Translations under genes and position numbers: made by a program | In this document: piece by piece, positions 1 to 64,000 of the stretch | Position numbering within the stretch: the stretch's first letter is position 1 | Layout of the letters: each line of letters opens with the position of its first letter | The notes under the pieces: generated by a model | Told to the model about the DNA's origin: nothing | What the model saw: the letters and a program-made list of their open reading frames with translations, nothing else | The model's database searches: none | Origin: Planotetraspora silvatica | GTDB taxonomy: Bacteria; Actinomycetota; Actinomycetes; Streptosporangiales; Streptosporangiaceae | Reading direction: 5' to 3' | Assembly: GCF_016863315.1 (NCBI RefSeq) | Contig: NZ_BOOQ01000037.1 | Coordinates: 1 to 64,000 of the forward strand | DNA: 64,000 nt

Positions 1-103
1 CACCCGCAGTGCCCACCCGCAGTGCCCACCCGCAGTGCCCACCCGCAGTGCCCACCCGCAGTGCCCACCCGCAGTGCCCACCCGCAACGTCACCCGCAGT
101 GCC
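1..103. repeat. 13-bp tandem repeat array
   Basis: Six perfect head-to-tail copies of CACCCGCAGTGCC fill positions 1-78. A 12-base variant ending in AACGT follows at 79-90, then one more perfect copy at 91-103. The array starts at the window edge, so its full length is unknown. It lies upstream of the aldehyde dehydrogenase gene and codes for nothing convincing. Confidence 0.9.
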
Positions 104-236
104 AAGCGTGACGGGACCGGGACCTCCCATCCATGCACTGCCGATCCTGGGATGAGCGCCCCGGGAAGTAGAGGGGGTCGTATCCAGGGATCGGGAGGAC
201 ATTCCTCCCGTCGTCCGCGACCGCGACGGTGGGTGC

Positions 237-1661
237 ATGAGTACGAAAGCACTGAGTGCGTCAACCCACTGGATCGGCGGCGAGGCCGTCGCCGGAACCA
301 CCGACCTGATCGACGTCGTCAACCCGGCGACGGGTGAGGTCGTGTCCCGGGTTCCGTCGGGCACCGCCGCCGACGTCGACCGGGCCGTCGCCGCCGCGAC
401 GGCGGCCTTCCCCGGGTGGGCCGCCACGGACCCGGCCGAACGCGCCGCGGTCGTCGGCCGCATCTCCGAAGGCCTGCGGAACCGGCTCGAGGAGATCGCC
501 ACCACGATCACCAGCGAGATGGGCGCTCCCATCACACTGTCCCGGCAAGGGCAGGCAGGTCTGCCGATCATGGTGGCCGCCACCTTCGCCGGACTCGCCG
601 CCGGTTTCAACTGGACGGAGGAGATCGGCAACTCGCTGGTGGTGCGCGAGCCGATCGGCGTCGTCGGAGCCATCACGCCGTGGAACTTCCCCTTGCAGCA
701 GATCGTCTCGAAGGCGGCGCCCGCGCTGCTGGCCGGTAACACCGCGGTTCTCAAGCCGTCGGAGATCGCACCGCTGACGGCGGGGATCCTCGCCGAGGTC
801 GCCGCCGAGGCGGGACTGCCCGCGGGCGTGTTCAACGTCGTCCACGGCACGGGGCCGGTCGTCGGCGAGGCGATCGCGGCGCACCCCGGTGTCGACATGG
901 TGTCGTTCACCGGCTCCACCCGGGCGGGCAGGCGGGTCTCGGCCGTCGCGGCGGAGACCGTCAAGCGGGTCGCGCTGGAACTCGGCGGCAAGTCCGCCAA
1001 TGTGATCCTCGACGACGCCGACCTGGCCCAGGCCGTACAGCACGGCGTGGCGTTCGCCTTCTCCAACGGGGGGCAGGTGTGCGGCGGCTGGCCGCGGATG
1101 CTCGTCCCGGCGTCGCTGCACGACGAGATCGTCGAGCTGGCCGTGGCAGCCGCCGCCGAGTACACCGTCGGAGACCCGGCCGACGAGGCCACCCGCCTCG
1201 GCCCGATGGCCTCGGAGGCGCAGCGCCGGCGGGTCGACGGCTACATCCGGCGGGGCGTCGCCGACGGGGCCACGCTCGCGTTCGGCGGGCCCGGGAAGCC
1301 CGACGGGTTTCACGAGGGCGCGTACGTCCGGCCGACGATCTTCACTCATGTGGCCCCGGACGCGGTGATCGCCCAGGAGGAGATCTTCGGGCCCGTCCTG
1401 ACGATCATTCCGTACGTGGACGACGACCAGGCCGTCGAGATCGCCAACAGCACGATGTACGGGCTCACCGGGGCGGTGTTCGGCAGCGAGGACCGCGCGC
1501 TCTCGATCGCCCGGCGGCTGCGCACCGGGCAGGTCGACGTCAACGGCGGTCAGTGGAATCCGCTCGCGCCGTTCGGCGGATACAAGCAGTCCGGCAACGG
1601 CCGCGAGTTCGGCCGTTACGGTATCGAGGAGTTCCTCGAGACCAAATCCATCCAGCGCTGA
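237..1661 (+). CDS. NAD(P)-dependent aldehyde dehydrogenase family protein
   Basis: A 474-residue cytosolic enzyme of the ALDH superfamily, which oxidises an aldehyde to a carboxylate with NAD(P)+. Visible landmarks are the cofactor-binding [10 protein letters not shown] segment, the SFTGSTRAG turn, the general-base Glu248 in LELGGKSAN, the catalytic Cys282 in GGQVCGG, and the late motif [10 protein letters not shown]. Length is normal for the family. The residues after the cysteine (GGWPR) differ from the usual T-A-x-x-R, so the substrate pocket may be atypical. It stands alone, and the substrate cannot be read from context. Confidence 0.93.
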
Positions 1662-1844
1662 CCTCCCGACGGCGGCACGTGAGCGAGCCGTCGGCGTCGT
1701 ACGCCCGGCCGGGGCATCGGGTTGAATGAAGGCCTTCTGTTAACAGCGGCAGCCCTCGGGGATCGAAATTCCGACGTGACGGAGCGTTGCCGGAACACTC
1801 CAGTCGTCGGCTTCACACGCACTATCTGGCGAGGAGAGCTGGAC

Positions 1845-2492
1845 ATGGACCGTGACGAGATCCTTTCTTGGGTGGAGGCCGAACGGCTCAGCCTGGCCGA
1901 TTTCCTCGATGACCTCGACGATCACGAGTGGAAGCAGGCATCCCTCTGCCCCGGCTGGACGATGCACGACGTGGCCGCCCACCTGACGACGTCCGCGCGC
2001 ACCGTGCCGATGCGCACAGCGCTCCTCGACACGGCCAAGGGTGTGATCCGCGCGCGTGGCGACTTCAACCGGATGATCGCCGACCAGGCACGGGAACGGG
2101 CGGCCAGGTTCGGGCCGGCGGAACTCGTCGCGCGGTTCCGCGAGACGGCGGGCTCACCTCTCCGCGATCCCGGTTCCCGTCCGCTGGACCCGCTCGTCGA
2201 CGCGCTGGTGCACGGGCAGGACGTCGCGCGACCGCTCGGGCGCGTGCGGGAGATGCCCGCGGAACGGGCGATCGCGGCGCTCGGCCGCGTCCTGGGCACC
2301 GGCTTCTACGGCGCTCCCAAGCGCCTGCGGGGCACGAGGCTGGTCGCCACCGACACGGACTGGTCGGCGGGTGACGGCCCCGACGAGGTCCGAGGGCCGG
2401 GAGGTGATCTGCTCCTTCTGGCGACCGGGCGAGCCGCGGGGCTCTCTGGCGTGTCCGGACCGGGGGTCGAGCGGATCGCGGCCAGGCTGTAG
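1845..2492 (+). CDS. Maleylpyruvate isomerase-fold (DinB/MDMPI) mycothiol-type protein
   Basis: The 215-residue product has the N-terminal four-helix MDMPI/DinB domain of many actinobacterial mycothiol-dependent enzymes. Metal-ligand candidates are the histidines of HDVAAHL (41 and 46) and the VHGQD motif (His123, Asp126). A C-terminal beta-rich MDMPI_C-like section follows. An in-frame ATG exists at 1722, but a GAGGAGAG ribosome site directly precedes the ATG at 1845, and the family motif starts there. The family includes mycothiol-dependent isomerases and transferases; the reaction here is unknown. A second member lies at 14893-15687. Confidence 0.82.
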   Translation: MDRDEILSWVEAERLSLADFLDDLDDHEWKQASLCPGWTMHDVAAHLTTSARTVPMRTALLDTAKGVIRARGDFNRMIADQARERAARFGPAELVARFRETAGSPLRDPGSRPLDPLVDALVHGQDVARPLGRVREMPAERAIAALGRVLGTGFYGAPKRLRGTRLVATDTDWSAGDGPDEVRGPGGDLLLLATGRAAGLSGVSGPGVERIAARL

Positions 2493-2945
2493 GCCGCTGA
2501 GGAGGAGCCGTCGCTCAGGCCTGCGAGCGTCTGAGACCGCGGTGATAGTGCGGCGATAGTGCCGCAGAACCCGCGCGGCCGACACTCCAAGTGGTCATGG
2601 ACTGCGGTCCTTCACACCACAGGGAGTCATGATGCGGCACAAGCAGAGCGATCGGCATCAGCGGATGGCGGCAGAACCGGAGGCCGCCGAGACCGGCGGA
2701 GCGGTGGCCCTGTCCTTCGCCACCGGCGTGGCGGTCGCGCTCGTCTCATCCGGACACCGCCGGCAGCGACGGCCCGGGCTCCTCGTTCTGGACCCCGGGC
2801 ACGAGGACTGTCCGGACCACACGCCGACGCGGCTGCCCGGGCCCCTCGCCCGGCTGCGGATGCTCGGCGCGGCTCTTCGAGTGATGCTGCACCGGTCGGC
2901 ACAGTGGCGAGGTGACGGCGGAAGCGGTGTGACACTGCGGGCGGA
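2493..2945. other. Gene-poor interval with one weak ORF
   Basis: No convincing gene is seen. A plus-strand frame from the ATG at 2629 has an AGGGAG before it and codes RHKQSDRHQRM and a hydrophobic ALSFATGVAVALV stretch. However, it runs about 280 bases antisense into the sigma gene before stopping at 3225 and matches no family I recognise. It may be a decayed small gene. Two imperfect copies of CGGYGATAGTG sit near 2540-2560. Confidence 0.35.
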
Positions 2946-3851
2946 TCACCTGACGGGCCCAGGAGAGACGCCGGCGAGCTTGGCCGGGTTCATGACCCAC
3001 AGGATCTGCTCGATGCCCCGCGCGGAGGCGCTGATGGTCACGAAGGCGGTGACGGTGTCACCATGCGAGATCAGTACGCCCGGCCGTCCGTTCGCCTCGA
3101 CCCAATCGATCGTCGTGCCCGGCCAGAACCGTGGCGCGAACGCCTTCATGAACTTGGCGACGCGGGTGCGGCCGAACACGGGTATCCGCGAAGCACCGCG
3201 GACGGCGCCCCCACCGTCCGAGTAGTTGCTGACGTCCGCGGCGAAGAGCTCTTCCAGGACGGCGAGGTCGCCTGTCTGGGCGGCGGCCAGGAAGGCCGTC
3301 AGGAGGCGCCGATGCGCGGCCGAGCTCACCGGAGTGCGGCGCTCGGCGGCGATGCGTTTGCGCGCGCGGCTGACGAGTTGCCGGGTGTTCGGCTCGCTCA
3401 TCTTGAGGATGGCCGCGATCTGGCCGTACGGGTAGTCGAACGACTCCCGCAGGACGTATGCCGCTCGTTCCGTGGGCGAAAGTCTCTCCAGCAGGAGCAT
3501 GACCGCGAGTTCCAGCTCCTCGCCGCGCTCGGCCCCGGCTTCGGGGTCGGCGCTGGTGTCCACCGGTTCGGGAAGCCAGGGGCCGATGTACGTTTCGCGC
3601 CGCTTGCGAGCGGATTGGGCGACGTTGATCGCCAATCGGGTCGTCGCCGTCGCAAGGAAGGCGGCGGGGTCCAGCACCGCCGTCCGGTCCGTGGCCTGCC
3701 ACCGAACCCAGACCTCCTGCACGATGTCCTCGGCATCCGCCGAACTGCCGAGCATGCGATACGCGATGCCGAAGAGCCGAGGACGCAGGCCGAGGAAGAC
3801 CGAGGCGGCCTGATCGAGCGAACTCTCCGCCTCGGGGTCTCCTGATGGCAT
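2946..3851 (-). CDS. ECF41-type RNA polymerase sigma factor with SnoaL-like C-terminal domain
   Basis: This 301-residue ECF sigma factor has region 2 (RPRLFGIAYRMLG through DIVQEVWVRW), region 4 (LSPTERAAYVLRE through RQLVSRARKRI) and a C-terminal SnoaL-like domain. Three hallmarks of group ECF41 are present: WLPEP in the linker (about 92-96), DGGG (about 212-215) and NPAKL near the end (about 288-292, usually NPDKL). In ECF41 the C-terminal domain itself tunes activity in place of an anti-sigma factor. I chose the ATG at 3851 because it gives the usual short N-terminus and has GGGGGAGG upstream; an ATG at 3884 is possible. The oxidoreductase or carboxymuconolactone-decarboxylase partner usual for ECF41 is not adjacent. 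Confidence 0.9.
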   Translation of the reverse strand: MPSGDPEAESSLDQAASVFLGLRPRLFGIAYRMLGSSADAEDIVQEVWVRWQATDRTAVLDPAAFLATATTRLAINVAQSARKRRETYIGPWLPEPVDTSADPEAGAERGEELELAVMLLLERLSPTERAAYVLRESFDYPYGQIAAILKMSEPNTRQLVSRARKRIAAERRTPVSSAAHRRLLTAFLAAAQTGDLAVLEELFAADVSNYSDGGGAVRGASRIPVFGRTRVAKFMKAFAPRFWPGTTIDWVEANGRPGVLISHGDTVTAFVTISASARGIEQILWVMNPAKLAGVSPGPVR

Positions 3852-4027
3852 GATCGCGACCGCCTCCCCCGTTCTCGCGCCCATTCCAGCCTACGGAAGG
3901 GGAACGGTGCACATTCACCGGCGTCGTCGGCGGGCCTGGAAATCCCGTCGCGGAGGGGCAGTGCGCGCGGCCCCCTGCCAGGAAGGCCCCCGCATGGTCA
4001 TCGCCGCTCACGATGGTCCGTGGATCG

Positions 4028-4726
4028 TCACGGCTGAACCGCGACGTAGCGGGCCAGGGGGAGCCGCAACACGAAACGCGCGCCGCCTCCGGGGGCGTCC
4101 TCCACGTGCAGGGTGCCGGCGTGGGCGTGGGCGATGTCACGGGCGATGGCCAGGCCGAGGCCGGTGCCTCCGCTACGGCGGCAGCGGGCGGAGTCGAGCC
4201 GGGCGAAACGTTCGAAGACGCGTTCGCGGTCCTGCGCGGGGATGCCGGGTCCGTCGTCGGTGACGGTGAGTTCGGCGAGAGCGTCGTAGTGGCGCACCTG
4301 GACCTGGATCGACTGCCGGGCGTGCCGCCGGGCGTTGTCGATCAGGTTGGTGACCAGTCTCCCCAGGTACGAGGGGGCCGCGTGGACGGTGACCGCGGGC
4401 GCGGTCCGCAGCCGGATCTCGGGGCTGCCCGCCCGCCGGATGGCATGGGTGCGGACCGTGTCGGTGAGATCGACGGCCTGGTGCTGGAGGTGGGTGCCGG
4501 CCGCGACCTGTGCGAGCAGCAGGAGGTCGGCGGTGATCGCTTCGAGCCGGTCGACGTCATGGAGCGCGGCTTCGAGGAGCCGGGGCAGGTCGGTCTCGCC
4601 GGGATGCAGCAGTGCCTCCTCCAGCTGTGCCCTGAGCCCGGCGAGAGGAGTGCAGAGTTCGTGCGCGGCGTCGGCGGTGAACCGGTCCTGCTGGGCCGGC
4701 CACCGGGTGGGCGCGGTCGAGGTCAT
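4028..4726 (-). CDS. Soluble orphan sensor histidine kinase (transmitter domain only)
   Basis: The 232-residue protein is little more than a HisKA dimerisation domain and an HATPase domain. The H-box HELCTPL carries His22. The N-box spans about 127-134 (NLIDNARR), G1 is DDGPGIP (157-163) and G2 is GGTGLGLAIA (186-195). There is no membrane segment, HAMP or sensor domain, and no response regulator gene beside it. The start is well fixed: GAAGGAGTG lies just upstream of the ATG at 4726, better than the in-frame ATG at 4783. It resembles the last third of an EnvZ/BaeS-type kinase, so it is either a cytosolic kinase or a truncated remnant that acquired a good ribosome site. All catalytic boxes look intact. 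Confidence 0.8.
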   Translation of the reverse strand: MTSTAPTRWPAQQDRFTADAAHELCTPLAGLRAQLEEALLHPGETDLPRLLEAALHDVDRLEAITADLLLLAQVAAGTHLQHQAVDLTDTVRTHAIRRAGSPEIRLRTAPAVTVHAAPSYLGRLVTNLIDNARRHARQSIQVQVRHYDALAELTVTDDGPGIPAQDRERVFERFARLDSARCRRSGGTGLGLAIARDIAHAHAGTLHVEDAPGGGARFVLRLPLARYVAVQP

Positions 4727-4927
4727 CTTCACTCCTTCGAAAGTCCGGATGATCGGCGTGAACGGCCCGTCCGAAACGGTCACCAGCTAAGACAGGGCAG
4801 CCCTCGCGTTCGTGACAGGCCGTGATTGTTCCTTGAGCCCGTGAGCCCGTGAGCCCTGTGAGCGACGCCGGGCGCGCGGGCGGCCGTGGCCGGCAGGCGC
4901 CCGTCGTCGCAGGTCGGAAGGTGTTTG

Positions 4928-4933
4928 TAGCCT
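4928..4933 (+). promoter_or_regulatory. -10 box of a leaderless transcript
   Basis: TAGCCT ends seven bases before the ATG at 4941, and no Shine-Dalgarno sequence lies between them. TANNNT at this distance is the usual signature of leaderless actinobacterial mRNAs. Confidence 0.55.
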
Positions 4934-4940
4934 TGGCGCC

Positions 4941-5867
4941 ATGGGGAACGTCGTGCCGGCCGATGCCGATCTGGTCCGAGAGGCGCAATCTGGCGATGTC
5001 CACGCCCTCGGCCTGCTGCTGGCCCGGCACCAGGCGGGCATGCGCGCGGTCGCGCTGAGCATTCTGGGGTACGGCCCCGACGCGGAGGACGCCGTCCAGG
5101 AGGCCGCCCTGATCGCGTTACGCCGTATCGGGGACGTCCGTGATCCGGCCGCGCTGGCGCCCTGGTTGCGGGCGGTCGTCCGCAACGCCTGCCGGATGCA
5201 GATCCGCACCAGGACGCCGGTGCCCGTCGGAGATCTCGAAGCTCTGGCGCCGCCCCGTGACGAGCTCGATCTGGAACGCCTCCTGGACCGGTACGCCATG
5301 CGGGACTGGGTCTGGCACGCCGTCGGGGAACTGTCGCCGGATCTCCGGCTCGTGATGATGTTGCGCTACTTCACCGAGGTGACGGCCTACCAGCACATCG
5401 CGGAGTTGTGCGCGATTCCCGTCGGCACGGTACGCAGCCGGCTGAGTCAGGCGCGGGCCAAGCTGTCCGAGGCCCTGCTGGCGACGGCGAGCCGGGCCCA
5501 CGACGACGTCACGGCGCTGACCGACGCGTGTCGCAGAGAGGCCGAGGAGACGCTGCGGGCCGCGCATCACGGCTCGTTCGCCCAGGCGCTGGCGGCGCTC
5601 TGGTCGCCGGAGGTGGAGGTGACCTGGCCTCAGGGCAAGCGCACGAAAGGTTTCGACTACCTGGTGACGGCGATGGAACGCGATCTCGGTGACGGCGTAC
5701 GGCATCGCCTGGCGAACGTCGTGGCCGGTCGCGAGATGGTCATCTGGGAGAACGACCTGATCAACCCGCCTGACGATCCCTTCCACTGCCCGCCCGCGGT
5801 CGTGTGGGTGAACTTCCTCGAGGCGGGCCGGGTCCGGAGGGTCAGGCTGTTCCACCCCGTCAGGTGA
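4941..5867 (+). CDS. ECF sigma factor with SnoaL-like C-terminal extension
   Basis: A 308-residue sigma-70 family protein. Region 2 spans about 13-70 (LVREAQSGD through AEDAVQEAALIALRRI). Region 4 spans about 128-180 (ELSPDLRLVMMLRYF through GTVRSRLSQARAKL). Residues about 195-308 form a SnoaL/NTF2-like domain (EETLRAAHHGSFAQALAALW) of the kind found in ECF sigma factors that carry their own regulatory domain. WLPEP and NPDKL are absent, so it is not ECF41. It is divergent from the orphan histidine kinase. The mRNA is probably leaderless, with -10 TAGCCT at 4928. Confidence 0.85.
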   Translation: MGNVVPADADLVREAQSGDVHALGLLLARHQAGMRAVALSILGYGPDAEDAVQEAALIALRRIGDVRDPAALAPWLRAVVRNACRMQIRTRTPVPVGDLEALAPPRDELDLERLLDRYAMRDWVWHAVGELSPDLRLVMMLRYFTEVTAYQHIAELCAIPVGTVRSRLSQARAKLSEALLATASRAHDDVTALTDACRREAEETLRAAHHGSFAQALAALWSPEVEVTWPQGKRTKGFDYLVTAMERDLGDGVRHRLANVVAGREMVIWENDLINPPDDPFHCPPAVVWVNFLEAGRVRRVRLFHPVR

Positions 5868-6038
5868 CGGCGTCTCACGGTCGCGACGCCGACCTGGCGA
5901 GCCACGGAGGCCCCCGTATCGCAGCGGATTTCGCCGGTAATCGAACTTTTCGCCTGATCGATGCATCTTGCGGGTGTCAGGTTCCACGGCGGGCGTCAGT
6001 CATCCGGGACGTGCCGCAGCAACCCAGCAAGGAAGATC

Positions 6039-6893
6039 ATGTCGCGAGCAGAGCCGACCGCTCTCGCCGAAGGCGCCGAGGCGGAATTCATGTACCAGTA
6101 CGAGTCGAACATGCCGCCGGCCACGCGGTCCGCGTTCGGGGTCACGACCACCCGCATCGGCGGAGGCGTCGCCCTGTCGATGCGCCGGGATCCGACGGGC
6201 TACTGGAGCAAGGCGCTCGGATTCGGCTTCGACGAGCCGATCACCCCCGATCTCGTCGACCGGGTGGTGGATTTCTACCGCGGGGAAGGCAGCAGGGGCG
6301 CCGGGATCCAGATTGCTCCGTCCGTGTTGCCGCCGGACTGGGACGACATCCGGGCCAGGCACGATCTGCGACCGGGGGCGCAGATCGTGAAGCTGTGGTG
6401 CCCGGTCGACGCCTTCAGCCCGGGGCAGACCGGGATGCGCGTCGGGCCGGTCGGTCCCGACGACGCGGCGGAGTGGGCCTCGGTCGTCCTGCGCGGGTTC
6501 GGCATGCCGCCGGAGGGCGTCGCCGAGATGCTGACGGCCAGCGTCGGGCACCCGGACTTCCGGCCGTTCGCGGTCTGGGACGGTGACGCCTTGGTCGCCG
6601 GCGCCAACCTCTTCGTCGACGGCGAGGTCGGCTCGTTGAACACCGGCTCGACACTGCCCGGTCACCGCAATCGTGGGGCGCAGTCGGCTCTGCTGGCGGC
6701 TCGTGCCAAGGAGGCCGCGAACGCGGGCTGCCGATGGCTCGTCGCGGAAACCGGGCGGCCCGCGGAAGGCGAGACCAATCCGTCGCTGAACAACATGCTC
6801 AGGGCCGGGATGCGGCAGTTGTACGTCCGGCGGAACTGGATCTGGCGGCCGGACGCCGCGGAGTCGGAGGAAGCACGTGACGTTCAACGCTGA
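6039..6893 (+). CDS. GNAT family N-acetyltransferase
   Basis: The product is 284 residues. The C-terminal half carries the GNAT acetyl-CoA motif A: a beta strand with GSLNTGSTLPG, then GHRNRGAQSALL (about 208-219, fitting the R/Q-x-x-G-x-G/A pyrophosphate loop), then a helix and the strand WLVAETG. The N-terminal half (about 1-130) looks like a second, degenerate GNAT-type half with no acetyl-CoA loop. An ATG at 6039 preceded by AAGGAAG is preferred over the in-frame ATG at 5961. The substrate is unknown. Confidence 0.82.
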   Translation: MSRAEPTALAEGAEAEFMYQYESNMPPATRSAFGVTTTRIGGGVALSMRRDPTGYWSKALGFGFDEPITPDLVDRVVDFYRGEGSRGAGIQIAPSVLPPDWDDIRARHDLRPGAQIVKLWCPVDAFSPGQTGMRVGPVGPDDAAEWASVVLRGFGMPPEGVAEMLTASVGHPDFRPFAVWDGDALVAGANLFVDGEVGSLNTGSTLPGHRNRGAQSALLAARAKEAANAGCRWLVAETGRPAEGETNPSLNNMLRAGMRQLYVRRNWIWRPDAAESEEARDVQR

Positions 6894-6995
6894 CCTCACG
6901 CCGGGTGTGTTGGGGCCGTCTCAAACGGCATGAACGACGGCCTCCGACGGCGACGCGGGTGTGATGTCGAGGGTGCCGCCCGGGCGGGCAGCGGG

Positions 6996-8456
6996 TCAGG
7001 CGTGGACGAACATCGGTGTGAGCGAGACCTGGAGAATCAGCTGCCCGTCGTGGATCTCGGTGGCAGGGGTGTCGCCGAGCGCGTCGATCACGGTGGCGGT
7101 GGAGGCGGGCCAGGGCCAGGTCACGGTGACCGGTGGTTCGTCCTCCCCGTCGAACATGTCCCGGTGGTCCCACAGCACGAGCAGCGGCCCGCGGCCGGTG
7201 CGATCGACCTGGAACGCGTAGAGCGTGGGCCGGTCGGCGACCTCCACGCGGGTCACGCGCCGCACCCCCGCGAGCTGCTCGGCCAGCAGGGCGAACGTGT
7301 CCGCCGCCGGGTGCCGGGCGCTGAGTGAGGCGCCCTGGTAGTCGAGCAGGGCGAGCTTCCCGAACATCAGGTGCATCACCTGACGGGAGTCGACCGGTCC
7401 GGGGACCTCGGGCGCGAGATTCCAGTACACGGTGCGGCGGACGCCCTCGGCCAGAGTCAGCAGGTTGCACATGACGAGCTGGCGGCAGTTGATCCGGTGT
7501 CGCCTGGCCTCCAGGTCGGCGGGGCAACCGGCCAGGAACATCTGCAGCTTCGGCGGCAGCTGAGACATCCGGTCGTACAGCGCGGTCATGGCACGCCGCT
7601 CGGGAGTGTCCTGGCCCGCCCGTTCGATGAGTTCCCCGGTGCTCTGCGTCGCGGGGACGTCAGTGAACGCGCTCGCGAGCGTCTCGTACATGACCGCTCC
7701 GGCCTCGGGGAACTCGAACGGCACCGGCGCGGCGTACTCACCGACCACGATCGGTTTGAGATAGCCGTGGGCGCGCATCAGCCGCCTGGCGCTGTCGAGG
7801 CTCGCCGGGACGGTGGAGGCGTCGCCGTACAGGTGCACGTCGAACAGGTCGAAGGCGTCCCGCCCCGCGGACACCACGTGATCGAAGAACCGCCGAGCGG
7901 CGCTTCCGTCCTCGCTGCTGAACACGTCGTAACCGCAGCCGCCGAGGACGACGGCGGCCGCCGGGTCGGCGTCCTTGACGGCGGCGTACATGGTCTCGAG
8001 CTGCGCGACGTATTCGGCGGAGGTGCCGGCCCACAGCAGGTCGGTGTTGCTCGGCTCGTTGTCGCACTGCCAGTAGTGGACCCGCCCCGCGCAGTGGCGC
8101 ACCACCTGACGGACGAATTCGCCATAGGCGTGCAGGTCGTGGGCCGGGGACGGGGGGAGGAAGTCGGTCGGCTGCGTGGTCGCCCACGGCGAGCTGGAGC
8201 ACAGAGTGACCCACACCTCCTCGTCGCCGTCCAGCTGGTCCAGCAGCGCGTCGACGGTCTCCCAGATGTAGCGGCCGGGTTCCGGCTCGACCTGGCCCCA
8301 GTACACATACACGCGCACCAGCTGTGCCCCCAGGGAGCGGGCCTGGGGGACGAACTCGTCGGGTTCGCCGAACAGGCCGTAGCTGATGCCGCGGACGACG
8401 CCCAGCCGGATGCCCGGCGGGTCGAAGGAAGCGGTGGCGGTGGTGATGTCGGACAT
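6996..8456 (-). CDS. Clan GH-A glycoside hydrolase (cellulase/beta-glycosidase-like)
   Basis: The 486-residue protein has a TIM-barrel glycosidase architecture. The start of the barrel is VRVYVYWGQVEPEPGRY. The likely acid/base is Glu134 in CDNEPSNTD after strand 4, and the likely nucleophile is Glu240 in PIVVGEYAAP after strand 7. These are the Asn-Glu and Gly-Glu-Tyr hallmarks of clan GH-A (GH5/GH39/GH42-like). A C-terminal beta domain follows from about residue 390. No signal peptide is visible, so it probably acts on imported or endogenous glycosides. It is divergent from a TetR gene across a palindromic operator, which suggests ligand-induced control. Confidence 0.82.
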   Translation of the reverse strand: MSDITTATASFDPPGIRLGVVRGISYGLFGEPDEFVPQARSLGAQLVRVYVYWGQVEPEPGRYIWETVDALLDQLDGDEEVWVTLCSSSPWATTQPTDFLPPSPAHDLHAYGEFVRQVVRHCAGRVHYWQCDNEPSNTDLLWAGTSAEYVAQLETMYAAVKDADPAAAVVLGGCGYDVFSSEDGSAARRFFDHVVSAGRDAFDLFDVHLYGDASTVPASLDSARRLMRAHGYLKPIVVGEYAAPVPFEFPEAGAVMYETLASAFTDVPATQSTGELIERAGQDTPERRAMTALYDRMSQLPPKLQMFLAGCPADLEARRHRINCRQLVMCNLLTLAEGVRRTVYWNLAPEVPGPVDSRQVMHLMFGKLALLDYQGASLSARHPAADTFALLAEQLAGVRRVTRVEVADRPTLYAFQVDRTGRGPLLVLWDHRDMFDGEDEPPVTVTWPWPASTATVIDALGDTPATEIHDGQLILQVSLTPMFVHA

Positions 8457-8487
8457 GGGGGAGCCTCTCCGAAGGAAGTTTACGTCA

Positions 8488-8511
8488 TATACGTTGAATA
8501 TATAACGTATA
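8488..8511. promoter_or_regulatory. Inverted-repeat operator shared by the hydrolase and TetR genes
   Basis: The perfect arms TATACGTT and AACGTATA are separated by 8 AT-rich bases. They lie in the 63-bp gap between the two divergent genes. The right arm overlaps the TetR gene's own probable -10 box (TATACT, 8508-8513), so binding there would shut off autogenous transcription. The site is strikingly AT-rich for this genome. Confidence 0.8.
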
Positions 8512-8519
8512 CTCTGCGC

Positions 8520-9254
8520 ATGCGCGAGTCCGATCCCGACCCGATTCAGTTGATCTGGACCCAGGCCCCACCGCCGCCACGGCAGCGGGCGCTCGGCAGA
8601 GAGGAGATCGTCGCCGCGGCGATCGCCCTCGCGGACGAGGCCGGCCTGGACGCGATGACGATGAAGGCGATAGCCGTACGGCTCGGGGACTACTCACCGA
8701 TGGCGCTGTACCGCTACGTGCACAACAAGGACGGCCTCGTCGACCTGATGCTCGACGCCGCCACCGCCGAGATCCCGCTGCCCGCGCGGCCCAGTGGCGA
8801 CTGGCGTTCCGACCTGTACGGCCTGGCCATGGACAGCCGGCGGATGACGCACAGGCATCCCTGGTACGCGCAGTTGGTCCACACCCGTCCCCCGGCGGGC
8901 CCGCACATGATGCGCCGGCTGGAGTTCATGCTCACCGTGCTCACCGGGGAGGGGGCGACGGTCGCCGCGGCGATGACCTACGCGGTCCTCGTCGACCGGC
9001 ACATCCTCGGCAGCGGGCTGCAGGAGGCCGAGGAGGCGCGCCTCGACCGGCGCTACGGCCTGGACGACGGCGCGAAACTGGTCGCCGCCATCGGGACCCT
9101 CCACGGACTGGCCGTCGCGGACGGAGGCGTCCCGCACCTCGCCGACTGGCTCGCGCGGCCCACCGGGTTCACCCCCGACGAACAGTTCGCCCTCGGGCTG
9201 GACTTCCTCCTGGACGGCATCGCCGGCCGGTTGGCGGGGCCGCCGGAAGAATGA
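8520..9254 (+). CDS. TetR/AcrR family transcriptional regulator
   Basis: The 244-residue repressor has an N-terminal helix-turn-helix at about 27-73 (LGREEIVAAAIALADEAG, then YSPMALYRYVHNKDGLVD) and a TetR_C-type all-helical ligand domain. The same frame is open far upstream, but that part is antisense to the hydrolase. The ATG at 8520 lies six bases after TATACT, so the mRNA is probably leaderless. It very likely binds the 8488-8511 palindrome and controls the divergent glycoside hydrolase. The inducer is unknown. Confidence 0.9.
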   Translation: MRESDPDPIQLIWTQAPPPPRQRALGREEIVAAAIALADEAGLDAMTMKAIAVRLGDYSPMALYRYVHNKDGLVDLMLDAATAEIPLPARPSGDWRSDLYGLAMDSRRMTHRHPWYAQLVHTRPPAGPHMMRRLEFMLTVLTGEGATVAAAMTYAVLVDRHILGSGLQEAEEARLDRRYGLDDGAKLVAAIGTLHGLAVADGGVPHLADWLARPTGFTPDEQFALGLDFLLDGIAGRLAGPPEE

Positions 9255-9297
9255 CCGCACGTCGGCGTTCGTGAGCGGGTGGCGTTTCGCCGGGGGC

Positions 9298-9663
9298 TCA
9301 TTCGCCGTCCTGCTCCGCCTCCACGTACACCCAGGCGTCGAGGCCGGAAAGCAGGGTCACCCGGATGCGGGTGTAGTCCGACACCTCGTATTCGTCGGCC
9401 GCGGCCAACTCCGACGCGGAGATGTCGAAGACGGTGCCCTGGACCTGGTCGGCCGGGTCTCCCGTCGCCGTCACGATCGGATGCCAGGCGACGCCGCTGA
9501 CCGCGACGACCTCGGGATCGGTGACCTCCACGATGGAGGTCCGATAGCCGGGCAGGGCGTCGGGCCGTCCCTCCAGCAGCCGGCCGAAGTTGGCCGTCTG
9601 CACGGCGGGATCCTGCAGGGTGCCGTAGGAGAACAGCCGGACGTCGCGCTTGTCTTCCGTCAT
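9298..9663 (-). CDS. Gamma-glutamylcyclotransferase (AIG2/GGCT)-like protein
   Basis: The 121-residue protein has the GGCT-fold signature: YGTL at 13-16 near the N-terminus, followed by a central strand region and AADEYEVSDY, whose Glu93 matches the catalytic glutamate. Family members cleave gamma-glutamyl or gamma-glutamylamine groups or remain uncharacterised. I took the ATG at 9663 because homology starts there; upstream in-frame codons read into the intergenic region. The gene is convergent with the TetR gene and divergent from an HxlR gene. Confidence 0.8.
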   Translation of the reverse strand: MTEDKRDVRLFSYGTLQDPAVQTANFGRLLEGRPDALPGYRTSIVEVTDPEVVAVSGVAWHPIVTATGDPADQVQGTVFDISASELAAADEYEVSDYTRIRVTLLSGLDAWVYVEAEQDGE

Positions 9664-9818
9664 GAGGACATCCGTACCATCTCCTCGGCCCGCGTCGCGG
9701 CGGGACCCTTCGCTCGACGGGGTGTGATCGAGCCGATCCGGGTTCGGTGCGCGAGCGGAGTGCCCGAATCCGGCGTTCGGAGTGCAGCGGCGGAAAAAGT
9801 GCTCTGTGCAGCGGGAAT

Positions 9819-9833
9819 ACGACCCAAGGTCGT
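9819..9833. promoter_or_regulatory. Small inverted repeat upstream of the HxlR gene
   Basis: ACGACC and GGTCGT are separated by three bases, in the gap between the divergent GGCT-like and HxlR genes. It could be an operator for the HxlR protein. There is no other support. Confidence 0.35.
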
Positions 9834-9884
9834 CCGCTTGTAGGTCCCGACGCCGTTTTGCGGGCACCGGGGAAGCTGGTGAAG

Positions 9885-10265
9885 ATGGAAAAGTCCCTGC
9901 CGGATGTGATGGGCGACATATGCGATCCGGAGGAGAGCAGGGTCGCGTTCGTGCGTGACCTCTTCGGGCGTCTCGGCGAGAAATGGTCGATGCGAGCCCT
10001 GGACGAGCTCGCGCACGGTCCCCTTCGATTCACGGCGCTCATGAACGCCCTTCCGGGAATCTCGCATCGCATTCTCACTGTCACGCTGCGAACGTTGGAG
10101 AGCGACGGCATGGTGAGCCGGACGGCCTATCCGGAGACACCGCCGCGCGTCGAGTACGCACTCACGCCGTTGGGCGAGAGCTTTCTCTGCCGCGCCCTCT
10201 CCATGGTCGCCTGGGCACAGGACCACCAGCAGGAGATCGAAACCCACAGGGCCGCTCGACGCTGA
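9885..10265 (+). CDS. HxlR family winged-helix regulator
   Basis: The 126-residue protein follows the HxlR pattern: DLFGRLGEKWSMRALDEL, GPLRFTALMNALPGISHRIL, TLRTLESDGMVSR, then the wing RVEYALTPLGESFL. The usual N-terminal cysteine is in DICDPEE. The ATG at 9885 follows GGGGAAG. The adjacent convergent quinone reductase/efflux pair and the divergent GGCT gene are both possible targets; HxlR proteins often sense electrophiles or redox stress. Confidence 0.85.
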   Translation: MEKSLPDVMGDICDPEESRVAFVRDLFGRLGEKWSMRALDELAHGPLRFTALMNALPGISHRILTVTLRTLESDGMVSRTAYPETPPRVEYALTPLGESFLCRALSMVAWAQDHQQEIETHRAARR

Positions 10266-10297
10266 GCCGGCCCTGTCGGGATCGATGTCTTCGCCGA

Positions 10298-11269
10298 TCA
10301 GATCGTCAGGACGAGCGAACCCGTGGTGCGCCGCGACTCCAGGTCACGGTGGGCGCGTGCGATGTCCGTGAGCGGATACGTGGTGATGACCGTTTCACCG
10401 AGGTCACCGCCGGCGACAAGCTCGAACAGGTCGTCGGCCAGCGACCGCCGTTCGTCATGATCGGGCACGAGCGCGTCGAGGCTCGGCCGGCTCACCGTGA
10501 TTCCCCTGCGGGAGACCAGCTCTTCGTCCACGGCCGGCCGGCCGGAGGAGGCGCCGAACAGGACGACGGTGCCGTTCTCCCTCACCGCGCGGAGGGAGAG
10601 GCCGACGGTGTCCCGCCCGACGCCGTCGAACACGGCGTCCACGCCCCTGCCGCCCGTGATCCGCTGGATCTCGGCGACGACGTCCCGGCCTGAATCCAGG
10701 GCGAAGACGTGATCGGCCCCGTTCGCCTCGGCTGCGGGGATCTTGGCCGTGGAGCCGACAGTGCCGATGACAGCGGCCCCCGCGGCCGTGGCCCAGCGGA
10801 TCAGCAGGGACCCGACGCCGCCCGCCGCGGCGTGGACCAGGATGACGTCTCCCTCGCCGACCGGGTAGGCCTTCGTGATCAGCGCCCCGGCGGTGAGGCC
10901 CTTGGCCGTCATGGCCGCGCCCTGTTCGTAGGTGATCCCGTCGGGGAGGCGGAACAGCGACGACGCCTGGATCAGCCGCTTCTCCGCGTTGGCGCCGGGC
11001 ATCGACGTGTACGTCACGCGGTCGCCCACCTTGAAGGCGGTGACGCCGGGACCCACGGCCTCCACGTCACCGGCCGCTTCGAGTCCGATCGTGACGGGGA
11101 AGCCGCCTCCGCCCACGGCGCCGGAACGGAACGCCAGGTCGATGTAGTTGACGCCGATGGCTCGCTGGCGCAGGCGTACCTCACCCGGCCCCGGCTCGCC
11201 GACGTTCTCCTGCTCCGCGGTGAAGGTGCCGGCGTCGCCGAAGGCGTACTGGTGGATGACGAGGCTCAT
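10298..11269 (-). CDS. Zinc-independent quinone oxidoreductase (MDR family)
   Basis: The 323-residue medium-chain reductase is like NADPH:quinone reductase. It has an N-terminal GroES-like domain (GEVRLRQRAIGVNYIDLAFRSG), the Rossmann motif HAAAGGVGS at 146-154, and the late segment RGVDAVFDGVG. The structural and catalytic zinc cysteines are absent. The start at 11269 has AAAGGAGTG upstream. A 26-bp gap separates it from the MFS gene on the same strand, so the two are probably cotranscribed as an electrophile or drug resistance pair. Confidence 0.9.
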   Translation of the reverse strand: MSLVIHQYAFGDAGTFTAEQENVGEPGPGEVRLRQRAIGVNYIDLAFRSGAVGGGGFPVTIGLEAAGDVEAVGPGVTAFKVGDRVTYTSMPGANAEKRLIQASSLFRLPDGITYEQGAAMTAKGLTAGALITKAYPVGEGDVILVHAAAGGVGSLLIRWATAAGAAVIGTVGSTAKIPAAEANGADHVFALDSGRDVVAEIQRITGGRGVDAVFDGVGRDTVGLSLRAVRENGTVVLFGASSGRPAVDEELVSRRGITVSRPSLDALVPDHDERRSLADDLFELVAGGDLGETVITTYPLTDIARAHRDLESRRTTGSLVLTI

Positions 11270-11295
11270 GGGAGCACTCCTTTCATTGATGGGGA

Positions 11296-12519
11296 TCACA
11301 CGCCGTGGCGGGCGAAGAAGGCGAAGAAGGCCGACGCGATCGCGGTGATGCCGCTGACGACGAACACGACGGACAGTCCCGCCGAGTCGACGAGGATGCC
11401 GCCGAGGCCAGAGCCGATCGCGATGGCCAGTTGCATCACCGTGATGAAGATCGCGGAGGCGGCCTCGGGGGTGTCCGGAGTCGCCGTCAGCATGTGGGTC
11501 TGCAGTGCGAGCGGGACGAGGCCCCAGAGGATGCCCCAGGCTCCGATCAGGACGCTGACGACGACCGGCGCCCCGGCGAGCGCGGGAAGCAGGGCGAGGA
11601 CGATGCCGAACGCGGCGGCGGCGCCGCCGAACGCCAGCATGCGGTTGCGCTCGACCAGGGCGGGGCCGGCCAGCGTGCCGACGATGCCCGCGAGCCCGTA
11701 GCCGATGAAGAGCAGGGTGGCGAAGCCGGAACCCAGATGGGCCTTCTGCAGCAGGAACGGCGTCACGAAGGTGGAGGCCGCGAACTGTCCCGTAGTGGCG
11801 ACTCCGCCGGCGACGAGGATCGTTCGCGCGATCGGAACGCGGAATACCTCTCCGAGATGGGCGAAGGTCATCCGGCCTGCCGCCGTGATCGCCGGCAGGA
11901 CCGCCAGTTGCCCGATGACGATCAGAACGGCGAGGACGGCCGATGCGGCGAACGTGAGCCGCCATCCGATGAGATCGCCGAAGAACTGCCCGGCGGGAAG
12001 ACCGATGACGGTGCCCGCCGACAGGCCCGCGAGGATGATCGACGTCGCACGTGTTCCGGCCTGCGGGCCGGCCAGCCGGAATCCGAGTGAGGGCACCACG
12101 GCCCAGAACCCGCCGATCGCGACGCCGAGGAACACCCGGGCCAGGACCACGACGCCGAAGTCCGGCGCCACGGCCGCGACGGCGTTCGACAACAGGACGA
12201 GGACGCCGAGGGCGACGATCAACAGGCGGCGGTCGAGGCGGCCGGCGCCGACGATGACCAGCGGCGCCGCGACGGCGGCGCTCAGACCGGGGACGAACAC
12301 CATGAGTCCCGCGGTCCCGAGTGACACGTCCAGGTCGCGGGAGACGTCGGGCAGGAACCCGACGGGGGTGAACTCGGTGGTCACGATGATGGCGGCGCCG
12401 AGCGCGAGCGAGAACACCCCCAGCCAGGCACGTACCGACGGGCAGTCGGGTGGTGGCGTGTCGACGGCGTGAGTGGCTGTGAGATCTGATGCGCTCAAAG
12501 GACGGTTCCCCGGTTTCAC
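11296..12519 (-). CDS. MFS transporter, DHA1 (AraJ/Cmx-like) efflux family
   Basis: The 407-residue protein has 12 predicted membrane segments beginning at about residue 30 (WLGVFSLALGAAIIVTTEF). The DHA1 loop-2 region is reduced to GRLDRR. Motif C-like GLSAGTVIGLPAGQFFG lies in segment 5. It resembles the arabinose-efflux/chloramphenicol-efflux branch. It is the first gene of a probable operon with the quinone reductase downstream. Confidence 0.88.
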   Translation of the reverse strand: MKPGNRPLSASDLTATHAVDTPPPDCPSVRAWLGVFSLALGAAIIVTTEFTPVGFLPDVSRDLDVSLGTAGLMVFVPGLSAAVAAPLVIVGAGRLDRRLLIVALGVLVLLSNAVAAVAPDFGVVVLARVFLGVAIGGFWAVVPSLGFRLAGPQAGTRATSIILAGLSAGTVIGLPAGQFFGDLIGWRLTFAASAVLAVLIVIGQLAVLPAITAAGRMTFAHLGEVFRVPIARTILVAGGVATTGQFAASTFVTPFLLQKAHLGSGFATLLFIGYGLAGIVGTLAGPALVERNRMLAFGGAAAAFGIVLALLPALAGAPVVVSVLIGAWGILWGLVPLALQTHMLTATPDTPEAASAIFITVMQLAIAIGSGLGGILVDSAGLSVVFVVSGITAIASAFFAFFARHGV

Positions 12520-12952
12520 GACAACTGTTTGACCTCACCGGGAACACGCCGGTCCGGCTCGAATTCCCTTCGGCGCCGCCGCACCTTTTTGTTCGTGACG
12601 CACAAGAAGGGAAGAAATCCGGTGGCGTCGTCAGGCACCGAAAAGTGCGTGACGGCAGGGAAGCCGCGTCTTCTGGAATCAAGGACACATGCGTGATCTC
12701 GATCAGTCATCCCTGCACAAGCCGGGAGCGTGACGCCGGTCACGCCGCCCGGGAGCTTGATCCAGGCAATGAAAGATTTATAGAAATATGCCGATATGGG
12801 AATAGCGTCGAGCGCGGGGTGATGCGTCGGAATTCATCCGTGATGCTTAGCTATCCGACACTTTCCGATCTGCCGCCCCTCGGGATGAAAGACTGACCCG
12901 AGATATCGGAAACGCGGCGGTGTGACCTGCGACATCGGGGGGTGCAGGTTCC
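12520..12952. other. Intergenic region between divergent MFS and FAD-oxidoreductase genes
   Basis: No gene is seen in these 433 bases. Positions 12765-12810 are unusually AT-rich for the window. Around 12700-12745 lies a hairpin-like stretch (GTCATCCCTGC with GGGAGCGTGAC) resembling a worn REP-type element. TTTCCGATCT near 12863 and AGATATCGGAAA near 12899 form an imperfect inverted repeat before the oxidoreductase start. Confidence 0.5.
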
Positions 12953-14371
12953 ATGGCGGACGACGTCTTCGACGTGATCGTGATAGGCGCGGGACCGGTG
13001 GGGGAGATCGCCGCGGCACGTGCCGTACGGGGTGGTCTGACCGCGGCCGTCGTCGAAAGGCGCCTGGCCGGCGGCGAGTGCGCGTACTACGCGTGCATCC
13101 CGAGCAAGGCGCTGCTGCGGCCGGTGGGGCTGTCGGCCGAGGTGGGCCGGATGCCGGGCCTGGCCTTGCGCGGGCCGATCGACACCGCCGCGGTGCTGGC
13201 TCGCCGCGACGAGACCGTCTCCGGCTTCGACGACGGCGGCCAGGTGAGCTGGATCGAGAACGTCCCCGCGACGTTCGTCCGGGGCCACGGTCGCCTGGCG
13301 GGTCCGCTGCGTGCGGAGGTGACGACGCCGGACGGCGGCGTCCGTACGCTGGGGGCGCGCCACGCCGTCATCGTGGCGACGGGCAGCGACCCCCTGATCC
13401 CCGATGTGCCCGGCCTCCGGGAGGCGCGTCCGTGGACGAACCGGGAGGCGACCAGCGTCCAGCAGGTCCCGAAACGGCTGGTCGTGATCGGCGGCGGAGT
13501 CGTCGGCTGCGAGATGTCGCAGGCCCTGCACGCCCTCGGCGCCCAGGAGACGACCCTGCTCGTGCGGGGCGACCGGCTGCTCGGCCGGACCGAGCCCTTC
13601 GCAGGCGACCTGCTGGTGAAGTCGTTCCAGGAGTCGGGCATCGATGTGCGCTTCGGCCGCTCGCCCACCCGCGTCGAGCGGCCGACGCCGGACGATCCGG
13701 TGACCGTCCACCTCGACGACGGCTCGACGATCGAGGCCGACGAGATCCTCGTCGCCGCCGGTCGCCGGGTGAACGTGGGGGACATCGGCCTGGAGACGAT
13801 CGGGCTCGAGGCGAACGGTCCGATCGCGGTCGACGCGAGCATGCGGGCGACGGGACTCCCCGACGGATGGCTTTACGCCATCGGCGACGTCAACGGCCTC
13901 AACATGCTCACGCACATGGGCAAATACCAGGCCCGGGTGTGCGGTGACGTGATCGCCGCCCGTGCCGGGGGGCTGCCCGACGACCTGCCGTCGCACCGTG
14001 ACTCCGCCGACTATCGTGGTGCCCCGCAGGTCATCTTCACCGACCCCGAGGTCTGCGTGGTGGGGCGCACGGAGTCCCAGGCCCGTGCCGACGGCTTCAC
14101 CGTGCGCACCGTCGAATACGACATGAGCGCGGTCGAGGGGGCCTACCTCATGGCCGAGAACTACACCGGAAGGGCGAAGATGGTCGTCGACGAGGACCGC
14201 CGCGTGCTCCTCGGCGTCACCTTCGTCGCCCCCGCGGTCGTCGACCTCCTCCACTCGGCCACCATCGCGGTGAACGCCGAGGTCCCGATCGACGTGCTGT
14301 GGCATGCCGTGCCGTCGTTCCCGACCGTGAGCGAGGTCTGGCTCAACCTCCTGGAGGGGTACGGCCTGTGA
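12953..14371 (+). CDS. FAD-dependent pyridine nucleotide-disulfide oxidoreductase (Lpd/MerA-like)
   Basis: A 472-residue flavoprotein. The FAD-binding IGAGPVGE motif is at 11-18 and the redox pair is Cys43/Cys48 (CAYYAC, spacing CX4C as in lipoamide dehydrogenase). The NAD(P) motif is VIGGGVVGCE, and the dimerisation domain begins near residue 345. The C-terminal motif is HAVPSFPTVSE, where lipoamide dehydrogenase has HAHPTLSE. The catalytic histidine is therefore valine here, so it is unlikely to be an E3 component. Related actinobacterial paralogues act as quinone or other electron-acceptor reductases. No 2-oxoacid dehydrogenase gene is nearby. Confidence 0.88.
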   Translation: MADDVFDVIVIGAGPVGEIAAARAVRGGLTAAVVERRLAGGECAYYACIPSKALLRPVGLSAEVGRMPGLALRGPIDTAAVLARRDETVSGFDDGGQVSWIENVPATFVRGHGRLAGPLRAEVTTPDGGVRTLGARHAVIVATGSDPLIPDVPGLREARPWTNREATSVQQVPKRLVVIGGGVVGCEMSQALHALGAQETTLLVRGDRLLGRTEPFAGDLLVKSFQESGIDVRFGRSPTRVERPTPDDPVTVHLDDGSTIEADEILVAAGRRVNVGDIGLETIGLEANGPIAVDASMRATGLPDGWLYAIGDVNGLNMLTHMGKYQARVCGDVIAARAGGLPDDLPSHRDSADYRGAPQVIFTDPEVCVVGRTESQARADGFTVRTVEYDMSAVEGAYLMAENYTGRAKMVVDEDRRVLLGVTFVAPAVVDLLHSATIAVNAEVPIDVLWHAVPSFPTVSEVWLNLLEGYGL

Positions 14372-14410
14372 TCGCGTCCCGGTCCCGGCATGTCAGGGGG
14401 TGAGCGTGCG

Positions 14411-14800
14411 ATGCCTGACGATCAGCGGATGGAGGTGTCCCCGGGCGTGCGAGTGGCGCGGGTGTACGACGGACCCGGGCCGGACGACGGCGCACGGGTG
14501 CTCGTGGACCGGCTGTGGCCGCGCGGACTGGCCAAGGACGCCGCCGCTCTCGACGACTGGTGCAAGCAGATCGCGCCGTCCACGGAACTGCGCATCTGGT
14601 ACGGACATGATCCCGCCCGCTTCGACGAATTCGTCAGCAGATACCGCGACGAGCTCGGCGAGCCTGAGCGGGCGGCCGCGCTGGCCGAGCTCACCGAGCG
14701 CAGCCGCCGGGGGACGCTGACGCTGTTGACCGCGGTCAAGGCGCTCGACGTCAGTCACGCGGTGGTGCTGGCCCGGCTGATCTCCGCCCGGGCGGCATGA
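14411..14800 (+). CDS. DUF488 family protein
   Basis: The 129-residue protein has the DUF488/YeaO signature VLVDRLWPRGLAK, followed by WCKQIAPSTELRIWYGHDP and the C-terminal TLLTAVKALDVSHAVVL. The ATG at 14411 has AGGGGGTGAG before it and is preferred over the ATG at 14390. It starts 40 bases after the flavoprotein gene and may share its transcript. The function of the family is not established. Confidence 0.85.
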   Translation: MPDDQRMEVSPGVRVARVYDGPGPDDGARVLVDRLWPRGLAKDAAALDDWCKQIAPSTELRIWYGHDPARFDEFVSRYRDELGEPERAAALAELTERSRRGTLTLLTAVKALDVSHAVVLARLISARAA

Positions 14801-14823
14801 CGGCGAACGGCCCGGCATCACGG

Positions 14824-14880
14824 GACCCGCCGCGCGGCATGACGGTGACCCGCCGCGCGGCATGACGGCGACTCGCCGGG
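14824..14880. repeat. 23-bp tandem duplication in an intergenic gap
   Basis: A unit beginning GACCCGCCGCGCGGCATGA and ending CGGT occurs at 14824-14846 and 14847-14869, with a partial third copy after it. The core GGCATGACGG also occurs at the 3' end of the DUF488 gene (about 14792), so the array probably grew by slippage from that end. Confidence 0.8.
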
Positions 14881-14892
14881 CCAGGCCGCCGG

Positions 14893-15687
14893 TCAGAACC
14901 CGGGGAAGACCCGGCGCAGGTCGTCCAGGGTGACCGCGTCTCCGGTGATCTCCACGTCGACCGGGGTGTGCTCCGGAGCGTGACGGCCCGAGACCAGGCG
15001 CAGCCACCACTCCGCGGGGGCGGTCAGGACGGCGTCAGGCTCGGACGGAACGTCGACGAGGGCCACGGCCTCCCGGATGTCGAGGCCGAAGGACCGCTCC
15101 GGAGCGGTGACGTGCACGGCGACGGTCGCGTGGCGGCCGCCGAGCCCTTCCGGCTTGCCGAGGAAGCCGACGAAGGCGTCGCCGCCGGTGATCAGCAGCT
15201 CGAGGGCCTCCGGGTCCAGCGTCGCCGCCGGGTCGAACGCCACCTTGACGTCCCAGGTGTGGTGGGCGAACTCACTGAGCCGCATGCCTGCGAACCCGGC
15301 GACGTCCACGGGCGGGGCCGGGAACCAGAGCTCGACCTGCAGGTCTTCCCTGGTCTTCGGGTCCAGGCCCTCGAAGCGGCGCACCAGCGCCTCGTTCGCG
15401 GTGACGACCTCCTCGGCCCGCTGGGCGCGGGACATGGCGTCCCACCGCGCCCACACGCCCTGGATGAACTCGAAGTTCGGAGATCCGGTGCCCTGCAACG
15501 CTCCCTCGAGGGCGGCGAGGCTGATCTCCGCGCCGCTGCCCAGGTGGCTCAGCACCTGGGAGACGTCCCATTCCGCGGCTCCGGACTGACGGGCGAGGTC
15601 GTCGGCGCCGAAGCCGGCGACCAGCGCGGCGAGCTCGTCGAGCTCGGAGCGCAGGACCTTGATCGTCTGATCCGCTCGGTCGGTCAT
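14893..15687 (-). CDS. Maleylpyruvate isomerase-fold (MDMPI) mycothiol-type protein
   Basis: The 264-residue protein opens with an MDMPI/DinB helical domain (LVAGFGADDLARQSGAAEW, then VLSHLGSGAEI). FAHHTWDVKVAFDP supplies the histidine/aspartate pair of the metal site, and a C-terminal MDMPI_C-like domain follows (TAPAEWWLRLVSGRH). I chose the ATG at 15687 because GGAGACC precedes it and the family motif starts there. It is longer than its relative at 1845-2492. The substrate is unknown. Confidence 0.82.
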   Translation of the reverse strand: MTDRADQTIKVLRSELDELAALVAGFGADDLARQSGAAEWDVSQVLSHLGSGAEISLAALEGALQGTGSPNFEFIQGVWARWDAMSRAQRAEEVVTANEALVRRFEGLDPKTREDLQVELWFPAPPVDVAGFAGMRLSEFAHHTWDVKVAFDPAATLDPEALELLITGGDAFVGFLGKPEGLGGRHATVAVHVTAPERSFGLDIREAVALVDVPSEPDAVLTAPAEWWLRLVSGRHAPEHTPVDVEITGDAVTLDDLRRVFPGF

Positions 15688-15821
15688 CGTGGTCTCCATT
15701 TGATCGGTCTGTCCAACGGCATCACAAGTGCGCGGACCACGATAACGGAGGTTCCTCCGTATCTGCGGTGCGCAGTCGGCGGAAAGGTGAACGGAATCGT
15801 CCCGCGGCGGACACGGTACAT

Positions 15822-15862
15822 ATCGATATTCGATCGTAGAATCCGTGGCATCGATATTCGAT
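15822..15862. promoter_or_regulatory. Twin palindromic operators
   Basis: The 13-base near-palindrome ATCGATATTCGAT occurs identically at 15822-15834 and 15850-15862, with centres 28 bases apart. The second copy ends 15 bases before the ATG at 15878. Arms ATCGA/TCGAT flank a three-base centre. Two identical AT-rich half-symmetric boxes in a promoter of this genome suggest a dimeric repressor site, possibly bound by the XRE protein at 16514 or by a PadR-type regulator encoded elsewhere. Confidence 0.65.
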
Positions 15863-15877
15863 ATGCCGGGAGGCATC

Positions 15878-16513
15878 ATGCCCGCCGCTCACCGGCCCTA
15901 CGCCGGCCCCCGTCTCATCCGGTTCCTCGCGGCCGCGACGGTCGTGATCGGTGCCGCCTCCGCGTTCTGGGGCGTGGCGTATGCGATCAACGGAGCCACT
16001 CAGGCCCCGGCCTACGTCACCGTTCCCGTCGCCTACAAGCACCCGCTGGACCATCCCGAGCCCGCGGTCGGGCTCACCGGGCCTCGGCTGCCGGAAGGCG
16101 TACGGCTGCGACCGGCCGCCGGTGAACTGGACCTGACCGCCTGGGACTCGACCGTCCTGGAGCAGTTGCTCGCGCGCGGGGGCGTCGCGGTCACCGGGGT
16201 GTGCCTGGGCGTCGCCGCCGTGCTGGTGCGGCGGGTGCTGCTGTCGGTCGTCGAAGGTGAGCCGTTCCGCGCGGGCAACCCCGCACGCATCGCCGGCCTC
16301 GCGGGCCTGGTGGCGTTCGCCGGGGTGGCCGGGGCCGTGCTTGCGCACATCTCGGCGTCCTCGGTCCTGGGGCGACTCGATCTCGCCGGGTCCTTCGTGA
16401 CAGGGGTGTCGATCCCGCTCGAACCCGTTCTCGTGGCCCTGCTCCTCCTCGTTCTCGCCGAGGCGTTCCGCCACGGGGGCGAGCTCGCCGAAGACGTCGT
16501 GGGAACGGTCTGA
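15878..16513 (+). CDS. DUF2975 family membrane protein
   Basis: The 211-residue protein has four hydrophobic segments (about 12-35, 95-118, 143-165 and 178-200), the DUF2975 pattern. SVVEGEPFRAGNPARIAGLAG is the typical cytoplasmic loop (E-G-x-P-F x3 N). The ATG at 15878 follows CGGGAGGC; an in-frame ATG at 15845 lacks such a site. It is directly followed by a small XRE gene, the usual YozG-like arrangement of DUF2975 operons. Confidence 0.85.
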   Translation: MPAAHRPYAGPRLIRFLAAATVVIGAASAFWGVAYAINGATQAPAYVTVPVAYKHPLDHPEPAVGLTGPRLPEGVRLRPAAGELDLTAWDSTVLEQLLARGGVAVTGVCLGVAAVLVRRVLLSVVEGEPFRAGNPARIAGLAGLVAFAGVAGAVLAHISASSVLGRLDLAGSFVTGVSIPLEPVLVALLLLVLAEAFRHGGELAEDVVGTV

Positions 16514-16738
16514 ATGGACAAGGGGCACCACGAGGTGACGTGCCATCTCGACCGGCTCCTCGCGGAACGGAGGATGACGCTGGCCGAACTCGCCGACCGC
16601 GTGGGGGTGACGGTGGTCAACCTGTCCATCCTCAAGAACGGCAGGGCGAGGGCGATCCGGTTCTCCACCTTGACCGCCATCTGCCAGGTTCTCGGGTGTC
16701 AGCCCGGCGACCTGCTCACGGTCGAGGGGCCGCGTTAG
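16514..16738 (+). CDS. Small XRE/Cro-type regulator (YozG-like)
   Basis: The 74-residue protein is almost entirely a helix-turn-helix: LDRLLAERRMTLAELADRVGV, then VNLSILKNGRARAIRFSTLTAICQVLGCQPGDLL. It starts immediately after the DUF2975 stop codon, so translation is coupled. Such pairs act as a membrane sensor and regulator. Its stop overlaps the convergent rlmG stop by four bases. Confidence 0.88.
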   Translation: MDKGHHEVTCHLDRLLAERRMTLAELADRVGVTVVNLSILKNGRARAIRFSTLTAICQVLGCQPGDLLTVEGPR

Positions 16739-17883
16739 CGCTTGACGGCCCGCAGCACGACGAACTTCGGGTCGCTCGCGGCGACCTCGCAGTTGCCGAA
16801 GAGCCGGCGGAGTTTCGCGTGGTAGCCGAGGTGCCGGTTGCCGACCACCCACAACTCCCCGCCTCGGCGCAGCGCTGCCCGTGAACCGTTGAACATGCGC
16901 CAGGCCGTCGCGTCGGTCGTCGCCCGATGCGTGTGGAACGGCGGATTGTTCAGCACCAGGTCCACCGACCCGGCAGGGACGCCCGCCATGCCGTCGCCCG
17001 CCAGGAACTCCATCGGTGCGTCGAGGTTGGCCCGGCACGTGGCCTCCGCGGACGCCAGCGCCTGGTAGGACTCGTCGACGAAGACCACCTCCGCCTCTCC
17101 GTTGTCCAGCGCCGCCGACATCCCGAGCACCCCGTTGCCGCAGCCCAGATCCACGACGCGCTCCCGGCCGCTGCGATGCGGGAGGTTCCGCAGGAAGAAG
17201 CGGGTGCCGACGTCGAGGCGGTCGGCGCAGAAGATGCCCGCGTGGTTGACGACCGTCAGGCCCGAGGCCGGTCCGATCCCCGTGGGCAGGGCGTAGCTTC
17301 GCGGCCACGGGTCGGCGTCCCTGGCGAGCAGCGGATCAGGGGAGCAGAAGATGAGCCGGGCCTTCTTCGCCGCCAGCGATGTCCTGGTCGGCCCGAGGAT
17401 CCGCTCGAACAGCCGCAACGTCGACGTGTGGATCTCGGTGACCATTCCCGCGCCGACGACGACCGTGCCCGCGTGGACGTGGGGTGCGAGGCGGTGCAAC
17501 TGGTCCTCCAGGAGCGCGAGGCTCTTGGGCACCCGGATCAGCAGCACGTCGATCCGGTCCGGGGGAGTGTCCCGGGTCGTCAGGAGCCGTACCGCGTCCG
17601 CGTCGACGCCGTTGCGCCCCAGGTTCGCCCGGGTCGCCTCCTGGGTGAGGAAGGAGTCGGCGACCTGCGTGGGGCGGTGATCGGCGAGCGCGGTCACCAG
17701 GGCGCCCCACCGGTCGCCCAGGACGACCACGGTGCCCGACAGGTCGGCGGGCTCGCCGTCGATCCCGTCGAGGTGCCGCAGCAGGTATTCGTCGGCGGCG
17801 TCCCACGCGCGCAGCGGGTCGCGGGGATCCTCGGGGAAGCGGGCGAGTTCGAGTTCGCCCCTCGACGTCGTCAAACGGTTCAT
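16735..17883 (-). CDS. rlmG: Ribosomal RNA guanine-N2 methyltransferase, RlmG/RsmC type
   Basis: The 382-residue SAM methyltransferase has a degenerate N-terminal methyltransferase half and a catalytic C-terminal half, the duplicated architecture of RlmG and RsmC. The SAM-binding motif is VVDLGCGNGVLG, followed by acidic VVFVDES. The substrate-guanine motif NPPF is at 313-316. RlmG-type enzymes make m2G in 23S rRNA and RsmC-type in 16S rRNA; the choice of RlmG rests on overall resemblance. It is divergent from the double kinase gene. Confidence 0.85.
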   Translation of the reverse strand: MNRLTTSRGELELARFPEDPRDPLRAWDAADEYLLRHLDGIDGEPADLSGTVVVLGDRWGALVTALADHRPTQVADSFLTQEATRANLGRNGVDADAVRLLTTRDTPPDRIDVLLIRVPKSLALLEDQLHRLAPHVHAGTVVVGAGMVTEIHTSTLRLFERILGPTRTSLAAKKARLIFCSPDPLLARDADPWPRSYALPTGIGPASGLTVVNHAGIFCADRLDVGTRFFLRNLPHRSGRERVVDLGCGNGVLGMSAALDNGEAEVVFVDESYQALASAEATCRANLDAPMEFLAGDGMAGVPAGSVDLVLNNPPFHTHRATTDATAWRMFNGSRAALRRGGELWVVGNRHLGYHAKLRRLFGNCEVAASDPKFVVLRAVKR

Positions 17884-17998
17884 CGCGCCTCAGGCTAGCG
17901 AGTCATGCGAGGTGCCCGGACAATCCCCGCGTCCGGTCGCCGCCCCGCCACCGGGAACCGTCACGGAACAGAGCGGAGCACTAGGATTTTGTCCTGGT

Positions 17999-20092
17999 AT
18001 GCGAATTCGGGGAGATCGGCAGCCCGCCCTGGCGCGGGGGATCGTCACCGTCGTGCTGGCCGGATTCGCGGGCGTCTACGTCCTTGCCGGATCACCACTG
18101 GCGATCGTGGTGCTCGGGCTCCAACTCGTCTACGTGTTCCCCGGCCTGCGGAAGTCGCGGGGGTGGTGGCTGCTCGCCGTACAGGCTGTGGTCGTCTCCA
18201 CCGCGACACTCGGTTTCGGCACCTCCGTCGGGATCGCCGGCTTCCTGGGCGGGTCCCTGCTGCTCACCTCGTGGTGGCCGCTCGCCGTGCCGGTCGCGGT
18301 CGGCGCCGTGCTGATCGGGCCGGCCGATTCGGCGATCAGCATGGTGCTGATCAGTCTGGTGATCTACGGCCTGACCAGGCTCACCGAGCGGGTCGACGAG
18401 GTGCACGCCGCGCGGACGGCCCTGGCGATGGCCGCGGTCGCGGAGGAGCGGTTGCGGATCTCCGCCGAGCTCAGCCAGGGCCTGGGCAACGGGCTCGTTG
18501 AGATCACCAAGGGCGTGCGGCTGGCTCTCGCGGACCCGGGCCGCGCGGGAGAGACGCTCGGCGAGGTCACGAGTGCCGCTCGCGCCTTCCTCGCCGACGC
18601 AAGGAACGCCGCCGCGAGCTACCGCGCGACGTCGCTGGCGCCAGAGGTCGCCACCGCCCGCACGATGCTGGCGGCCGCGGGGGTGACGACGGACGTGCGC
18701 GCCGGCGACGTCGAGCCGGTGGGCCCCACGGGGGCACTGCTCGCCACCGTGCTGCGCGAGGCCGTCACCGAGATCCTGCGGCGGGCCGTGGCGCGCACCT
18801 GCTCGATCGAGGTCGTGTCCGCAGGAGGGACGGTACGGCTCCGCGTCGTCAGCGACGACGCCAGGACCGCCGAGGACGAGGGCTTCGGCGACCTGCCCGC
18901 CCGGATCGCCGCTGCGGGCGGCACCTTGTCCACGGGGCTCACCCCCGAGGGCCGGCTGGTCGTCGAGGCCGTGGTCCCCGAGGTCCGGCGGCCGGTGGAG
19001 GCCGTTGAGGAGCGGGGAGCCTACGTGCTCTCCGTCGCCCTGCTGGCCACGGTGCTGGTGGGTTTCTCGGTCAAGGCGCTGCTCCTCGTCCCGGGCGTCG
19101 AGATCGTCGCCGCGGCCGTCTGCCTCGCGGTCATCGTCGTCATGCAGCTCAGGTCGGTCGACGGGCGCCACATGGTGGCGCTGGCGCTGATGGCACTGCT
19201 CACCTACCTGCCGATCCTCGCGTTCGGCCGCGCGTGGCTCGGCGTGGCCGGGTTCCTCGCGGGTCCCCTGCTGCTCGTCTTCCCGTGGGCGGTGGCCTGG
19301 CCGCTGGTCGCGTGCGTGATGGCGAGCACCGCGTTGATCGCGGTACGGCTCGGCCTGCCGCTCGAGGTGACGCTCAACTACACCGTGAGCACGCTGGTGA
19401 CCGGTCTCGTCGTCTACGGCCTGATCCGGCTGGCCCGGCAGGTGAGGGAACTGCAGGACCTACGGCGGGAGCTCGCTCGTGCGGCGGTCGTCGAGGAACG
19501 CCTGCGCGCCGCCCGCGACCTGCACGACCTGCTCGGGCACAGCCTCGCCGCGATCCTGCTCAAATGCGAGCTGGCCCGTCGCCTGGACCCTGTGCGGGCC
19601 CGAGCCGAGTTGGAGGACGTGCTGGTCATGGCGGTGCGGGCCGAGGCGGACATGCGGGCCGTGTCGGGCGAGGCGCAGGGGATGTCCCTGGACGCGGAGG
19701 CTCGGTCGGCTCGGTCGGTGTTGTCCGCCGCGGGCATCGAGACCGAGGTCGACCTCGTGGAGCAGGAGCTTCCCGCCGAGGTGGAGTACGTGCTCGGCGT
19801 GGTGCTGCGCGAGGCGGTGACCAACGTGCTCAGGCACAGCACCGCCGATTTCTGCCGGATCTCGACCACGCCGGCCGATGGGGGGATGCGGCTCCGGGTC
19901 CGCAACGACGGGGCGCGTCCGGCCGCCCGCGGACGAGGCTCGTCCGGGATCGGCAACCTGACCGTCCGCCTCGCCGCCCTGGGGGGAACGCTCACGGCCG
20001 GAGCGGATGACGGCTGGTTCGAACTCGACGCCTGGGCTCCCGTGTCACCGTCATACGTGGGCGGTCCTGTGCCCGCCGGCGGGCCGGGCTAG
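17999..20092 (+). CDS. Tandem two-module DesK/NarL-type sensor histidine kinase, first module degenerate
   Basis: This 697-residue protein repeats a complete DesK-like kinase twice: membrane block (about 13-125), kinase-like region (about 140-330), second membrane block (about 345-475), kinase (about 495-680). In module 2, VEERLRAARDLHDLLGHS holds the phospho-accepting His509 and the ATPase half ends with GIGNLTVRLAALGG. In module 1 the matching segment is AEERLRISAELSQGLGNG: Ser159 replaces His, Gln160 replaces Asp, and Asn replaces the second His. Module 1 is therefore a pseudokinase. The ATG at 17999 sits outside the divergent rlmG gene and directly before the first membrane segment. It faces a LuxR regulator with a four-base stop overlap and lies near an ABC transporter. 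Confidence 0.88.
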   Translation: MRIRGDRQPALARGIVTVVLAGFAGVYVLAGSPLAIVVLGLQLVYVFPGLRKSRGWWLLAVQAVVVSTATLGFGTSVGIAGFLGGSLLLTSWWPLAVPVAVGAVLIGPADSAISMVLISLVIYGLTRLTERVDEVHAARTALAMAAVAEERLRISAELSQGLGNGLVEITKGVRLALADPGRAGETLGEVTSAARAFLADARNAAASYRATSLAPEVATARTMLAAAGVTTDVRAGDVEPVGPTGALLATVLREAVTEILRRAVARTCSIEVVSAGGTVRLRVVSDDARTAEDEGFGDLPARIAAAGGTLSTGLTPEGRLVVEAVVPEVRRPVEAVEERGAYVLSVALLATVLVGFSVKALLLVPGVEIVAAAVCLAVIVVMQLRSVDGRHMVALALMALLTYLPILAFGRAWLGVAGFLAGPLLLVFPWAVAWPLVACVMASTALIAVRLGLPLEVTLNYTVSTLVTGLVVYGLIRLARQVRELQDLRRELARAAVVEERLRAARDLHDLLGHSLAAILLKCELARRLDPVRARAELEDVLVMAVRAEADMRAVSGEAQGMSLDAEARSARSVLSAAGIETEVDLVEQELPAEVEYVLGVVLREAVTNVLRHSTADFCRISTTPADGGMRLRVRNDGARPAARGRGSSGIGNLTVRLAALGGTLTAGADDGWFELDAWAPVSPSYVGGPVPAGGPG

Positions 20093-20697
20093 ATCCAGCC
20101 GGCCTCGGTCGCGATGCGGACCGCGTCCGTGCGGTTGCGGGCGTTGAGCTTGCCGACGATCGTGGTGAGGTAGTTGCGCACCGTTCCCGCGCTGAGGAAG
20201 AGCCGCCCGGCGATCTCGGTCGCCTCCGCGCCCTCGGCCACCAGGCGGAGCACGTCCGCCTCGCGCGGGGTAAGCGGGTTGTCGGCCAGGTCCCACGCGG
20301 TGAGCGCCAGCGACGGATCGAGTACGCGCCGGCCGGCCGCGACCTCGCGGATCGCCTCCACCAGGCGCTCGGGGGGCGCGGTCTTGAGCAGGAAGCCGTC
20401 CACCTGCGCGTTGAGCGCCCTGCGCAGATGCCCCGGCTTGCCGTACCCGGTCAGCATGAGGACCCGGCAACCGGGCAGCTTCGCGCGGAGCTCGGCCGCG
20501 GCGGCCAGGCCGTCCAGGGTGCCGGGCATGTCGATGTCGAGCACCGCGACGTCGGGACGGTGCACCAGGGCCGCGGGGACGACGGCGTCGCCCGACTCGA
20601 CCGAATGGACGACCTCCAGGTCGGGTTCGAGACCGAGCAACGCGACCAGCGCTCCCCTGATGATGTGCTGATCCTCCGCCAGAAGCACATGAATCAC
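20089..20697 (-). CDS. LuxR/NarL-family response regulator
   Basis: The 202-residue regulator has a receiver domain with acidic pocket AEDQ (8-10), phospho-acceptor Asp54 in VAVLDIDMPG, and Lys in GFLLKTAPPE. The C-terminal LuxR helix-turn-helix is PLTPREADVLRLVAEGAEATEIAGRLF through GTVRNYLTTIVGKL. It is tail-to-tail with the double kinase, the overlap being four bases at the stop codons, and divergent from the ABC transporter. It is the obvious partner of the kinase and a likely activator of the transporter, as in LiaR- and DesR-like systems. Confidence 0.92.
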   Translation of the reverse strand: MIHVLLAEDQHIIRGALVALLGLEPDLEVVHSVESGDAVVPAALVHRPDVAVLDIDMPGTLDGLAAAAELRAKLPGCRVLMLTGYGKPGHLRRALNAQVDGFLLKTAPPERLVEAIREVAAGRRVLDPSLALTAWDLADNPLTPREADVLRLVAEGAEATEIAGRLFLSAGTVRNYLTTIVGKLNARNRTDAVRIATEAGWI

Positions 20698-20795
20698 AGG
20701 GGAATGTCTACCAGTGTCCGATTCATGATGACGTCATGGTTGATCGGTGATCGCGTCCCTGGTTCGTCCTTCCACAGGTCAGCAGGGTGGAAGCC

Positions 20796-21527
20796 ATGAC
20801 AGACGTGGTTTCTTTGGACGCGGTGAGCAAGGTCTACGGCAAGGGACAGGGCGCCGTGGCCGCTCTGCGAGAGGTGTCGGCGGGCTTCCCCGCAGGCAGT
20901 TTCACGGCGGTGATGGGCCCCTCCGGGTCGGGCAAGAGCACGCTCCTGCACTGCGCCGCCGGGCTGGACACGCCCACCTCCGGATCCGTACGGCTCGGCG
21001 GCACAGAGCTCGCCGGCATGAACGAGACGCGGCTGACCGAGCTGCGCAGGCGTCGTGTCGGCTTCGTGTTCCAGGCGTTCAACCTGGTCTCGTCGCTGAC
21101 AGTGCTCGAGAACATCACGCTTCCCCTGCGGCTGGCCGGGGTCGCGGTCGACCGGGCGTGGCTGAAGGAGATCGTCGAACGGGTGGGGCTCGCCGGCCGC
21201 GCCGGTCACCGCCCGGCGCAACTGTCGGGCGGGCAGCAGCAGCGCGTGGCCATCGCCCGTGCGCTGGTCACCAGGCCGGAGGTGGTGTTCGGTGACGAGC
21301 CGACCGGCGCGCTCGACACCATGACCGCCCGTGACGTGCTCGCACTGCTGCGTCAGGTCGTGGACGGGATGGGCCAGACGGTCGTCATGGTGACGCACGA
21401 CCCGGTGGCGGCGTCGTACGCGGACACGGTCCTGTTCCTGGCCGACGGCCGCATCGTGGACGAGATGACGGACCCGACCTCGGAGAAGGTCGCCGAGCGG
21501 ATGACCCGGCTGGGAGCGTGGAACTGA
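20796..21527 (+). CDS. ABC transporter ATP-binding protein (MacB/LolD type)
   Basis: The 243-residue ATPase has Walker [10 protein letters not shown] at 41-49, Q-loop [16 protein letters not shown], signature LSGGQQQR at 143-150, Walker B VVFGDEP and switch His in MVTHDP. The sequence is typical of the MacB/LolD group that partners FtsX-like permeases. A GTG at 20787 is in frame, but AGGGTGG sits correctly for the ATG at 20796. Its stop overlaps the permease start (TGATG). Lying beside the two-component genes, it may export a peptide antibiotic or envelope compound. Confidence 0.92.
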
Positions 21528-23977
21528 TGATCGGATTCGCTCTCAGGACCCTGCGGCACCGCAAGGCCGGGTTCGCGGGCTCGTTCGTCGCCCTGCTGTT
21601 CGCCGCCATGCTGGTCTGCGCCTGCGGGATGTTGCTGGAGACCGGGTTGCGCGGCGGCGTCGCCCCCGAGCGCTACGCGGGGACGCCGGTGATCGTGGCG
21701 GGCGACCAGTTCGTCCGGCAGACGATCCAGAAGTCCGGCGGCAAGTCGAAGACCAAGGCCAAGCCGCTGGCCGGGCACGCGTGGCTACCCGCGTCGCTCG
21801 CCACGTCGCTGGGCGAGGTCGCCGGCGTCACCAAGGTGATCAGTGAGGTGACCTTCCCCGTTTACGTCGGGAACGGCCGGGCGAGTGGGCACGGGTGGGA
21901 GTCGGCGGGGCTCACGCCGTTCACGCTACGTGCCGGGCGCGCCCCGGCGGCCGCCGACGAGGTGGTCGTGGACGCCCGCTCCGGCCTCTCCGTGGGCGCC
22001 CGGCTGGACGCGGTGACCGCCGCGGGGGCGCGGACCTACCGGGTGACCGGTGTCACCGCACAGTCCCTGCCCAGCCAGGACACGCTCTTCTTCAGCACCG
22101 CCGAGGCGCGCCGCCTGGCCGGCAGGCCGGGCCAGGTCAGCGCCATCGGGATCTTCTCGCGAGGGGAGGTCTCCGCCGTGCCGGCGAACGCGTCGGCCGT
22201 GCTCAAGACCGCCAGGGCCTTCGCCCACACGGGTGACGACCGTGGCGCCATCGAGTTCCCCGACGCGGAGCAGGCGCGGGTGCGGCTGATCAGTCTCGGC
22301 GGAGCCCTGGGCGGCACGTCGCTGCTGGTCGCCGTCCTCGTCGTCGTGGGCACCTTCGCCCTGTCCATCCAGCAGCGCGAGAGGGAGATCGCCCTGCTGC
22401 GGGCCGTCGCCGCCACGCCTCGCCAGGTGCGCCGGATGCTCGGCGGCGAGGCCCTCCTGGTCGCCGCCGTCGCCGGGTCGGCCGGTTCCGTCGCGGGCAT
22501 CGGGCTGGGCTTCTGGCTGCGTGACAGGTTCGTCGCGCTGGGCGCGATGCCCGAGCACCTGCGGCTGGTGGTCAGCCCGTTCCCCACGTTGGCGGCGCTG
22601 CTGGCCACGATGCTGGCCGCCTGGGCGGCGGCCCGGCTCTCGGCCCGCCGGGCCGCCAGGATCCGCCCGGTGGAGGCGCTCGGTGAGGCGGCCCTGCCGG
22701 GGACCAGGCCGTCCTGGGGGCGGATGATCGCCGGTCTGGTCTGTGTGGGCGGCGGCGTGGCGCTGACCATCGTGTTGTCGGCGTTGTCGGTGGAGGCCGC
22801 GTCGAGTCCAGTGACCCTGCTCACCGCACTGGTCTGGACGACCGCCGTGGCGCTGCTCGGCCCGGTCATCGCCCGTGCCGCGATCGCTCTGCTCGGGGTG
22901 CCGTTGCGGCTGTCCGGGGTCGGGGGCCACCTGGCCGCCGCGAACCTCCGCACCGGGTCCAGGCGGGTGGCGTCCGTCATCACGCCGCTCAGTCTGCTGG
23001 TGGCGATGACCGGCACGATCCTGTTCGTCCAGACCACGATGGGGCACGCCGCCGAGCGGGAGGCCGCAGCCGGGGGCCGCGCCGACTACGTCCTCGGCCC
23101 CCACCTGCCGGGCGCCGCCGCGCAGGCACTGCGCGAGACGCCCGGTGTGCTTGCGGTCACCGAGGTGCTGCGCACGTCGGTGCGGGTCGGCCTGGAGAAG
23201 TACGGCGCACAGGCGGTCACCCCGGAAGGGCTGGACCGGACCGTCGACCTGGGTGTGGTGGCGGGCTCGCTCAGGGATCTCGGCCAGGACGGCGTAGCGG
23301 TGAGCGAGACCGCGGCCGCCCGTCTGGGCGTCGCGGTGGGCGGGCGGATCCACCTCGCCCTGGGCGACGGCACGCCCGTGGCGCCGACCGTCGTGGCGAT
23401 CTACGCCCGGGGTCTGGGATACGGAGACCTCACGCTCGCCCACGCGCTGGTCGCGCCGCACGTGGACGACGCGCTCGGCACCCTGCTCGTCTCAGCACCC
23501 ACGCTCCCGCGGGCCGCGATCATCGCGGCCGTTCCGGGGGCCGCCGTGCTCGACCAGGCTCAGGCGGCGGACGCGGCCGCGCCCAACGCCGAGGTCAACT
23601 ACGTGGCCATGGGCCTGATCATCGCGTTCACCGCGATCGCCGTGGTCAACACCCTGGCGATGTCGACGTCGGACAGAGCGCGTGAGCTCGCGCTGCTCCG
23701 CCTGGTCGGAACCACCCGGCGCCAGGTGCTCCGGATGCTGAGGCTGGAGACGCTCATGGCGGTCGTGGTCGCCGTGGCGCTCGGGACCGGGATCTCACTG
23801 GTCACGCTGTCGGCGTTCAGTTCGGGCATGACCGGGTCGGCCGTGCCGTACGTTCCGCCGTTCACCTACCTGGCGGTGGTCGCCGTCGCGGCGATCCTGG
23901 CGCTGGCCGCCACCGCGATCCCGGCGAGGCTCGTCCTCCGGCAGCGGCCCGCGGACGCGATCGGCGCACGTCAGTGA
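21527..23977 (+). CDS. FtsX-like (MacB-type) ABC transporter permease
   Basis: The 816-residue protein carries two FtsX permease domains. An N-terminal membrane helix is followed by an extracytoplasmic domain (about 45-245) and three helices (about 260-380), then further helices from about 400. A second extracytoplasmic domain (about 510-680) and three final helices (about 690-810) complete it. Both FtsX domains carry the conserved loop REREIALLRAVAATPRQVRRM or RARELALLRLVGTTRRQVLRM. The ATG at 21527 overlaps the ATPase stop and has GGGAG at a good distance; GTG 21518 is less likely. Confidence 0.9.
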   Translation: MIGFALRTLRHRKAGFAGSFVALLFAAMLVCACGMLLETGLRGGVAPERYAGTPVIVAGDQFVRQTIQKSGGKSKTKAKPLAGHAWLPASLATSLGEVAGVTKVISEVTFPVYVGNGRASGHGWESAGLTPFTLRAGRAPAAADEVVVDARSGLSVGARLDAVTAAGARTYRVTGVTAQSLPSQDTLFFSTAEARRLAGRPGQVSAIGIFSRGEVSAVPANASAVLKTARAFAHTGDDRGAIEFPDAEQARVRLISLGGALGGTSLLVAVLVVVGTFALSIQQREREIALLRAVAATPRQVRRMLGGEALLVAAVAGSAGSVAGIGLGFWLRDRFVALGAMPEHLRLVVSPFPTLAALLATMLAAWAAARLSARRAARIRPVEALGEAALPGTRPSWGRMIAGLVCVGGGVALTIVLSALSVEAASSPVTLLTALVWTTAVALLGPVIARAAIALLGVPLRLSGVGGHLAAANLRTGSRRVASVITPLSLLVAMTGTILFVQTTMGHAAEREAAAGGRADYVLGPHLPGAAAQALRETPGVLAVTEVLRTSVRVGLEKYGAQAVTPEGLDRTVDLGVVAGSLRDLGQDGVAVSETAAARLGVAVGGRIHLALGDGTPVAPTVVAIYARGLGYGDLTLAHALVAPHVDDALGTLLVSAPTLPRAAIIAAVPGAAVLDQAQAADAAAPNAEVNYVAMGLIIAFTAIAVVNTLAMSTSDRARELALLRLVGTTRRQVLRMLRLETLMAVVVAVALGTGISLVTLSAFSSGMTGSAVPYVPPFTYLAVVAVAAILALAATAIPARLVLRQRPADAIGARQ

Positions 23978-24074
23978 CCGGACCGAAAATCTTTTTTGGA
24001 GTTGTTTGTAACACTTAGGGGTCTCGGCCCACTTCCTCCTGTCGGAACAAATACCGGGACGAAGGGGGCAGGCG

Positions 24075-24602
24075 GTGACGGACGATTCTCAACGGTTCAC
24101 CACCATCTATGACGAGTGCCGCCAGCGAGTATGGGCCTACGTGGTCAGCCAAGCGGGCCGGCAAGTCGCGGACGAGGTGGTGAGCGAGACGTTCGCGATC
24201 GCCTGGCGGCGGTTCGACGACGTGCCCGATCCCGCTCTGCCGTGGCTGCTCGGCGTCGCCCGCAACGTGCTGCGTGACAACATCCGCGCCGAGATCAGGC
24301 GCGAGTCGCTCGCCGCCGAGCTGCGGGCCTGGACCGAAGAGGACCACGCCGAGCTGGTGGCCGAACGACTGGCCGTCGTCAACGCGCTGGCCGCCTTGAC
24401 CCAGGAGGAGCGGGAGCTCCTGATTCTCGTGGCCTGGCAGGGGCTCACCCCCCGCGACGCGGCACGTGTCATCGGCTGTTCACCGGCGGCGTTTCGCGTG
24501 CGCCTGCACCGTGCCCGCAAGCGGCTGGTCCAGGCGATGAAGACGGCCCCGGTGGCCCGTTCCCAGTCCCGAGTGCGCAATCTCAGTGAGGAGTGGTCAT
24601 GA
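24075..24602 (+). CDS. ECF RNA polymerase sigma factor
   Basis: The 175-residue protein has region 2 (YDECRQRVWAYVVSQ through VVSETFAIAWRRFDDVP) and region 4 (LTQEERELLILVAWQGLTPRDAARVIGC, then RVRLHRARKRL). The start is GTG with GGGGGCAGG upstream. It overlaps the next gene by ATGA, so the pair is translationally coupled. TGTAACAC at 24007-24014, in a T-rich stretch, may be the -35 of an autoregulated ECF promoter. The pairing with a CU044_5270-type membrane protein suggests that protein is its regulator. Confidence 0.9.
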   Translation: MTDDSQRFTTIYDECRQRVWAYVVSQAGRQVADEVVSETFAIAWRRFDDVPDPALPWLLGVARNVLRDNIRAEIRRESLAAELRAWTEEDHAELVAERLAVVNALAALTQEERELLILVAWQGLTPRDAARVIGCSPAAFRVRLHRARKRLVQAMKTAPVARSQSRVRNLSEEWS

Positions 24603-25735
24603 ACCCGATGGATCAGCTGCGGTCGGCGCGCCCGGCTCACCTCGACACCCCGGTGGACGAGGGAACGAGGGCCGCCGAGCTCACCCACGCAATGGCGCAG
24701 TTCAGGCAGACCAAGCCTGCCCGCGCCCGGAAGATCGCCAAGCCCGTGTGGGGACTCGGCCTGGCCGGCGTCGCCGCGGCGACCGCCGTCGCGGTCGGGG
24801 TCACCGCGACCGGTGGAACGACCTCGGCGCCGAGCGCGCCGGCCGTCGCCCAGGGCACGAAGCCCGCCGCCGTCAAGCTTTCCGCCAAGCAGGTCCTTCT
24901 CGTCGCGGCCGAGTCGTCGCTGAAGGCCAAGGCGGGCAGCGGCGCGTACTGGCACATCGAGAGCCAGAGCGGCGACGCCCAGCTGGTGGGCACCAAGGTT
25001 CACTACACGGTGAACAGCCTGGGCCGCAGCGACACGTGGTTCGCCCGTTCGGCGAAGGTCGACAGCTGGTGGGTCTCGCAGAACCTGGGCACCAAGCCCG
25101 CCCCCGGCGATGAGGCCGCCTGGAAGCAGGACGGCTCACCGACCACGTGGTCGGTGAAGGTGGCGAAGAGGGGCGCCACCGGCAAGCTGTTGATCGACTC
25201 CAAGGCCGGCAAGCCCTTCGGCAACACGATCAACGTCGGTGACAAGATCGTCGACCTGGCCGGGAAGAACGTGTCGTTCGCCGAGCTCCAGAAGCTGCCC
25301 ACGACCGCGGCCGCGCTGAAGGCGCGTCTGATGCAGGGGTACGCCGGTCACGGCACCGAGTCCGACGAGCCGCAGGACGCGGACGCCTGGCTCTTCCAGG
25401 TGACCGCCGGCGTGCTGAGCGACATGCCGGTGAAGCCGGCGGTCCGGGCCGCGGCCTACCAGGTGCTCGCCGGCCTGGGCGACGTGCGCTCGCTGGGCGA
25501 GGTGACCGACGCCCTCGGCCGCAAGGGTCAGGGCATCAGCCGGTCGGAGAGCTGGCCCAACGGTCAGTACGAGCGGCAGCTCATCGTCGACCCGCAGACC
25601 GGCGTTCTGCTGACCGACCAGATCGTGGCCGTCCACCCCGGCGGCCAGTGGGCCGGTCTGAAGCCGGGCACCGTCGTCAACTACAACGCGATCACCAAGG
25701 CCGCGTGGACGGACGAGAAGCCCGTCAAGCCGTAA
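24599..25735 (+). CDS. CU044_5270 family membrane protein (putative anti-sigma partner)
   Basis: The 378-residue protein has a short cytoplasmic N-terminus (MDQLRSARPAHLDTPVDEGTR), one membrane helix at about 47-70, and a large extracytoplasmic domain of the CU044_5270 family with its typical YWHIES and DTWFARSAKVDSWWVSQNLGTKP-like region. Start ATG 24599 overlaps the sigma stop and follows GAGGAG. Proteins of this family are nearly always cotranscribed with an ECF sigma factor; an anti-sigma role is inferred from that linkage. A strong hairpin follows at 25805. Confidence 0.85.
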   Translation: MNPMDQLRSARPAHLDTPVDEGTRAAELTHAMAQFRQTKPARARKIAKPVWGLGLAGVAAATAVAVGVTATGGTTSAPSAPAVAQGTKPAAVKLSAKQVLLVAAESSLKAKAGSGAYWHIESQSGDAQLVGTKVHYTVNSLGRSDTWFARSAKVDSWWVSQNLGTKPAPGDEAAWKQDGSPTTWSVKVAKRGATGKLLIDSKAGKPFGNTINVGDKIVDLAGKNVSFAELQKLPTTAAALKARLMQGYAGHGTESDEPQDADAWLFQVTAGVLSDMPVKPAVRAAAYQVLAGLGDVRSLGEVTDALGRKGQGISRSESWPNGQYERQLIVDPQTGVLLTDQIVAVHPGGQWAGLKPGTVVNYNAITKAAWTDEKPVKP

Positions 25736-25804
25736 CAGGTCCGAGGCAGGCTCCCGGCTCGTGAAGCGGGGGCGATCAGACGGGGTGAACTCCTCTGACA
25801 GGGG

Positions 25805-25838
25805 CCCCACCGGATGTTCGTGACGTCATCCGGTGGGG
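25805..25838. terminator. Strong hairpin, probably a bidirectional terminator
   Basis: CCCCACCGGATG and CATCCGGTGGGG form a perfect 12-bp stem with a 10-base loop. It lies between the convergent CU044_5270 and acyltransferase genes. There is no T-run, as is common in high-GC actinobacteria. Confidence 0.85.
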
Positions 25839-25886
25839 AGAGGAACGGGGGTCACCCGAGATCTCGAACGCGGTCCGGCCGGCGAA

Positions 25887-27200
25887 TCAGAGCTCGCCCC
25901 TCTGAATCGCCGTCCCGGACCGCGTTCGAACCCTTTCCGGAGCAGGCCGGCCGCGCATGCCGAACAGGAAGCGGGTCGGTCGGGTGCGGCGGACCAGCAG
26001 GTCGTATGCGGCGACGGTCAGGATGAGCGAGGCTCCGACGATCGCGAGGTACTTGACCCCGATCGGCGCGTCCCAGCGGACCACGCCGTACGCGACGGCG
26101 ACGACGATCGGCTGGTGCAGGATGTACAGCGGCAACACCGCGGCGGCCAGGTAACCGTACAACCGCTTCCCCACACCGCCCCGCGAACCCGAGCCGGCGT
26201 CCGACGTGACCTCCGGGCCGGCCCGGCGTGCCGACCGGCGGCGGTCGAGAAGGCCGAGGATGGCGACCAGGCAGCACCACCCAGCCGCGCCGTACAGGAC
26301 GCGGACGCCGATCGCGAACGCGGTCATGTCGGTGAAGGGGTCCGCGCCCGGGTCGCCGGCCACGATCAGGAAGCCCGGCATGCCGATCGCGAGCAGGACG
26401 AGGGCGCACCCCAGGGCGATGATCGCGTCGCGGCGCATCGCCGTACGGAACCTCTCGTCCGAGGCGAGCACGAAGCCGTACAGGAAGAACAGCAGGTAGG
26501 CCCAGCGGCTCCAGCCGGCGAACGCCTCCTCCATGCCGTGGAGGGCGGTGATCAGCGCGATCGGCACGGCGGGCAGCAGCACCACGGCGCCGCGCCGCTG
26601 TGCCGTCACCGCGAGACGCTCGCGGATCCGGCGGCCGAGGTCGCGGGGAAGCCGGCGGACCAGCAGGACCAGCAGGGCCAGCAGAAGCGCGTACGCGAGC
26701 AGCATCACGACGAACCACAGGTGCCCGGACTCGAAATGCTCGCCCTGCAGGATGAAGGGGAACTCGGACAGATCGAGGCGGACGGCCAGGAAGCGCGGCA
26801 GGAACTCCAGGTAGGACTCGTGGTACGCGGGATCGGCCCGCAGCCGGATCCACGGAGCCACCGGCAGCAGCGCCAGGGTCGCGAAGACGAGGGGCACACC
26901 GAGCCGGAGCAGCCGTTCCCCGGCGAACCCGCCGGCGCCGCGGCGGCGCAGCGAGAACCACGAGCCGAGGCCGGCGATGAGGAACAACGCCGGCATCGCC
27001 CACACCACGCAGAAACCGGCCACGATCGTGGTCGCGTCGGTCGTCTCCGCGTTCTTCACGTAGAAGTCGTCGCGGGAGTCGAAGACCAGCCCGGAATGGA
27101 AGAACACCAGGCCGAGCACGACCAGCGCTCGGATCGCGTCCAGTTCGGGCCGTCGCTCGGGCCTGGTCGCCTGTGATGGATCGATGGGCGTTGCCGTCAT
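25887..27200 (-). CDS. Acyltransferase 3 family membrane protein
   Basis: The 437-residue protein starts with RRPELDAIRALVVLGLVFFHSG, the usual first helix of Acyltransf_3 enzymes with its conserved R-x-x-x and H. About ten membrane helices follow, with GHLWFVVMLLAY and PLYILHQPIVV as typical late motifs. Such proteins O-acylate surface glycans, lipids or secondary metabolites at the membrane. The ATG at 27200 is preceded by GGAGGCGGG; an ATG at 27260 is less likely. The 35-residue C-terminal tail is basic. Confidence 0.85.
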   Translation of the reverse strand: MTATPIDPSQATRPERRPELDAIRALVVLGLVFFHSGLVFDSRDDFYVKNAETTDATTIVAGFCVVWAMPALFLIAGLGSWFSLRRRGAGGFAGERLLRLGVPLVFATLALLPVAPWIRLRADPAYHESYLEFLPRFLAVRLDLSEFPFILQGEHFESGHLWFVVMLLAYALLLALLVLLVRRLPRDLGRRIRERLAVTAQRRGAVVLLPAVPIALITALHGMEEAFAGWSRWAYLLFFLYGFVLASDERFRTAMRRDAIIALGCALVLLAIGMPGFLIVAGDPGADPFTDMTAFAIGVRVLYGAAGWCCLVAILGLLDRRRSARRAGPEVTSDAGSGSRGGVGKRLYGYLAAAVLPLYILHQPIVVAVAYGVVRWDAPIGVKYLAIVGASLILTVAAYDLLVRRTRPTRFLFGMRGRPAPERVRTRSGTAIQRGEL

Positions 27201-27319
27201 CCCGCCTCCGCCGCCGTCCGTGACAGGCCCCAGTCTGTGGTCTCCCGGCGCCCGCGCCAAGTCCTGGCCAGGCGCCGGGCGGCGGGGACGCGGAGGGGAA
27301 CGTCCCCGCCTGCGGCGGG

Positions 27320-27712
27320 TCAGCGCATGCCGACGACCCTCTCGGGCTCGATGACGAAGATCACCCGCACCTGGTCACGGCCTCCGTACCAGGGGTAGGG
27401 CGTGCCGAGGTACTTCTTGGCGAGCGCGTCGATGTGCTCCGCCGCTCCGTCGGTGGTGACCTCGAGGACCCGGCCGCGCACCTGGACGTAGCGGGTGGGG
27501 TCGCCCGGGTCGGAGACGGTCAGGGCCACCCGTGGGTCCCGCTCGATGTTCCGTGTCTTCACGTGGGTCTGCACGCTGTTGATGAGCACGTGCTCGCCGT
27601 CGGTGTCGACCCACGTCTGCGTCAGCTGCGGTGAACCGTCGGCCATCGAGGTGGCGAGATAGCAGAGGCTCGGCCTGCGCAGCAGTTCGAGCAGTTCTTC
27701 ACTGAGTTTCAC
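27320..27712 (-). CDS. PPOX-class (pyridoxamine phosphate oxidase-fold) F420/flavin-binding protein
   Basis: The 130-residue split-barrel protein has LCYLATSMADGSPQLTQTWV, the first strand pair of the family, then HVKTRNIERDPRVALTVSDP and YVQVRGRVLEVT. The pattern matches short actinobacterial PPOX proteins that use F420 or FMN. The start is GTG, with TAAAAC six bases upstream, so it may be leaderless. The substrate is unknown. Confidence 0.87.
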   Translation of the reverse strand: MKLSEELLELLRRPSLCYLATSMADGSPQLTQTWVDTDGEHVLINSVQTHVKTRNIERDPRVALTVSDPGDPTRYVQVRGRVLEVTTDGAAEHIDALAKKYLGTPYPWYGGRDQVRVIFVIEPERVVGMR

Positions 27713-27970
27713 GTCACAGTTTTACGGCATGAGCCTGGAGGGGCGGAATCGAGGTCCGGGCGTGTCGATCAGGGCTCGAGGAGCCTCTTGAGCGCGTCGA
27801 GTCGCTTGCGGACGAGCCGGATTCGTCCCTATGCCGGCGCCGGTAATGACCGGCGCAGGACGTCACTTCTCGCTTCGTAGCGGTCTGCCTGCCGCGGATG
27901 TTCCGCGGCCGTCACCGGCGCCGTCCCGTGGTGCCGGTGTCATCACACCGTGCTGACACGAGGAGAAATC

Positions 27971-28747
27971 GTGGATTCCCCATCGTCCTTCGAGCCCCTG
28001 ACGGCGTGGCACACCGTGGTTCGCGACGGCCTGCCCGTGGCGTTAATCGATTGGACCCTCGCCGGGCCGGTCGACCGTCTGGACGAGGTCGTGGCCTGCG
28101 CGTGGTGGCACGCGCAACTGCACGGCGACACCGTCGCGGAGCGCAACGACCTGCCTGACGGGGCGACTCGTGCCGGGCAGCTGAGGCTGTTCCTCGACGG
28201 CTACGAACTGCCCGCCGCGGATCGGGACGGGCTCGTCGATCGGATGATCGAGTTCGCCATCCGGGACGGAGCGCCGGTCCTCGCCGCCCTCCACAGTGCG
28301 CCGCTCGGCGAGACCTACACCGCGGCACTGGGCGGCGGCGCCTTCCGCGACGGGGTCCCGGTCGCACCTTCGGCCAAGTCCGACATCGGGGTGACGCTCG
28401 TGGCCACGAGCCACCCGCCCTTCGTCGGACGGCAGCCGGACGCGGTCACGGGAGCCGTCCGGGCCATGGCCCTGCTCCTGCCCGTCGTCGGAGCCGTCCG
28501 CAACTTCGGGCCGACGTCCTGGCAGGTGGCCGACGTGGCAGCGGGACGGATCGACGCCCTCTGGCAGTACGGCCGCGACGGCGGCAACCTGCTGGCCCCC
28601 TCCCTCGTCGCCCGCGAGGCAGGAGTGGTCGTCACCGACGTCGCAGGCGAGCCTTGGCGGCCGGATTCGGACAGCTTTCTCGCCGCGCCGCCCGCTCTGC
28701 ACGCGCGACTACTCGATCTGCTGTCCGCCGAGCCTGCGGCGGCTTAA
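27971..28747 (+). pseudogene. Chimera of a truncated aminoglycoside-phosphotransferase-like protein and a truncated inositol-monophosphatase-like protein
   Basis: The 258-residue frame joins two unrelated C-terminal parts. Residues about 11-98 match the end of an APH-type phosphotransferase (WHTVVRDGLPVALIDW, AGPVDRLDEV, LRLFLDGYEL), but the kinase N-lobe and the catalytic HGD loop are missing. Residues about 101-258 match an inositol-monophosphatase family protein from the middle onward (APVLAALHSAPLGETYTAA, GGGAFRDG, SWQVADVAAGRIDA with Asp188), but the metal-binding E-E and D-P-I-D-G-T motifs are missing. The junction is near base 28265. A GTG with GAGGAG starts it, so it may still be translated. 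The simplest reading is a deletion fusing two neighbouring genes; neither activity should remain. Confidence 0.72.
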
Positions 28748-29211
28748 CGGCCGACTGGGGGCATCACCTCGAGGTCCTCGCGGTTCACGGCGCGACCGCA
28801 GTGATGGCAGACGTGGTCGACCTCCAGCCGGTGCCCGCAGTCGTGCCGGAGGACCAGCGCGGGTCGCTCCACGGCCCACTTGTCGCCCCACTGCCTCAGC
28901 GCGAGCAGCACGGGAAGCAGGTCTCGGCCGGCCTCGGTGAGGTGGTACTCGAACCGCGGGGGGTGCTCGCTGTACTGCCGCCGCTCGACGACTCCGGCGG
29001 CTTCGAGCTTGCGCAGCCGGTCGGCGAGGATGTCGCGCGACACACCGGTGAAGCCGGCGATCTGCGCGAAGCGGTGCACGCCGTACCCCATCTCCCGGAT
29101 CGCCAGCAGGGACCACCGTTCGCCCAGGATCTCGAGCGAGGCGGCGAGCGAGCAGGGCCGTACCTTGACCGGCTGGTCCGCCATGACGGACAGCCCAACG
29201 TTGTTCTCCAT
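28744..29211 (-). CDS. HxlR family regulator with C-terminal Cys/His cluster
   Basis: The 155-residue protein has an HxlR winged helix (CSLAASLEILGERWSLLAIREM, then GFTGVSRDILADRLRKLEAAGVVERR, wing FEYHLTEAGRDLLPVL). An extra tail HDCGHRLEVDHVCHHCGRAV has four cysteines and could bind a metal. GGGAGG precedes the ATG at 29211. It is divergent from a DHA2 efflux gene, the usual arrangement for a repressor controlling drug export. Its stop overlaps the end of the chimeric gene. Confidence 0.87.
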   Translation of the reverse strand: MENNVGLSVMADQPVKVRPCSLAASLEILGERWSLLAIREMGYGVHRFAQIAGFTGVSRDILADRLRKLEAAGVVERRQYSEHPPRFEYHLTEAGRDLLPVLLALRQWGDKWAVERPALVLRHDCGHRLEVDHVCHHCGRAVNREDLEVMPPVGR

Positions 29212-29270
29212 ATGCCTCCCAGCCTAGTCGGTTGTCTTTCACTACACGCTACTGTTAGCGTCATCCGGTC

Positions 29271-29287
29271 AGTTGGAAGTCACAACT
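29271..29287. promoter_or_regulatory. Inverted repeat in the HxlR-MFS intergenic region
   Basis: AGTTG and CAACT are separated by seven bases, within the 94-bp divergent gap and 19 bases before the MFS start. GCTACTGTTAGC nearby (about 29248) also has dyad symmetry. Either could be the HxlR operator. Confidence 0.35.
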
Positions 29288-29305
29288 CACTCGATCGGGA
29301 GACGT

Positions 29306-30760
29306 ATGTCCATCTCAGAGCCGGCCGCCGCCGGCCAGGCGGAGCGAGGCGCGCCTGGCGCGCCGGGTGCGCCTGACCCGTCCACGGCCGGACGGCGTGC
29401 GCTGTGGGTGCTGATGCTCGGGAGTCTCGGCGCTTTCGTGGTGTTCCTCGACACCACCATCGTCAACGTCGCCTTCGAGACGATCAGCCGGAGCTTCCAC
29501 ACCACGACCGGCCATCTGGCCTGGGTGCTGAACGCCTACAGCCTGGTCTTCGCGGCGATGCTGATCCCGGCGGGACGGGTGGCCGACCGATACGGCAGGA
29601 AGCGGGTGTTCCTGATCGGGCTGGCCGGGTTCGCCGTGACGAGTGCGTTGTGCGGCGCGGCGCCGGAGACCGGCGTGCTGATCGCCGGCCGGGCGCTGCA
29701 GGCGGTCTTCGCGGCTCTGATCGTGCCGACCTCGCTGGCCCTGATCCTTCCCGAGTTCTCGGCCGCGAGGCGCCACGTCGCGGTCGGCACGTGGGGGGCG
29801 ATGGGAGCGGCGGCGGCCACCTGCGGTCCAACTCTCGGCGCCCTGCTCACCGAGTACGCCTCGTGGCGGTGGATCTTCCTGGTCAACGTCCCGATCTGCG
29901 CGGTGGTCGTCGGCTTCGGCGTGCGTCTGCTGCGGGAATCCCGCGACCAGCACGCCGACGGACTCCCCGACCCCCTCGGCGTCGTGCTCGTCGCCGCCGT
30001 TCCCGCGCTGCTGAGCTTCGCCATCATCGAGGGGCCGGCCTGGGGCTGGTCGGACCCCTGGGTGATCGGTGGGTTCGTCCTGGCCGCGGTGCTGCTGCCC
30101 GCATTCCTGTGGCGTTCGTCGGCCGCCGCTCAACCGGTGATGGACCTCGCCCTGTTCAGGGTCAGGCAGTTCCGCCTGGCCAACGCCGCCACCCTGCTGT
30201 TCGCGATCGCGTTCTACGGGCTGATGCTCGGCAACATCATCTTCCTGCAGACCGTGTGGCACTACTCAGTGCTGACGGCCGCGCTCGCGAGCACTCCCGG
30301 CCCCCTGGTGGTCACCCTGGTCGCCCGTCCCGCGAGCAGGCTGGCGGCCCGGATCGGGTACCGTCCCGTCCTGCTCGCGGGAGCCGTCTGCTGGGCGGCA
30401 GGCTCGGTGGCCTACGCGCTCATGGTCGGCTCGGCGCCGCACTGGGCCACCCACTGGCTCCCCTGGAACCTGCTCGTCGGGCTCGGCATCGGCCTGACCC
30501 TTCCCGTCCAGTCCAGTGCGGCCGTCGAGTCGCTGCCACCGGCCCACTACGCCATCGGCTCGGCCGTCTCCTCGAGTTTCAGGCAGTTGGGCGCCGTGCT
30601 CGGCATCAGCGTCTTCGTCGCGGTGCTGGGAGCGCCCGCGCCTGGTACGGCACTGGACGCCTTCCACCGCACATGGTGGGTCTTCGCGGCGATCGGCCTG
30701 GCCAGCGGCGTCGTCCTGTTCGTGCCGCGCCTCCGCCGCGGCACGCCCACGCCGGCCTGA
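29306..30760 (+). CDS. MFS transporter, DHA2 (14-helix drug efflux) family
   Basis: The 484-residue protein has 14 predicted helices from about residue 32. Helix 1 contains the DHA2 pattern FLDTTIVNVAFETI, loop 2-3 contains GRVADRYGRKRVF, and helix 5 has the antiporter motif C-like GPTLGALLTEYASWRWIFLVN. The ATG at 29306 follows CGGGAGAC. It is probably repressed by the divergent HxlR protein and exports drugs or electrophilic metabolites. Confidence 0.92.
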   Translation: MSISEPAAAGQAERGAPGAPGAPDPSTAGRRALWVLMLGSLGAFVVFLDTTIVNVAFETISRSFHTTTGHLAWVLNAYSLVFAAMLIPAGRVADRYGRKRVFLIGLAGFAVTSALCGAAPETGVLIAGRALQAVFAALIVPTSLALILPEFSAARRHVAVGTWGAMGAAAATCGPTLGALLTEYASWRWIFLVNVPICAVVVGFGVRLLRESRDQHADGLPDPLGVVLVAAVPALLSFAIIEGPAWGWSDPWVIGGFVLAAVLLPAFLWRSSAAAQPVMDLALFRVRQFRLANAATLLFAIAFYGLMLGNIIFLQTVWHYSVLTAALASTPGPLVVTLVARPASRLAARIGYRPVLLAGAVCWAAGSVAYALMVGSAPHWATHWLPWNLLVGLGIGLTLPVQSSAAVESLPPAHYAIGSAVSSSFRQLGAVLGISVFVAVLGAPAPGTALDAFHRTWWVFAAIGLASGVVLFVPRLRRGTPTPA

Positions 30761-30775
30761 GTATGAGGAGCGGGG

Positions 30776-31609
30776 TCAGGCCGACGCGTCAAGGATCGGG
30801 ATCAACTGTTCCTCCTCATAGGTCAGGTGGAGTTCGAGTTCGTCGGTGAGCCGTTCGACCTGGGGGAGCACGAGGAGGGGATCCGCCCCCTCGGCCGAGA
30901 CGACCTTCCGCAACTCGTCGACGAGCGCCGCGATCGTCCGGTGCTCCCGGCCCAGCCGGTCCAGAGTCGGGGCGAGTTCGGGGCGACTGTCCCCGAGGGC
31001 AGAGAACATGCCGCGGTCCTCATAGGTGTGGTGGAGATGCAGTCCGTTGCAGACGGTCAGGCAGTTCACCCGGAGTTGGGCGCCCAGACCGGGACCCGAC
31101 TCGGCGATCTCCTTGCGGATCAGAGTGAGCTCCCGCCGGAACGCGTCGTGGATCATCTTGAGGGCCGCGCCCAGGGACGCCGCTCGTGGCGGTCCACCCG
31201 TGACCGCGCGGAGAGCGACCACGGGGATCACCCGCGCCGTCCTGGCCTGATAGGCGGCCCATCCGGGGTCGGCCTCGACCGCGCGGGCGAAGGCGTGGTC
31301 TCGCTCGTCGCCCTCCAGTACGACGGCCTCCGCGTCGTAGGTGAAGGTGCCGTCCTCGACCTGGACGTGGGGGTCGGCCAGCAGATTGTGGAACCAGTCC
31401 GGATGATTCGGCCCGCCGCCGGCCGAGGCGATGACCAGGACCCGTTCGCCGCCGTCGGGAAGGTAGCCGACCGGCGTCGTGTGCGGGGCGCCGGATCGCG
31501 CTCCGGTGGTGGTCAGCAGGAGCAGGCGGGCTCCTTCGAAGGGACCGCCGACCCGCCCGTCGTTGGCGCGGAACTCCTCGATGATCTGCCGGTTGAAATC
31601 GTTCGGCAT
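30776..31609 (-). CDS. Fusion of a DDN-type (F420-dependent) nitroreductase domain and a hemerythrin domain
   Basis: The 277-residue protein has an N-terminal split-barrel of the deazaflavin-dependent nitroreductase family at about 5-135 (LLTTTGARSGAPHTTPVGYL, then PNHPDWFHNL). A hemerythrin four-helix domain follows at about 148-277, with candidate di-iron ligands His154, His191/His194, Glu197, His223, His261 and Glu265. The start is ATG 31609, with TGGAGT upstream. DDN domains reduce quinones or nitro compounds with F420H2; HHE domains bind O2, NO or iron. The fusion suggests F420-linked chemistry at a di-iron site or NO/O2 sensing (inference). Confidence 0.87.
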   Translation of the reverse strand: MPNDFNRQIIEEFRANDGRVGGPFEGARLLLLTTTGARSGAPHTTPVGYLPDGGERVLVIASAGGGPNHPDWFHNLLADPHVQVEDGTFTYDAEAVVLEGDERDHAFARAVEADPGWAAYQARTARVIPVVALRAVTGGPPRAASLGAALKMIHDAFRRELTLIRKEIAESGPGLGAQLRVNCLTVCNGLHLHHTYEDRGMFSALGDSRPELAPTLDRLGREHRTIAALVDELRKVVSAEGADPLLVLPQVERLTDELELHLTYEEEQLIPILDASA

Positions 31610-32126
31610 TGTTTTTTCTACTCCATGATTGTTCGGGTGGCACGGATTTTCGGGCATGGCGAAGAATCGTCCGGCGTGCCGGACGAAATGTGCACAGGAC
31701 GGCCGCGACCATGATTCGGGAATGGCGAAAGGCGGGGCCGGTTCGTGAATGTCCAAGATGTGCCGACCGGCGGAAAGAAGCGCGTGGAAACGTCACACGA
31801 AACGCACGGATACGGCGGATGAAAAGCAAAGGCGGGCCTCTCGCCCGCCAGGCGCTCACGCCGTGGCCGGGTGCCCCACTCGCTCTTGGCCCATGGCCGA
31901 CCCGGCAGTCACGATCATCACAGTAATGCCATCGCGGTGCCGAGGCAATCCGCATTCACCCGTCCGGCGCGATGAGAGTCGATTGCCAGGGGCGATTCAG
32001 TGCCGGAAACGCGGCCGCTGATTCCCCCCTCGGCCCGATACTGCTCGCCGACGCCGCGTTCCCGCCGCCGATAACGGCTCGGTCTCGTGGAGGGCCTACG
32101 CGCGCCTCGCTGGGTAGGTGGCCGTC
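31610..32126. other. Non-coding interval
   Basis: In 517 bases I find no convincing gene on either strand. The first 200 bases are less GC-rich and contain several A-rich patches. A small hairpin, GGCGGGC-ctctc-GCCCGCC, lies at 31831-31849. Some lost coding sequence is possible but not recognisable. Confidence 0.5.
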
Positions 32127-32477
32127 ATGACTCTCATATGGGAACAAGTAGTGATCGACGCGGCCGACCCGGTACGGCTCGGGCAGTGGTGGACCAAGGC
32201 GCTCGGCTGGACCGTCGTCAACGACGCCGAGGATGAGTACGAGATCCGGATGGCTCCCGACATCCTGCCCGGCATCATCTTCGTCTCGGTCGGCGATGAG
32301 AAGAAGGTGAAGGACCGCCTCCATCTCGACTTCCGTCCGGACGACCAGGAGGCCGAGGTCAGCCGCCTTCTGGCGCTGGGCGCCAGCCACGCCGACGTGG
32401 GTCAGGGCGCCTCGTCGTGGGTGGTGCTCGCCGATCCGGAAGGCAACGAATTCTGCGTGCTCGCCTCCCGGAAGTGA
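32127..32477 (+). CDS. VOC (glyoxalase/bleomycin-resistance fold) family protein
   Basis: The 116-residue protein has one VOC module pair: IWEQVVIDAADPVRLGQWWTKALGW at the start and WVVLADPEGNEFCVL at the end, with Glu at the metal position. This is the typical single-copy actinobacterial VOC protein. ATG 32127 is preferred over GTG 32118. Part of its 3' end is duplicated in a decayed form at 33258-33297, beyond the toxin-antitoxin pair. Confidence 0.87.
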   Translation: MTLIWEQVVIDAADPVRLGQWWTKALGWTVVNDAEDEYEIRMAPDILPGIIFVSVGDEKKVKDRLHLDFRPDDQEAEVSRLLALGASHADVGQGASSWVVLADPEGNEFCVLASRK

Positions 32478-32630
32478 CACAGGAGACCCGCGGACTCCGC
32501 AGAAACGCCGAGAGTCCCGCACCTCCCGGCGGAGGTGCGGGGCGTGCGCGCGCATAGGCCAGAGTTGGCACCCCGGGTTCTGTGATGTTTCTAACGTCAC
32601 ATACCATGGAATGCATATAGCGTCCGGGGC

Positions 32631-32933
32631 ATGCACGGCACGCGCTACGACATCGAGCTCGAGTCCGAAGTCAAGGACTGGCTCGGCTCTCTGTCGCTTG
32701 AGGACTACCGACGCGTGATGTTCTATGCCGACCTGCTAGCAGATAACGCCGAAACGCTGGCCGAGCCGTACACGCGGCACTTGGGAGGAAAACTTCGGGA
32801 ACTACGCGAATATCAGGTGCATCCCTCCCTGATATCGGCGAAGACTCGGCGACCCTCCGTGCCTAGATCGCCCACCAGCGATCGAAAAAATTGGACCGAG
32901 CATGACCCACTCCCAGTTCCGCATCACAGATGA
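32631..32933 (+). pseudogene. HigB/RelE-type toxin gene, damaged C-terminus
   Basis: The first 62 residues match HigB-like toxins (YDIELESEVKDWLGSL, YTRHLGGKLRELRE). The family then continues with a strand pair and a ...TVFRKTR... strand carrying catalytic basic residues. Here the frame runs into REYQVHPSLISAKTRRPSVP and a polar tail that does not resemble the family, and no other frame restores it. The central strands appear deleted, with only KTRR remaining. The product should be inactive. Base composition is less GC-rich than neighbours. The antitoxin start overlaps its 3' end by 32 bases. Confidence 0.65.
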
Positions 32934-33174
32934 AGATCGGAACAGCCCGGAATATCAAGAGGCCAAGCGCGCGTACGAACTCGCTGAGCTCGTACGGCAT
33001 AGACGCCTGGAGCTGCGCTTGTCTCAGGCAGACCTTGCGGCCCGAGCGGGAATGACTCAGCCCCAGCTCTCCCGACTGGAGGCCGGCGGTGTCTCGCCTA
33101 CCTTCAAACTGCTGGACCGGCTGGCCCGCGCTCTGGAAACCGAGCTTATTGTTTCGTTCAAAGCGATCGGGTAA
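32902..33174 (+). CDS. XRE-family antitoxin (HigA-like)
   Basis: The 90-residue protein has an N-terminal acidic/amphipathic segment (NSPEYQEAKRAYELAELV) and a complete helix-turn-helix: RLELRLSQADLAARAGMTQPQLSRLEAGGVSPTFKLLDRLARALETEL. The order toxin then antitoxin and the small overlap are typical of HigBA. With the toxin damaged, it may persist as a free repressor. A perfect terminator hairpin follows at 33208. Confidence 0.85.
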   Translation: MTHSQFRITDEDRNSPEYQEAKRAYELAELVRHRRLELRLSQADLAARAGMTQPQLSRLEAGGVSPTFKLLDRLARALETELIVSFKAIG

Positions 33175-33207
33175 GTCGCTGGTCAAGCGAATACCTGACG
33201 CAGGAAG

Positions 33208-33236
33208 CGCCCCGCATCTCTAGGAGATGCGGGGCG
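33208..33236 (+). terminator. Rho-independent-type hairpin after the antitoxin gene
   Basis: CGCCCCGCATCTC and GAGATGCGGGGCG pair perfectly over 13 bp with a three-base loop, 33 bases after the antitoxin stop. TTCG follows rather than a long T-run. Confidence 0.88.
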
Positions 33237-33257
33237 TTCGCCACTGCGCGTCGGCCG

Positions 33258-33297
33258 GGTCAGCCGCCTCCTGGCGCTGGGCACCTCCCGGAGGTGA
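33258..33297 (+). pseudogene. Remnant copy of the VOC gene 3' end
   Basis: Bases 33258-33282 match 32357-32381 of the VOC gene at 24 of 25 positions (codons for VSRLLALG). Bases 33284-33297 match its last codons (CTCCCGGAAGTGA there, CTCCCGGAGGTGA here). About 82 bases between are deleted. So a second VOC copy, now nearly gone, lay on the far side of the toxin-antitoxin pair. Confidence 0.75.
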
Positions 33298-33325
33298 CCA
33301 CACGGGATCCGGTGATTCCGTGACG

Positions 33326-33850
33326 TCAGCCGCTCGGCTCGCCATCCGCGGTGGTCGACAGGAAGGGGGGAACTGAGCCGCTCCAGCCCGGGACGTCGAG
33401 GCCGTTGAGCGCCTCCACGATCCGTTTCTCCTCGTAGACGAAGTGCGACTCCAGCAGGGCGGACAGGCCGTCCAGCTCGGCTCGCACGCGCCCGGCCTCG
33501 GCGGGATCGGCGGCGTCGACGCCGCCGATCAGTTCCTCCAGCCTGCGCAGGATGTCGGCCACCACCTGGTGGTCGTGCCGCAGCTCGTCGAGGACGGGGC
33601 GCAGTTCTGGAAAACGCTCCGCGAGAACGGGGAACGCCCCCTCGTCCTCGCCCTCGTGGTGCCGGCTCAGCGCCGAGCAGAAGGTCAGGCAGTGGGCCCG
33701 CAGCTCCCGAGGCCGTTCGGAGTGACCGTCGAGGTGGGAGTCGACGTCTTCGCGGAGCCGGGCGAGCTCCTCGCGGAGCCAGAGGTGCACGCCGATCAAC
33801 TGATTGCCGAACGCCCTGACACGGTCGTCCGGCTCTATGGGTGATTCCAT
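33326..33850 (-). CDS. Hemerythrin HHE domain protein
   Basis: The 174-residue protein is a four-helix hemerythrin-like domain. Candidate ligands are His22 (GVHLWLREEL), His64/His65 with Glu68 (SRHHEGEDE), His94 (RHDHQ), and His136 with Glu140 (SHFVYEE). It is related in layout to the C-terminal half of the DDN-hemerythrin fusion 2 kb away. The ATG at 33850 follows GGGAAG. Likely roles are NO, O2 or iron handling. Confidence 0.88.
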   Translation of the reverse strand: MESPIEPDDRVRAFGNQLIGVHLWLREELARLREDVDSHLDGHSERPRELRAHCLTFCSALSRHHEGEDEGAFPVLAERFPELRPVLDELRHDHQVVADILRRLEELIGGVDAADPAEAGRVRAELDGLSALLESHFVYEEKRIVEALNGLDVPGWSGSVPPFLSTTADGEPSG

Positions 33851-34102
33851 GGGCTTCCCATGGTCCGGCGCCTCCATGCCCTCGGCGGTCTCTTCACCGG
33901 GTGCACCGCGACGCTGACGAGAACCTCATCACCCGTCCCGCGGAGCCGTCAAGCCCGGCGCCGACGTCGACGCACTTGGTGTGGACGACGGAGACCTGAA
34001 GAGCCGGGACTAACGATCCGGCATCGACCTGTGGCGGTGAGTCATCCCCGTCACCGCACCGGTCGTCTTCTCGTGCGACACAGTCAGCCACCGGAGGCCC
34101 TC

Positions 34103-34561
34103 ATGCCCCGATACCTCGCACGCGCCGCGCTCGTCGCCGCGTTGGCCCTCGCCACCGCCTGCGGAGCGACGACGGAACCCGCCTCGCTCTCAGCACTCTC
34201 CTCGGACTCGGCGACGCCCACGCCGGAGACGACGACCGCCGAGGCCGCCGCGCAGCCCACAGACGCGTCCGCCACGCCCACCCCGTCGGCCACTCCCTCG
34301 GCCACCCCGTCCGTCACCCCGCCGGTGAGCAAGAAGACGGCTCCGAAGCCGCAGGTGACGAAGAAGCCGGTCAGAAAGCCGGTGCCGAAGCCGACGAGGA
34401 AGCCGGTACCCAAGCCCGCCAAGAAGCCGCCGGCCGTGCGAGCCGGCGTCCATCCCGGCGCGTTCTGCTCGCCGGAAGGCGCCTACGGCACGACGAGCAA
34501 GGGCACGCCGATGCGCTGCACCTCGCGCGGCCGGGACCAGGCCCGCTGGCGCAGCGCCTGA
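34103..34561 (+). CDS. Small lipoprotein with Thr/Pro and Lys/Pro-rich stalk
   Basis: The 152-residue protein starts with a lipoprotein signal (LVAALALATAC, lipid cysteine Cys20). A Ser/Thr/Pro/Ala linker (about 22-75) follows, then a lysine-proline stalk with repeats of K-K/R-P-V/x-P-K-P (about 76-115). The C-terminal domain HPGAFCSPEGAYGTTSKGTPMRC has two cysteines, a pattern recurring in secreted actinobacterial proteins. GGAGG precedes ATG 34103. The stalk probably spans the cell wall. Confidence 0.8.
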   Translation: MPRYLARAALVAALALATACGATTEPASLSALSSDSATPTPETTTAEAAAQPTDASATPTPSATPSATPSVTPPVSKKTAPKPQVTKKPVRKPVPKPTRKPVPKPAKKPPAVRAGVHPGAFCSPEGAYGTTSKGTPMRCTSRGRDQARWRSA

Positions 34562-34601
34562 GGTCCCCCCGCGCCGGAGCGGGCCGTGGCGGTGCCGGCC
34601 G

Positions 34602-35819
34602 TCATTCGGAGCGGCGAGGCGACAACTCCTCGAGCCCGTTGAGGAGACGGTCGACATCCGAACGGTCGTTGTAGTGGACGAGCCCGGCGCGTACGGCCGA
34701 GCCGGACTCGCGGATGCCGAGAGCCTTGGTGAGCTCCCACGCGTAGCAGTGGCCGTCCCAGACGTTGACCTGCTGGGCCGCGAGGTGCTCGGCTACCTGC
34801 TGCGGCGAGTGCCCGGTCACCCTGAAGTAGGCGGTGGCCGTACGACGGGCGGGTGAGCCGACGAGGTCAACGTAGGGCAGGGACGACAGCCCCTTGAGCA
34901 GGTAGGCGAGCTCGGCCTGTTCGTGGGCCTCGACCGCCGTCATCGAGGTGAGCAGTCGTGCGCGCCGGTCGCCCGTCGCCTCGGAGTCCAGGCCGGCGAG
35001 GTGGTCGACGGCGGCCGCGACCCCGGCCAGGTCCGCGAACGGCGGCGTCCCCGTCTCGAACCGGTCCGGCACCTCGTCCGAGGAGGAGGCGAGCTTGTCG
35101 GGCGAGAGCCGTTCCAGCAGCTCAGGCCGGGCGATGACGGTTCCGATGTGCGGGCCCGACCACTTGTACGCGCTGGTCGCGTAGAAATCCGCGCCGAGCG
35201 CGACCATGTCGATCGGGGTGTGCGGGGTGGCGTGGACGCCGTCGACGTAGGCGAGGGCCCCCACCGCGTGCGCCCGGTCGGTGATCCGCCGGACGTCGGG
35301 CATGGTCCCCAGCACGTTGCTCGCCGCGCTGACGGCCACGAGCCGCGTGCGCTCGTTCACGAGTTCGTCGTACTGGCCGGCGGGCAACTCGCCGCTCGGC
35401 ACCTCGACGGTCGCCCACCGGATGCGGGCGCCGGCGCGGGTCGCCGCCTGCACCCACGGCCTGACGTTCGCGTCGTGGTCGAGCTGGGAGACCACGATCT
35501 CGTCTTCCGGCCCCCAGTCCTTCGCCAGGGCGTAGGCGAACCGGTAGGTCAAGGTGGTCATGTTGGGGCCGAAGACCACGCCGCCCGGGTCGCCACCCAC
35601 GAGGTCGGCGACGGCCTGGCGGGCCTTCGAGACGATCTCGTCGGACCTGGCGCTGGCCGGGAAGGCCCCATGCGTGTTGCCGATGCCATGGGCGTACGCG
35701 GCGCCGATGGCATCGATCACCGGCTGGGGCACCTGGGTGCCCGCGGCCGCGTCCAGCCAGGCATATCCGTCAGAAAGGGCGGGATAGAGAGCACGAATGC
35801 GTGAAATGTCGAGGCTCAT
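34602..35819 (-). CDS. Cysteine desulfurase-like PLP-dependent class V aminotransferase
   Basis: The 405-residue protein is of the SufS/CsdA-like fold: LDAAAGTQVPQPVIDAI near the start, VVSQLDHDANVRPW for the cofactor ring contact, YVDGVHATPHTPID for the PLP aspartate, and Lys219 in ATSAYKWSGPH as the PLP lysine. It belongs to the desulfurase-like group that is not in suf/isc operons, and the loop with the catalytic cysteine of true desulfurases is not evident. Substrate unknown. Confidence 0.87.
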   Translation of the reverse strand: MSLDISRIRALYPALSDGYAWLDAAAGTQVPQPVIDAIGAAYAHGIGNTHGAFPASARSDEIVSKARQAVADLVGGDPGGVVFGPNMTTLTYRFAYALAKDWGPEDEIVVSQLDHDANVRPWVQAATRAGARIRWATVEVPSGELPAGQYDELVNERTRLVAVSAASNVLGTMPDVRRITDRAHAVGALAYVDGVHATPHTPIDMVALGADFYATSAYKWSGPHIGTVIARPELLERLSPDKLASSSDEVPDRFETGTPPFADLAGVAAAVDHLAGLDSEATGDRRARLLTSMTAVEAHEQAELAYLLKGLSSLPYVDLVGSPARRTATAYFRVTGHSPQQVAEHLAAQQVNVWDGHCYAWELTKALGIRESGSAVRAGLVHYNDRSDVDRLLNGLEELSPRRSE

Positions 35820-35964
35820 GTCTCCTGAGTCTCGCTCTCACCCCCGCCGAAGGGAAGGGCGGGGCCGGGCCGCGGCGTCTTCGCCGACGTGGCGGACCAT
35901 GTCTGGTCTGGCGCCTTTCCCGGACGTCCGAGGGACGGGGCGAATACGCGGCATTCGCACCTGT

Positions 35965-35970
35965 TAGTCT
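35965..35970 (+). promoter_or_regulatory. -10 box of a leaderless transcript (SDR gene)
   Basis: TAGTCT ends seven bases before the GTG at 35978, with no ribosome site between them. Confidence 0.55.
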
Positions 35971-35977
35971 CCCGCAC

Positions 35978-36724
35978 GTGAGTGGACGAGCAGTGCTGGT
36001 CACCGGGGCGTCGCGGGGAATCGGACGGGCGGTCGCGACGGCGTTCGCGGCCGAGGGCGATCGCGTCGCCATCCACCATCGGTCCTCGCCGGACCTCGCC
36101 GAAGGCCTGCACGCCGAGCTGCCCGGACAGGGCCACGTGGTCGTCCAGGCCGACATCGCCGACCCCGCCGCGGTACGCCGCATGGTCGACGAGGCCGCCG
36201 ACGCGCTGGGCGGGCTCGACGTCGTGGTCAACAACGCGGGCGTCTTCTTCCACCATGCGATAACCGAGGTCTCCTACGAGGAGTGGCAGACCGCGTGGCA
36301 CGACACCCTCGACATCAATCTCCTGGGCGCGGCCAACGTCGCATGGTGTGCCGTGCAGCACATGACCCGTGGCGGCAGGATCGTCAACGTCTCCTCGCGC
36401 GGCGCCTTCCGCGGTGAGCCGGACAGCCCCGCCTACGGCGCGAGCAAGGCCGGCATGAACGCCATGGGCCAGTCGCTCGCGATCGCCCTGGCTCCGCACG
36501 GCATCACCGTGGGCACCGTGGCGCCGGGCTTCGTCGAGACCGACATGACGAACGAGCACCTCAAAGCGCCGCGAGGCGACGCCATCCGGGCACAGAGCCC
36601 GTTCGGACGGGTCGCGATGCCCGAGGAGATCGCCGCCGCCGTCGTGTACCTGGCCTCGCCCGCGGCCGAGTGGGCCAGCGGCACGATCATCGACTTGAAC
36701 GGCGCGTCCTACCTGCGCAGCTAG
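35978..36724 (+). CDS. Short-chain dehydrogenase/reductase (FabG-like)
   Basis: The 248-residue SDR has the cofactor motif TGASRGIG at 9-16, NNAG at 85-88, and the catalytic set Asn113, Ser140, Tyr153 and Lys157 (YGASK). The end, FVETDMTNEHLKAP, is typical of classical SDRs. The GTG at 35978 is chosen because homology begins there and a TAGTCT box lies just upstream. It is divergent from the desulfurase-like gene. Substrate unknown. Confidence 0.9.
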   Translation: MSGRAVLVTGASRGIGRAVATAFAAEGDRVAIHHRSSPDLAEGLHAELPGQGHVVVQADIADPAAVRRMVDEAADALGGLDVVVNNAGVFFHHAITEVSYEEWQTAWHDTLDINLLGAANVAWCAVQHMTRGGRIVNVSSRGAFRGEPDSPAYGASKAGMNAMGQSLAIALAPHGITVGTVAPGFVETDMTNEHLKAPRGDAIRAQSPFGRVAMPEEIAAAVVYLASPAAEWASGTIIDLNGASYLRS

Positions 36725-36940
36725 GTCCCCTGGCACCGCCTTCGCCCGACGTGGTCCGTACACGCTGGGTGGGTGTCCGCAGGCGGGCGGCTCACGGGCG
36801 ACTGCGACGTTTCACGGGATTCGCCGCCGCGACACGCCTGCCTATGGTCGATGACCTGCGGCCCCACGGCGAATGAATAGTGTCGCGGAGAGTGGTCGCC
36901 CCACTACCTGGCGGCCCCGGACAGATGGGCAGGGCATGTG

Positions 36941-37342
36941 ATGAGCGATCTCGAGAAGCGGATCAGTGCGTACGGCCACGCCGAGACGGTGCGGCGGCTG
37001 GAACAGGAGATCGGGAGCCGCGGTGCGACGATCTACGGACGTGTCGATCACGCCGCCAACGCGGTCTCCGCGGGGATGCGGATGCCGCCGACCGTGGTGC
37101 TGATCTTCGGCAACCCGCGGGGCGGCACGCTGATCATGCAGAGCGCCCCGGCGGCCGCCTACGACCTGCCCCTGAGGGTCCTGGTCCGTGAGGCCGGTCC
37201 GGAGGTGCTGGTCGAGTACCGGCGGCCGGAACTGCTCGCCGCCGCCTTCGGGCTGACCGCCGAGGCGGTCGCACCGCTGCACGTGATCGATGAGATCGTC
37301 CTCGCGGCGACCGCACCGCCTTCGCCTGAGGGCCGGGACTGA
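36941..37342 (+). CDS. DUF302 domain protein
   Basis: The 133-residue protein matches the DUF302 fold: VRRLEQEIGSRGATIYGRVDHAANA, then TVVLIFGNPRGGTLIMQ, then APAAAYDLPLRVLV. Family function is unknown; a ligand-binding role is often suggested. GTG 36938 and ATG 36941 are both possible starts. Confidence 0.87.
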   Translation: MSDLEKRISAYGHAETVRRLEQEIGSRGATIYGRVDHAANAVSAGMRMPPTVVLIFGNPRGGTLIMQSAPAAAYDLPLRVLVREAGPEVLVEYRRPELLAAAFGLTAEAVAPLHVIDEIVLAATAPPSPEGRD

Positions 37343-37489
37343 GCGGAGCCGCCGGGATTCGCCGTGCCCGCACGAACGGCCTGAGCGCGGATCCTGACCG
37401 AAGTCGCGACCCCCTGTGGGGCGGCCAGGGGGAGGCGGGTTGAATACAGAAGTGGCAGGTAGCCGACACGCCGTGACAGGGAGACGGTG

Positions 37490-37567
37490 ATGATCCGAAT
37501 CGACCCACCCGTCCCGATCATGAGCGACGCGGCCAAGAGAGAGCGCGCCGAGACGCTCCTCGGCTGA
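37490..37567 (+). CDS. Putative 25-residue peptide upstream of the AraC gene
   Basis: An ATG with AGGGAG seven bases upstream opens a short frame (MIRIDPPVPIMSDAAKRERA...) that stops eight bases before the AraC start codon. The spacing would couple translation of the regulator to this peptide. It could equally be the stub of a decayed gene. It matches nothing I know. Confidence 0.35.
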   Translation: MIRIDPPVPIMSDAAKRERAETLLG

Positions 37568-37575
37568 CCGGTGTC

Positions 37576-38499
37576 GTGAACGAGACCCACCCGTTCCAGT
37601 CGCTCGATCTCGATCAGAGCGCCTACGCGGACCGTACATTCTGCAGCTGGTACGAGGCCGGCTGGCGGTCGATCCTGCTACGGCGCTTCGACGATCATCC
37701 CGTCGCCGACGACGTCTATCTCCCCCCCACGGACGACCAGCATCTCGTCCTCGTCACCGCGGGCGAATCCACGATCGAGTCGTTCGGGGTGGGCGGCCGG
37801 CGCCGAGCCCAGTACGTCCCGGGGCAGATCGGGCTCACTCCGCCGGGCGTGCCGACCCGGTTGCGATGGCGGTCGGACGTCTCCCCGCGAACACTCCACC
37901 TTCACCTGCCCGCCCGCCTGATGGCCCGCGCCGGGCGGGAGTTGTGGGGGAGCGAGGAGGCCGCGTCGAGCCGGCTGGACGCGCTGGCGCTCACCGATCC
38001 CGTCGTCGAGCAGGTCATGCTGGCTCTGGACGCCGCGGCCGCTGCGGCCATGGACGACCTCTACGCCGAGTCCGCCGCGCACTTCCTCGCCGTCCACTTG
38101 CTGACCCGGCACTGCGGGATGCCCGTCCCGCGATCGTCCCGGCATGAGGACGCCCGGATACGGCAGGCCATCGAGATCATGCGGGACGGCCTGCACCTGC
38201 CGCTGACCTTGACCGACATCGCGAGCCAGGTCTGGCTGAGCACCTTCCACTTCGTGCGGGTCTTCAAGGCGACCACGGGGGAGACCCCGCATCGCTATCT
38301 CACCCGGCTGCGTATCCAGGCGGCGTGCCGGCAACTGGCTCGTGGAACCCGCTCGATCAGTGAGATCGCCCAGATCTGCGGGTTCAGCAGCCCCTCGCAC
38401 CTGTCCGCGGTCTTCACCCGGGAGATGGGGATGTCGCCCTCGGCATACCGTCGCTGCGCCCAGGGACGGGACCCGGGCCTCCACGGGCGGGACGACTGA
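37576..38499 (+). CDS. AraC family transcriptional regulator
   Basis: The 307-residue protein has an N-terminal cupin-like effector domain and a C-terminal double helix-turn-helix at about 205-300 (LPLTLTDIASQVWLSTFHFVRVFKATTGETPHRYL, then ISEIAQICGFSSPSHLSAVFTREMGMSPSAYRR). The start is GTG. It directly precedes the three-gene molybdenum hydroxylase operon, 93 bases away, and most likely controls it. Confidence 0.92.
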   Translation: MNETHPFQSLDLDQSAYADRTFCSWYEAGWRSILLRRFDDHPVADDVYLPPTDDQHLVLVTAGESTIESFGVGGRRRAQYVPGQIGLTPPGVPTRLRWRSDVSPRTLHLHLPARLMARAGRELWGSEEAASSRLDALALTDPVVEQVMLALDAAAAAAMDDLYAESAAHFLAVHLLTRHCGMPVPRSSRHEDARIRQAIEIMRDGLHLPLTLTDIASQVWLSTFHFVRVFKATTGETPHRYLTRLRIQAACRQLARGTRSISEIAQICGFSSPSHLSAVFTREMGMSPSAYRRCAQGRDPGLHGRDD

Positions 38500-38578
38500 A
38501 CGGAGGAGCGCGCGATGACCGCAATTGTTCGACGGTCCGGCGGCAATCCTACGAATGCGCCAGATGGCGGCCTCTGCC

Positions 38579-38584
38579 TAGCGT
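38579..38584 (+). promoter_or_regulatory. Probable -10 box before the 2Fe-2S subunit gene
   Basis: TAGCGT ends eight bases before ATG 38593. GCGCCAGATGGCG, with dyad symmetry, lies just upstream (about 38558) and may be part of an AraC-family operator. Confidence 0.45.
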
Positions 38585-38592
38585 TGAGCGAC

Positions 38593-39114
38593 ATGGGGAG
38601 TTCTGAAGCGACACTCTCGTCCGCCATCCGCACGGAGACGACGTTCACGGTCAACGGCCGGCGCGTGCAGATGGAACTCGACCCGCGCGAGTCGCTGCTC
38701 GACGTACTGCGGGAGCGGCTGGGTCTGACCGGGACCAAGAAGGGCTGTGACCACGGCCAGTGCGGTGCATGCACGGTCCATCTGGACGGGCGCAGGATCG
38801 TGTCCTGCCTGACGCCGGCCGTCCAGGTGAACGGTCAGGCCGTGACCACGATCGAAGGGGTGGCGGCCCCTGACGGGACGCTCCACCCGCTCCAGGAGGC
38901 GTTCATCGACAACGACGCGCTGCAGTGCGGTTACTGCACGCCCGGCCAGGTGATGTCCGGGCTCGCCTGCATCGCCGAGGGCCACGCGGGGGACGACGAT
39001 GAGATCCGTGAGTACCTCAGCGGCAACCTGTGCCGCTGCGGCGCGTACGCCGGGATCCTGGCCGCCGTCCGGGAGACGGCCCGCCGCACGGACTCGCGCG
39101 TGGGGGAGGGCTGA
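38593..39114 (+). CDS. Molybdenum hydroxylase 2Fe-2S subunit (PaoA/YagT-like)
   Basis: The 173-residue small subunit has two [2Fe-2S] clusters: Cys52, Cys57, Cys60 and Cys72 (plant-ferredoxin type, GCDHGQCGACTVHL) and Cys112, Cys115, Cys147 and Cys149 (QCGYCTPGQ, LCRCG). It passes electrons from the molybdenum centre to the FAD subunit. Two starts compete. ATG 38593 fits a leaderless TAGCGT promoter and family length. ATG 38515 has an excellent GGAGGAG site but would add 26 unrelated residues. No Tat signal is visible in either form. Confidence 0.88.
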   Translation: MGSSEATLSSAIRTETTFTVNGRRVQMELDPRESLLDVLRERLGLTGTKKGCDHGQCGACTVHLDGRRIVSCLTPAVQVNGQAVTTIEGVAAPDGTLHPLQEAFIDNDALQCGYCTPGQVMSGLACIAEGHAGDDDEIREYLSGNLCRCGAYAGILAAVRETARRTDSRVGEG

Positions 39115-39117
39115 CCG

Positions 39118-40122
39118 ATGCGACCCTTCAGCTACACGGCGCCCGCCACCGTCGCCGAGGCCGTCGACGTCCTCGCCGCGTCCGGCCCCGGCACGAAGAT
39201 CCTCGCCGGCGGCACCACGCTGTACGACCTGATGAAGCTCGACATCGAGGCGCCTACGGCGGTCGTCGACGTCCACCGCCTCACCGAGCTCGCCGCCATC
39301 GACACGACCGGTCCCGGCGAGTTCTCCTTCGGCGCCGCCGCCCGGATGGCCGACGTGGCCGACGACCCGGTGCTGCGGCGCGACTTCCCGGCACTGGCCG
39401 AGTCGCTGGCCAAGGCCGCCTCCCAGCAACTGCGCAACATGGCCACGGTCGGGGGCAACCTGCTTCAGCGCACCCGTTGCGGCTACTTCCGCGGCGGGCC
39501 GGCGTTCCCGTGCAACAAGCGGGAGCCGGGGAGCGGATGCGCCGCCTTCGGCGGACTCGACCGTGGCCATGCCATCTTCGGCGGCAGTGACACCTGCGTC
39601 GCCACCTATCCGGGTGACTGGGCGGTCGCCCTGCGCGCGTTCGACGCCGTGGTCGACGTCATCGGTCCTCGTGGTGAGCGCACCGTGGCGATCGCGGACC
39701 TCCATGTGGAGCCGGGCGACACTCCGCAGCGGGAGCACACCCTCGCGGGGGACGAGCTCATCGTCCGGATCCGCGTTCCGGTCACGTCCGCCGGCCGTGG
39801 CTCCACGTATCACAAGATCCGCGACCGGGAGTCGTACGCCTTCGCGCTCGTGTCGGTCGCGGCCGGGGTGGCCTTCGACGATCAGGGTGCGGTCGAGGAC
39901 TGCCGTATCGCACTGGGCGGGGTCGCCACCCTGCCGTGGCGGTGCCCGGCCGCCGAAATGGTCCTGACCGGCGAACGGCTGACCGAGGAGTCCGCCCTCC
40001 GGGCCGGTGAGGCGGCTTTCGCGGGCGCCCGCCCGGGAGCCCACAACGTTTTCAAGATCGAGCTTGGCGTCCGCACGGTGGCCGACGCGCTGCGGATCGC
40101 CGGAGAGCGAGCGGTCCGATGA
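39118..40122 (+). CDS. Molybdenum hydroxylase FAD subunit with extra 4Fe-4S site (PaoB/YagS-like)
   Basis: The 334-residue medium subunit has FAD-binding motifs KILAGGTTLYDLMK (27-40) and MATVGGNLLQRTRC. An inserted loop carries Cys121, Cys132, Cys141 and Cys160, the layout of the additional [4Fe-4S] cluster in periplasmic aldehyde oxidoreductase PaoB. It begins three bases after the 2Fe-2S gene and overlaps the next gene by ATGA, so all three are translationally coupled. Confidence 0.9.
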   Translation: MRPFSYTAPATVAEAVDVLAASGPGTKILAGGTTLYDLMKLDIEAPTAVVDVHRLTELAAIDTTGPGEFSFGAAARMADVADDPVLRRDFPALAESLAKAASQQLRNMATVGGNLLQRTRCGYFRGGPAFPCNKREPGSGCAAFGGLDRGHAIFGGSDTCVATYPGDWAVALRAFDAVVDVIGPRGERTVAIADLHVEPGDTPQREHTLAGDELIVRIRVPVTSAGRGSTYHKIRDRESYAFALVSVAAGVAFDDQGAVEDCRIALGGVATLPWRCPAAEMVLTGERLTEESALRAGEAAFAGARPGAHNVFKIELGVRTVADALRIAGERAVR

Positions 40123-42296
40123 ACGCTCCCACTCGGCGGGTCGACGCCCACGACAAGGTCACCGGTACGGTCCGCTACGGGGCGGACTTGACGTCTCCGA
40201 ACCTCGCGCACGCCGTGTTCGCCGTCTCCACCGTCGGCAAGGGCCGCGTCGTGAACATCGACACCGCCGCCGCCGAGGCCGTTCCCGGCGTGCTGATGGT
40301 TCTGACCCGCGTCGACGCGTCCGAACTGGGCTCGCCCGGCTTCGTCATGGGCGGCGGCTACGGCTTCCAGAGCCTGCAGCCGTTGCTCGACGACCGCATC
40401 GCCTATCGCGGGCAACCCATCGCCCTTGTGGTGGCGGACACGCTCATCGCCGCGACCGAGGCGGCGAACCTCGTCCGCGCTGACTACGAGGTCGAGCCGA
40501 TCGCGGTGGGTCTCGACGCGGAAGCCGCCGAGACACTCGTCCAGCAGGAGGCCATCCCGCTGCCGTTCCTCGCCGACATCGTCATGGGCGACGCCGACGC
40601 CGCCTTCGCCGAGAGCCCGGTGCGGATCGAGGCGACCTACGACCTGCCTCAGCAGCACCAGGTGCCGATGGAGCTGATCGGCGGCGTGGTGGGCTGGCGC
40701 GGCGAGACGCTGGTGGTGCACGAGGGCACGCAGAACGCCGGCGCGCTGCGCGGTGGCCTGGCCCGGCAACTCGGCCTCGACCCCGCGAGGATCGAGATCA
40801 TCTCTCCCTACACGGGAGGCGGGTTCGGCCAGAAGAACTCCCTCCAGCCCCACGTGGGGCCACTCGCCCTGGCCGCACGCCGGCTCGGCCGGCCGATCAA
40901 GTTCGTCATGCCCCGGACTCAGACGTTCCATCAGGCCAGCTTCCGGCCGGCGAGCCGCCATCGCGTACGGCTCGGCGCCGACGAGACGGGCCGGCTGCTG
41001 GCCGCCGTCCACGAGGTGGACCAGCAGACCTCCCGGCACGACCTGTTCCCCGCCATATACACCGAGATCACCAGTCGTCTCTACGGAATCGAACACTTCC
41101 GGGGCCGCCAGCGCCTGATCCGCACCGACGTGCAGACTCCCGGCTTCATGCGTGCTCCGTTCGAGCACCCCGCCGCGTTCGCGTTCGAGTCGGCCGTCGA
41201 CGAGGTCGCCTACGCCCTGGGGCAGGACCCCGTGGCGCTGCGCCTGGCCAACGACGCCGACGTCGACCCGGTCACCGGCCAGCCCTTCTCGTCCCGGCAT
41301 CTCGCCGAGTGCCTGCGGCGCGGGGCCGACATGTTCGGCTGGGCCGGCCGTACCCCCGAGCCCGGTTCGATGCGCGGGGCGGACGGAACGCAGGTCGGCT
41401 GGGGCGTCGCGTCCGGTGCCTACCCCGCTTCAGTCGCCCCGGCCGTCGCCCGGTTGTCCGCCGCCGCGGACGGAAAGGTCACCGTCGGGGTGGACGGCCA
41501 CGAGATGGGCCAGGGCATCCGCACCGCGATCGTCCGGCTGGTCTCCGAAGACCTGTCCATCGCGGCCGAAGACGTGATCGTGTACGTCGGCGACACCAGG
41601 GTCGCGCCGCAACATCTCACCGCCGGCTCGTGGGGTACGGCCACGGCGCTGCAGGCCGTCCACGCCGCGCTGCGCGACCTGCGCAAGCGCCTCGACGTGG
41701 CGGACTCCGATCCCGTCGACGTGGAGGCGGCGGTCGCGGCGACCGGGCAGGCGGCGGTCGACGTGGAGGCGACCACCGTCGCACCAGGGCAGCCACCCGA
41801 GATCATCGAACAGTCGCGCGCGGGACTGGTCGCCTTCGCCGGCCCGGTCTACCCCGGCTTCACCGCCTTCAGTTTCATCGCGCACTTCGCCGAGGTGCGG
41901 ATCGAGCCGACGACCCGGCGCATCCGGGTTCCGCGCGTGGTCAGCGTGGTCGACTGCGGCAGGGTCGCCAGTCCGGTGACCGCCGTGAGCCAGGTCCGCG
42001 GCGCCGTGGTGTGGGGAATCGGGGGGGCGTTGCGGGAACGGAGCGAGGTCGACCCCCGATACGGAGGGTTCGCCAACGCGACCATGGAGGAGTATCCGAT
42101 TCCGGTCAACGCCGACATCGGCGAGGTCGAGGTCGGTTTCGTGGACGAGCCTGACCCGCTGCTGAATCCGGTCGGCGTCAAGGGCCTCGGCGAGGTGTCC
42201 ATGGTGGGCGTGGCCGCGGCCATCGCGAACGCCGTCTTCCACGCCACAGGCCGGCGCCACCGACGGTTGCCGATCCGTATCGAAGACGTGCTCTGA
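40119..42296 (+). CDS. Molybdopterin-binding large subunit (xanthine dehydrogenase/PaoC family)
   Basis: The 725-residue catalytic subunit has the substrate-side motif TGGGFGQKN, the cofactor-binding GHEMGQGIRTA and the catalytic Glu692 in GVKGLGEVSM. These indicate an enzyme that hydroxylates aldehydes or N-heterocycles at a Mo-cytosine-dinucleotide centre. With the two upstream subunits it forms a PaoABC-like complex. The molybdenum-cofactor chaperone usually found next (PaoD/XdhC type) is absent here. Confidence 0.9.
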   Translation: MNAPTRRVDAHDKVTGTVRYGADLTSPNLAHAVFAVSTVGKGRVVNIDTAAAEAVPGVLMVLTRVDASELGSPGFVMGGGYGFQSLQPLLDDRIAYRGQPIALVVADTLIAATEAANLVRADYEVEPIAVGLDAEAAETLVQQEAIPLPFLADIVMGDADAAFAESPVRIEATYDLPQQHQVPMELIGGVVGWRGETLVVHEGTQNAGALRGGLARQLGLDPARIEIISPYTGGGFGQKNSLQPHVGPLALAARRLGRPIKFVMPRTQTFHQASFRPASRHRVRLGADETGRLLAAVHEVDQQTSRHDLFPAIYTEITSRLYGIEHFRGRQRLIRTDVQTPGFMRAPFEHPAAFAFESAVDEVAYALGQDPVALRLANDADVDPVTGQPFSSRHLAECLRRGADMFGWAGRTPEPGSMRGADGTQVGWGVASGAYPASVAPAVARLSAAADGKVTVGVDGHEMGQGIRTAIVRLVSEDLSIAAEDVIVYVGDTRVAPQHLTAGSWGTATALQAVHAALRDLRKRLDVADSDPVDVEAAVAATGQAAVDVEATTVAPGQPPEIIEQSRAGLVAFAGPVYPGFTAFSFIAHFAEVRIEPTTRRIRVPRVVSVVDCGRVASPVTAVSQVRGAVVWGIGGALRERSEVDPRYGGFANATMEEYPIPVNADIGEVEVGFVDEPDPLLNPVGVKGLGEVSMVGVAAAIANAVFHATGRRHRRLPIRIEDVL

Positions 42297-42343
42297 GGTC
42301 CCGGGCCGAGCCACATCGATCACGGTCGTGGTAGGCATGGCAC

Positions 42344-43888
42344 ATGGCACCACCCGCCCCCCTGCGCGCCGATGACCCCCGGCGCCTCGGCGTTTATCGT
42401 CTGGCCGGGCGGGTCGGCCAGGGGGGACAGGGAGTGGTGTTCCTCGGCACCGCCCCCGGCGGCGCCCAGGTCGCGGTGAAGCGCATGCACCTGGAGTTGG
42501 ACGGCGAGAAGGCCAGAAAACGGTTCATCGCCGAGGTGGAGGCGGTGCGGCGGGTCGCGCCCTTCTGCACGGCGCAGGTGCTCGACGCCGATCTCGACGA
42601 AGAGCGTCCCTACATCGTCAGCGAGTACATCGACGGGCCGTCCCTCCGCGAGGACATCGCGACCTCGGGTCCCCGCTCAGGAGGATCGCTCGATCGGGTC
42701 GCCGTGGGCACGGCCACCGCGCTCGCGGCGATACACGAGGCCGGCGTGGTCCACCGGGACTTCAAACCGGGCAACGTCCTGCTCGGCCCCGACGGGCCGC
42801 GCGTGATCGACTTCGGCATCTCCCGGTTCCTGGACAAGACGGAGACCGTGACGCTGACGCCCGTCGGCACGCCTGCGTACATCTCTCCCGAGCAGCTCAG
42901 AGGAGAAAGGGCGAGTCCCGCGGCCGACATGTTCGGCTGGGCGCTCACGGTCGCCTACACCGCGAGCGGGCGCCACGCATACAGCGGTGAATCCTTCGAG
43001 GCGATCCTCGGCCGCATCCTGTTCGGCACCGCCGACCTCGGACCTCTCTCCGGGCGGTTACGCGAGATCGTCGTCGCCTGCCTCGCGGCGGACCCGTCCG
43101 GCCGTCCGACGGCGGACGAGGTGCTGCGTCACCTCATCGGCCGCGGAGAGCTCGCCCTTCGGGACAAGACGCCCGGCGATGTGCTCGAGGCCGGAGCGAT
43201 CCTGGCCGGCAGCACACGACCGAGCGGCGAGCCCTCAGCGGTGGCAGCCGTCTCCCCGGGCGAGTCCTCAGCGGTGGCGGCCGTCTCCCCGGACGCCGTC
43301 ACCGATCCCCTGAACGCGGAGGACGGCGAGGCGGCGGCCCCGTCGGATCCGGAGAGGATCGAGCTCACCCGACCCGCCGTCGTCCCGCGATGGTTCCTGC
43401 GGAGGCCCGCCGTCGTGGCGGGGGTCGGCGTCCTGGTGGCAGGTGTCATCGGGGCGACCCTGTGGTGGGCGGACCACGGCCGGACGAGCCCCACCCCCTC
43501 CACGCCCGCCTCCGTCCCCGCCTACGTGTCCCCCTCCATCACCCCCTCCTCGCCGGGAGCGTTCTCGTACGAGGGCAGGTGGACAGGGAGCGCCGAGTAC
43601 CCCTCGTCCGACCTGGTGTTCTCCGTGGAACTGCTCCTTGCCGAGGACACGGCCAAGGCAGGCTCCATGAGGTGGGGGGCCAACATTCAGTGCTCAGGAC
43701 GGCTGAGCCGGGTGCGCGAGACGGCCACGACCGTGACCATGCGGCTCGGCCGGGTCAGCGGCCCCGCCGGGTGCTATCCGGGCACGGTCGAGCTCTCCCC
43801 GCAGGGCCTCGACAAGATGACCTTCCAGGTCACCCGCACGGGAGAGACGGAGCCCCGGTACTTCGGCATCGTGGTCCTGACGCCGTGA
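42344..43888 (+). CDS. Transmembrane serine/threonine protein kinase
   Basis: The 514-residue kinase has glycine loop GQGGQGVVF (25-33), Lys46, the catalytic loop HRDFKPGN (Asp139, Asn144), the DFG Asp156, and APE replaced by SPE in AYISPEQLRG. After about residue 270 comes an Ala/Ser-rich linker with an internal duplication (PSAVAAVSPG / SSAVAAVSPD), one membrane helix at about 355-377, a Thr/Pro/Ser stalk and a beta-rich extracellular domain with two cysteines. No PASTA repeats are present. It follows the hydroxylase operon by 47 bases but probably has its own promoter. Confidence 0.9.
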   Translation: MAPPAPLRADDPRRLGVYRLAGRVGQGGQGVVFLGTAPGGAQVAVKRMHLELDGEKARKRFIAEVEAVRRVAPFCTAQVLDADLDEERPYIVSEYIDGPSLREDIATSGPRSGGSLDRVAVGTATALAAIHEAGVVHRDFKPGNVLLGPDGPRVIDFGISRFLDKTETVTLTPVGTPAYISPEQLRGERASPAADMFGWALTVAYTASGRHAYSGESFEAILGRILFGTADLGPLSGRLREIVVACLAADPSGRPTADEVLRHLIGRGELALRDKTPGDVLEAGAILAGSTRPSGEPSAVAAVSPGESSAVAAVSPDAVTDPLNAEDGEAAAPSDPERIELTRPAVVPRWFLRRPAVVAGVGVLVAGVIGATLWWADHGRTSPTPSTPASVPAYVSPSITPSSPGAFSYEGRWTGSAEYPSSDLVFSVELLLAEDTAKAGSMRWGANIQCSGRLSRVRETATTVTMRLGRVSGPAGCYPGTVELSPQGLDKMTFQVTRTGETEPRYFGIVVLTP

Positions 43889-43965
43889 CGCCCGGCGGGT
43901 CTGTGTGTTCGTGTCCACTCATCGCACAGGAGGCCGAGGCTCGTGGATGCGGCGGCAATGGGCTT

Positions 43966-44016
43966 CTTTTTCGTTTCTCATGGAATCTCGGACGGCTTCC
44001 GTGAGAAACGAAAAAG
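43966..44016. repeat. Long AT-rich inverted repeat
   Basis: The arms CTTTTTCGTTTCTCA (43966-43980) and TGAGAAACGAAAAAG (44002-44016) pair perfectly. One T-G pair and a GGAA/TTCC pairing extend the stem to 20 bp around an 11-base loop. It lies 77 bases after the kinase stop and 76 before the CGNR gene. It may act as a terminator, but its composition is foreign to the surroundings and there is no terminal T-run. Confidence 0.8.
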
Positions 44017-44091
44017 CCGAGACCGCACGACCGATCGGCTACGGACGCGGAACGGAGGACGGGCCGCCACGGAGCGGGGGATGATCAGGCG

Positions 44092-44436
44092 ATGACGTCA
44101 TGGCATCCGGCTCCCGGCGAGGACGCTTCCGTGGCGCTCGCGCTGATCAACTCCTGGTATTCCACCCCTGGCAGTGGGGCGTCCACCGGTCCCGTGAAGG
44201 TCTGGCATGCCGAGCGGGCAGGCGGTTTCGACGCGGTTCTCGCGCATATCGCCCGCGACGCCGTCGACGTCGTCACCGGACCGCGCGCGCCGACGATCCG
44301 CCGCTGCGAGTCGCCCGGTTGCGTACGGATCTTCCTGCGCCAGCACGCCCGGCGCATCTGGTGCTCCACGACCTGCGGGGACCGGGTGCGCGCCGAGCGG
44401 CACCACCGGCTCCACCAGGCCGGACGAGACGGCTGA
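44092..44436 (+). CDS. Short CGNR zinc-finger protein
   Basis: The 114-residue protein ends in a CGNR-type zinc finger, with Cys72 and Cys77 in CESPGC and Cys91 and Cys95 in WCSTTCGDRVRAERHH, the CGNR box reading CGDR. CGNR proteins are usually near 170-190 residues with a longer N-terminal domain. Here only VALALINSW and AVLAHIARDAVDVVTGP remain of it, suggesting an internal deletion. It is a probable DNA-binding protein, perhaps reduced. Confidence 0.75.
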   Translation: MTSWHPAPGEDASVALALINSWYSTPGSGASTGPVKVWHAERAGGFDAVLAHIARDAVDVVTGPRAPTIRRCESPGCVRIFLRQHARRIWCSTTCGDRVRAERHHRLHQAGRDG

Positions 44437-44686
44437 GTTCGGCCCGCGGATATGCGCGTGGCCTCGACGACCCCGGCCCGGAGGTCGCGTCCTGCCTGGT
44501 CACGTGCTGTCAGGTCGTGTCGCGCGTGCGCGACCACGCCCGCAGTTCACGGACGGCCCTTCAAAAGGGAACGCCAGGTGAGAACTTCGTGAACAAGGTG
44601 GCTTATGTCAGCTACTAGGGCTTCTACGGTTGATCGCGTGACTAGTCTATTTTTGCCCTTTTCAGGTCCTCCGTAAGGGGAGATCA

Positions 44687-45850
44687 GTGCACGTCAGGCG
44701 GGTGAGCGCGGTGATCGCATCGTCGCTCCTCTTCGTGGCCGGATGCTCGAATTCCGGTGTCAATGCGGCGCCCGCTCAGTCGGCGGCCGATCCTCCCATC
44801 CAGCTATCGACCAGTCACTGCGGCGAGGGGTGGGCCCATCCCACCGCCGGCCCGCAGACACTGTCGATCACCAACACCGGCACCACGGCGGCGGACGCCG
44901 ACGTGATCGCCGTGCCCGGCGGCGCTGTCTACGGCGAGCTCGAAGGGCTGGCGCCCGGTGTCACAAGGTCCCTGCCCATCACGCTCGGTCAGGGCACGTA
45001 CGCCATCCGGTGCCAGCCCGAGGACGGCGACCCCATTGTCGGTCCCTCGGTCCACATCGCGGGATCCGCGAAGTCCGGTCCGGCCGCGGTCCCCGTCACC
45101 TACAACGACCTGTACGGCCCGACGCGCGAGTACCAGGACTACGTGGCCGGCGGAGTGAAGACGCTCCTGGCCAAGACGAAGACGCTGGTGGCGGCCGTCG
45201 ATCGCAAGGACCTCAAGGCCGCCAAAAAGGCCTGGCTGCCCGCCCATCTGGCCTACGAGAAGCTGGGCGCGGCCTACGACACCTTCGGCGACTTCGGCGA
45301 CGCGATCGACGGCCTTCCGCAGGGTCTGGCGAAGGGCGTGCACGATCCGGACTTCGCCGGTTTCCACCGCGTGGAGTACGGCCTGTGGCACGGCGAGTCC
45401 GCGGCCTCGCTGCGGTCGCCGGCCGATCGCCTGCTCAAGGACGTCAAGGGCCTGAAGGCCGACCTGCCCAACGAGGACATGGAGCCCGGCGACCTCCCGC
45501 TGCGCGCGCACGAGATCATGGAGAACACCCTCCAGTTCGAGCTCACCGAGAAGGCCGACCAGGGCAGCGGCACCTCGCTGGCCACGGCTTCGGCGAACCT
45601 CGATGGCACACGCCAGGCGGTCGAGGTCCTGCGGCCGCTGCTCAAGTCCCGCTACACCGGGCTGCCGCAGATGGACGCGGATCTGGACCGGGTCCAGAAG
45701 CTGCTCGACGCGCAGAAGCACGGCGACTCGTGGACGCCCGTCGCGGGTCTCGCCACGTCGGACCGCGAGTCCATCGACGGCGCGGTGGGCGAGCTGCTCG
45801 AACGCCTGGCCCCGATCGCCTCCATCTGCTACCCAAGGCGGACCTCATGA
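44687..45850 (+). CDS. efeO: Iron uptake lipoprotein EfeO
   Basis: The 387-residue protein has lipobox LFVAGC (Cys20), an N-terminal cupredoxin-like domain (about 35-125, with Cys45 and Cys109) and a C-terminal M75/imelysin domain with the metal motif HRVE (His227, Glu230). The start is GTG with AAGGGGAG upstream. In E. coli and Bacillus, EfeO hands iron to the EfeU permease. Here efeB follows with an ATGA overlap, but no efeU gene is present on either side. Confidence 0.92.
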   Translation: MHVRRVSAVIASSLLFVAGCSNSGVNAAPAQSAADPPIQLSTSHCGEGWAHPTAGPQTLSITNTGTTAADADVIAVPGGAVYGELEGLAPGVTRSLPITLGQGTYAIRCQPEDGDPIVGPSVHIAGSAKSGPAAVPVTYNDLYGPTREYQDYVAGGVKTLLAKTKTLVAAVDRKDLKAAKKAWLPAHLAYEKLGAAYDTFGDFGDAIDGLPQGLAKGVHDPDFAGFHRVEYGLWHGESAASLRSPADRLLKDVKGLKADLPNEDMEPGDLPLRAHEIMENTLQFELTEKADQGSGTSLATASANLDGTRQAVEVLRPLLKSRYTGLPQMDADLDRVQKLLDAQKHGDSWTPVAGLATSDRESIDGAVGELLERLAPIASICYPRRTS

Positions 45851-47076
45851 GCGGCTACGACCGCAGGATGTTCCTTCGCGGCGCCCTCGCGACCGGGATC
45901 GCCGGCTCCGTGGCCGGAGTGGCCGCGGGGAAGGCCCTCGCGGAGACCTCCACGACTCCCGAGGCCGGTGCGCCGCCGATCCCTCCCTTCCACGGCCCAC
46001 ACCAGGCGGGGATCCTGGCGCCCGCCCGGCGCAGGACGATCGTCGCTGCCTTCGACGTCATGGCGGACGGCCGCGACGAGCTCACGGACCTGTTGCACAC
46101 ACTGACCGATCGGGCGCGCGCCCTCACGTCGGGGGGAACACCTGAGCAGGTCGGTATCACCGCACCGCCGTCCGACTCCGGCATCCTCGGGCCGGACATC
46201 CCGGGTGGCGACCTGATGCTCACGGTGGGCGTCGGCGCCTCCCTGTTCGACGACCGGTACGGCCTGGCCTCGCGCAAGCCGTCCCGGCTGACGCGGATGC
46301 CGACGTTCCCCAACGACGATCTCGACCCCGCGTGGTGTCACGGCGACCTGAGCCTGCAGTTGGAGGCGGACGACGACGACACGCTGCTGCACGCGCTGCG
46401 CGACATCGCCAAGCACACGCGCGGCGGGATGCAGGTCCGCTGGCGCATGAACGGGTTCTCCAACCCGTCCAGACCGACCGGAACTCAGCGGAACCTTCTG
46501 GGCTTCAAGGACGGCATCGCCAACCCGGACGCCACGAAGGCCGCCGAGATGGACCGGCGCGTCTGGGCGAGCGGCAAAGCGCCCGAGCCGGCCTGGACGG
46601 CGGGCGGCAGCTACCTCGTCGTCCGGCTCATCCGGATGCTCGTGGAGTTCTGGGACCGCGTCGGGCTCGACGAGCAGGAGAAGATGTTCGGCCGCGCCAA
46701 GGACACCGGTGCCCCGCTGGACGGCGCTCACGAGCAGGACGCACCCCAGTACCAGAACGACCCCGAGGGCTTGGTCATCCCGCTCGACAGCCACATCCGG
46801 CGGGCGAACCCGCGTACGCCCCAGACGGACGACAGCCGGATCCTGCGGCGGGGCTTCAACTACGACCGGGGCATGGACTCCGTCGGCAACCTCGACGTCG
46901 GCCTGATCTTCACCTGCTATCAGCAGGATCTCCAGCGGCAGTTCGAGGCGACCCAGAAGCGGCTGGCGGACGAGCCGCTCGTCGACTACATCTCGCCGTT
47001 CGGCGGCGGGTATTTCTTCGCACTTCCGGGCGTACAGGATTCATTCAGGTCATTTGCAGGATTTGTGAAGGTTTGA
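45847..47076 (+). CDS. efeB: Deferrochelatase/DyP-type peroxidase EfeB
   Basis: The 409-residue DyP-type heme peroxidase has a Tat signal (YDRRMFLRGALATGIAG), the distal GFKDG motif (219-223, Asp222) and the proximal heme His316 in DSHIRRANPRT. EfeB is exported folded with heme and oxidises Fe(II) or releases iron from heme for EfeO/EfeU. Translation is coupled to efeO. Confidence 0.92.
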   Translation: MSGYDRRMFLRGALATGIAGSVAGVAAGKALAETSTTPEAGAPPIPPFHGPHQAGILAPARRRTIVAAFDVMADGRDELTDLLHTLTDRARALTSGGTPEQVGITAPPSDSGILGPDIPGGDLMLTVGVGASLFDDRYGLASRKPSRLTRMPTFPNDDLDPAWCHGDLSLQLEADDDDTLLHALRDIAKHTRGGMQVRWRMNGFSNPSRPTGTQRNLLGFKDGIANPDATKAAEMDRRVWASGKAPEPAWTAGGSYLVVRLIRMLVEFWDRVGLDEQEKMFGRAKDTGAPLDGAHEQDAPQYQNDPEGLVIPLDSHIRRANPRTPQTDDSRILRRGFNYDRGMDSVGNLDVGLIFTCYQQDLQRQFEATQKRLADEPLVDYISPFGGGYFFALPGVQDSFRSFAGFVKV

Positions 47077-47227
47077 CCATTTTTATCCGCTGTTTAGGTG
47101 GATGTCACCTTTTTGGCTGATACTTGTCGATCGCCTCCGATGGGATTTCGTAGGCACCCTGGGGGCCGCGTGTCTCCGGTGCCATCCGAGCCGAAACCTG
47201 GTTCGGGCATCGTCAGTAGGAGGCATT

Positions 47228-48886
47228 GTGGGCATTCGCCCAGACAAGAAGACGGCACTGCGCTGGTCCGCGGTCGCGACCAGCGTGGTGGCCGCCGGGG
47301 TCCTGGTCGTCACGACCATGTCGCCCGGCTCCGCCGCCACCGGGACGGCGGCTCCCAAGACCAAGGGGACTCCGGTCGCCCTGTACAAGAACGACACGAA
47401 GACCACGACCCCCATCAAGCACGTCGTGGTGCTCTTCGACGAGAACGTGTCGTTCGACCACTACTTCGGCACGTACCCCAGCGCGGCGAACACCGACGGC
47501 ACCACGTTCAAGGCCGCCAAGGGCACTCCGTCCGTCGACGGGCTGACCAACAAGCTGCTCACCAAGAACCCGAACCAGTACAACCCGAAGCGCCTGACGC
47601 ACGAGCAGGCCCTCACCTGCAGCCAGGGCCACGCGTACGGTGCGGAGCAGCTTGCCTACAACGGCGGCAAGATGGACAAGTTCGTCGAGAACACCGAGCA
47701 CAGCACGTGCGGTGGCAACAACATCTTCACCACGCCCGGCATTGTCATGGACTACTACGACGGCAACACCGTCACCGGTATGTGGAACTACGCCCAGTAC
47801 TACGCGCTGAGCGACAACTCCTACAACACCAACTTCGGTCCGTCGACCCCCGGTGCGCTGAACCTCATCTCCGGCAACACGAGCGGCGTCTACCCCGTCG
47901 ACCCGGTGACGCACACGGCGGTCAGCGACCCGAGCGTGGTGTCCTCGCCCAACGGCGTCGGCACCGGCACGGTCATCAACGACCCCGACCCCGCGTTCGA
48001 CGACTGCTCGGACAACAACCACACCTCGAAGAACAACCTCGCGCAGGCCACCGGCCCCAACGTCGGTGACCTGATGAACCGGAACCACGTGACGTGGGGC
48101 TGGTTCCAGGGCGGCTTCAAGCCGACCGACGCGTCGGGCAACTACGTGGTGTGCGGTGCCACGCACCAGAACGTCGGCGGCAACTCGGTCGTGGACTACA
48201 GCCCGCACCACTCGCCGTTCCAGTACTACGCGTCGACGGCGAACCCGAAGCACCTGCCGCCGTCCTCGGTCGCGGCGATCGGGCACACCGACCAGGCGAA
48301 CCACAACTACGACCTGACGGACTTCGATGCCGCCCTCGGCGCGGGCAACCTGCCGGCGGTCAGCTTCCTCAAGGCCAGTGCCTACCAGGACGGTCACCCG
48401 GGCAACTCCGACCCTCTGGACGAGCAGAACTTCGTGGTCAACACGATCAACAAGATCCAGAAGTCGAAGGACTGGGCGTCGACCGCGATCATCATCGCCT
48501 ACGACGACTCGGACGGCTGGTACGACCACAAGGCCGCTCCGATCGTCAACGGCTCCGCCGACCCGGCGCAGGACAGCGCCGCGCTCTGCGGCAAGGCCAA
48601 GGTGGCCGGTGGCTACGACGACCGTTGTGGCTACGGCCCCCGGACGCCGCTGCTCGTGATCTCGCCTTACAGCAAGGTGAACCACGTCGACCACACCCTC
48701 ACCGACCAGACCTCGGTCCTGAAGTTCATCGAGGACAACTGGAACCTCGGCCGGATCGGCGACTCCTCCTACGACTCGCGCGCGGGCTCGCTGAAGGGCA
48801 TGTTCGACTTCGGCAAGCCGAAGGCGGACACCGTCATCCTCAACCCGACCACGGGCGCGGTGGCCTCGCTCACCCACCACAAGTGA
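47228..48886 (+). CDS. Secreted phosphoesterase (phospholipase C / acid phosphatase AcpA family)
   Basis: The 552-residue protein has an N-terminal signal (about 12-37, ALRWSAVATSVVAAGVLVV) and the phosphoesterase motif VVVLFDENVSFDHYFGTYP, with late metal-site motifs IAYDDSDGWYDHK and RTPLLVISPYSK. This is the PF04185 fold of non-hemolytic phospholipases C and acid phosphatases. A GTG at 47228 with AGGAGG is the start. Likely role: phosphate scavenging or phospholipid hydrolysis outside the cell. Unlike many homologues, it lacks an obvious twin-arginine pair. Confidence 0.88.
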   Translation: MGIRPDKKTALRWSAVATSVVAAGVLVVTTMSPGSAATGTAAPKTKGTPVALYKNDTKTTTPIKHVVVLFDENVSFDHYFGTYPSAANTDGTTFKAAKGTPSVDGLTNKLLTKNPNQYNPKRLTHEQALTCSQGHAYGAEQLAYNGGKMDKFVENTEHSTCGGNNIFTTPGIVMDYYDGNTVTGMWNYAQYYALSDNSYNTNFGPSTPGALNLISGNTSGVYPVDPVTHTAVSDPSVVSSPNGVGTGTVINDPDPAFDDCSDNNHTSKNNLAQATGPNVGDLMNRNHVTWGWFQGGFKPTDASGNYVVCGATHQNVGGNSVVDYSPHHSPFQYYASTANPKHLPPSSVAAIGHTDQANHNYDLTDFDAALGAGNLPAVSFLKASAYQDGHPGNSDPLDEQNFVVNTINKIQKSKDWASTAIIIAYDDSDGWYDHKAAPIVNGSADPAQDSAALCGKAKVAGGYDDRCGYGPRTPLLVISPYSKVNHVDHTLTDQTSVLKFIEDNWNLGRIGDSSYDSRAGSLKGMFDFGKPKADTVILNPTTGAVASLTHHK

Positions 48887-48913
48887 TCTCTTCCTGAAGA
48901 AGGTCACCTGAAG

Positions 48914-48947
48914 GAAGGGCCCGCACCTGTGCCGGTGCGGGCCCTTC
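48914..48947 (+). terminator. Strong hairpin terminator
   Basis: GAAGGGCCCGCACC and GGTGCGGGCCCTTC form a perfect 14-bp stem with a six-base loop, followed by TGT, 27 bases after the phosphoesterase stop. Confidence 0.9.
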
Positions 48948-49009
48948 TGTCGTGTCCGTCGTGTCTGTCTCGCCCGTACTGGGCGAGTGTCATCGGCCGA
49001 CGGCGAGCC

Positions 49010-50242
49010 TCATCCGTCCACGGCGAGCAGGTTGAGCACGTCGAGCTTGCCGCGCCCGGCCTCCCAGGAGAGCAGCGGGGACGACGAGGTGGCTCTCCAT
49101 GAGTACCCGACGGGACGCACTCCGACGATGGCCTTCTTCCCGGTGTTCAGGTCGTACACGACCGCTCCCGACATCTGGGCGAAGTGCGAACCGAGAGGCG
49201 GCAGCAAGTACGACGACGGCACCGGAATCCGGCTGAGCCCCGAGCCGTCGGGCCGCATGACGATGACCGCGTTACCCATCCGGCCGAGGCACCATTCGAT
49301 CGAGCAGCCCAACCCCTTCACGCCGGCAGGGGGAATGATGGTCCTCGTCTCACCCGTCTCCAGGTTGACGAGCTTGCTCTGGTTGCGGTCCTGCACCTGG
49401 CCGATCCGGATGGGGGGCACGTCCACGGCCCACGGCCAGGACTGCAACCACAGGCCGTCGGTGCCCGCCAGCTTCTCCGGGGAGCCCCCGGTGATCGGCA
49501 TGCGGTAGACCCCGCCGGGCCGGATCGACCAGACGAAGGAGTCCGACGACACCCCGATCGCGCTGACACCGGACAGGTCGCCGGTCACCTCGCCGACCTT
49601 GATCGCCGCACCGCCCGCGCGCGGTGCGACCCAGAAGTCCGCCCACCCGCCCTTCCTGCCGTTGAGCATCGTGCCGTACCAGCCGATGTAGTCCGCACCC
49701 ACCTCGAAGCGCCACTGGTGGTAATCCTTCTTGGAGGCGGGCATCCGCGTGATGACGCGGCTCTCGCCCGTCCCCGTGTCGTAGACGTCGAGCCGGTCGA
49801 TCTTCGAGAACTTCGTTCTGGCGATCATGAGCAACTCCGTCGGGCTGAGAGCCGTGAGAGGGGAGTAGCCGGAACCGTCCGGCGCCTCCGCCGGAATCGT
49901 GAACACGGCATCCGGCCACACCGTGCGCGCCGGCAGGAACTTTCTGAGGTCCGGCCCTGCGGGCCCTGCGGAGGGCGGTGCGGAAGCGGGCGAGGCGGTC
50001 GTGGCGTGCGTGGTCGGGGCGGCCGTGGTTCCGGCGTCCGTCGAACCGCCCCCGCCCCCGCGGAGGACGGCCGATCCCCCGGCCACGACGATGACCACCA
50101 CTGCGGAGGCCAGTGCGGCCTGGTGGCGACGGTGTGTCCGCCTTCTGCGCCGGACGCGCACGGCGTCGGCGATGTCGGCAGGATCCACAGCCCGCGCGGC
50201 GGCCTCCTGGAGGGCCGCTCTCAAGTCCTGTTCGGTTCTCAC
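49010..50242 (-). CDS. Membrane-anchored beta-propeller-like protein partnered with a SigE-family sigma factor
   Basis: The 410-residue protein has a cytoplasmic N-terminus (TEQDLRAALQEAAARAV), one membrane helix at about 42-60 (LASAVVVIVVAGGSAVL), a Gly/Thr/Ser linker and an extracytoplasmic domain with repeated blades (KLVNLETGETRTI, VVYDLNTGKKAIVG) like TolB/WD-type propellers. Its GTG overlaps the sigma stop codon and follows GGAGGAA. The arrangement suggests an anti-sigma or sensor role for the upstream sigma factor (inference). Confidence 0.8.
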   Translation of the reverse strand: MRTEQDLRAALQEAAARAVDPADIADAVRVRRRRRTHRRHQAALASAVVVIVVAGGSAVLRGGGGGSTDAGTTAAPTTHATTASPASAPPSAGPAGPDLRKFLPARTVWPDAVFTIPAEAPDGSGYSPLTALSPTELLMIARTKFSKIDRLDVYDTGTGESRVITRMPASKKDYHQWRFEVGADYIGWYGTMLNGRKGGWADFWVAPRAGGAAIKVGEVTGDLSGVSAIGVSSDSFVWSIRPGGVYRMPITGGSPEKLAGTDGLWLQSWPWAVDVPPIRIGQVQDRNQSKLVNLETGETRTIIPPAGVKGLGCSIEWCLGRMGNAVIVMRPDGSGLSRIPVPSSYLLPPLGSHFAQMSGAVVYDLNTGKKAIVGVRPVGYSWRATSSSPLLSWEAGRGKLDVLNLLAVDG

Positions 50243-50721
50243 ACTTCCTCCATCAGTGCCGCACGCCTGCCGACGCGCAGCTTGTCGAGGGCCCGCGAGG
50301 CCTGGCTCCGCACGGTTCCGGTCGAGACGCCGAGGATCGCGGCGATCTCCGCGTCCGGCAGGTCCTCGTAGTAGCGCAGGACCAGCACGGCCCGCTGCCG
50401 GGGCGGGAGGGTTGCGAGCTCGGCCCACAACGCGTCGTCCCCGTCGAGCCGCACGTCGGTGTAGCCGCGATCCGGTGCGTCCGCCATCAGACGCTCACGC
50501 CGACGGCGGCGCCACCAGCTGATGTGCTGCCGGGCCATGATCGTCCGGACGTAGCCTTCCGGGTCGTCCTTGCGGATCACCCGGTGCCAGGAGTCGCCCA
50601 GGCGAAGCAGCGCCTCCTGTACGAGGTCCGCCGCGTCGTCCACGTCGCCCGTCAGGACGAATCCGTATCGGAACAACGCATTGCCGCGTCCCCGGACGAA
50701 GTCGTCGAAGGTGTCGTCCAT
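50239..50721 (-). CDS. SigE-family ECF sigma factor
   Basis: The 160-residue protein is typical of the actinobacterial SigE family (TIGR02983-like): FDDFVRGRGNALFRYGFVLTGD, DAADLVQEALLRL, the basic WWRRRRRE, and region 4 LPPRQRAVLVLRYYEDLPDAEIAAILGVSTGTVRSQASRALDKL. It is cotranscribed with the membrane partner downstream and divergent from a two-component system. Confidence 0.92.
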   Translation of the reverse strand: MDDTFDDFVRGRGNALFRYGFVLTGDVDDAADLVQEALLRLGDSWHRVIRKDDPEGYVRTIMARQHISWWRRRRRERLMADAPDRGYTDVRLDGDDALWAELATLPPRQRAVLVLRYYEDLPDAEIAAILGVSTGTVRSQASRALDKLRVGRRAALMEEV

Positions 50722-50847
50722 GACATCAGAGACGTCTCATCACCGGAGAACGTTGCACGCGGTCGCCGAATGGTGGGGTTTACCCCACCATGGATTCGGA
50801 TGGTCGGCCCATGTCGCCGGGCGGACGCGATCTCTACCGTTGTCATC

Positions 50848-52092
50848 ATGACCGCCACCGACCTGAGCACTCCTTGGGACAGGGTCCGCGTCCACTGGTC
50901 CGCACCGACCTGGCTTCGCACCGTCCACGTGGCTACGGGTCTTCCGATCGCGCTCGCCGCCGTCGGTGTGATCGGTGGGCTGGCCGTCGTGTCGGTGGTG
51001 TTCTCCTGGACCGTGGTGGCGCCGCTGGTCGGCCTGCCGCTGCTCTTCTGGTCGGTGACGGTCTTCACCCGGTTGCAGCGCAAACGCTTCGCGGCCTATC
51101 TGGGTGTGGAGATCGCCCCGGTGCCGCGCCCCGCCGCCGGCCGCGATCCGGTGCGGCGCCTGTTCCGCGACATGCGGTCGAGGAGTGTGTGGCGGCAGGT
51201 CGCCTACCACGTCATCGCGCCGATGATCAGCGTGGCCGGGTTCGTCGCGGTGATCGTGGCCTGGTCCGCGTGCCTGGTCGCGGCGGGGCTCGCCCTCCGT
51301 CTGTGGCTGGTGGGAAGCGGATGGACGGGGTCCCTGCTCGCCCTGCTCGCGTTCGCGGTGTTCGTGGTCGTCCCCTGGGTGGTGCAGGGTGTCACCTCGC
51401 TCGACGTCGTCGCGGCGGAGGCGCTGCTCGGGCCCAGCCTCAACGACCAGCTCGCCGAGCGGGTGGAGAGCCTCCGGGAGAGCCGTGCCGAGGTGGTCGA
51501 GGCGGCGGACGCCGAACGCCGCCGGATCGAGCGCGACCTGCACGACGGCACCCAGCAGCGGCTCCTCGGGCTGGCCATGAACCTGGGCATGGCCCGCGCC
51601 ACCCTCACTGACCTGCCCGAACCGGTCAGGGAAGTGATCGCCCAGGCGCACGAGGACTCCAAGCTCGTCCTGAAGGAGTTGCGGGACGTCGTGCGTGGTC
51701 TCCACCCGGCCGTGCTCACCGAGGAGGGTCTCGACGCCGCGCTGTCCGGACTGGCCGCGCGGGCGTCCTTCCCCGTACGGCTCCACGTCGACGTGACGGA
51801 ACGAGTCTCGCCTACGGTGGAGGCCGTGGCGTTCTTCGTCGTGTCCGAGGCCCTGACCAACATCTCCAAGCACGCTCAGGCGAACAGTGCGGAGATCGTC
51901 GTACGGCGTGCGGGCGACCGCCTTCACCTCACGGTCCTCGACGACGGCAGGGGAGGAGCCGCGCCGGACGCGGGAGGCGGCACGGGGCTGCGCGGCCTGG
52001 CGCAGAGAGTCGGCTCGGTCGACGGGGCGTTGCGCATCGACAGTCCGCCCGGCGGTCCGACCAGGATCGAGGCGGAGCTTCCGTGCGCGTAG
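50848..52092 (+). CDS. NarL-type sensor histidine kinase
   Basis: The 414-residue kinase has an N-terminal membrane region (helices about 33-72 and 128-185), a coiled linker (LAERVESLRESRAEVVEAADAE), His232 in ERDLHDGTQQRL, and an HATPase ending TGLRGLAQRVGSVDGAL. ATG 50848 is taken because the sequence before it lies outside the family. Its end overlaps the response regulator by 10 bases. Confidence 0.92.
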   Translation: MTATDLSTPWDRVRVHWSAPTWLRTVHVATGLPIALAAVGVIGGLAVVSVVFSWTVVAPLVGLPLLFWSVTVFTRLQRKRFAAYLGVEIAPVPRPAAGRDPVRRLFRDMRSRSVWRQVAYHVIAPMISVAGFVAVIVAWSACLVAAGLALRLWLVGSGWTGSLLALLAFAVFVVVPWVVQGVTSLDVVAAEALLGPSLNDQLAERVESLRESRAEVVEAADAERRRIERDLHDGTQQRLLGLAMNLGMARATLTDLPEPVREVIAQAHEDSKLVLKELRDVVRGLHPAVLTEEGLDAALSGLAARASFPVRLHVDVTERVSPTVEAVAFFVVSEALTNISKHAQANSAEIVVRRAGDRLHLTVLDDGRGGAAPDAGGGTGLRGLAQRVGSVDGALRIDSPPGGPTRIEAELPCA

Positions 52093-52724
52093 TCCTGGCG
52101 GAGGACTCCGTACTGCTCCGGGAGGGGCTCATCCGATTGCTCGGCGCCGGAGGCATGGAGGTGGTGGCGGCGGTCGGCGACGCCGAGGGCCTGCTGCGCG
52201 CGGTCGACGGGCACGAGCCCGACTTGGTCGTCACCGACGTCCGCATGCCGCCGTCGCACACCGACGAGGGCCTGCGCGCGGCGCTCGTCCTGCGCCGCCA
52301 GCGGCCGGATCTCGCGATCGTCGTGTTGTCCCAATGGGTCGAGGAACGCTACGCGAGCCGGCTGTTGTCCACGGCGACGAGCGGCATCGGATACCTGCTC
52401 AAGGACCGGGTGGCCGACGTCACCGAGTTCTACGACGCGCTGCGCAGGGTGGCGGGCGGAGGCACCGCCCTCGACCCGGAGGTGGTCGCCCAGCTTCTCC
52501 TGCGCAGGAACAGCGACCCGCTGGAACGGCTGACGCCCCGCGAGCACGAGGTGCTGGCGCTGATCGCGGAGGGCAGGTCGAACGCCGGGATCGCCGAGGC
52601 CCTGGTCGTGTCGGAGAGTGCGGTCGGCAAACACATCAACAACATCTTCACCAAGCTCGACCTGCCCAGCGCCGACAAGGACCATCGCCGGGTCCTGGCC
52701 GTACTGCGATTCCTGAAGGTCTGA
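52083..52724 (+). CDS. LuxR/NarL-family response regulator
   Basis: The 213-residue regulator has acceptor Asp52 in LVVTDVRMPP, Lys in GYLLKDRVAD, and a LuxR helix-turn-helix (LTPREHEVLALIAEGRSNAGIAEAL through VGKHINNIFTKL). The start is GTG inside the kinase 3' end. Partner of the kinase upstream; the downstream membrane protein is in the same operon. Confidence 0.93.
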   Translation: MRVVLAEDSVLLREGLIRLLGAGGMEVVAAVGDAEGLLRAVDGHEPDLVVTDVRMPPSHTDEGLRAALVLRRQRPDLAIVVLSQWVEERYASRLLSTATSGIGYLLKDRVADVTEFYDALRRVAGGGTALDPEVVAQLLLRRNSDPLERLTPREHEVLALIAEGRSNAGIAEALVVSESAVGKHINNIFTKLDLPSADKDHRRVLAVLRFLKV

Positions 52725-52737
52725 AAGGCGCGTGCAG

Positions 52738-53265
52738 ATGCGAAGCAGTGTCAGAGCCGCCTGGATCGTCGTGGGCGGCGCGTTCACCGCCGTCGTCGTG
52801 GTCGCGATGGCCCTCGCGGTGCTGACCGACATCCGCGTCCAGCCCGACGGCGACCTCTTCCGCGCGTCCTCGGCGTACGGTCCCGTCGGCCCGACCACCG
52901 AGATCACCACGTACGCCTACGAGATCTCCACGCCGATGATCGTCGTCAGGACGATCGGGAACGTCGAGGTCAAACTGGTGCCGGGCACGCCCGGACGGCT
53001 GTCCATCAAGCGCACGCTCACCTGGCGCGAGACGGGGCGCCGTTTCGAGGAGTCCTGGCGGGACGGAAGCATGCTGGACGTCGGAACGAACTGTGAGACG
53101 GGATGCCGCGCCGAGTACGTCCTGGGCGTGCCGCCGGGCGTCGGGGTCATGGCGGGCGGTCCCTCGGGCCTGGTGCCGTGTCCCCGGCCGGTGAGTGCGG
53201 AGGTCGGCTGCTTCCCGCCCCCTCCCGAGCGGGTCCCCGCGCCTGCGCCCGGAACAGGCCGATGA
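52738..53265 (+). CDS. Single-pass membrane protein of the two-component operon
   Basis: The 175-residue protein has one helix at about 9-31 and an extracytoplasmic beta-rich part (MIVVRTIGNVEVKLVPGTPGRLSIKRTLTW) resembling the start of DUF4097-type adhesin-like domains. It ends in a proline-rich tail with PCPRPVSAEVGCFPPPP. It is short for the family, so a C-terminal loss is possible. ATG 52738 is preferred over GTG 52732. It is probably a target or accessory sensor of the kinase. Confidence 0.65.
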   Translation: MRSSVRAAWIVVGGAFTAVVVVAMALAVLTDIRVQPDGDLFRASSAYGPVGPTTEITTYAYEISTPMIVVRTIGNVEVKLVPGTPGRLSIKRTLTWRETGRRFEESWRDGSMLDVGTNCETGCRAEYVLGVPPGVGVMAGGPSGLVPCPRPVSAEVGCFPPPPERVPAPAPGTGR

Positions 53266-53369
53266 AGTTGCCGCTACTTATATAAGTCAAGCGTGAATAT
53301 CTGGGGCCGGATGGAGTGGCCCTCGGAGGGTAAGGGCGCGGTACGTGCCAGAGTGAGGAGGACGAACCG

Positions 53370-53771
53370 ATGAGCGAATTCGAGCGGTCGCGCAGGATGC
53401 CGGCCTCCGCCGAGCAGGTGTTCGACCAGGCGTGCGACCTCGACCGGCTCGACGAGTGGCTGCCAGGCGACCTGCACGTCCACCCGGAGGAACTGCCCGC
53501 CGTGACCGTCCACGAGGACAGGACCGGACACGACGCCCGCGCGCTGCTCCGGGAGGACCGTGACCAGCTCCGGCTCGAGTGGGGCACCCGTGACGACGAC
53601 CGGTACGCCGGATGGCTGCAGGTGGCCGGAATCGACGACCGGGGGAGCGAGGCGACGGTCCACCTGTCGTTCTTCGGCCGGGGGCACACGCCGCCCGCCG
53701 CTCTCGTGGAGAAGTCCCTCGACGAGAGCCTGGCGCGGCTGGAGGAGCAGGTGCGCGGGCGGACAGGCTGA
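53370..53771 (+). CDS. SRPBCC (START-like) family protein
   Basis: The 133-residue protein shows the SRPBCC pattern: SRRMPASAEQVFDQACDLDRLDEWLPGDL at the start, a central beta sheet, and a C-terminal helix (PPAALVEKSLDESLARLEEQV). GAGGAGGA precedes the start. Ligand unknown. The 12-base palindrome ACTTATATAAGT at 53276-53287, unusual for this GC content, lies 80 bases upstream and may be an operator. Confidence 0.85.
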   Translation: MSEFERSRRMPASAEQVFDQACDLDRLDEWLPGDLHVHPEELPAVTVHEDRTGHDARALLREDRDQLRLEWGTRDDDRYAGWLQVAGIDDRGSEATVHLSFFGRGHTPPAALVEKSLDESLARLEEQVRGRTG

Positions 53772-53804
53772 GCGGGATCCGCCGCCGTCCGAGAACAGGC
53801 GGTG

Positions 53805-54017
53805 CTACCGTCCGTCCGGCGGAGACGGCGGATCCGCCGTCTCCGCCGATGGTCTGGGGGGTTCGGGCAACAGCGGAGCGAACGACGAGACGTGGGGGCC
53901 GGCCAGGCCCAGGACCTGCCGGATCCACGTCTCGAGTCCCGTCGGGTCCGGTGGGGTGAGGCCCGGCGTCTCGCTGTCCTGGTCGTGCGGTGCCGCATCA
54001 GGCCGTGCCGTACTCAC
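53805..54017 (-). CDS. Possible small protein downstream of the LLM gene
   Basis: A GTG five bases after the LLM stop opens a 70-residue frame: a polar start, then GLETWIRQVLGLAGPHVSSF and a proline-rich end. The end coincides with the 30-base palindrome at 53818. No family recognised and no ribosome site seen; it may be non-coding. Confidence 0.25.
   Translation of the reverse strand: MSTARPDAAPHDQDSETPGLTPPDPTGLETWIRQVLGLAGPHVSSFAPLLPEPPRPSAETADPPSPPDGR
53818..53847. terminator. Perfect 30-bp palindrome, likely bidirectional terminator
   Basis: GGCGGAGACGGCGGA is followed directly by its reverse complement, giving 15-bp arms without a loop. It lies between the convergent SRPBCC and LLM genes. 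In RNA it would fold with a small loop. Confidence 0.7.
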
Positions 54018-54021
54018 AGGA

Positions 54022-54942
54022 TCAGCCGGTGATGACGGGGGCGAGCAGGCGCAGGTGCTCGAGTTGCTCCGCGAGTGTGCCGGCGATTGGTTGAACGCAG
54101 ACGTGGTCGGCTCCTGCCTGGTGATGGGCGCGGACGTGCTCGCCGATGGTCTCCGGATCTCCACTGGGGATGACGGCGTCGATGAGCGCGTCGCTGCCGC
54201 CGCCCTCGAAGTCGCGATCGGAGAAGCCGAGTTCGCGCAGGTTGTTGAGGTAGTTGGGCATGGCCAGGTAGACCGCGGCGTACTTTCGCGCGATGGGCCG
54301 GCCGTGGTCGACGTCGGTGGTCACCACGACGGCCTGCTCGGGGGCGAGGACGGGGTCGGGCCCGAGGACCTCACGCGCCATCGCGGTGTGCTCCGGGGTG
54401 GTGAAGTACGGGTGTGCTCCCTGCGCCCTGGTGGCCGCCAGTTCGAGCATCTTGCGCCGCAGTGCCGCGAGGACCCGCGGCGGTTCGGGCACCGAGGGCA
54501 GACCGAACGAGGTGGCGTCCATGGCGTCGAGGTAGGCGCGCATGGTGGCCACCGGCTGGCTGTAGTCGTGGCCCCGAGTGGTCACGAGCGGGGCGTGGCT
54601 CACCCCCAGGCCGAGGACGAACCGATCTCCCCACGCCTCCGTCAGGGTCTTCGCCCCGTTGGCCGCCGACACCGCGTCACGCGCGTAGATGTTGGCGATG
54701 CCGGTCGCGATCTGAAGGCGTTGCGTGGCCGACAGCAGGAGTGCGGCCTGCGTCAGGGCATCCCGGCTCGTCGGGGTCTCGCCGAACCACAGCGCCTCGT
54801 AGCCGAGGCCCTCGATCTCGGCGGCTGCCCGGCGTACCGTCTCCGCGGGCACAGAGGAGAACGAGGCCAGCCACACTCCCGTGCGGCCGAGGCGTCGCTT
54901 GACGGTGGACGGGTCCGCGGGTCGCGCCGTACGGTCGGCCAT
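54022..54942 (-). CDS. F420-dependent LLM-class oxidoreductase
   Basis: The 306-residue TIM-barrel protein of the luciferase-like family matches the F420-type group (TIGR03620-like): EGLGYEALWFGETPTSRDALTQAALLL, IATGIANIYARDAVS, and RFVLGLGVSHAPLV. AAGGAGC precedes the ATG. It would use F420 as hydride carrier; substrate unknown. Confidence 0.9.
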   Translation of the reverse strand: MADRTARPADPSTVKRRLGRTGVWLASFSSVPAETVRRAAAEIEGLGYEALWFGETPTSRDALTQAALLLSATQRLQIATGIANIYARDAVSAANGAKTLTEAWGDRFVLGLGVSHAPLVTTRGHDYSQPVATMRAYLDAMDATSFGLPSVPEPPRVLAALRRKMLELAATRAQGAHPYFTTPEHTAMAREVLGPDPVLAPEQAVVVTTDVDHGRPIARKYAAVYLAMPNYLNNLRELGFSDRDFEGGGSDALIDAVIPSGDPETIGEHVRAHHQAGADHVCVQPIAGTLAEQLEHLRLLAPVITG

Positions 54943-55060
54943 CCGGAGTGCTCCTTCGTGTGTCGTGGCCGGTCATCGACCGGCGCCGGGACATCTCAGC
55001 ATGGCATTGCCGATGTCGCGGCGAAGGGCAGGGGTGCCGATCGGGATCGCGTGTCGGGAG

Positions 55061-55894
55061 TCAGAGCATCTCAAGCGGCTGCCCGGCGCGCGGAGGCGGG
55101 AACGCCGTGTCCAGCACGAGCAGGTCCTCCTCGGCCAGCCGGATCTCGAGTGCGGCCTGGTTCTCGCGCACATGGGAGGCCTTCGCCGCCTTCGGAACGG
55201 CGATGACGCCGTCGTCCCTGAGCGTCCACGCGAGGGCCACCTGAGCCGGGGTGGCCTCGTGCCGCTCCGCCACTCCGCGGAGCGCCGGGTGCCCCAGCAG
55301 CCGGCCCTGCTCGACCGGCGAGTACGCCATGATCGGGATGCCGCGTTCATGGCACCAGGGGGCGAGCTCGAACTCGGACCCGCGCCGGGCCAGGTTGTAC
55401 AGGATCTGATCGCTCTGTACGGCCTGGCCGCCCGCGAGAGCCACGAGTTCCGTCATGTCGCCGACGTCGAAGTTGCTCACCCCCCAGTGCCGGATGTGCC
55501 CGGAGGCGGTGAGCCGTTCGAAGGCCGACATCGTCTCCTCCAGCGGCACGCCTTCCCGCCAGTGCAGCAGATAGAGGTCGATCCTGTCGGTGCCGAGGCG
55601 CCGGAGGCTCTCCTCGCAGGCCGCGGCCGTGCCCCTCAGGGTGGCGTGGTGCGGCAGCACCTTGCCGACCAGGAACACCTCGTCGCGGCGTCCGGCGATC
55701 GCCTCACCGGTGAGCCGTTCCGCCTCGCCCTCGGCGTACATCTCGGCGGTGTCGATCAGCGTCATGCCCAGGTCGAGGCCCACCTGGAGCGCCGCGATCT
55801 CTTCGTCCCGTGATGAGCGGTTCTCGCCCATGCGCCAGGTGCCCTGACCCAGGACGGAGACCTCCTCGCCCGACGGAAGTTTGGTCATGCGCAT
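55061..55894 (-). CDS. Aldo/keto reductase
   Basis: The 277-residue AKR has the catalytic tetrad Asp48 (LIDTAEMY), Tyr53, Lys78 (VGKV) and His111 (LLHWRE), and the NADPH-binding end VIAVPKAAKASHVRENQAA. The ATG at 55894 has GGGAGG upstream; a longer in-frame ORF to 56005 lacks homology. Substrate unknown. Confidence 0.92.
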   Translation of the reverse strand: MRMTKLPSGEEVSVLGQGTWRMGENRSSRDEEIAALQVGLDLGMTLIDTAEMYAEGEAERLTGEAIAGRRDEVFLVGKVLPHHATLRGTAAACEESLRRLGTDRIDLYLLHWREGVPLEETMSAFERLTASGHIRHWGVSNFDVGDMTELVALAGGQAVQSDQILYNLARRGSEFELAPWCHERGIPIMAYSPVEQGRLLGHPALRGVAERHEATPAQVALAWTLRDDGVIAVPKAAKASHVRENQAALEIRLAEEDLLVLDTAFPPPRAGQPLEML

Positions 55895-56094
55895 GACGTC
55901 CTCCCAGTCCGACTTCGCGTCAGCCCGCGTCTTCCTGTTCCGCCCTCCCTTCCCCGGCCAGGACGGTGATTGGGCCAGGCGCGGGCCAAGACCGGGCAAA
56001 GTCATGTCGCCACGGTCCGTGTCGGAGCGACGCTCTATCGTCGCCGCGTGTCTCCTTGGACGCGGTGCTCGCCTATTTCCCTGGAGACCACAAG

Positions 56095-56664
56095 ATGAAG
56101 AAACTGCTGTGCGCCGGTGCGGTCATGGCCGGCCTGCTGGCGTCCGGATGCGGGGGATCGAACAACTCCTCCAGCCCCGTCGCCGCGGACGAGTACAACG
56201 CGTCGCCGACCTCACCGGCGAACCCGTCAGAGGGCGAGTCCGGCATGATGTCGCCGGGCTACTCGGCATCCCCGACCTCGCCCATCATGATGGCGCCGAC
56301 GGGCCCCGCGAAGATCGAGGTAGCGGACACGAAGCTCGGCAAGGTCCTCGTGGGCCTTGAGGGCCGCACGCTCTACCTCTTCACGAAGGACAAAGCCGGC
56401 ACATCGATGTGCACCGGCGCCTGCGCGACCGCGTGGCCGCCGGCTCTCACCCTCGGCGCGCCCACGGCCGGCACGAGCGTCAAGCCCGAGCTCCTCAAGA
56501 CGATCAAGCGCGACGACGGCATGACCCAGGTCGTCTACAACGACCACCCGCTGTACTACTACGCCAAGGACGAGAAGGCCGGCGACGTCAAGGGTCAGGA
56601 CGCCAAGGACTTCGGCGGCGACTGGCACGCCGTGACGCCGGAAGGCAAGAAGGCCAAGCACTAG
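56095..56664 (+). CDS. COG4315-type secreted lipoprotein
   Basis: The 189-residue protein has lipobox LLASGC (Cys19), a Ser/Pro/Met-rich linker with the repeated phrase SPTSP, and two copies of the COG4315 repeat: GKVLVGLEGRTLYLFTKDKAGTSMCTGACATAWPP and the related VVYNDHPLYYYAKDEKAGDVKGQ. Family function unknown; the conserved Cys pair and Tyr-rich strands suggest an envelope-associated role. CTGGAG precedes ATG 56095. A strong terminator follows. Confidence 0.88.
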   Translation: MKKLLCAGAVMAGLLASGCGGSNNSSSPVAADEYNASPTSPANPSEGESGMMSPGYSASPTSPIMMAPTGPAKIEVADTKLGKVLVGLEGRTLYLFTKDKAGTSMCTGACATAWPPALTLGAPTAGTSVKPELLKTIKRDDGMTQVVYNDHPLYYYAKDEKAGDVKGQDAKDFGGDWHAVTPEGKKAKH

Positions 56665-56758
56665 CCAGGTCCTCCCGGCTCGCGGTCCGACCCCTCGCCG
56701 CGGCTTTCGCCGGACGACTCCACGGCCCCGGTCTCCCGACCGGGTCCGGCACGGCATC

Positions 56759-56798
56759 ACGACCGCCCCGGAGCGCACTCGCGCTCCGGGGCGGTCGT
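56759..56798 (+). terminator. Strong GC-rich hairpin terminator
   Basis: ACGACCGCCCCGGAGCGC and its reverse complement form an 18-bp perfect stem with the four-base loop ACTC, 94 bases after the lipoprotein stop. Confidence 0.9.
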
Positions 56799-56913
56799 CG
56801 TCGTAGGGTGAAACAAAGTCGGGTTCGCCTCGCCTGCGCTGTCGGCGGCCCACTAGGCTTAGCTGTCAGTCCGCCCTGTGTCCGCGGCCGTTTCTACATG
56901 GAGATGGCATGTC

Positions 56914-57384
56914 ATGGCACAGGCGCCAGTGGTTCTCGAGAACGTTCTCGTCGGCATGGCCGACCTCTTCGGGGTCGACGGAGCCGCTCTCATGCTGCTC
57001 GACGGGCAGGATCGCCTCCGGGCGGTCGGTGCCTCCGACGACGACGGCATCGCGCTGGAATCCGCACAGGAGTCGGTCGGGGACGGCCCGGCCATAGCGA
57101 GCGCGGTACGCGGCGACCTCGTCGCGATCAACGATCTTCACGCGGCGACCCCACTGGGATTCCCCCACGTGGCGGCGCACGCCCTACCGGTGCGGGCCGT
57201 CATGTCCGTGCCGCTCGTCGAGGAATCGGAACTCATCGGTGTCCTCGACTTCTACGCCCGGATCGGCCGGGAGTGGGACCCCGCGGCGGCGCAGACGGGC
57301 TCGTGTCTCGGCGAGCTCATGGTGATCGTCTTGCGGGTCCTCGCCGAGAGCAGGACTGATTCCTCCCCGTCTGGGCAGATGTGA
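56914..57384 (+). CDS. GAF domain protein
   Basis: The 156-residue product is a single GAF domain: MADLFGVDGAALMLLDGQDRLRAVGASDD, then ESVGDGPAIASAVRGDLVAINDL, then VRAVMSVPLVEESELIGVLDFY. It lacks any output domain and is followed by a GAF-ANTAR gene, so it probably senses a ligand and acts through its neighbours. The TAGGCTTAG stretch near 56852 may hold its promoter. Confidence 0.82.
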   Translation: MAQAPVVLENVLVGMADLFGVDGAALMLLDGQDRLRAVGASDDDGIALESAQESVGDGPAIASAVRGDLVAINDLHAATPLGFPHVAAHALPVRAVMSVPLVEESELIGVLDFYARIGREWDPAAAQTGSCLGELMVIVLRVLAESRTDSSPSGQM

Positions 57385-57449
57385 TGGCCGAGTCGCCGAC
57401 TCTCCGCGACCGCGCCGGCGCTGAGGTGAGGTTCACGAGAGGAAATGGA

Positions 57450-58178
57450 ATGACCCATATCGATCCGGAGGCGCTCGTCGCCAGTCTGCGCCGTCTGCAG
57501 AAGAGCACGACGGCGACCGGGATCGTGCAGCACCTCGAGCGCATCGTGCAGGTCGTCGATCGGATCTTCGGATATTCGGGGGCCGGTCTGATGTTCGCCG
57601 AGGAGGATCGCACTCTCCGGTATCTCTTCGCGACCGACGAGCGTGGCCGCAGCTTGGAGCACGCGCAGGCGATGACGGGCCAGGGGCCCTGCGTCGCCGC
57701 GTACGCGGGTGACACCGAGGTGACCACCGTGGACGTGAGGAGCGATCCACGCTGGCCCGAACTGCCCGAATTGCTGCACCCGGAGGTGCGGGCGGTGGCG
57801 GGCGTCCCGATAAGGCTGGGCGGAGTGCCCGTGGGCACGCTGAACGTCTATCAGGACGGCCCCCATGAGTGGGAGGACTCCGACGTCCAGGCGCTCCACG
57901 CGTACGCGCATGTGATCGAGCAGGTCCTGGTGGCCTCGATCGAGGCGGACGAGAAGGCGGTGCTCGCCGACCAGTTGCAGTACGCGCTGGACTACCGCGT
58001 GGTCATCGAGCGCGCCATCGGCTACCTCATGGGAAAGCACGATCTGACGGCCACACAGGCGTTCACCGGCTTGCGCAAGCAGGCGAGGGACAGCAGGCGG
58101 AGAGTCTCCGACCTGGCGGCCGAACTGCTGGGCGAACAGGGCCCGCATGATGTTGCGAATCCAGATCACGCCGTCTGA
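57450..58178 (+). CDS. GAF-ANTAR antitermination regulator
   Basis: The 242-residue protein has an N-terminal GAF domain (IVQHLERIVQVVDRIFGYSGAGLMFAEED through VRAVAGVPIRLGGVPVGTLNVY) and a C-terminal ANTAR domain (DQLQYALDYRVVIERAIGYLMGKHDLTATQAFTGLRKQAR). ANTAR domains bind tandem hexaloop RNA hairpins and prevent termination. ATG 57450 has GAGAGGAA upstream; a start at 57384 overlapping the previous stop is also possible. It overlaps the STAS gene by 32 bases. Confidence 0.9.
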   Translation: MTHIDPEALVASLRRLQKSTTATGIVQHLERIVQVVDRIFGYSGAGLMFAEEDRTLRYLFATDERGRSLEHAQAMTGQGPCVAAYAGDTEVTTVDVRSDPRWPELPELLHPEVRAVAGVPIRLGGVPVGTLNVYQDGPHEWEDSDVQALHAYAHVIEQVLVASIEADEKAVLADQLQYALDYRVVIERAIGYLMGKHDLTATQAFTGLRKQARDSRRRVSDLAAELLGEQGPHDVANPDHAV

Positions 58179-58512
58179 CGGCGGAATCTCGATGGCGGTC
58201 CGGGGCGATCTCGACATGGAGGGGGCAGGGGAGCTGCGCGTGTGCGTCTCCGAAGCCCTGCAGACGTATCGTCCCGGGCACATCGATCTCGAACTCTCGG
58301 GCGTCGCCTTCATCGACTGCTCGGGCTGCAGGACACTGCTCTGGGTCCAGCAGCGGATGCGCGGGCGTGGGGGGACGGCGACCCTCGTCCGCCCGTCCTC
58401 GCTGGTTCTGCGCCTGCTGCGGCTCCTGGAGTTCGACCGTGAGCTGACCATCCGGAGCACGCCCGAGGACACGACACCCATGAGCCTGGAGGCGAACCCC
58501 GGTCTCAACTGA
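58147..58512 (+). CDS. STAS-domain anti-sigma-factor antagonist
   Basis: The 121-residue protein has a STAS fold with the phosphorylatable serine motif [13 protein letters not shown] (Ser59 after Asp57). It overlaps the GAF-ANTAR gene, so its translation is coupled. Partners of such proteins are RsbW-type kinases; none lies in this window. Confidence 0.9.
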
Positions 58513-58521
58513 CGCGGGCGA

Positions 58522-58527
58522 TAGTCT
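58522..58527 (+). promoter_or_regulatory. -10 box of a leaderless transcript (pyrD)
   Basis: TAGTCT ends eight bases before ATG 58536, with no ribosome site between them. Confidence 0.5.
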
Positions 58528-58535
58528 GGGCCGCG

Positions 58536-59588
58536 ATGTATCGATTCGTGTTCACGCAGGTCCTGAGCCGCTTCGACGCGGAGGCGGTCCACCATCTGAC
58601 GATGAGACTGCTCCGCGTCCTTTCCGCGCTCCCCATCCTGAAGCGGGTGCTGCACGCCCTGCTCGCCCCGCGCGACGACTCCCTCAGGGTCGAGGCCTTC
58701 GGCGTCCGGTTCCCCGGGCCGCTGGGGCTCGCCGCGGGGTTCGACAAGGACGCCCGATGCGTCGAGGCGCTCGCCGCCTTCGGCTTCGGTCACGTCGAGG
58801 TGGGCACGATCACCGCCCGGGCGCAGCCCGGCAATCCCCGGCCGCGGCTCTTCCGGCTCGTGGACAGTCGGGCGATCATCAACCGGATGGGCTTCAACAA
58901 CGACGGCGCGGCGGCGGCGGCCGTACGGCTCCGCAGGCCTCGGGTGATCCCCGCCGTCGTCGGGGTCAACATCGGCAAGACCAAGGTGGTGCCGGAGGCC
59001 GAGGCCGTACAGGACTACGTGACCGGCGCCCGGCTGCTCGCGCCTCTCGCGGACTACCTCGTGGTCAACGTGAGCTCGCCGAACACGCCCGGGCTGCGCG
59101 ACCTGCAGGCGGTCGAGCTCCTCCGGCCTCTCCTGACCGCGGTCAAGGAGGTGGCGGGACGGACCCCGCTGCTGGTCAAGATCGCCCCCGACCTGGCCGA
59201 CGAGGACGTCGACGCGGTCGCGGATCTCGCCGTCGATCTCGGCCTGGCCGGGATCATCGCCACCAACACCACGATCAGCCGCGCCGGAGTCGCCAGCACC
59301 GAGACGGGGGGCCTGTCGGGCCGGCCGCTCAAGGAGCGGTCGCTCGAGGTACTGCGGCGGTTGCACAAGAAGGTGGGCGACCGGCTCACGATCGTGTCCG
59401 TGGGCGGCGTCGAGAACGCCGACGACGTGTGGGACCGGCTGTGCGCGGGGGCCGGCCTCGTCCAGGGCTACACCGGAATGATCTACGAGGGCCCGCTGTG
59501 GGCGTCGAGGATCCACCGCGAGCTGGCCCGCCGCGTCCGGCGACACGGTCACACATCGATCGGCGAGGTCATCGGCACATCCGTCTGA
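58536..59588 (+). CDS. pyrD: Dihydroorotate dehydrogenase (quinone), class 2
   Basis: The 350-residue enzyme of pyrimidine synthesis oxidises dihydroorotate to orotate with quinone as acceptor. The N-terminal amphipathic helices ([20 protein letters not shown]) mark the membrane-associated class 2. The FMN barrel has [28 protein letters not shown], the catalytic serine region [11 protein letters not shown] (Ser180/181), and [28 protein letters not shown]. It stands apart from other pyr genes here. Confidence 0.95.
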
Positions 59589-59596
59589 GTCATGGA

Positions 59597-59613
59597 ATAC
59601 CCTCTGGGGGTAC
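59597..59613 (+). promoter_or_regulatory. CsoR-type copper operator
   Basis: ATACCCTCTGGGGGTAC is a GC-cored pseudo-palindrome of the CsoR type (TACCC...GGGTA), 19 bases before the copZ start. CsoR represses copper export genes until Cu(I) binds. No csoR gene is seen in this window. Confidence 0.7.
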
Positions 59614-59632
59614 CCGTACCGGAAGGATGGAC

Positions 59633-59836
59633 ATGAGCGTGAAGACCTACACCGTCCAAGGCATGACCTGCGGCCACTGCGTCAGCTCCGTCAAGGAGGA
59701 GGTCGGCGAGCTCGCCGGAGTGACCGGCGTGGAGGTCGACCTCGCCTCCGGGCGGCTGGACGTCGTCGGTGAGGGCGTCACCGACGACGCCGTACGGCTG
59801 GCCGTCCAGGAGGCCGGTTACGAGATCGTCGCCTGA
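59633..59836 (+). CDS. copZ: Copper chaperone CopZ (HMA domain)
   Basis: The 67-residue heavy-metal-associated domain has the GMTCGHC motif, Cys13 and Cys16 binding Cu(I). GGAAGG precedes the ATG at 59633. It delivers copper to the CopA pump encoded 33 bases downstream. Confidence 0.92.
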   Translation: MSVKTYTVQGMTCGHCVSSVKEEVGELAGVTGVEVDLASGRLDVVGEGVTDDAVRLAVQEAGYEIVA

Positions 59837-59869
59837 GCCGTCTCACGCGGCGCGGGTCCCGGGGGAGAC

Positions 59870-62017
59870 ATGACAGCGCGGATCGAGCTCGACATCGCCG
59901 GCATGACCTGCGCCTCCTGCGCGGGCAGGATCGAGCGCAAGCTCAACAAGCTCGACGGCGTGCACGCCGCGGTCAACTACGCCACGGAGAAGGCCAGCGT
60001 GGTCTTCCCGGATGATCTCGACCACCGTGAGCTGATCGCTCAGATCGAGAAGGCCGGGTACTCGGCCGCGCTGCCCGAGGCCGAGCCCGTGGCTCCGCGC
60101 GACACGCTGGAAGACCGCCTGATCCTGTCGCTCCTGCTGGCCGTCCCGGTCATCGCGGTGGGCATGGTCCCGGCGCTCCGGTTCCCCGGATGGGAGTGGT
60201 TCTCCCTGACGCTCACCACGCCCGTCGTCGCGTACGGCGGCCGGCCGTTCCACCAGGCCGCCTGGGTCAACCTCCGGCACGGTGCCGCGACGATGGACAC
60301 CCTGATCTCGCTCGGCACCCTCGCCGCGTACGCCTGGTCGTCGTGGGCCCTGCTCGCCGGGCCCCCGTCGGGCCACACCTATCTCGAGGTGGCGGCGGGC
60401 GTGACGGTGTTCATCCTGGCGGGGCGGTACTTCGAGGCGAGGGCCAGACGCCTGGCCGGAAGCGCGCTACGCGAGCTGATGGAACTGGGCGCCAAAGACG
60501 TCACGGTGATCCGTCGGGGCGCCGAGACCCGCGTCCCGATCGGGATGTTGCAGGTCGGCGATGAGTTCGTCGTACGGCCAGGCGAGAAGATCGCCACTGA
60601 CGGCGTCATCGTCGAAGGGGTGTCGGCCGTCGACGCGGGCATGCTCACCGGCGAGTCGGTGCCGGCCGAGGTCGGACCGGGTGACATGGTCACCGGCGCA
60701 ACGCTGAACGAGAGCGGCAGGCTCGTCGTCCGGGCCGCGCGGGTCGGTTCGGACACCCAGCTCGCGCGGATCGCGGCTCTCGTGGCCGAGGCCCAGTCGG
60801 GCAAGGCCGCGGTCCAGCGCCTCGCCGACCGGGTCTCCGGCGTCTTCGTGCCCGTCGTGATCGTGCTGGCGGCCGCCACGCTCGTGTCCTGGCTCGCCGC
60901 GGGCGGCGGGGTGGTGCACGCCTTCACCGCGGCCGTCGCGGTGCTGATCATCGCCTGCCCGTGCGCGCTCGGCCTCGCGACCCCCACGGCCCTGCTCGTC
61001 GGCACGGGCCGGGGTGCGCGGCTCGGCATCCTGATCAAGGGCCCGGAGGTGCTCGAACGGGCCAGGAAGATCGACACCGTGGTCCTGGACAAGACCGGGA
61101 CGGTGACCACCGGCCGCATGTCCCTGACAGCGGTCATGGCCGCCGACGGTGAGTCGGCCGAGGACGTGCTGCGGATGGCGGGGGCCGTCGAGCACGCGTC
61201 CGAGCATCCCGTCGCCAAGGCCGTCGTCGCCGCCGCCCGTGAGGCGGATCACCGGCTCCCCGCGGTCGAGGAGTTCGAGAGCCTTCCCGGGCTCGGTGTA
61301 AGGGGTGTCGTGGAGGGCCGGGTCGTGCTGGCCGGCCGGCGCGCGCTGCTCGCGGGGACACGGCACCTGCCGCCCGCGGTCGAGGAGGCGCTCGCCGCCG
61401 CCGAGGCCGCAGGCGGCACGGCCGTGGCCGTCGGCTGGGACGGCGTCCCCCGAGGCGTCCTCGTCGTGTCCGACACGATCAAGGAGACGTCGGCGAGAGC
61501 CGTACGGGATCTACGGGACCTCGGCCTGGATCCGATCCTGCTCACCGGGGACAACCGGGCCGCCGCCGACGCCGTGGCGGGCTCCGTCGGCATCGAGCAC
61601 GTGATCGCCGAGGTGTTGCCCGCGGACAAGGTCGAGGTGGTCAAGCGGCTCCAGGCCGAGGGCCGTGTGGTGGCCATGGTCGGCGACGGGGTCAACGACG
61701 CCGCGGCGCTGGCCCAGGCGGACCTGGGCCTGGCCATGGGCACGGGGACCGACGCGGCGATCGAGGCCGCAGACGTGACCCTCGTCAGAGGCGACCTCCG
61801 CGTGGCCGCGGACGCCGTCCGCCTGTCCCGCCGGACGCTGAGGACCATCAGGGGTAACCTCTTCTGGGCCTTCGCCTACAACGTGGCCGCGCTCCCGATG
61901 GCGGCGGCCGGATGGCTCAACCCCATGATCGCCGGTGCCGCCATGGCCCTGTCGAGCGCGTTCGTCGTTACCAACAGCCTCCGCCTCCGCCACTTCCACC
62001 CCCACCCTCGCGCGTGA
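59870..62017 (+). CDS. copA: Copper-exporting P1B-type ATPase CopA
   Basis: The 715-residue pump has one N-terminal HMA domain (GMTCASC, Cys14/Cys17), eight membrane helices, the actuator motif MLTGESVP, the transport site CPC (Cys363, Cys365), phosphorylation Asp407 in DKTGT, the nucleotide-domain [10 protein letters not shown], and [10 protein letters not shown]. The YN and MALSS residues of the last helices match Cu(I) pumps. Its last codons and stop lie inside the first unit of the 53-bp repeat array. Confidence 0.95.
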
Positions 62018-62184
62018 TCATGCACAGGTTCGTGGAACCACGGCCCGGCCTGCGCCAACTCCGGCCGTGATCATGCACAGGTTCGTTGGAATGCGGTGTG
62101 ACGTGCGCCAACGCTGGCCGTGATCATGCACAGGTTCGTGAACCTGCCTCACAACCTGTGCGAACCCTCGCCATGATCATGCAC
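62014..62184 (+). repeat. 53-bp-period repeat array, left copy
   Basis: The core GTGATCATGCACAGGTTCG recurs at 62014, 62067 and 62120, with a variant (ATGATCATGCAC) at 62173, each step exactly 53 bases. The second half of each unit is looser (TGCGCCAAC...GGCC in units 1 and 2, TGTGCGAAC...GCC in unit 3), and about 12 bases between vary. The first unit is preceded by CCCTCGCGC and contains the copA stop codon. Confidence 0.9.
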
Positions 62185-62191
62185 GTACGGG

Positions 62192-63826
62192 TCACATGCT
62201 GGGACGGGTGGACTCGGCCGAGTGGGTCATCTCGTCGAGGTGGTTCATCACCTCATGCACGAGCACGACCTCCGGCCGGTGCCGCCGCCACCCCGTTCCG
62301 CCCCGCTGCCAGGGATGGGGGCCCGCCAGGGGCCGGTACTCCACGCCGAAGGCGTCCAGCCGTACGAGATGGACGTCGAGGCGCCGCAGGAAATCCGCGC
62401 CTGCGGCAGGCTCTCCCGCCCAGGTGATCTCGGCCGCGGCGCACCCGCGAGGCCACGCACGATAGTCCAGAGTGCGGCTGTCGGGGATGCGCTCGCTCCA
62501 CAGTTGGAACTGCGCGCCGATCACCCGGGCACGCTCGTCCGGCGTCCATTCGGCGGGCGCCGGAGCGAAGCCGGCGACGTCCTCGACGGTGACCGTGTCG
62601 CCGATCCCCACCGGCTCCTCATCGGAGGCGGCCTCGGCGTAGTCGAAGTACATCGGGAAGACGGACGTCGCCACGACGTCGTGTCCCGCGGCCGCCGCGC
62701 GGCGGCCGACTCCCTGGCCGCGCCATGGCATGACGACCGTGTCCTGCCGCAACATGCCGCTGACGAACGCCTCGTCCCATACGACGGCACGGCTGCCGCG
62801 CTCGGCCAGCACGTCCGCGAGCCGTCGCAGGAACCAGGCGTGCAGGTCACTGGGCGTTTCCAGGCCCAGCTCCGCTTGGTACGCGGAGATCTCAGGCGAG
62901 GCGGCCCAATCGTCCAGCACGCATTCGTCCCCGCCGATGTGGAAATACGGCACCGGGCCCAGTGCCCCGATGATCTCGTCGAACACCGTGGCCAGGAACT
63001 CGACGGTGGCGGGCAGCGGAGAGAGGATCGCCGGCGAGATGCCCCAGCGGTCGAGGACTTCGTACGGCTCGCCGGGCTTGGCGCCGAGCGACGGATAGGC
63101 GGCCAGGATCGCTGAAGCGTGTCCGGGCACGTCGATCTCCGGGACGATCGTGACCGCCCGGGCTCGCGCGTAGGCGGAGATCTCCGCCAGATCGGACAGC
63201 GTGTAGAAGCCGCCGTGCGGCAGTCCGTCGAAGGTGGACTCTTCGCCGAAGGGGCTGGTCGTGGTCTGCGCCCGGTGGGACCCGACCTCGTGGAGCAGCG
63301 GGAACGCCCGGCTCTCGACCCGCCACCCCTGGTCGTCGACCAGATGGAGATGGAGCCGGTTGAGCTTGTGGAGCGCCAGCAGATCGATCATCCGGAGCAC
63401 ATCACGCTTAGGAAGGAAATGTCGGGAGATATCCATGTGGGCGCCTCGCCATGAGAACCCCGGAGCATCCTCAATGCGGCCTGCAGGGAGCGTCCATGAA
63501 GTTCCGGGCAATTGTGCGGACCGGAACGCCTCGGCGGGCAGAAGCTGCCTCAGCGTCTGCCCCGCGTAGAAGGCGCCCGCGGACCCGCCCGCGACGATCA
63601 GCACCGATTCCGCCGTGATCGTGACGCGGTACGCCTCGTCTCCCAGGCCGGGGTCCTGTTCCACCCGTACCGCCGCCGTCTCAGCAGGTCGCAGGTCCAG
63701 TACGGCCAGAGCCAGCCGTACGGAGTCGACGAGGTGAGCGGGACCGGAGACGCCGGCGCCGGGCGTGAGCTCGAACGATCCTGGCGCCTTTTCGGCCAGC
63801 TTGGGACGGGGAAGCAGGTAATCCAT
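62192..63826 (-). CDS. Beta-N-acetylhexosaminidase, GH20
   Basis: The 544-residue protein has an N-terminal GH20b-like domain (VRLALAVLDLRPAE through GAFYAGQTLRQLLP) and the catalytic GH20 barrel from about 135 (GFSWRGAHMDISRHFLPKRDV, NRLHLHLVDDQGWRVE), with the catalytic pair Asp300-Glu301 in HIGGDECVLDDW. Such enzymes remove GlcNAc/GalNAc ends from chitin or peptidoglycan fragments. No signal peptide is seen, so it may act on imported oligosaccharides. The ATG at 63826 follows TGGGG. The gene is enclosed by inverted repeat arrays. Confidence 0.92.
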   Translation of the reverse strand: MDYLLPRPKLAEKAPGSFELTPGAGVSGPAHLVDSVRLALAVLDLRPAETAAVRVEQDPGLGDEAYRVTITAESVLIVAGGSAGAFYAGQTLRQLLPAEAFRSAQLPGTSWTLPAGRIEDAPGFSWRGAHMDISRHFLPKRDVLRMIDLLALHKLNRLHLHLVDDQGWRVESRAFPLLHEVGSHRAQTTTSPFGEESTFDGLPHGGFYTLSDLAEISAYARARAVTIVPEIDVPGHASAILAAYPSLGAKPGEPYEVLDRWGISPAILSPLPATVEFLATVFDEIIGALGPVPYFHIGGDECVLDDWAASPEISAYQAELGLETPSDLHAWFLRRLADVLAERGSRAVVWDEAFVSGMLRQDTVVMPWRGQGVGRRAAAAGHDVVATSVFPMYFDYAEAASDEEPVGIGDTVTVEDVAGFAPAPAEWTPDERARVIGAQFQLWSERIPDSRTLDYRAWPRGCAAAEITWAGEPAAGADFLRRLDVHLVRLDAFGVEYRPLAGPHPWQRGGTGWRRHRPEVVLVHEVMNHLDEMTHSAESTRPSM

Positions 63827-63875
63827 ACCCCAGATCATGCCAAACGGCCCGAATCGCCTTGACACCCGCTTCCTC

Positions 63876-64000
63876 GCATGATCACGAAACGGAAAGTGCC
63901 AGGTCGGGGCTCATGTGACCGAACCTGTGCATGATCACGACTCGAGAAAACCCAGGTAGGGCCGCATACTCACGAACCCATGCATGATCACGCGCGAGGG
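63876..64000 (-). repeat. 53-bp-period repeat array, right copy, inverted
   Basis: GCATGATCAC, the reverse complement of the core start, recurs at 63876, 63929 and 63982, again exactly 53 bases apart. The middle unit carries the whole inverted core (CGAACCTGTGCATGATCAC, 63920-63938). The last 20 bases of the window are the exact reverse complement of 62005-62024. Between cores the units share ACCTGG but differ from the left array's second half. The array may continue past the window. Confidence 0.88.

Follow-up and report, generated by a model that had tools for sequence, protein, structure and literature searches.

A fused double DesK-type sensor kinase with a conserved, histidine-less first half in Planotetraspora silvatica and its relatives

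Histidine kinases usually work as dimers, and the need for both subunits, cis versus trans phosphorylation and the asymmetry of the active state have been studied largely with engineered or mutant pairs. The stretch of DNA analysed here (hereafter the window; 64,000 bp of Planotetraspora silvatica contig NZ_BOOQ01000037.1) raises the question of how a kinase would work in which two such modules lie in one polypeptide and the first of them is devoid of its histidine. The gene (17999–20092, forward strand) encodes a fused double sensor histidine kinase of 697 aa, starts with ATG, and is read in the same open frame in relatives. Both modules are DesK-related and of TM-DHp-CA layout. In module 1 the membrane part spans residues 8–130 (18020–18388; from hydropathy and AlphaFold helices), the pseudo-DHp residues 131–212 (18389–18634) and the pseudo-CA residues 213–330 (18635–18988), and in module 2 the membrane part (residues 336–480, 19004–19438; from hydropathy and model helices) is followed by a DHp (residues 481–560, 19439–19678; HisKA_3) and a CA (residues 561–680, 19679–20038) with intact motifs, all on the forward strand. 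When the kinase was cut at residue 339/340, the halves aligned with a BLASTP E-value of 2e-40 and 36% identity over 330 columns, and the double layout is therefore not due to chance. This alignment had been proposed as a check in an earlier note on the same DNA, and it bears out the note's view of two membrane-plus-kinase modules within one polypeptide.

The best solved relative of both halves was DesK of the DesK-DesR system (Bacillus subtilis; HisKA_3 kinase, NarL-type regulator), according to sequence (E 3.5e-20 for module 2, E 1.2e-8 for module 1) as well as to fold searches, in which DesK ranked first. The CA fold of module 2 matched the DesK CA domain 3ehg (rmsd 1.7, 120 residues). Against HisKA_3 (Pfam cut-off 24 bits), the whole kinase scored 51 bits with its best stretch at residues 500–558, and module 2 alone 39.3 bits; module 1 stayed below the cut-off with 15 and 19.3 bits and, having Ser159, does not qualify as a phospho-His DHp. 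HATPase_c, as the GHKL ATPase test for module 2, gave 21.1 bits, under its cut-off of 26.4 bits. With DesK-like HisKA_3 kinases the window kinase shares the phospho-His DHp and the N-box Asn, both in module 2, and a NarL-type partner regulator, but it departs from their one module per chain in having two. Among 56 HisKA_3 matches at E ≤ 0.1 in the whole 8.66 Mb genome, 17999–20092 was the sole frame with two, as judged by coordinates and open frames. Because Pfam scores the first half below cut-off, other pairs with a dead half may sit unnoticed.

The motif LHDLLGH starts at residue 508 of module 2 and includes His509 (codon 19523–19525), Asp510 and His514, as the earlier note had it, and its counterpart from residue 158 of module 1 is LSQGLGN (Ser159, codon 18473–18475; Gln160; Asn164). 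The N-box reads EAVTN in module 2 (Asn609, codon 19823–19825) versus EAVTE in module 1 (Glu258, codon 18770–18772), where the G-box is reduced. Module 1 is thereby also without the Mg-binding Asn of the ATP site, a loss beyond those listed before. Residues were counted in 106 different clade sequences, the window included. For inclusion both modules had to be recognised, and the regulator had to reach 71% identity unless the locus was on a hand list of nine. Outside these counts stand L024, L116, L190 and L203 (a single module, a truncation or a shift), L121 and L192 (regulator neighbourhood in which no kinase was found), L021 of G030, and L025 of G040, a full double which the hand list missed and the motifs of which agree.

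Position 159 was Asn in 55, Ser in 37, Asp in 10, Gly in 1 and Arg in 1 of the sequences, with 2 gaps, and His in none of the 104 readable ones. The orthologue check suggested for Ser159/Gln160 thus came out in favour of a position 159 free of histidine, though with Asn commoner than Ser. An acidic residue (D or E) was kept at position 160 by 57 of the 104 readable sequences; the claimed loss of the aspartate is thus not general, unlike that of the phospho-accepting His. Asn was found at N-box position 258 in none of the 106 sequences, where an acidic residue prevailed (100/106; Asp 64, Glu 36, others 6). Arg253 and Asp286 of module 1, the latter standing at the place of the adenine-binding Asp, were present in 106/106, and His509, Asp510, Asn609 and Asp637 were invariant in 106/106 each. 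The ATP site of module 1 is degenerate but kept, contrary to the unconserved site which the note had named as grounds for giving up its reading. The CA fold is retained, too: residues 211–329 were superposed by VIA-align on the VanSA CA domain 8dwz over 118 residues (rmsd 2.7, Z 13.2). With a kinase fold, its catalytic residues gone and conservation throughout, module 1 is a probable pseudokinase, a case of conservation without catalytic residues as far as sequence tells. In L013 and L092 the module-2 motif is LHDLLGS, with Ser instead of the second His, which corresponds in position to the phosphatase Gln of DesK.

With the kinase as query, matches at E ≤ 1e-60 were obtained in 21 of 120 genomes (counting that of the window), and the occurrence was patchy. 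Of the four remaining genomes of the genus, three matched at this threshold; the fourth (G001) had, among the matches listed, neither the kinase at E ≤ 1e-60 nor the regulator at E ≤ 1e-62, and the genus can hence do without the system. The regulator as query returned hits at E ≤ 1e-62 in at least 218 of 341 family genomes, paralogues included. The regions studied are a chosen part of the regulator hits (80 + 20 + 9), and 13 of the first 80 were picked at 62–69% identity, aimed at distant forms. Clade loci, defined by a regulator at least 71% identical, numbered 129, some being the same genome twice, and 120 of them carried two full modules in a single frame. Of the other nine, L176, L201 and L203 were cut by a contig end, L110 was a double aligned in part only, L024 had lost CA1 in frame, L116 was the partial deletion with a changed frame described below, the kinase of L190 was frameshifted, and near the regulator of L121 and L192 no kinase was found. 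Two separate intact genes, which the earlier note would have taken as a refutation, were seen in none of the 129 clade loci. That sequencing or assembly had joined two genes was rejected with next to no residual doubt: the genome is a draft of 117 contigs, which leaves room for such an error, but the identical fused frame recurs in many independent genomes, several of them with one to five contigs.

Named clade members belong to species of Planotetraspora, Sphaerisporangium, Microtetraspora, Streptosporangium and Nonomuraea, and the kinase of Planotetraspora mira was 95% identical to that of the window. The plasmid collection returned eight records, of which six from Streptomyces and one from Embleya matched the module-2 part only (36–39% of the query); the eighth, from Nonomuraea gerenzanensis, matched residues 11–486 and may be a further clade member. 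In L021 (G030) the kinase match ends after residue 451, and the locus lacks module 2 as well as the regulator and some of the exporter; this gap may be a natural deletion or an assembly error.

In a tree of 52 kinase modules, including 15 chosen clade members, the clade first modules formed one group (100/99) and the second modules another (100/98), which suggests a single round of duplication, fusion and catalytic loss before the sampled members parted. The earlier note's intragenic duplication with one pseudokinase half gains support from the alignment of the halves, the lost catalytic residues, the tree and the selection on module 1 described below; refined in two respects, the duplication appears older than the clade rather than recent, and module 1 is more degenerate than described, the Asn being lost as well. 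Outside the clade, L027 and L152 contained single kinases, and L147, a distant relative, had two adjacent genes, the sole two-gene form seen and a possible illustration of a route to fusion. In L140, L142, L143 and L204, the last of another family, the two modules are fused and each of them retains His and the N-box Asn. In L150 the arrangement is a mirror image, with a dead second half (RKVNELLDR, N-box Asp). Short forms, in which the first half consists of TM and DHp without CA, occurred in L144 (twice, two ORFs), L145 and L148, and also in L222 and L223 of a third family; in L144 the first half has kept its His, CA being absent. Module 2 of L150 fell with the first modules of the clade (84/84), perhaps through long-branch attraction, and the tree therefore does not fix the number of independent losses. 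The intact modules of L140 (G031) are almost identical, with branch lengths of 0.011 and 0.02, suggestive of recent duplication or gene conversion. The two short-form double kinases of L144 (G259) follow each other in one orientation, separated by the regulator gene, and in L149 (3220–5460; G013) about 2.2 kb separates the double kinase from the regulator, a gap absent from the window.

Module 1 is under purifying selection, to judge from dN/dS values in five pairs of close relatives, which were 0.25–0.39 for DHp1+CA1, 0.16–0.35 for DHp2+CA2 and 0.20–0.54 for the membrane parts. In 60 aligned sequences, 27 of 200 columns were invariant in DHp1+CA1 and 40 of 200 in DHp2+CA2. Both results, together with the full-length double frame in nearly all clade loci and the unvarying Arg253 and Asp286, stand against neutral decay, by which module 1 would be a functionless remnant of duplication. 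Such decay might be read from the long stem branch of module 1 (0.87 vs 0.27 for module 2), from the deletion of CA1 in L024 and from L116, which is without DHp1-CA1 and part of TM2 and has a changed frame; it was rejected as very improbable.

The kinase is met tail-to-tail by a NarL/LuxR response regulator of 202 aa (20089–20697, reverse strand; Response_reg and GerE domains), the phospho-acceptor of which is likely Asp54 in VLDIDMP. The two stop codons overlap by four bases (CTAG); this overlap, pointed out in the earlier note, is true in the window but not conserved, the genes being ca. 100 bases apart in L080. On its other side the regulator diverges from an ABC transporter ATPase (20787–21527, forward strand), for which the closest models were MacB and LolD, both below their cut-offs, and an FtsX-type ABC permease of 819 aa (21518–23977, forward strand). 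Among ten named loci the convergent regulator was found in 10 and the full exporter in 9, and regulator and ATPase diverged within 400 bases in 72 of 78 clade loci. Outside the clade, a window-like ATPase was found in 1 of 11 loci (L148, 44%), some of these stretches being short.

Between regulator and exporter lies a conserved pair of operator-like boxes (20726–20757). The motif TGAnnnnGTCA was present in 60 of 69 distinct intergenics, the window included, versus 0.24 in base shuffles, which keep base composition only and ignore sequence kinship; in 55 intergenics its first base lies 61 bases ahead of the start of the ATPase gene, and a second box was found in 63 of the 69. The composite pattern occurs once in the 8.66 Mb genome, at 20726–20757. 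The conserved boxes, the uniqueness of the pattern and the regulator/exporter synteny support a dedicated local circuit with a putative operator, and they speak for the suggestion of a regulated ABC transporter next door.

AlphaFold prediction of the whole chain (60 sequences) gave pLDDT 86.4 and pTM 0.71, and the control with module 2 alone (59 sequences) pLDDT 88.4 and pTM 0.58. Halves free of mutual contact should give a pTM below that of a single half, and the model therefore seems to pack them together, pTM being one global number and AlphaFold being acquainted with kinase dimers. Several DesK and CpxA chains were aligned by VIA-align across the whole model from DHp1 to CA2 (138/139 to 681–685). 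The DesK rows over this range mostly fitted poorly (rmsd 8.6–12.1), except 5iuj_A with 3.5 over 146 residues, which on module 2 alone had 11.7 over 187; CpxA 4cb0_B fitted both alike (4.7 over 187 on the whole model, 5.0 over 182 on module 2 alone), and these superpositions speak but weakly for pairing of the halves. Mean-field DCA on 106 sequences (Neff 37) gave no usable signal between the halves and no enrichment inside the modules either.

The reading we consider probable is a covalent asymmetric kinase. The two DesK-like modules of one chain would pair via their DHp helices and membrane parts, module 1 serving as a permanent dimer partner and second membrane sensor, and module 2 alone would do the chemistry, with ATP bound by CA2 and His509 phosphorylated in cis. 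The phosphoryl group would pass from His509 to Asp54 of the tail-to-tail regulator, which would bind the pair of boxes lying within the 61 bases ahead of the ABC/FtsX operon, switching the exporter and probably its own gene. The two modules, the loss of His and Asn in module 1, the conservation of module 2, selection, synteny and boxes enter this model from the sequences, and the packing of the halves from structure prediction. We infer that phosphorylation proceeds in cis, that each molecule has a single active site, that both membrane parts sense and that the exporter is under control of the system. Wherever one half has lost its chemistry, the His and the CA that survive are found together: in module 2 of all 106 clade sequences, in module 1 of L150, and again in module 2 of L024, L144, L145, L148, L222 and L223. 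With internal pairing, phosphorylation would thus have to be in cis. Trans phosphorylation within one chain would predict complementary loss, and no asymmetric double examined had its His in one half and its CA in the other. Dead halves that shrank kept TM and DHp and lost CA, a pattern suggesting that they were retained as dimer partners and sensors. For module 1, we consider a built-in dimer partner and second membrane sensor the likeliest function.

Ordinary DesK-type kinases are homodimers, and so module 2 could instead pair with module 2 of another molecule. In such a homodimer of fused chains, module 1 would pair with module 1 and act as a pseudokinase input steering module 2. We regard this as possible but distinctly less probable: it accords with DesK, itself reported as homodimeric (PMC5231405), it allows trans phosphorylation, His and CA surviving in the same module, and pairing inside one chain is a matter of structure prediction; on the other hand, the global AlphaFold confidence rose with both halves present, and tandem fusion would favour the pairing of neighbours. 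An allosteric role, in which CA1 senses nucleotide through Asp286 and the acidic residue 258, or DHp1 serves as a docking site for the regulator with no phosphotransfer to it, appears improbable. The conservation of Asp286, Arg253 and the acidic 258 suits it and would allow CA1 to bind a nucleotide still, and recruitment of the regulator by a pseudokinase was one explanation offered by the authors in the ChrS case (PMC9491836), but CA1 is missing in L024, L144, L145, L148, L222 and L223, and the N-box Asn is lost in 106/106.

Separate heterodimeric or pseudokinase partners are already known. The phosphotransfer complex of DesK is described as asymmetric, with one regulator per kinase dimer (PMC5231405). 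DesK has one module and homodimerises, whereas in the window kinase two modules per chain build the asymmetry in; if the internal pair is true, the asymmetry known from DesK phosphotransfer would be fixed there. The kinase-like FasB and FasC, which work with FasA in group A Streptococcus, were reported to heterodimerise, with one partner proposed to be a pseudokinase of dispensable kinase domain and, in the authors' model, phosphorylation in trans of a His on the pseudokinase partner (PMC12675982). FasB and FasC are separate genes and the window kinase is one fused frame, in which, unlike that model, His and intact CA share one half and the His is gone from module 1. In Corynebacterium glutamicum, a ChrS pseudokinase mutant was reported to raise output through HrrS, with the heme exporter hrtBA as target, and truncated ChrS itself gave no interaction in the test described there (PMC9491836). 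That case concerns a laboratory mutant, separate genes and separate regulators, unlike the natural fused window kinase.

AbrC1/AbrC2/AbrC3 of Streptomyces coelicolor comprise two kinases and one regulator, with autophosphorylation of both kinases according to a figure legend (PMC4428217). They are likewise an actinobacterial kinase pair with one regulator, but encoded by separate genes. DivL-type pseudokinases are without the usual phospho-His. DivL and other histidine-kinase pseudokinases are reported to be used as regulators (PMC4211667, PMC5361649). Theirs is a polypeptide separate from the active kinase, whereas the pseudokinase half of the window is fused to it. A monomeric EnvZ kinase was reportedly described by Qin et al. 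in 2000. The engineered EnvZ[AAB], with an extra DHp fused to EnvZ, is reported to drive or reverse output in cells (PMC8971529); a chain with two DHp domains and a single CA is thus workable. The same plan is present in the window kinase (one CA with intact motifs) and in L024, L145, L222 and L223; EnvZ[AAB] is man-made, and the natural forms have two membrane parts and a His-less DHp.

Among the papers listed in searches of open-licence literature, none described a double histidine kinase fused in one chain of which one half is a pseudokinase. We find it slightly better than an even chance that these proteins represent a natural class of single-chain asymmetric membrane kinases, with an internal dimer, one His/ATP site and action in cis, which arose by fusion and repeated loss of one half; within it, by the sequences seen, the first half would be dead in most lineages and the second in at least one. 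Evolution has here fused both subunits, silenced one and kept the result in more than 100 sequences, and each half is therefore separately mutable in one gene, with the exporter and the operator-like boxes as a ready read-out.

Two further features of the window were recorded. A second HisKA_3 kinase with a single module and the Pfam 'Sensor' domain (PF13796) is located at 50113–52092 (forward strand). The 777-aa frame at 44743–47076 (forward strand) has DyP-type peroxidase domains at residues 421–764, preceded by ca. 400 residues for which Pfam gave no match at the threshold applied, and its true start may lie further in.
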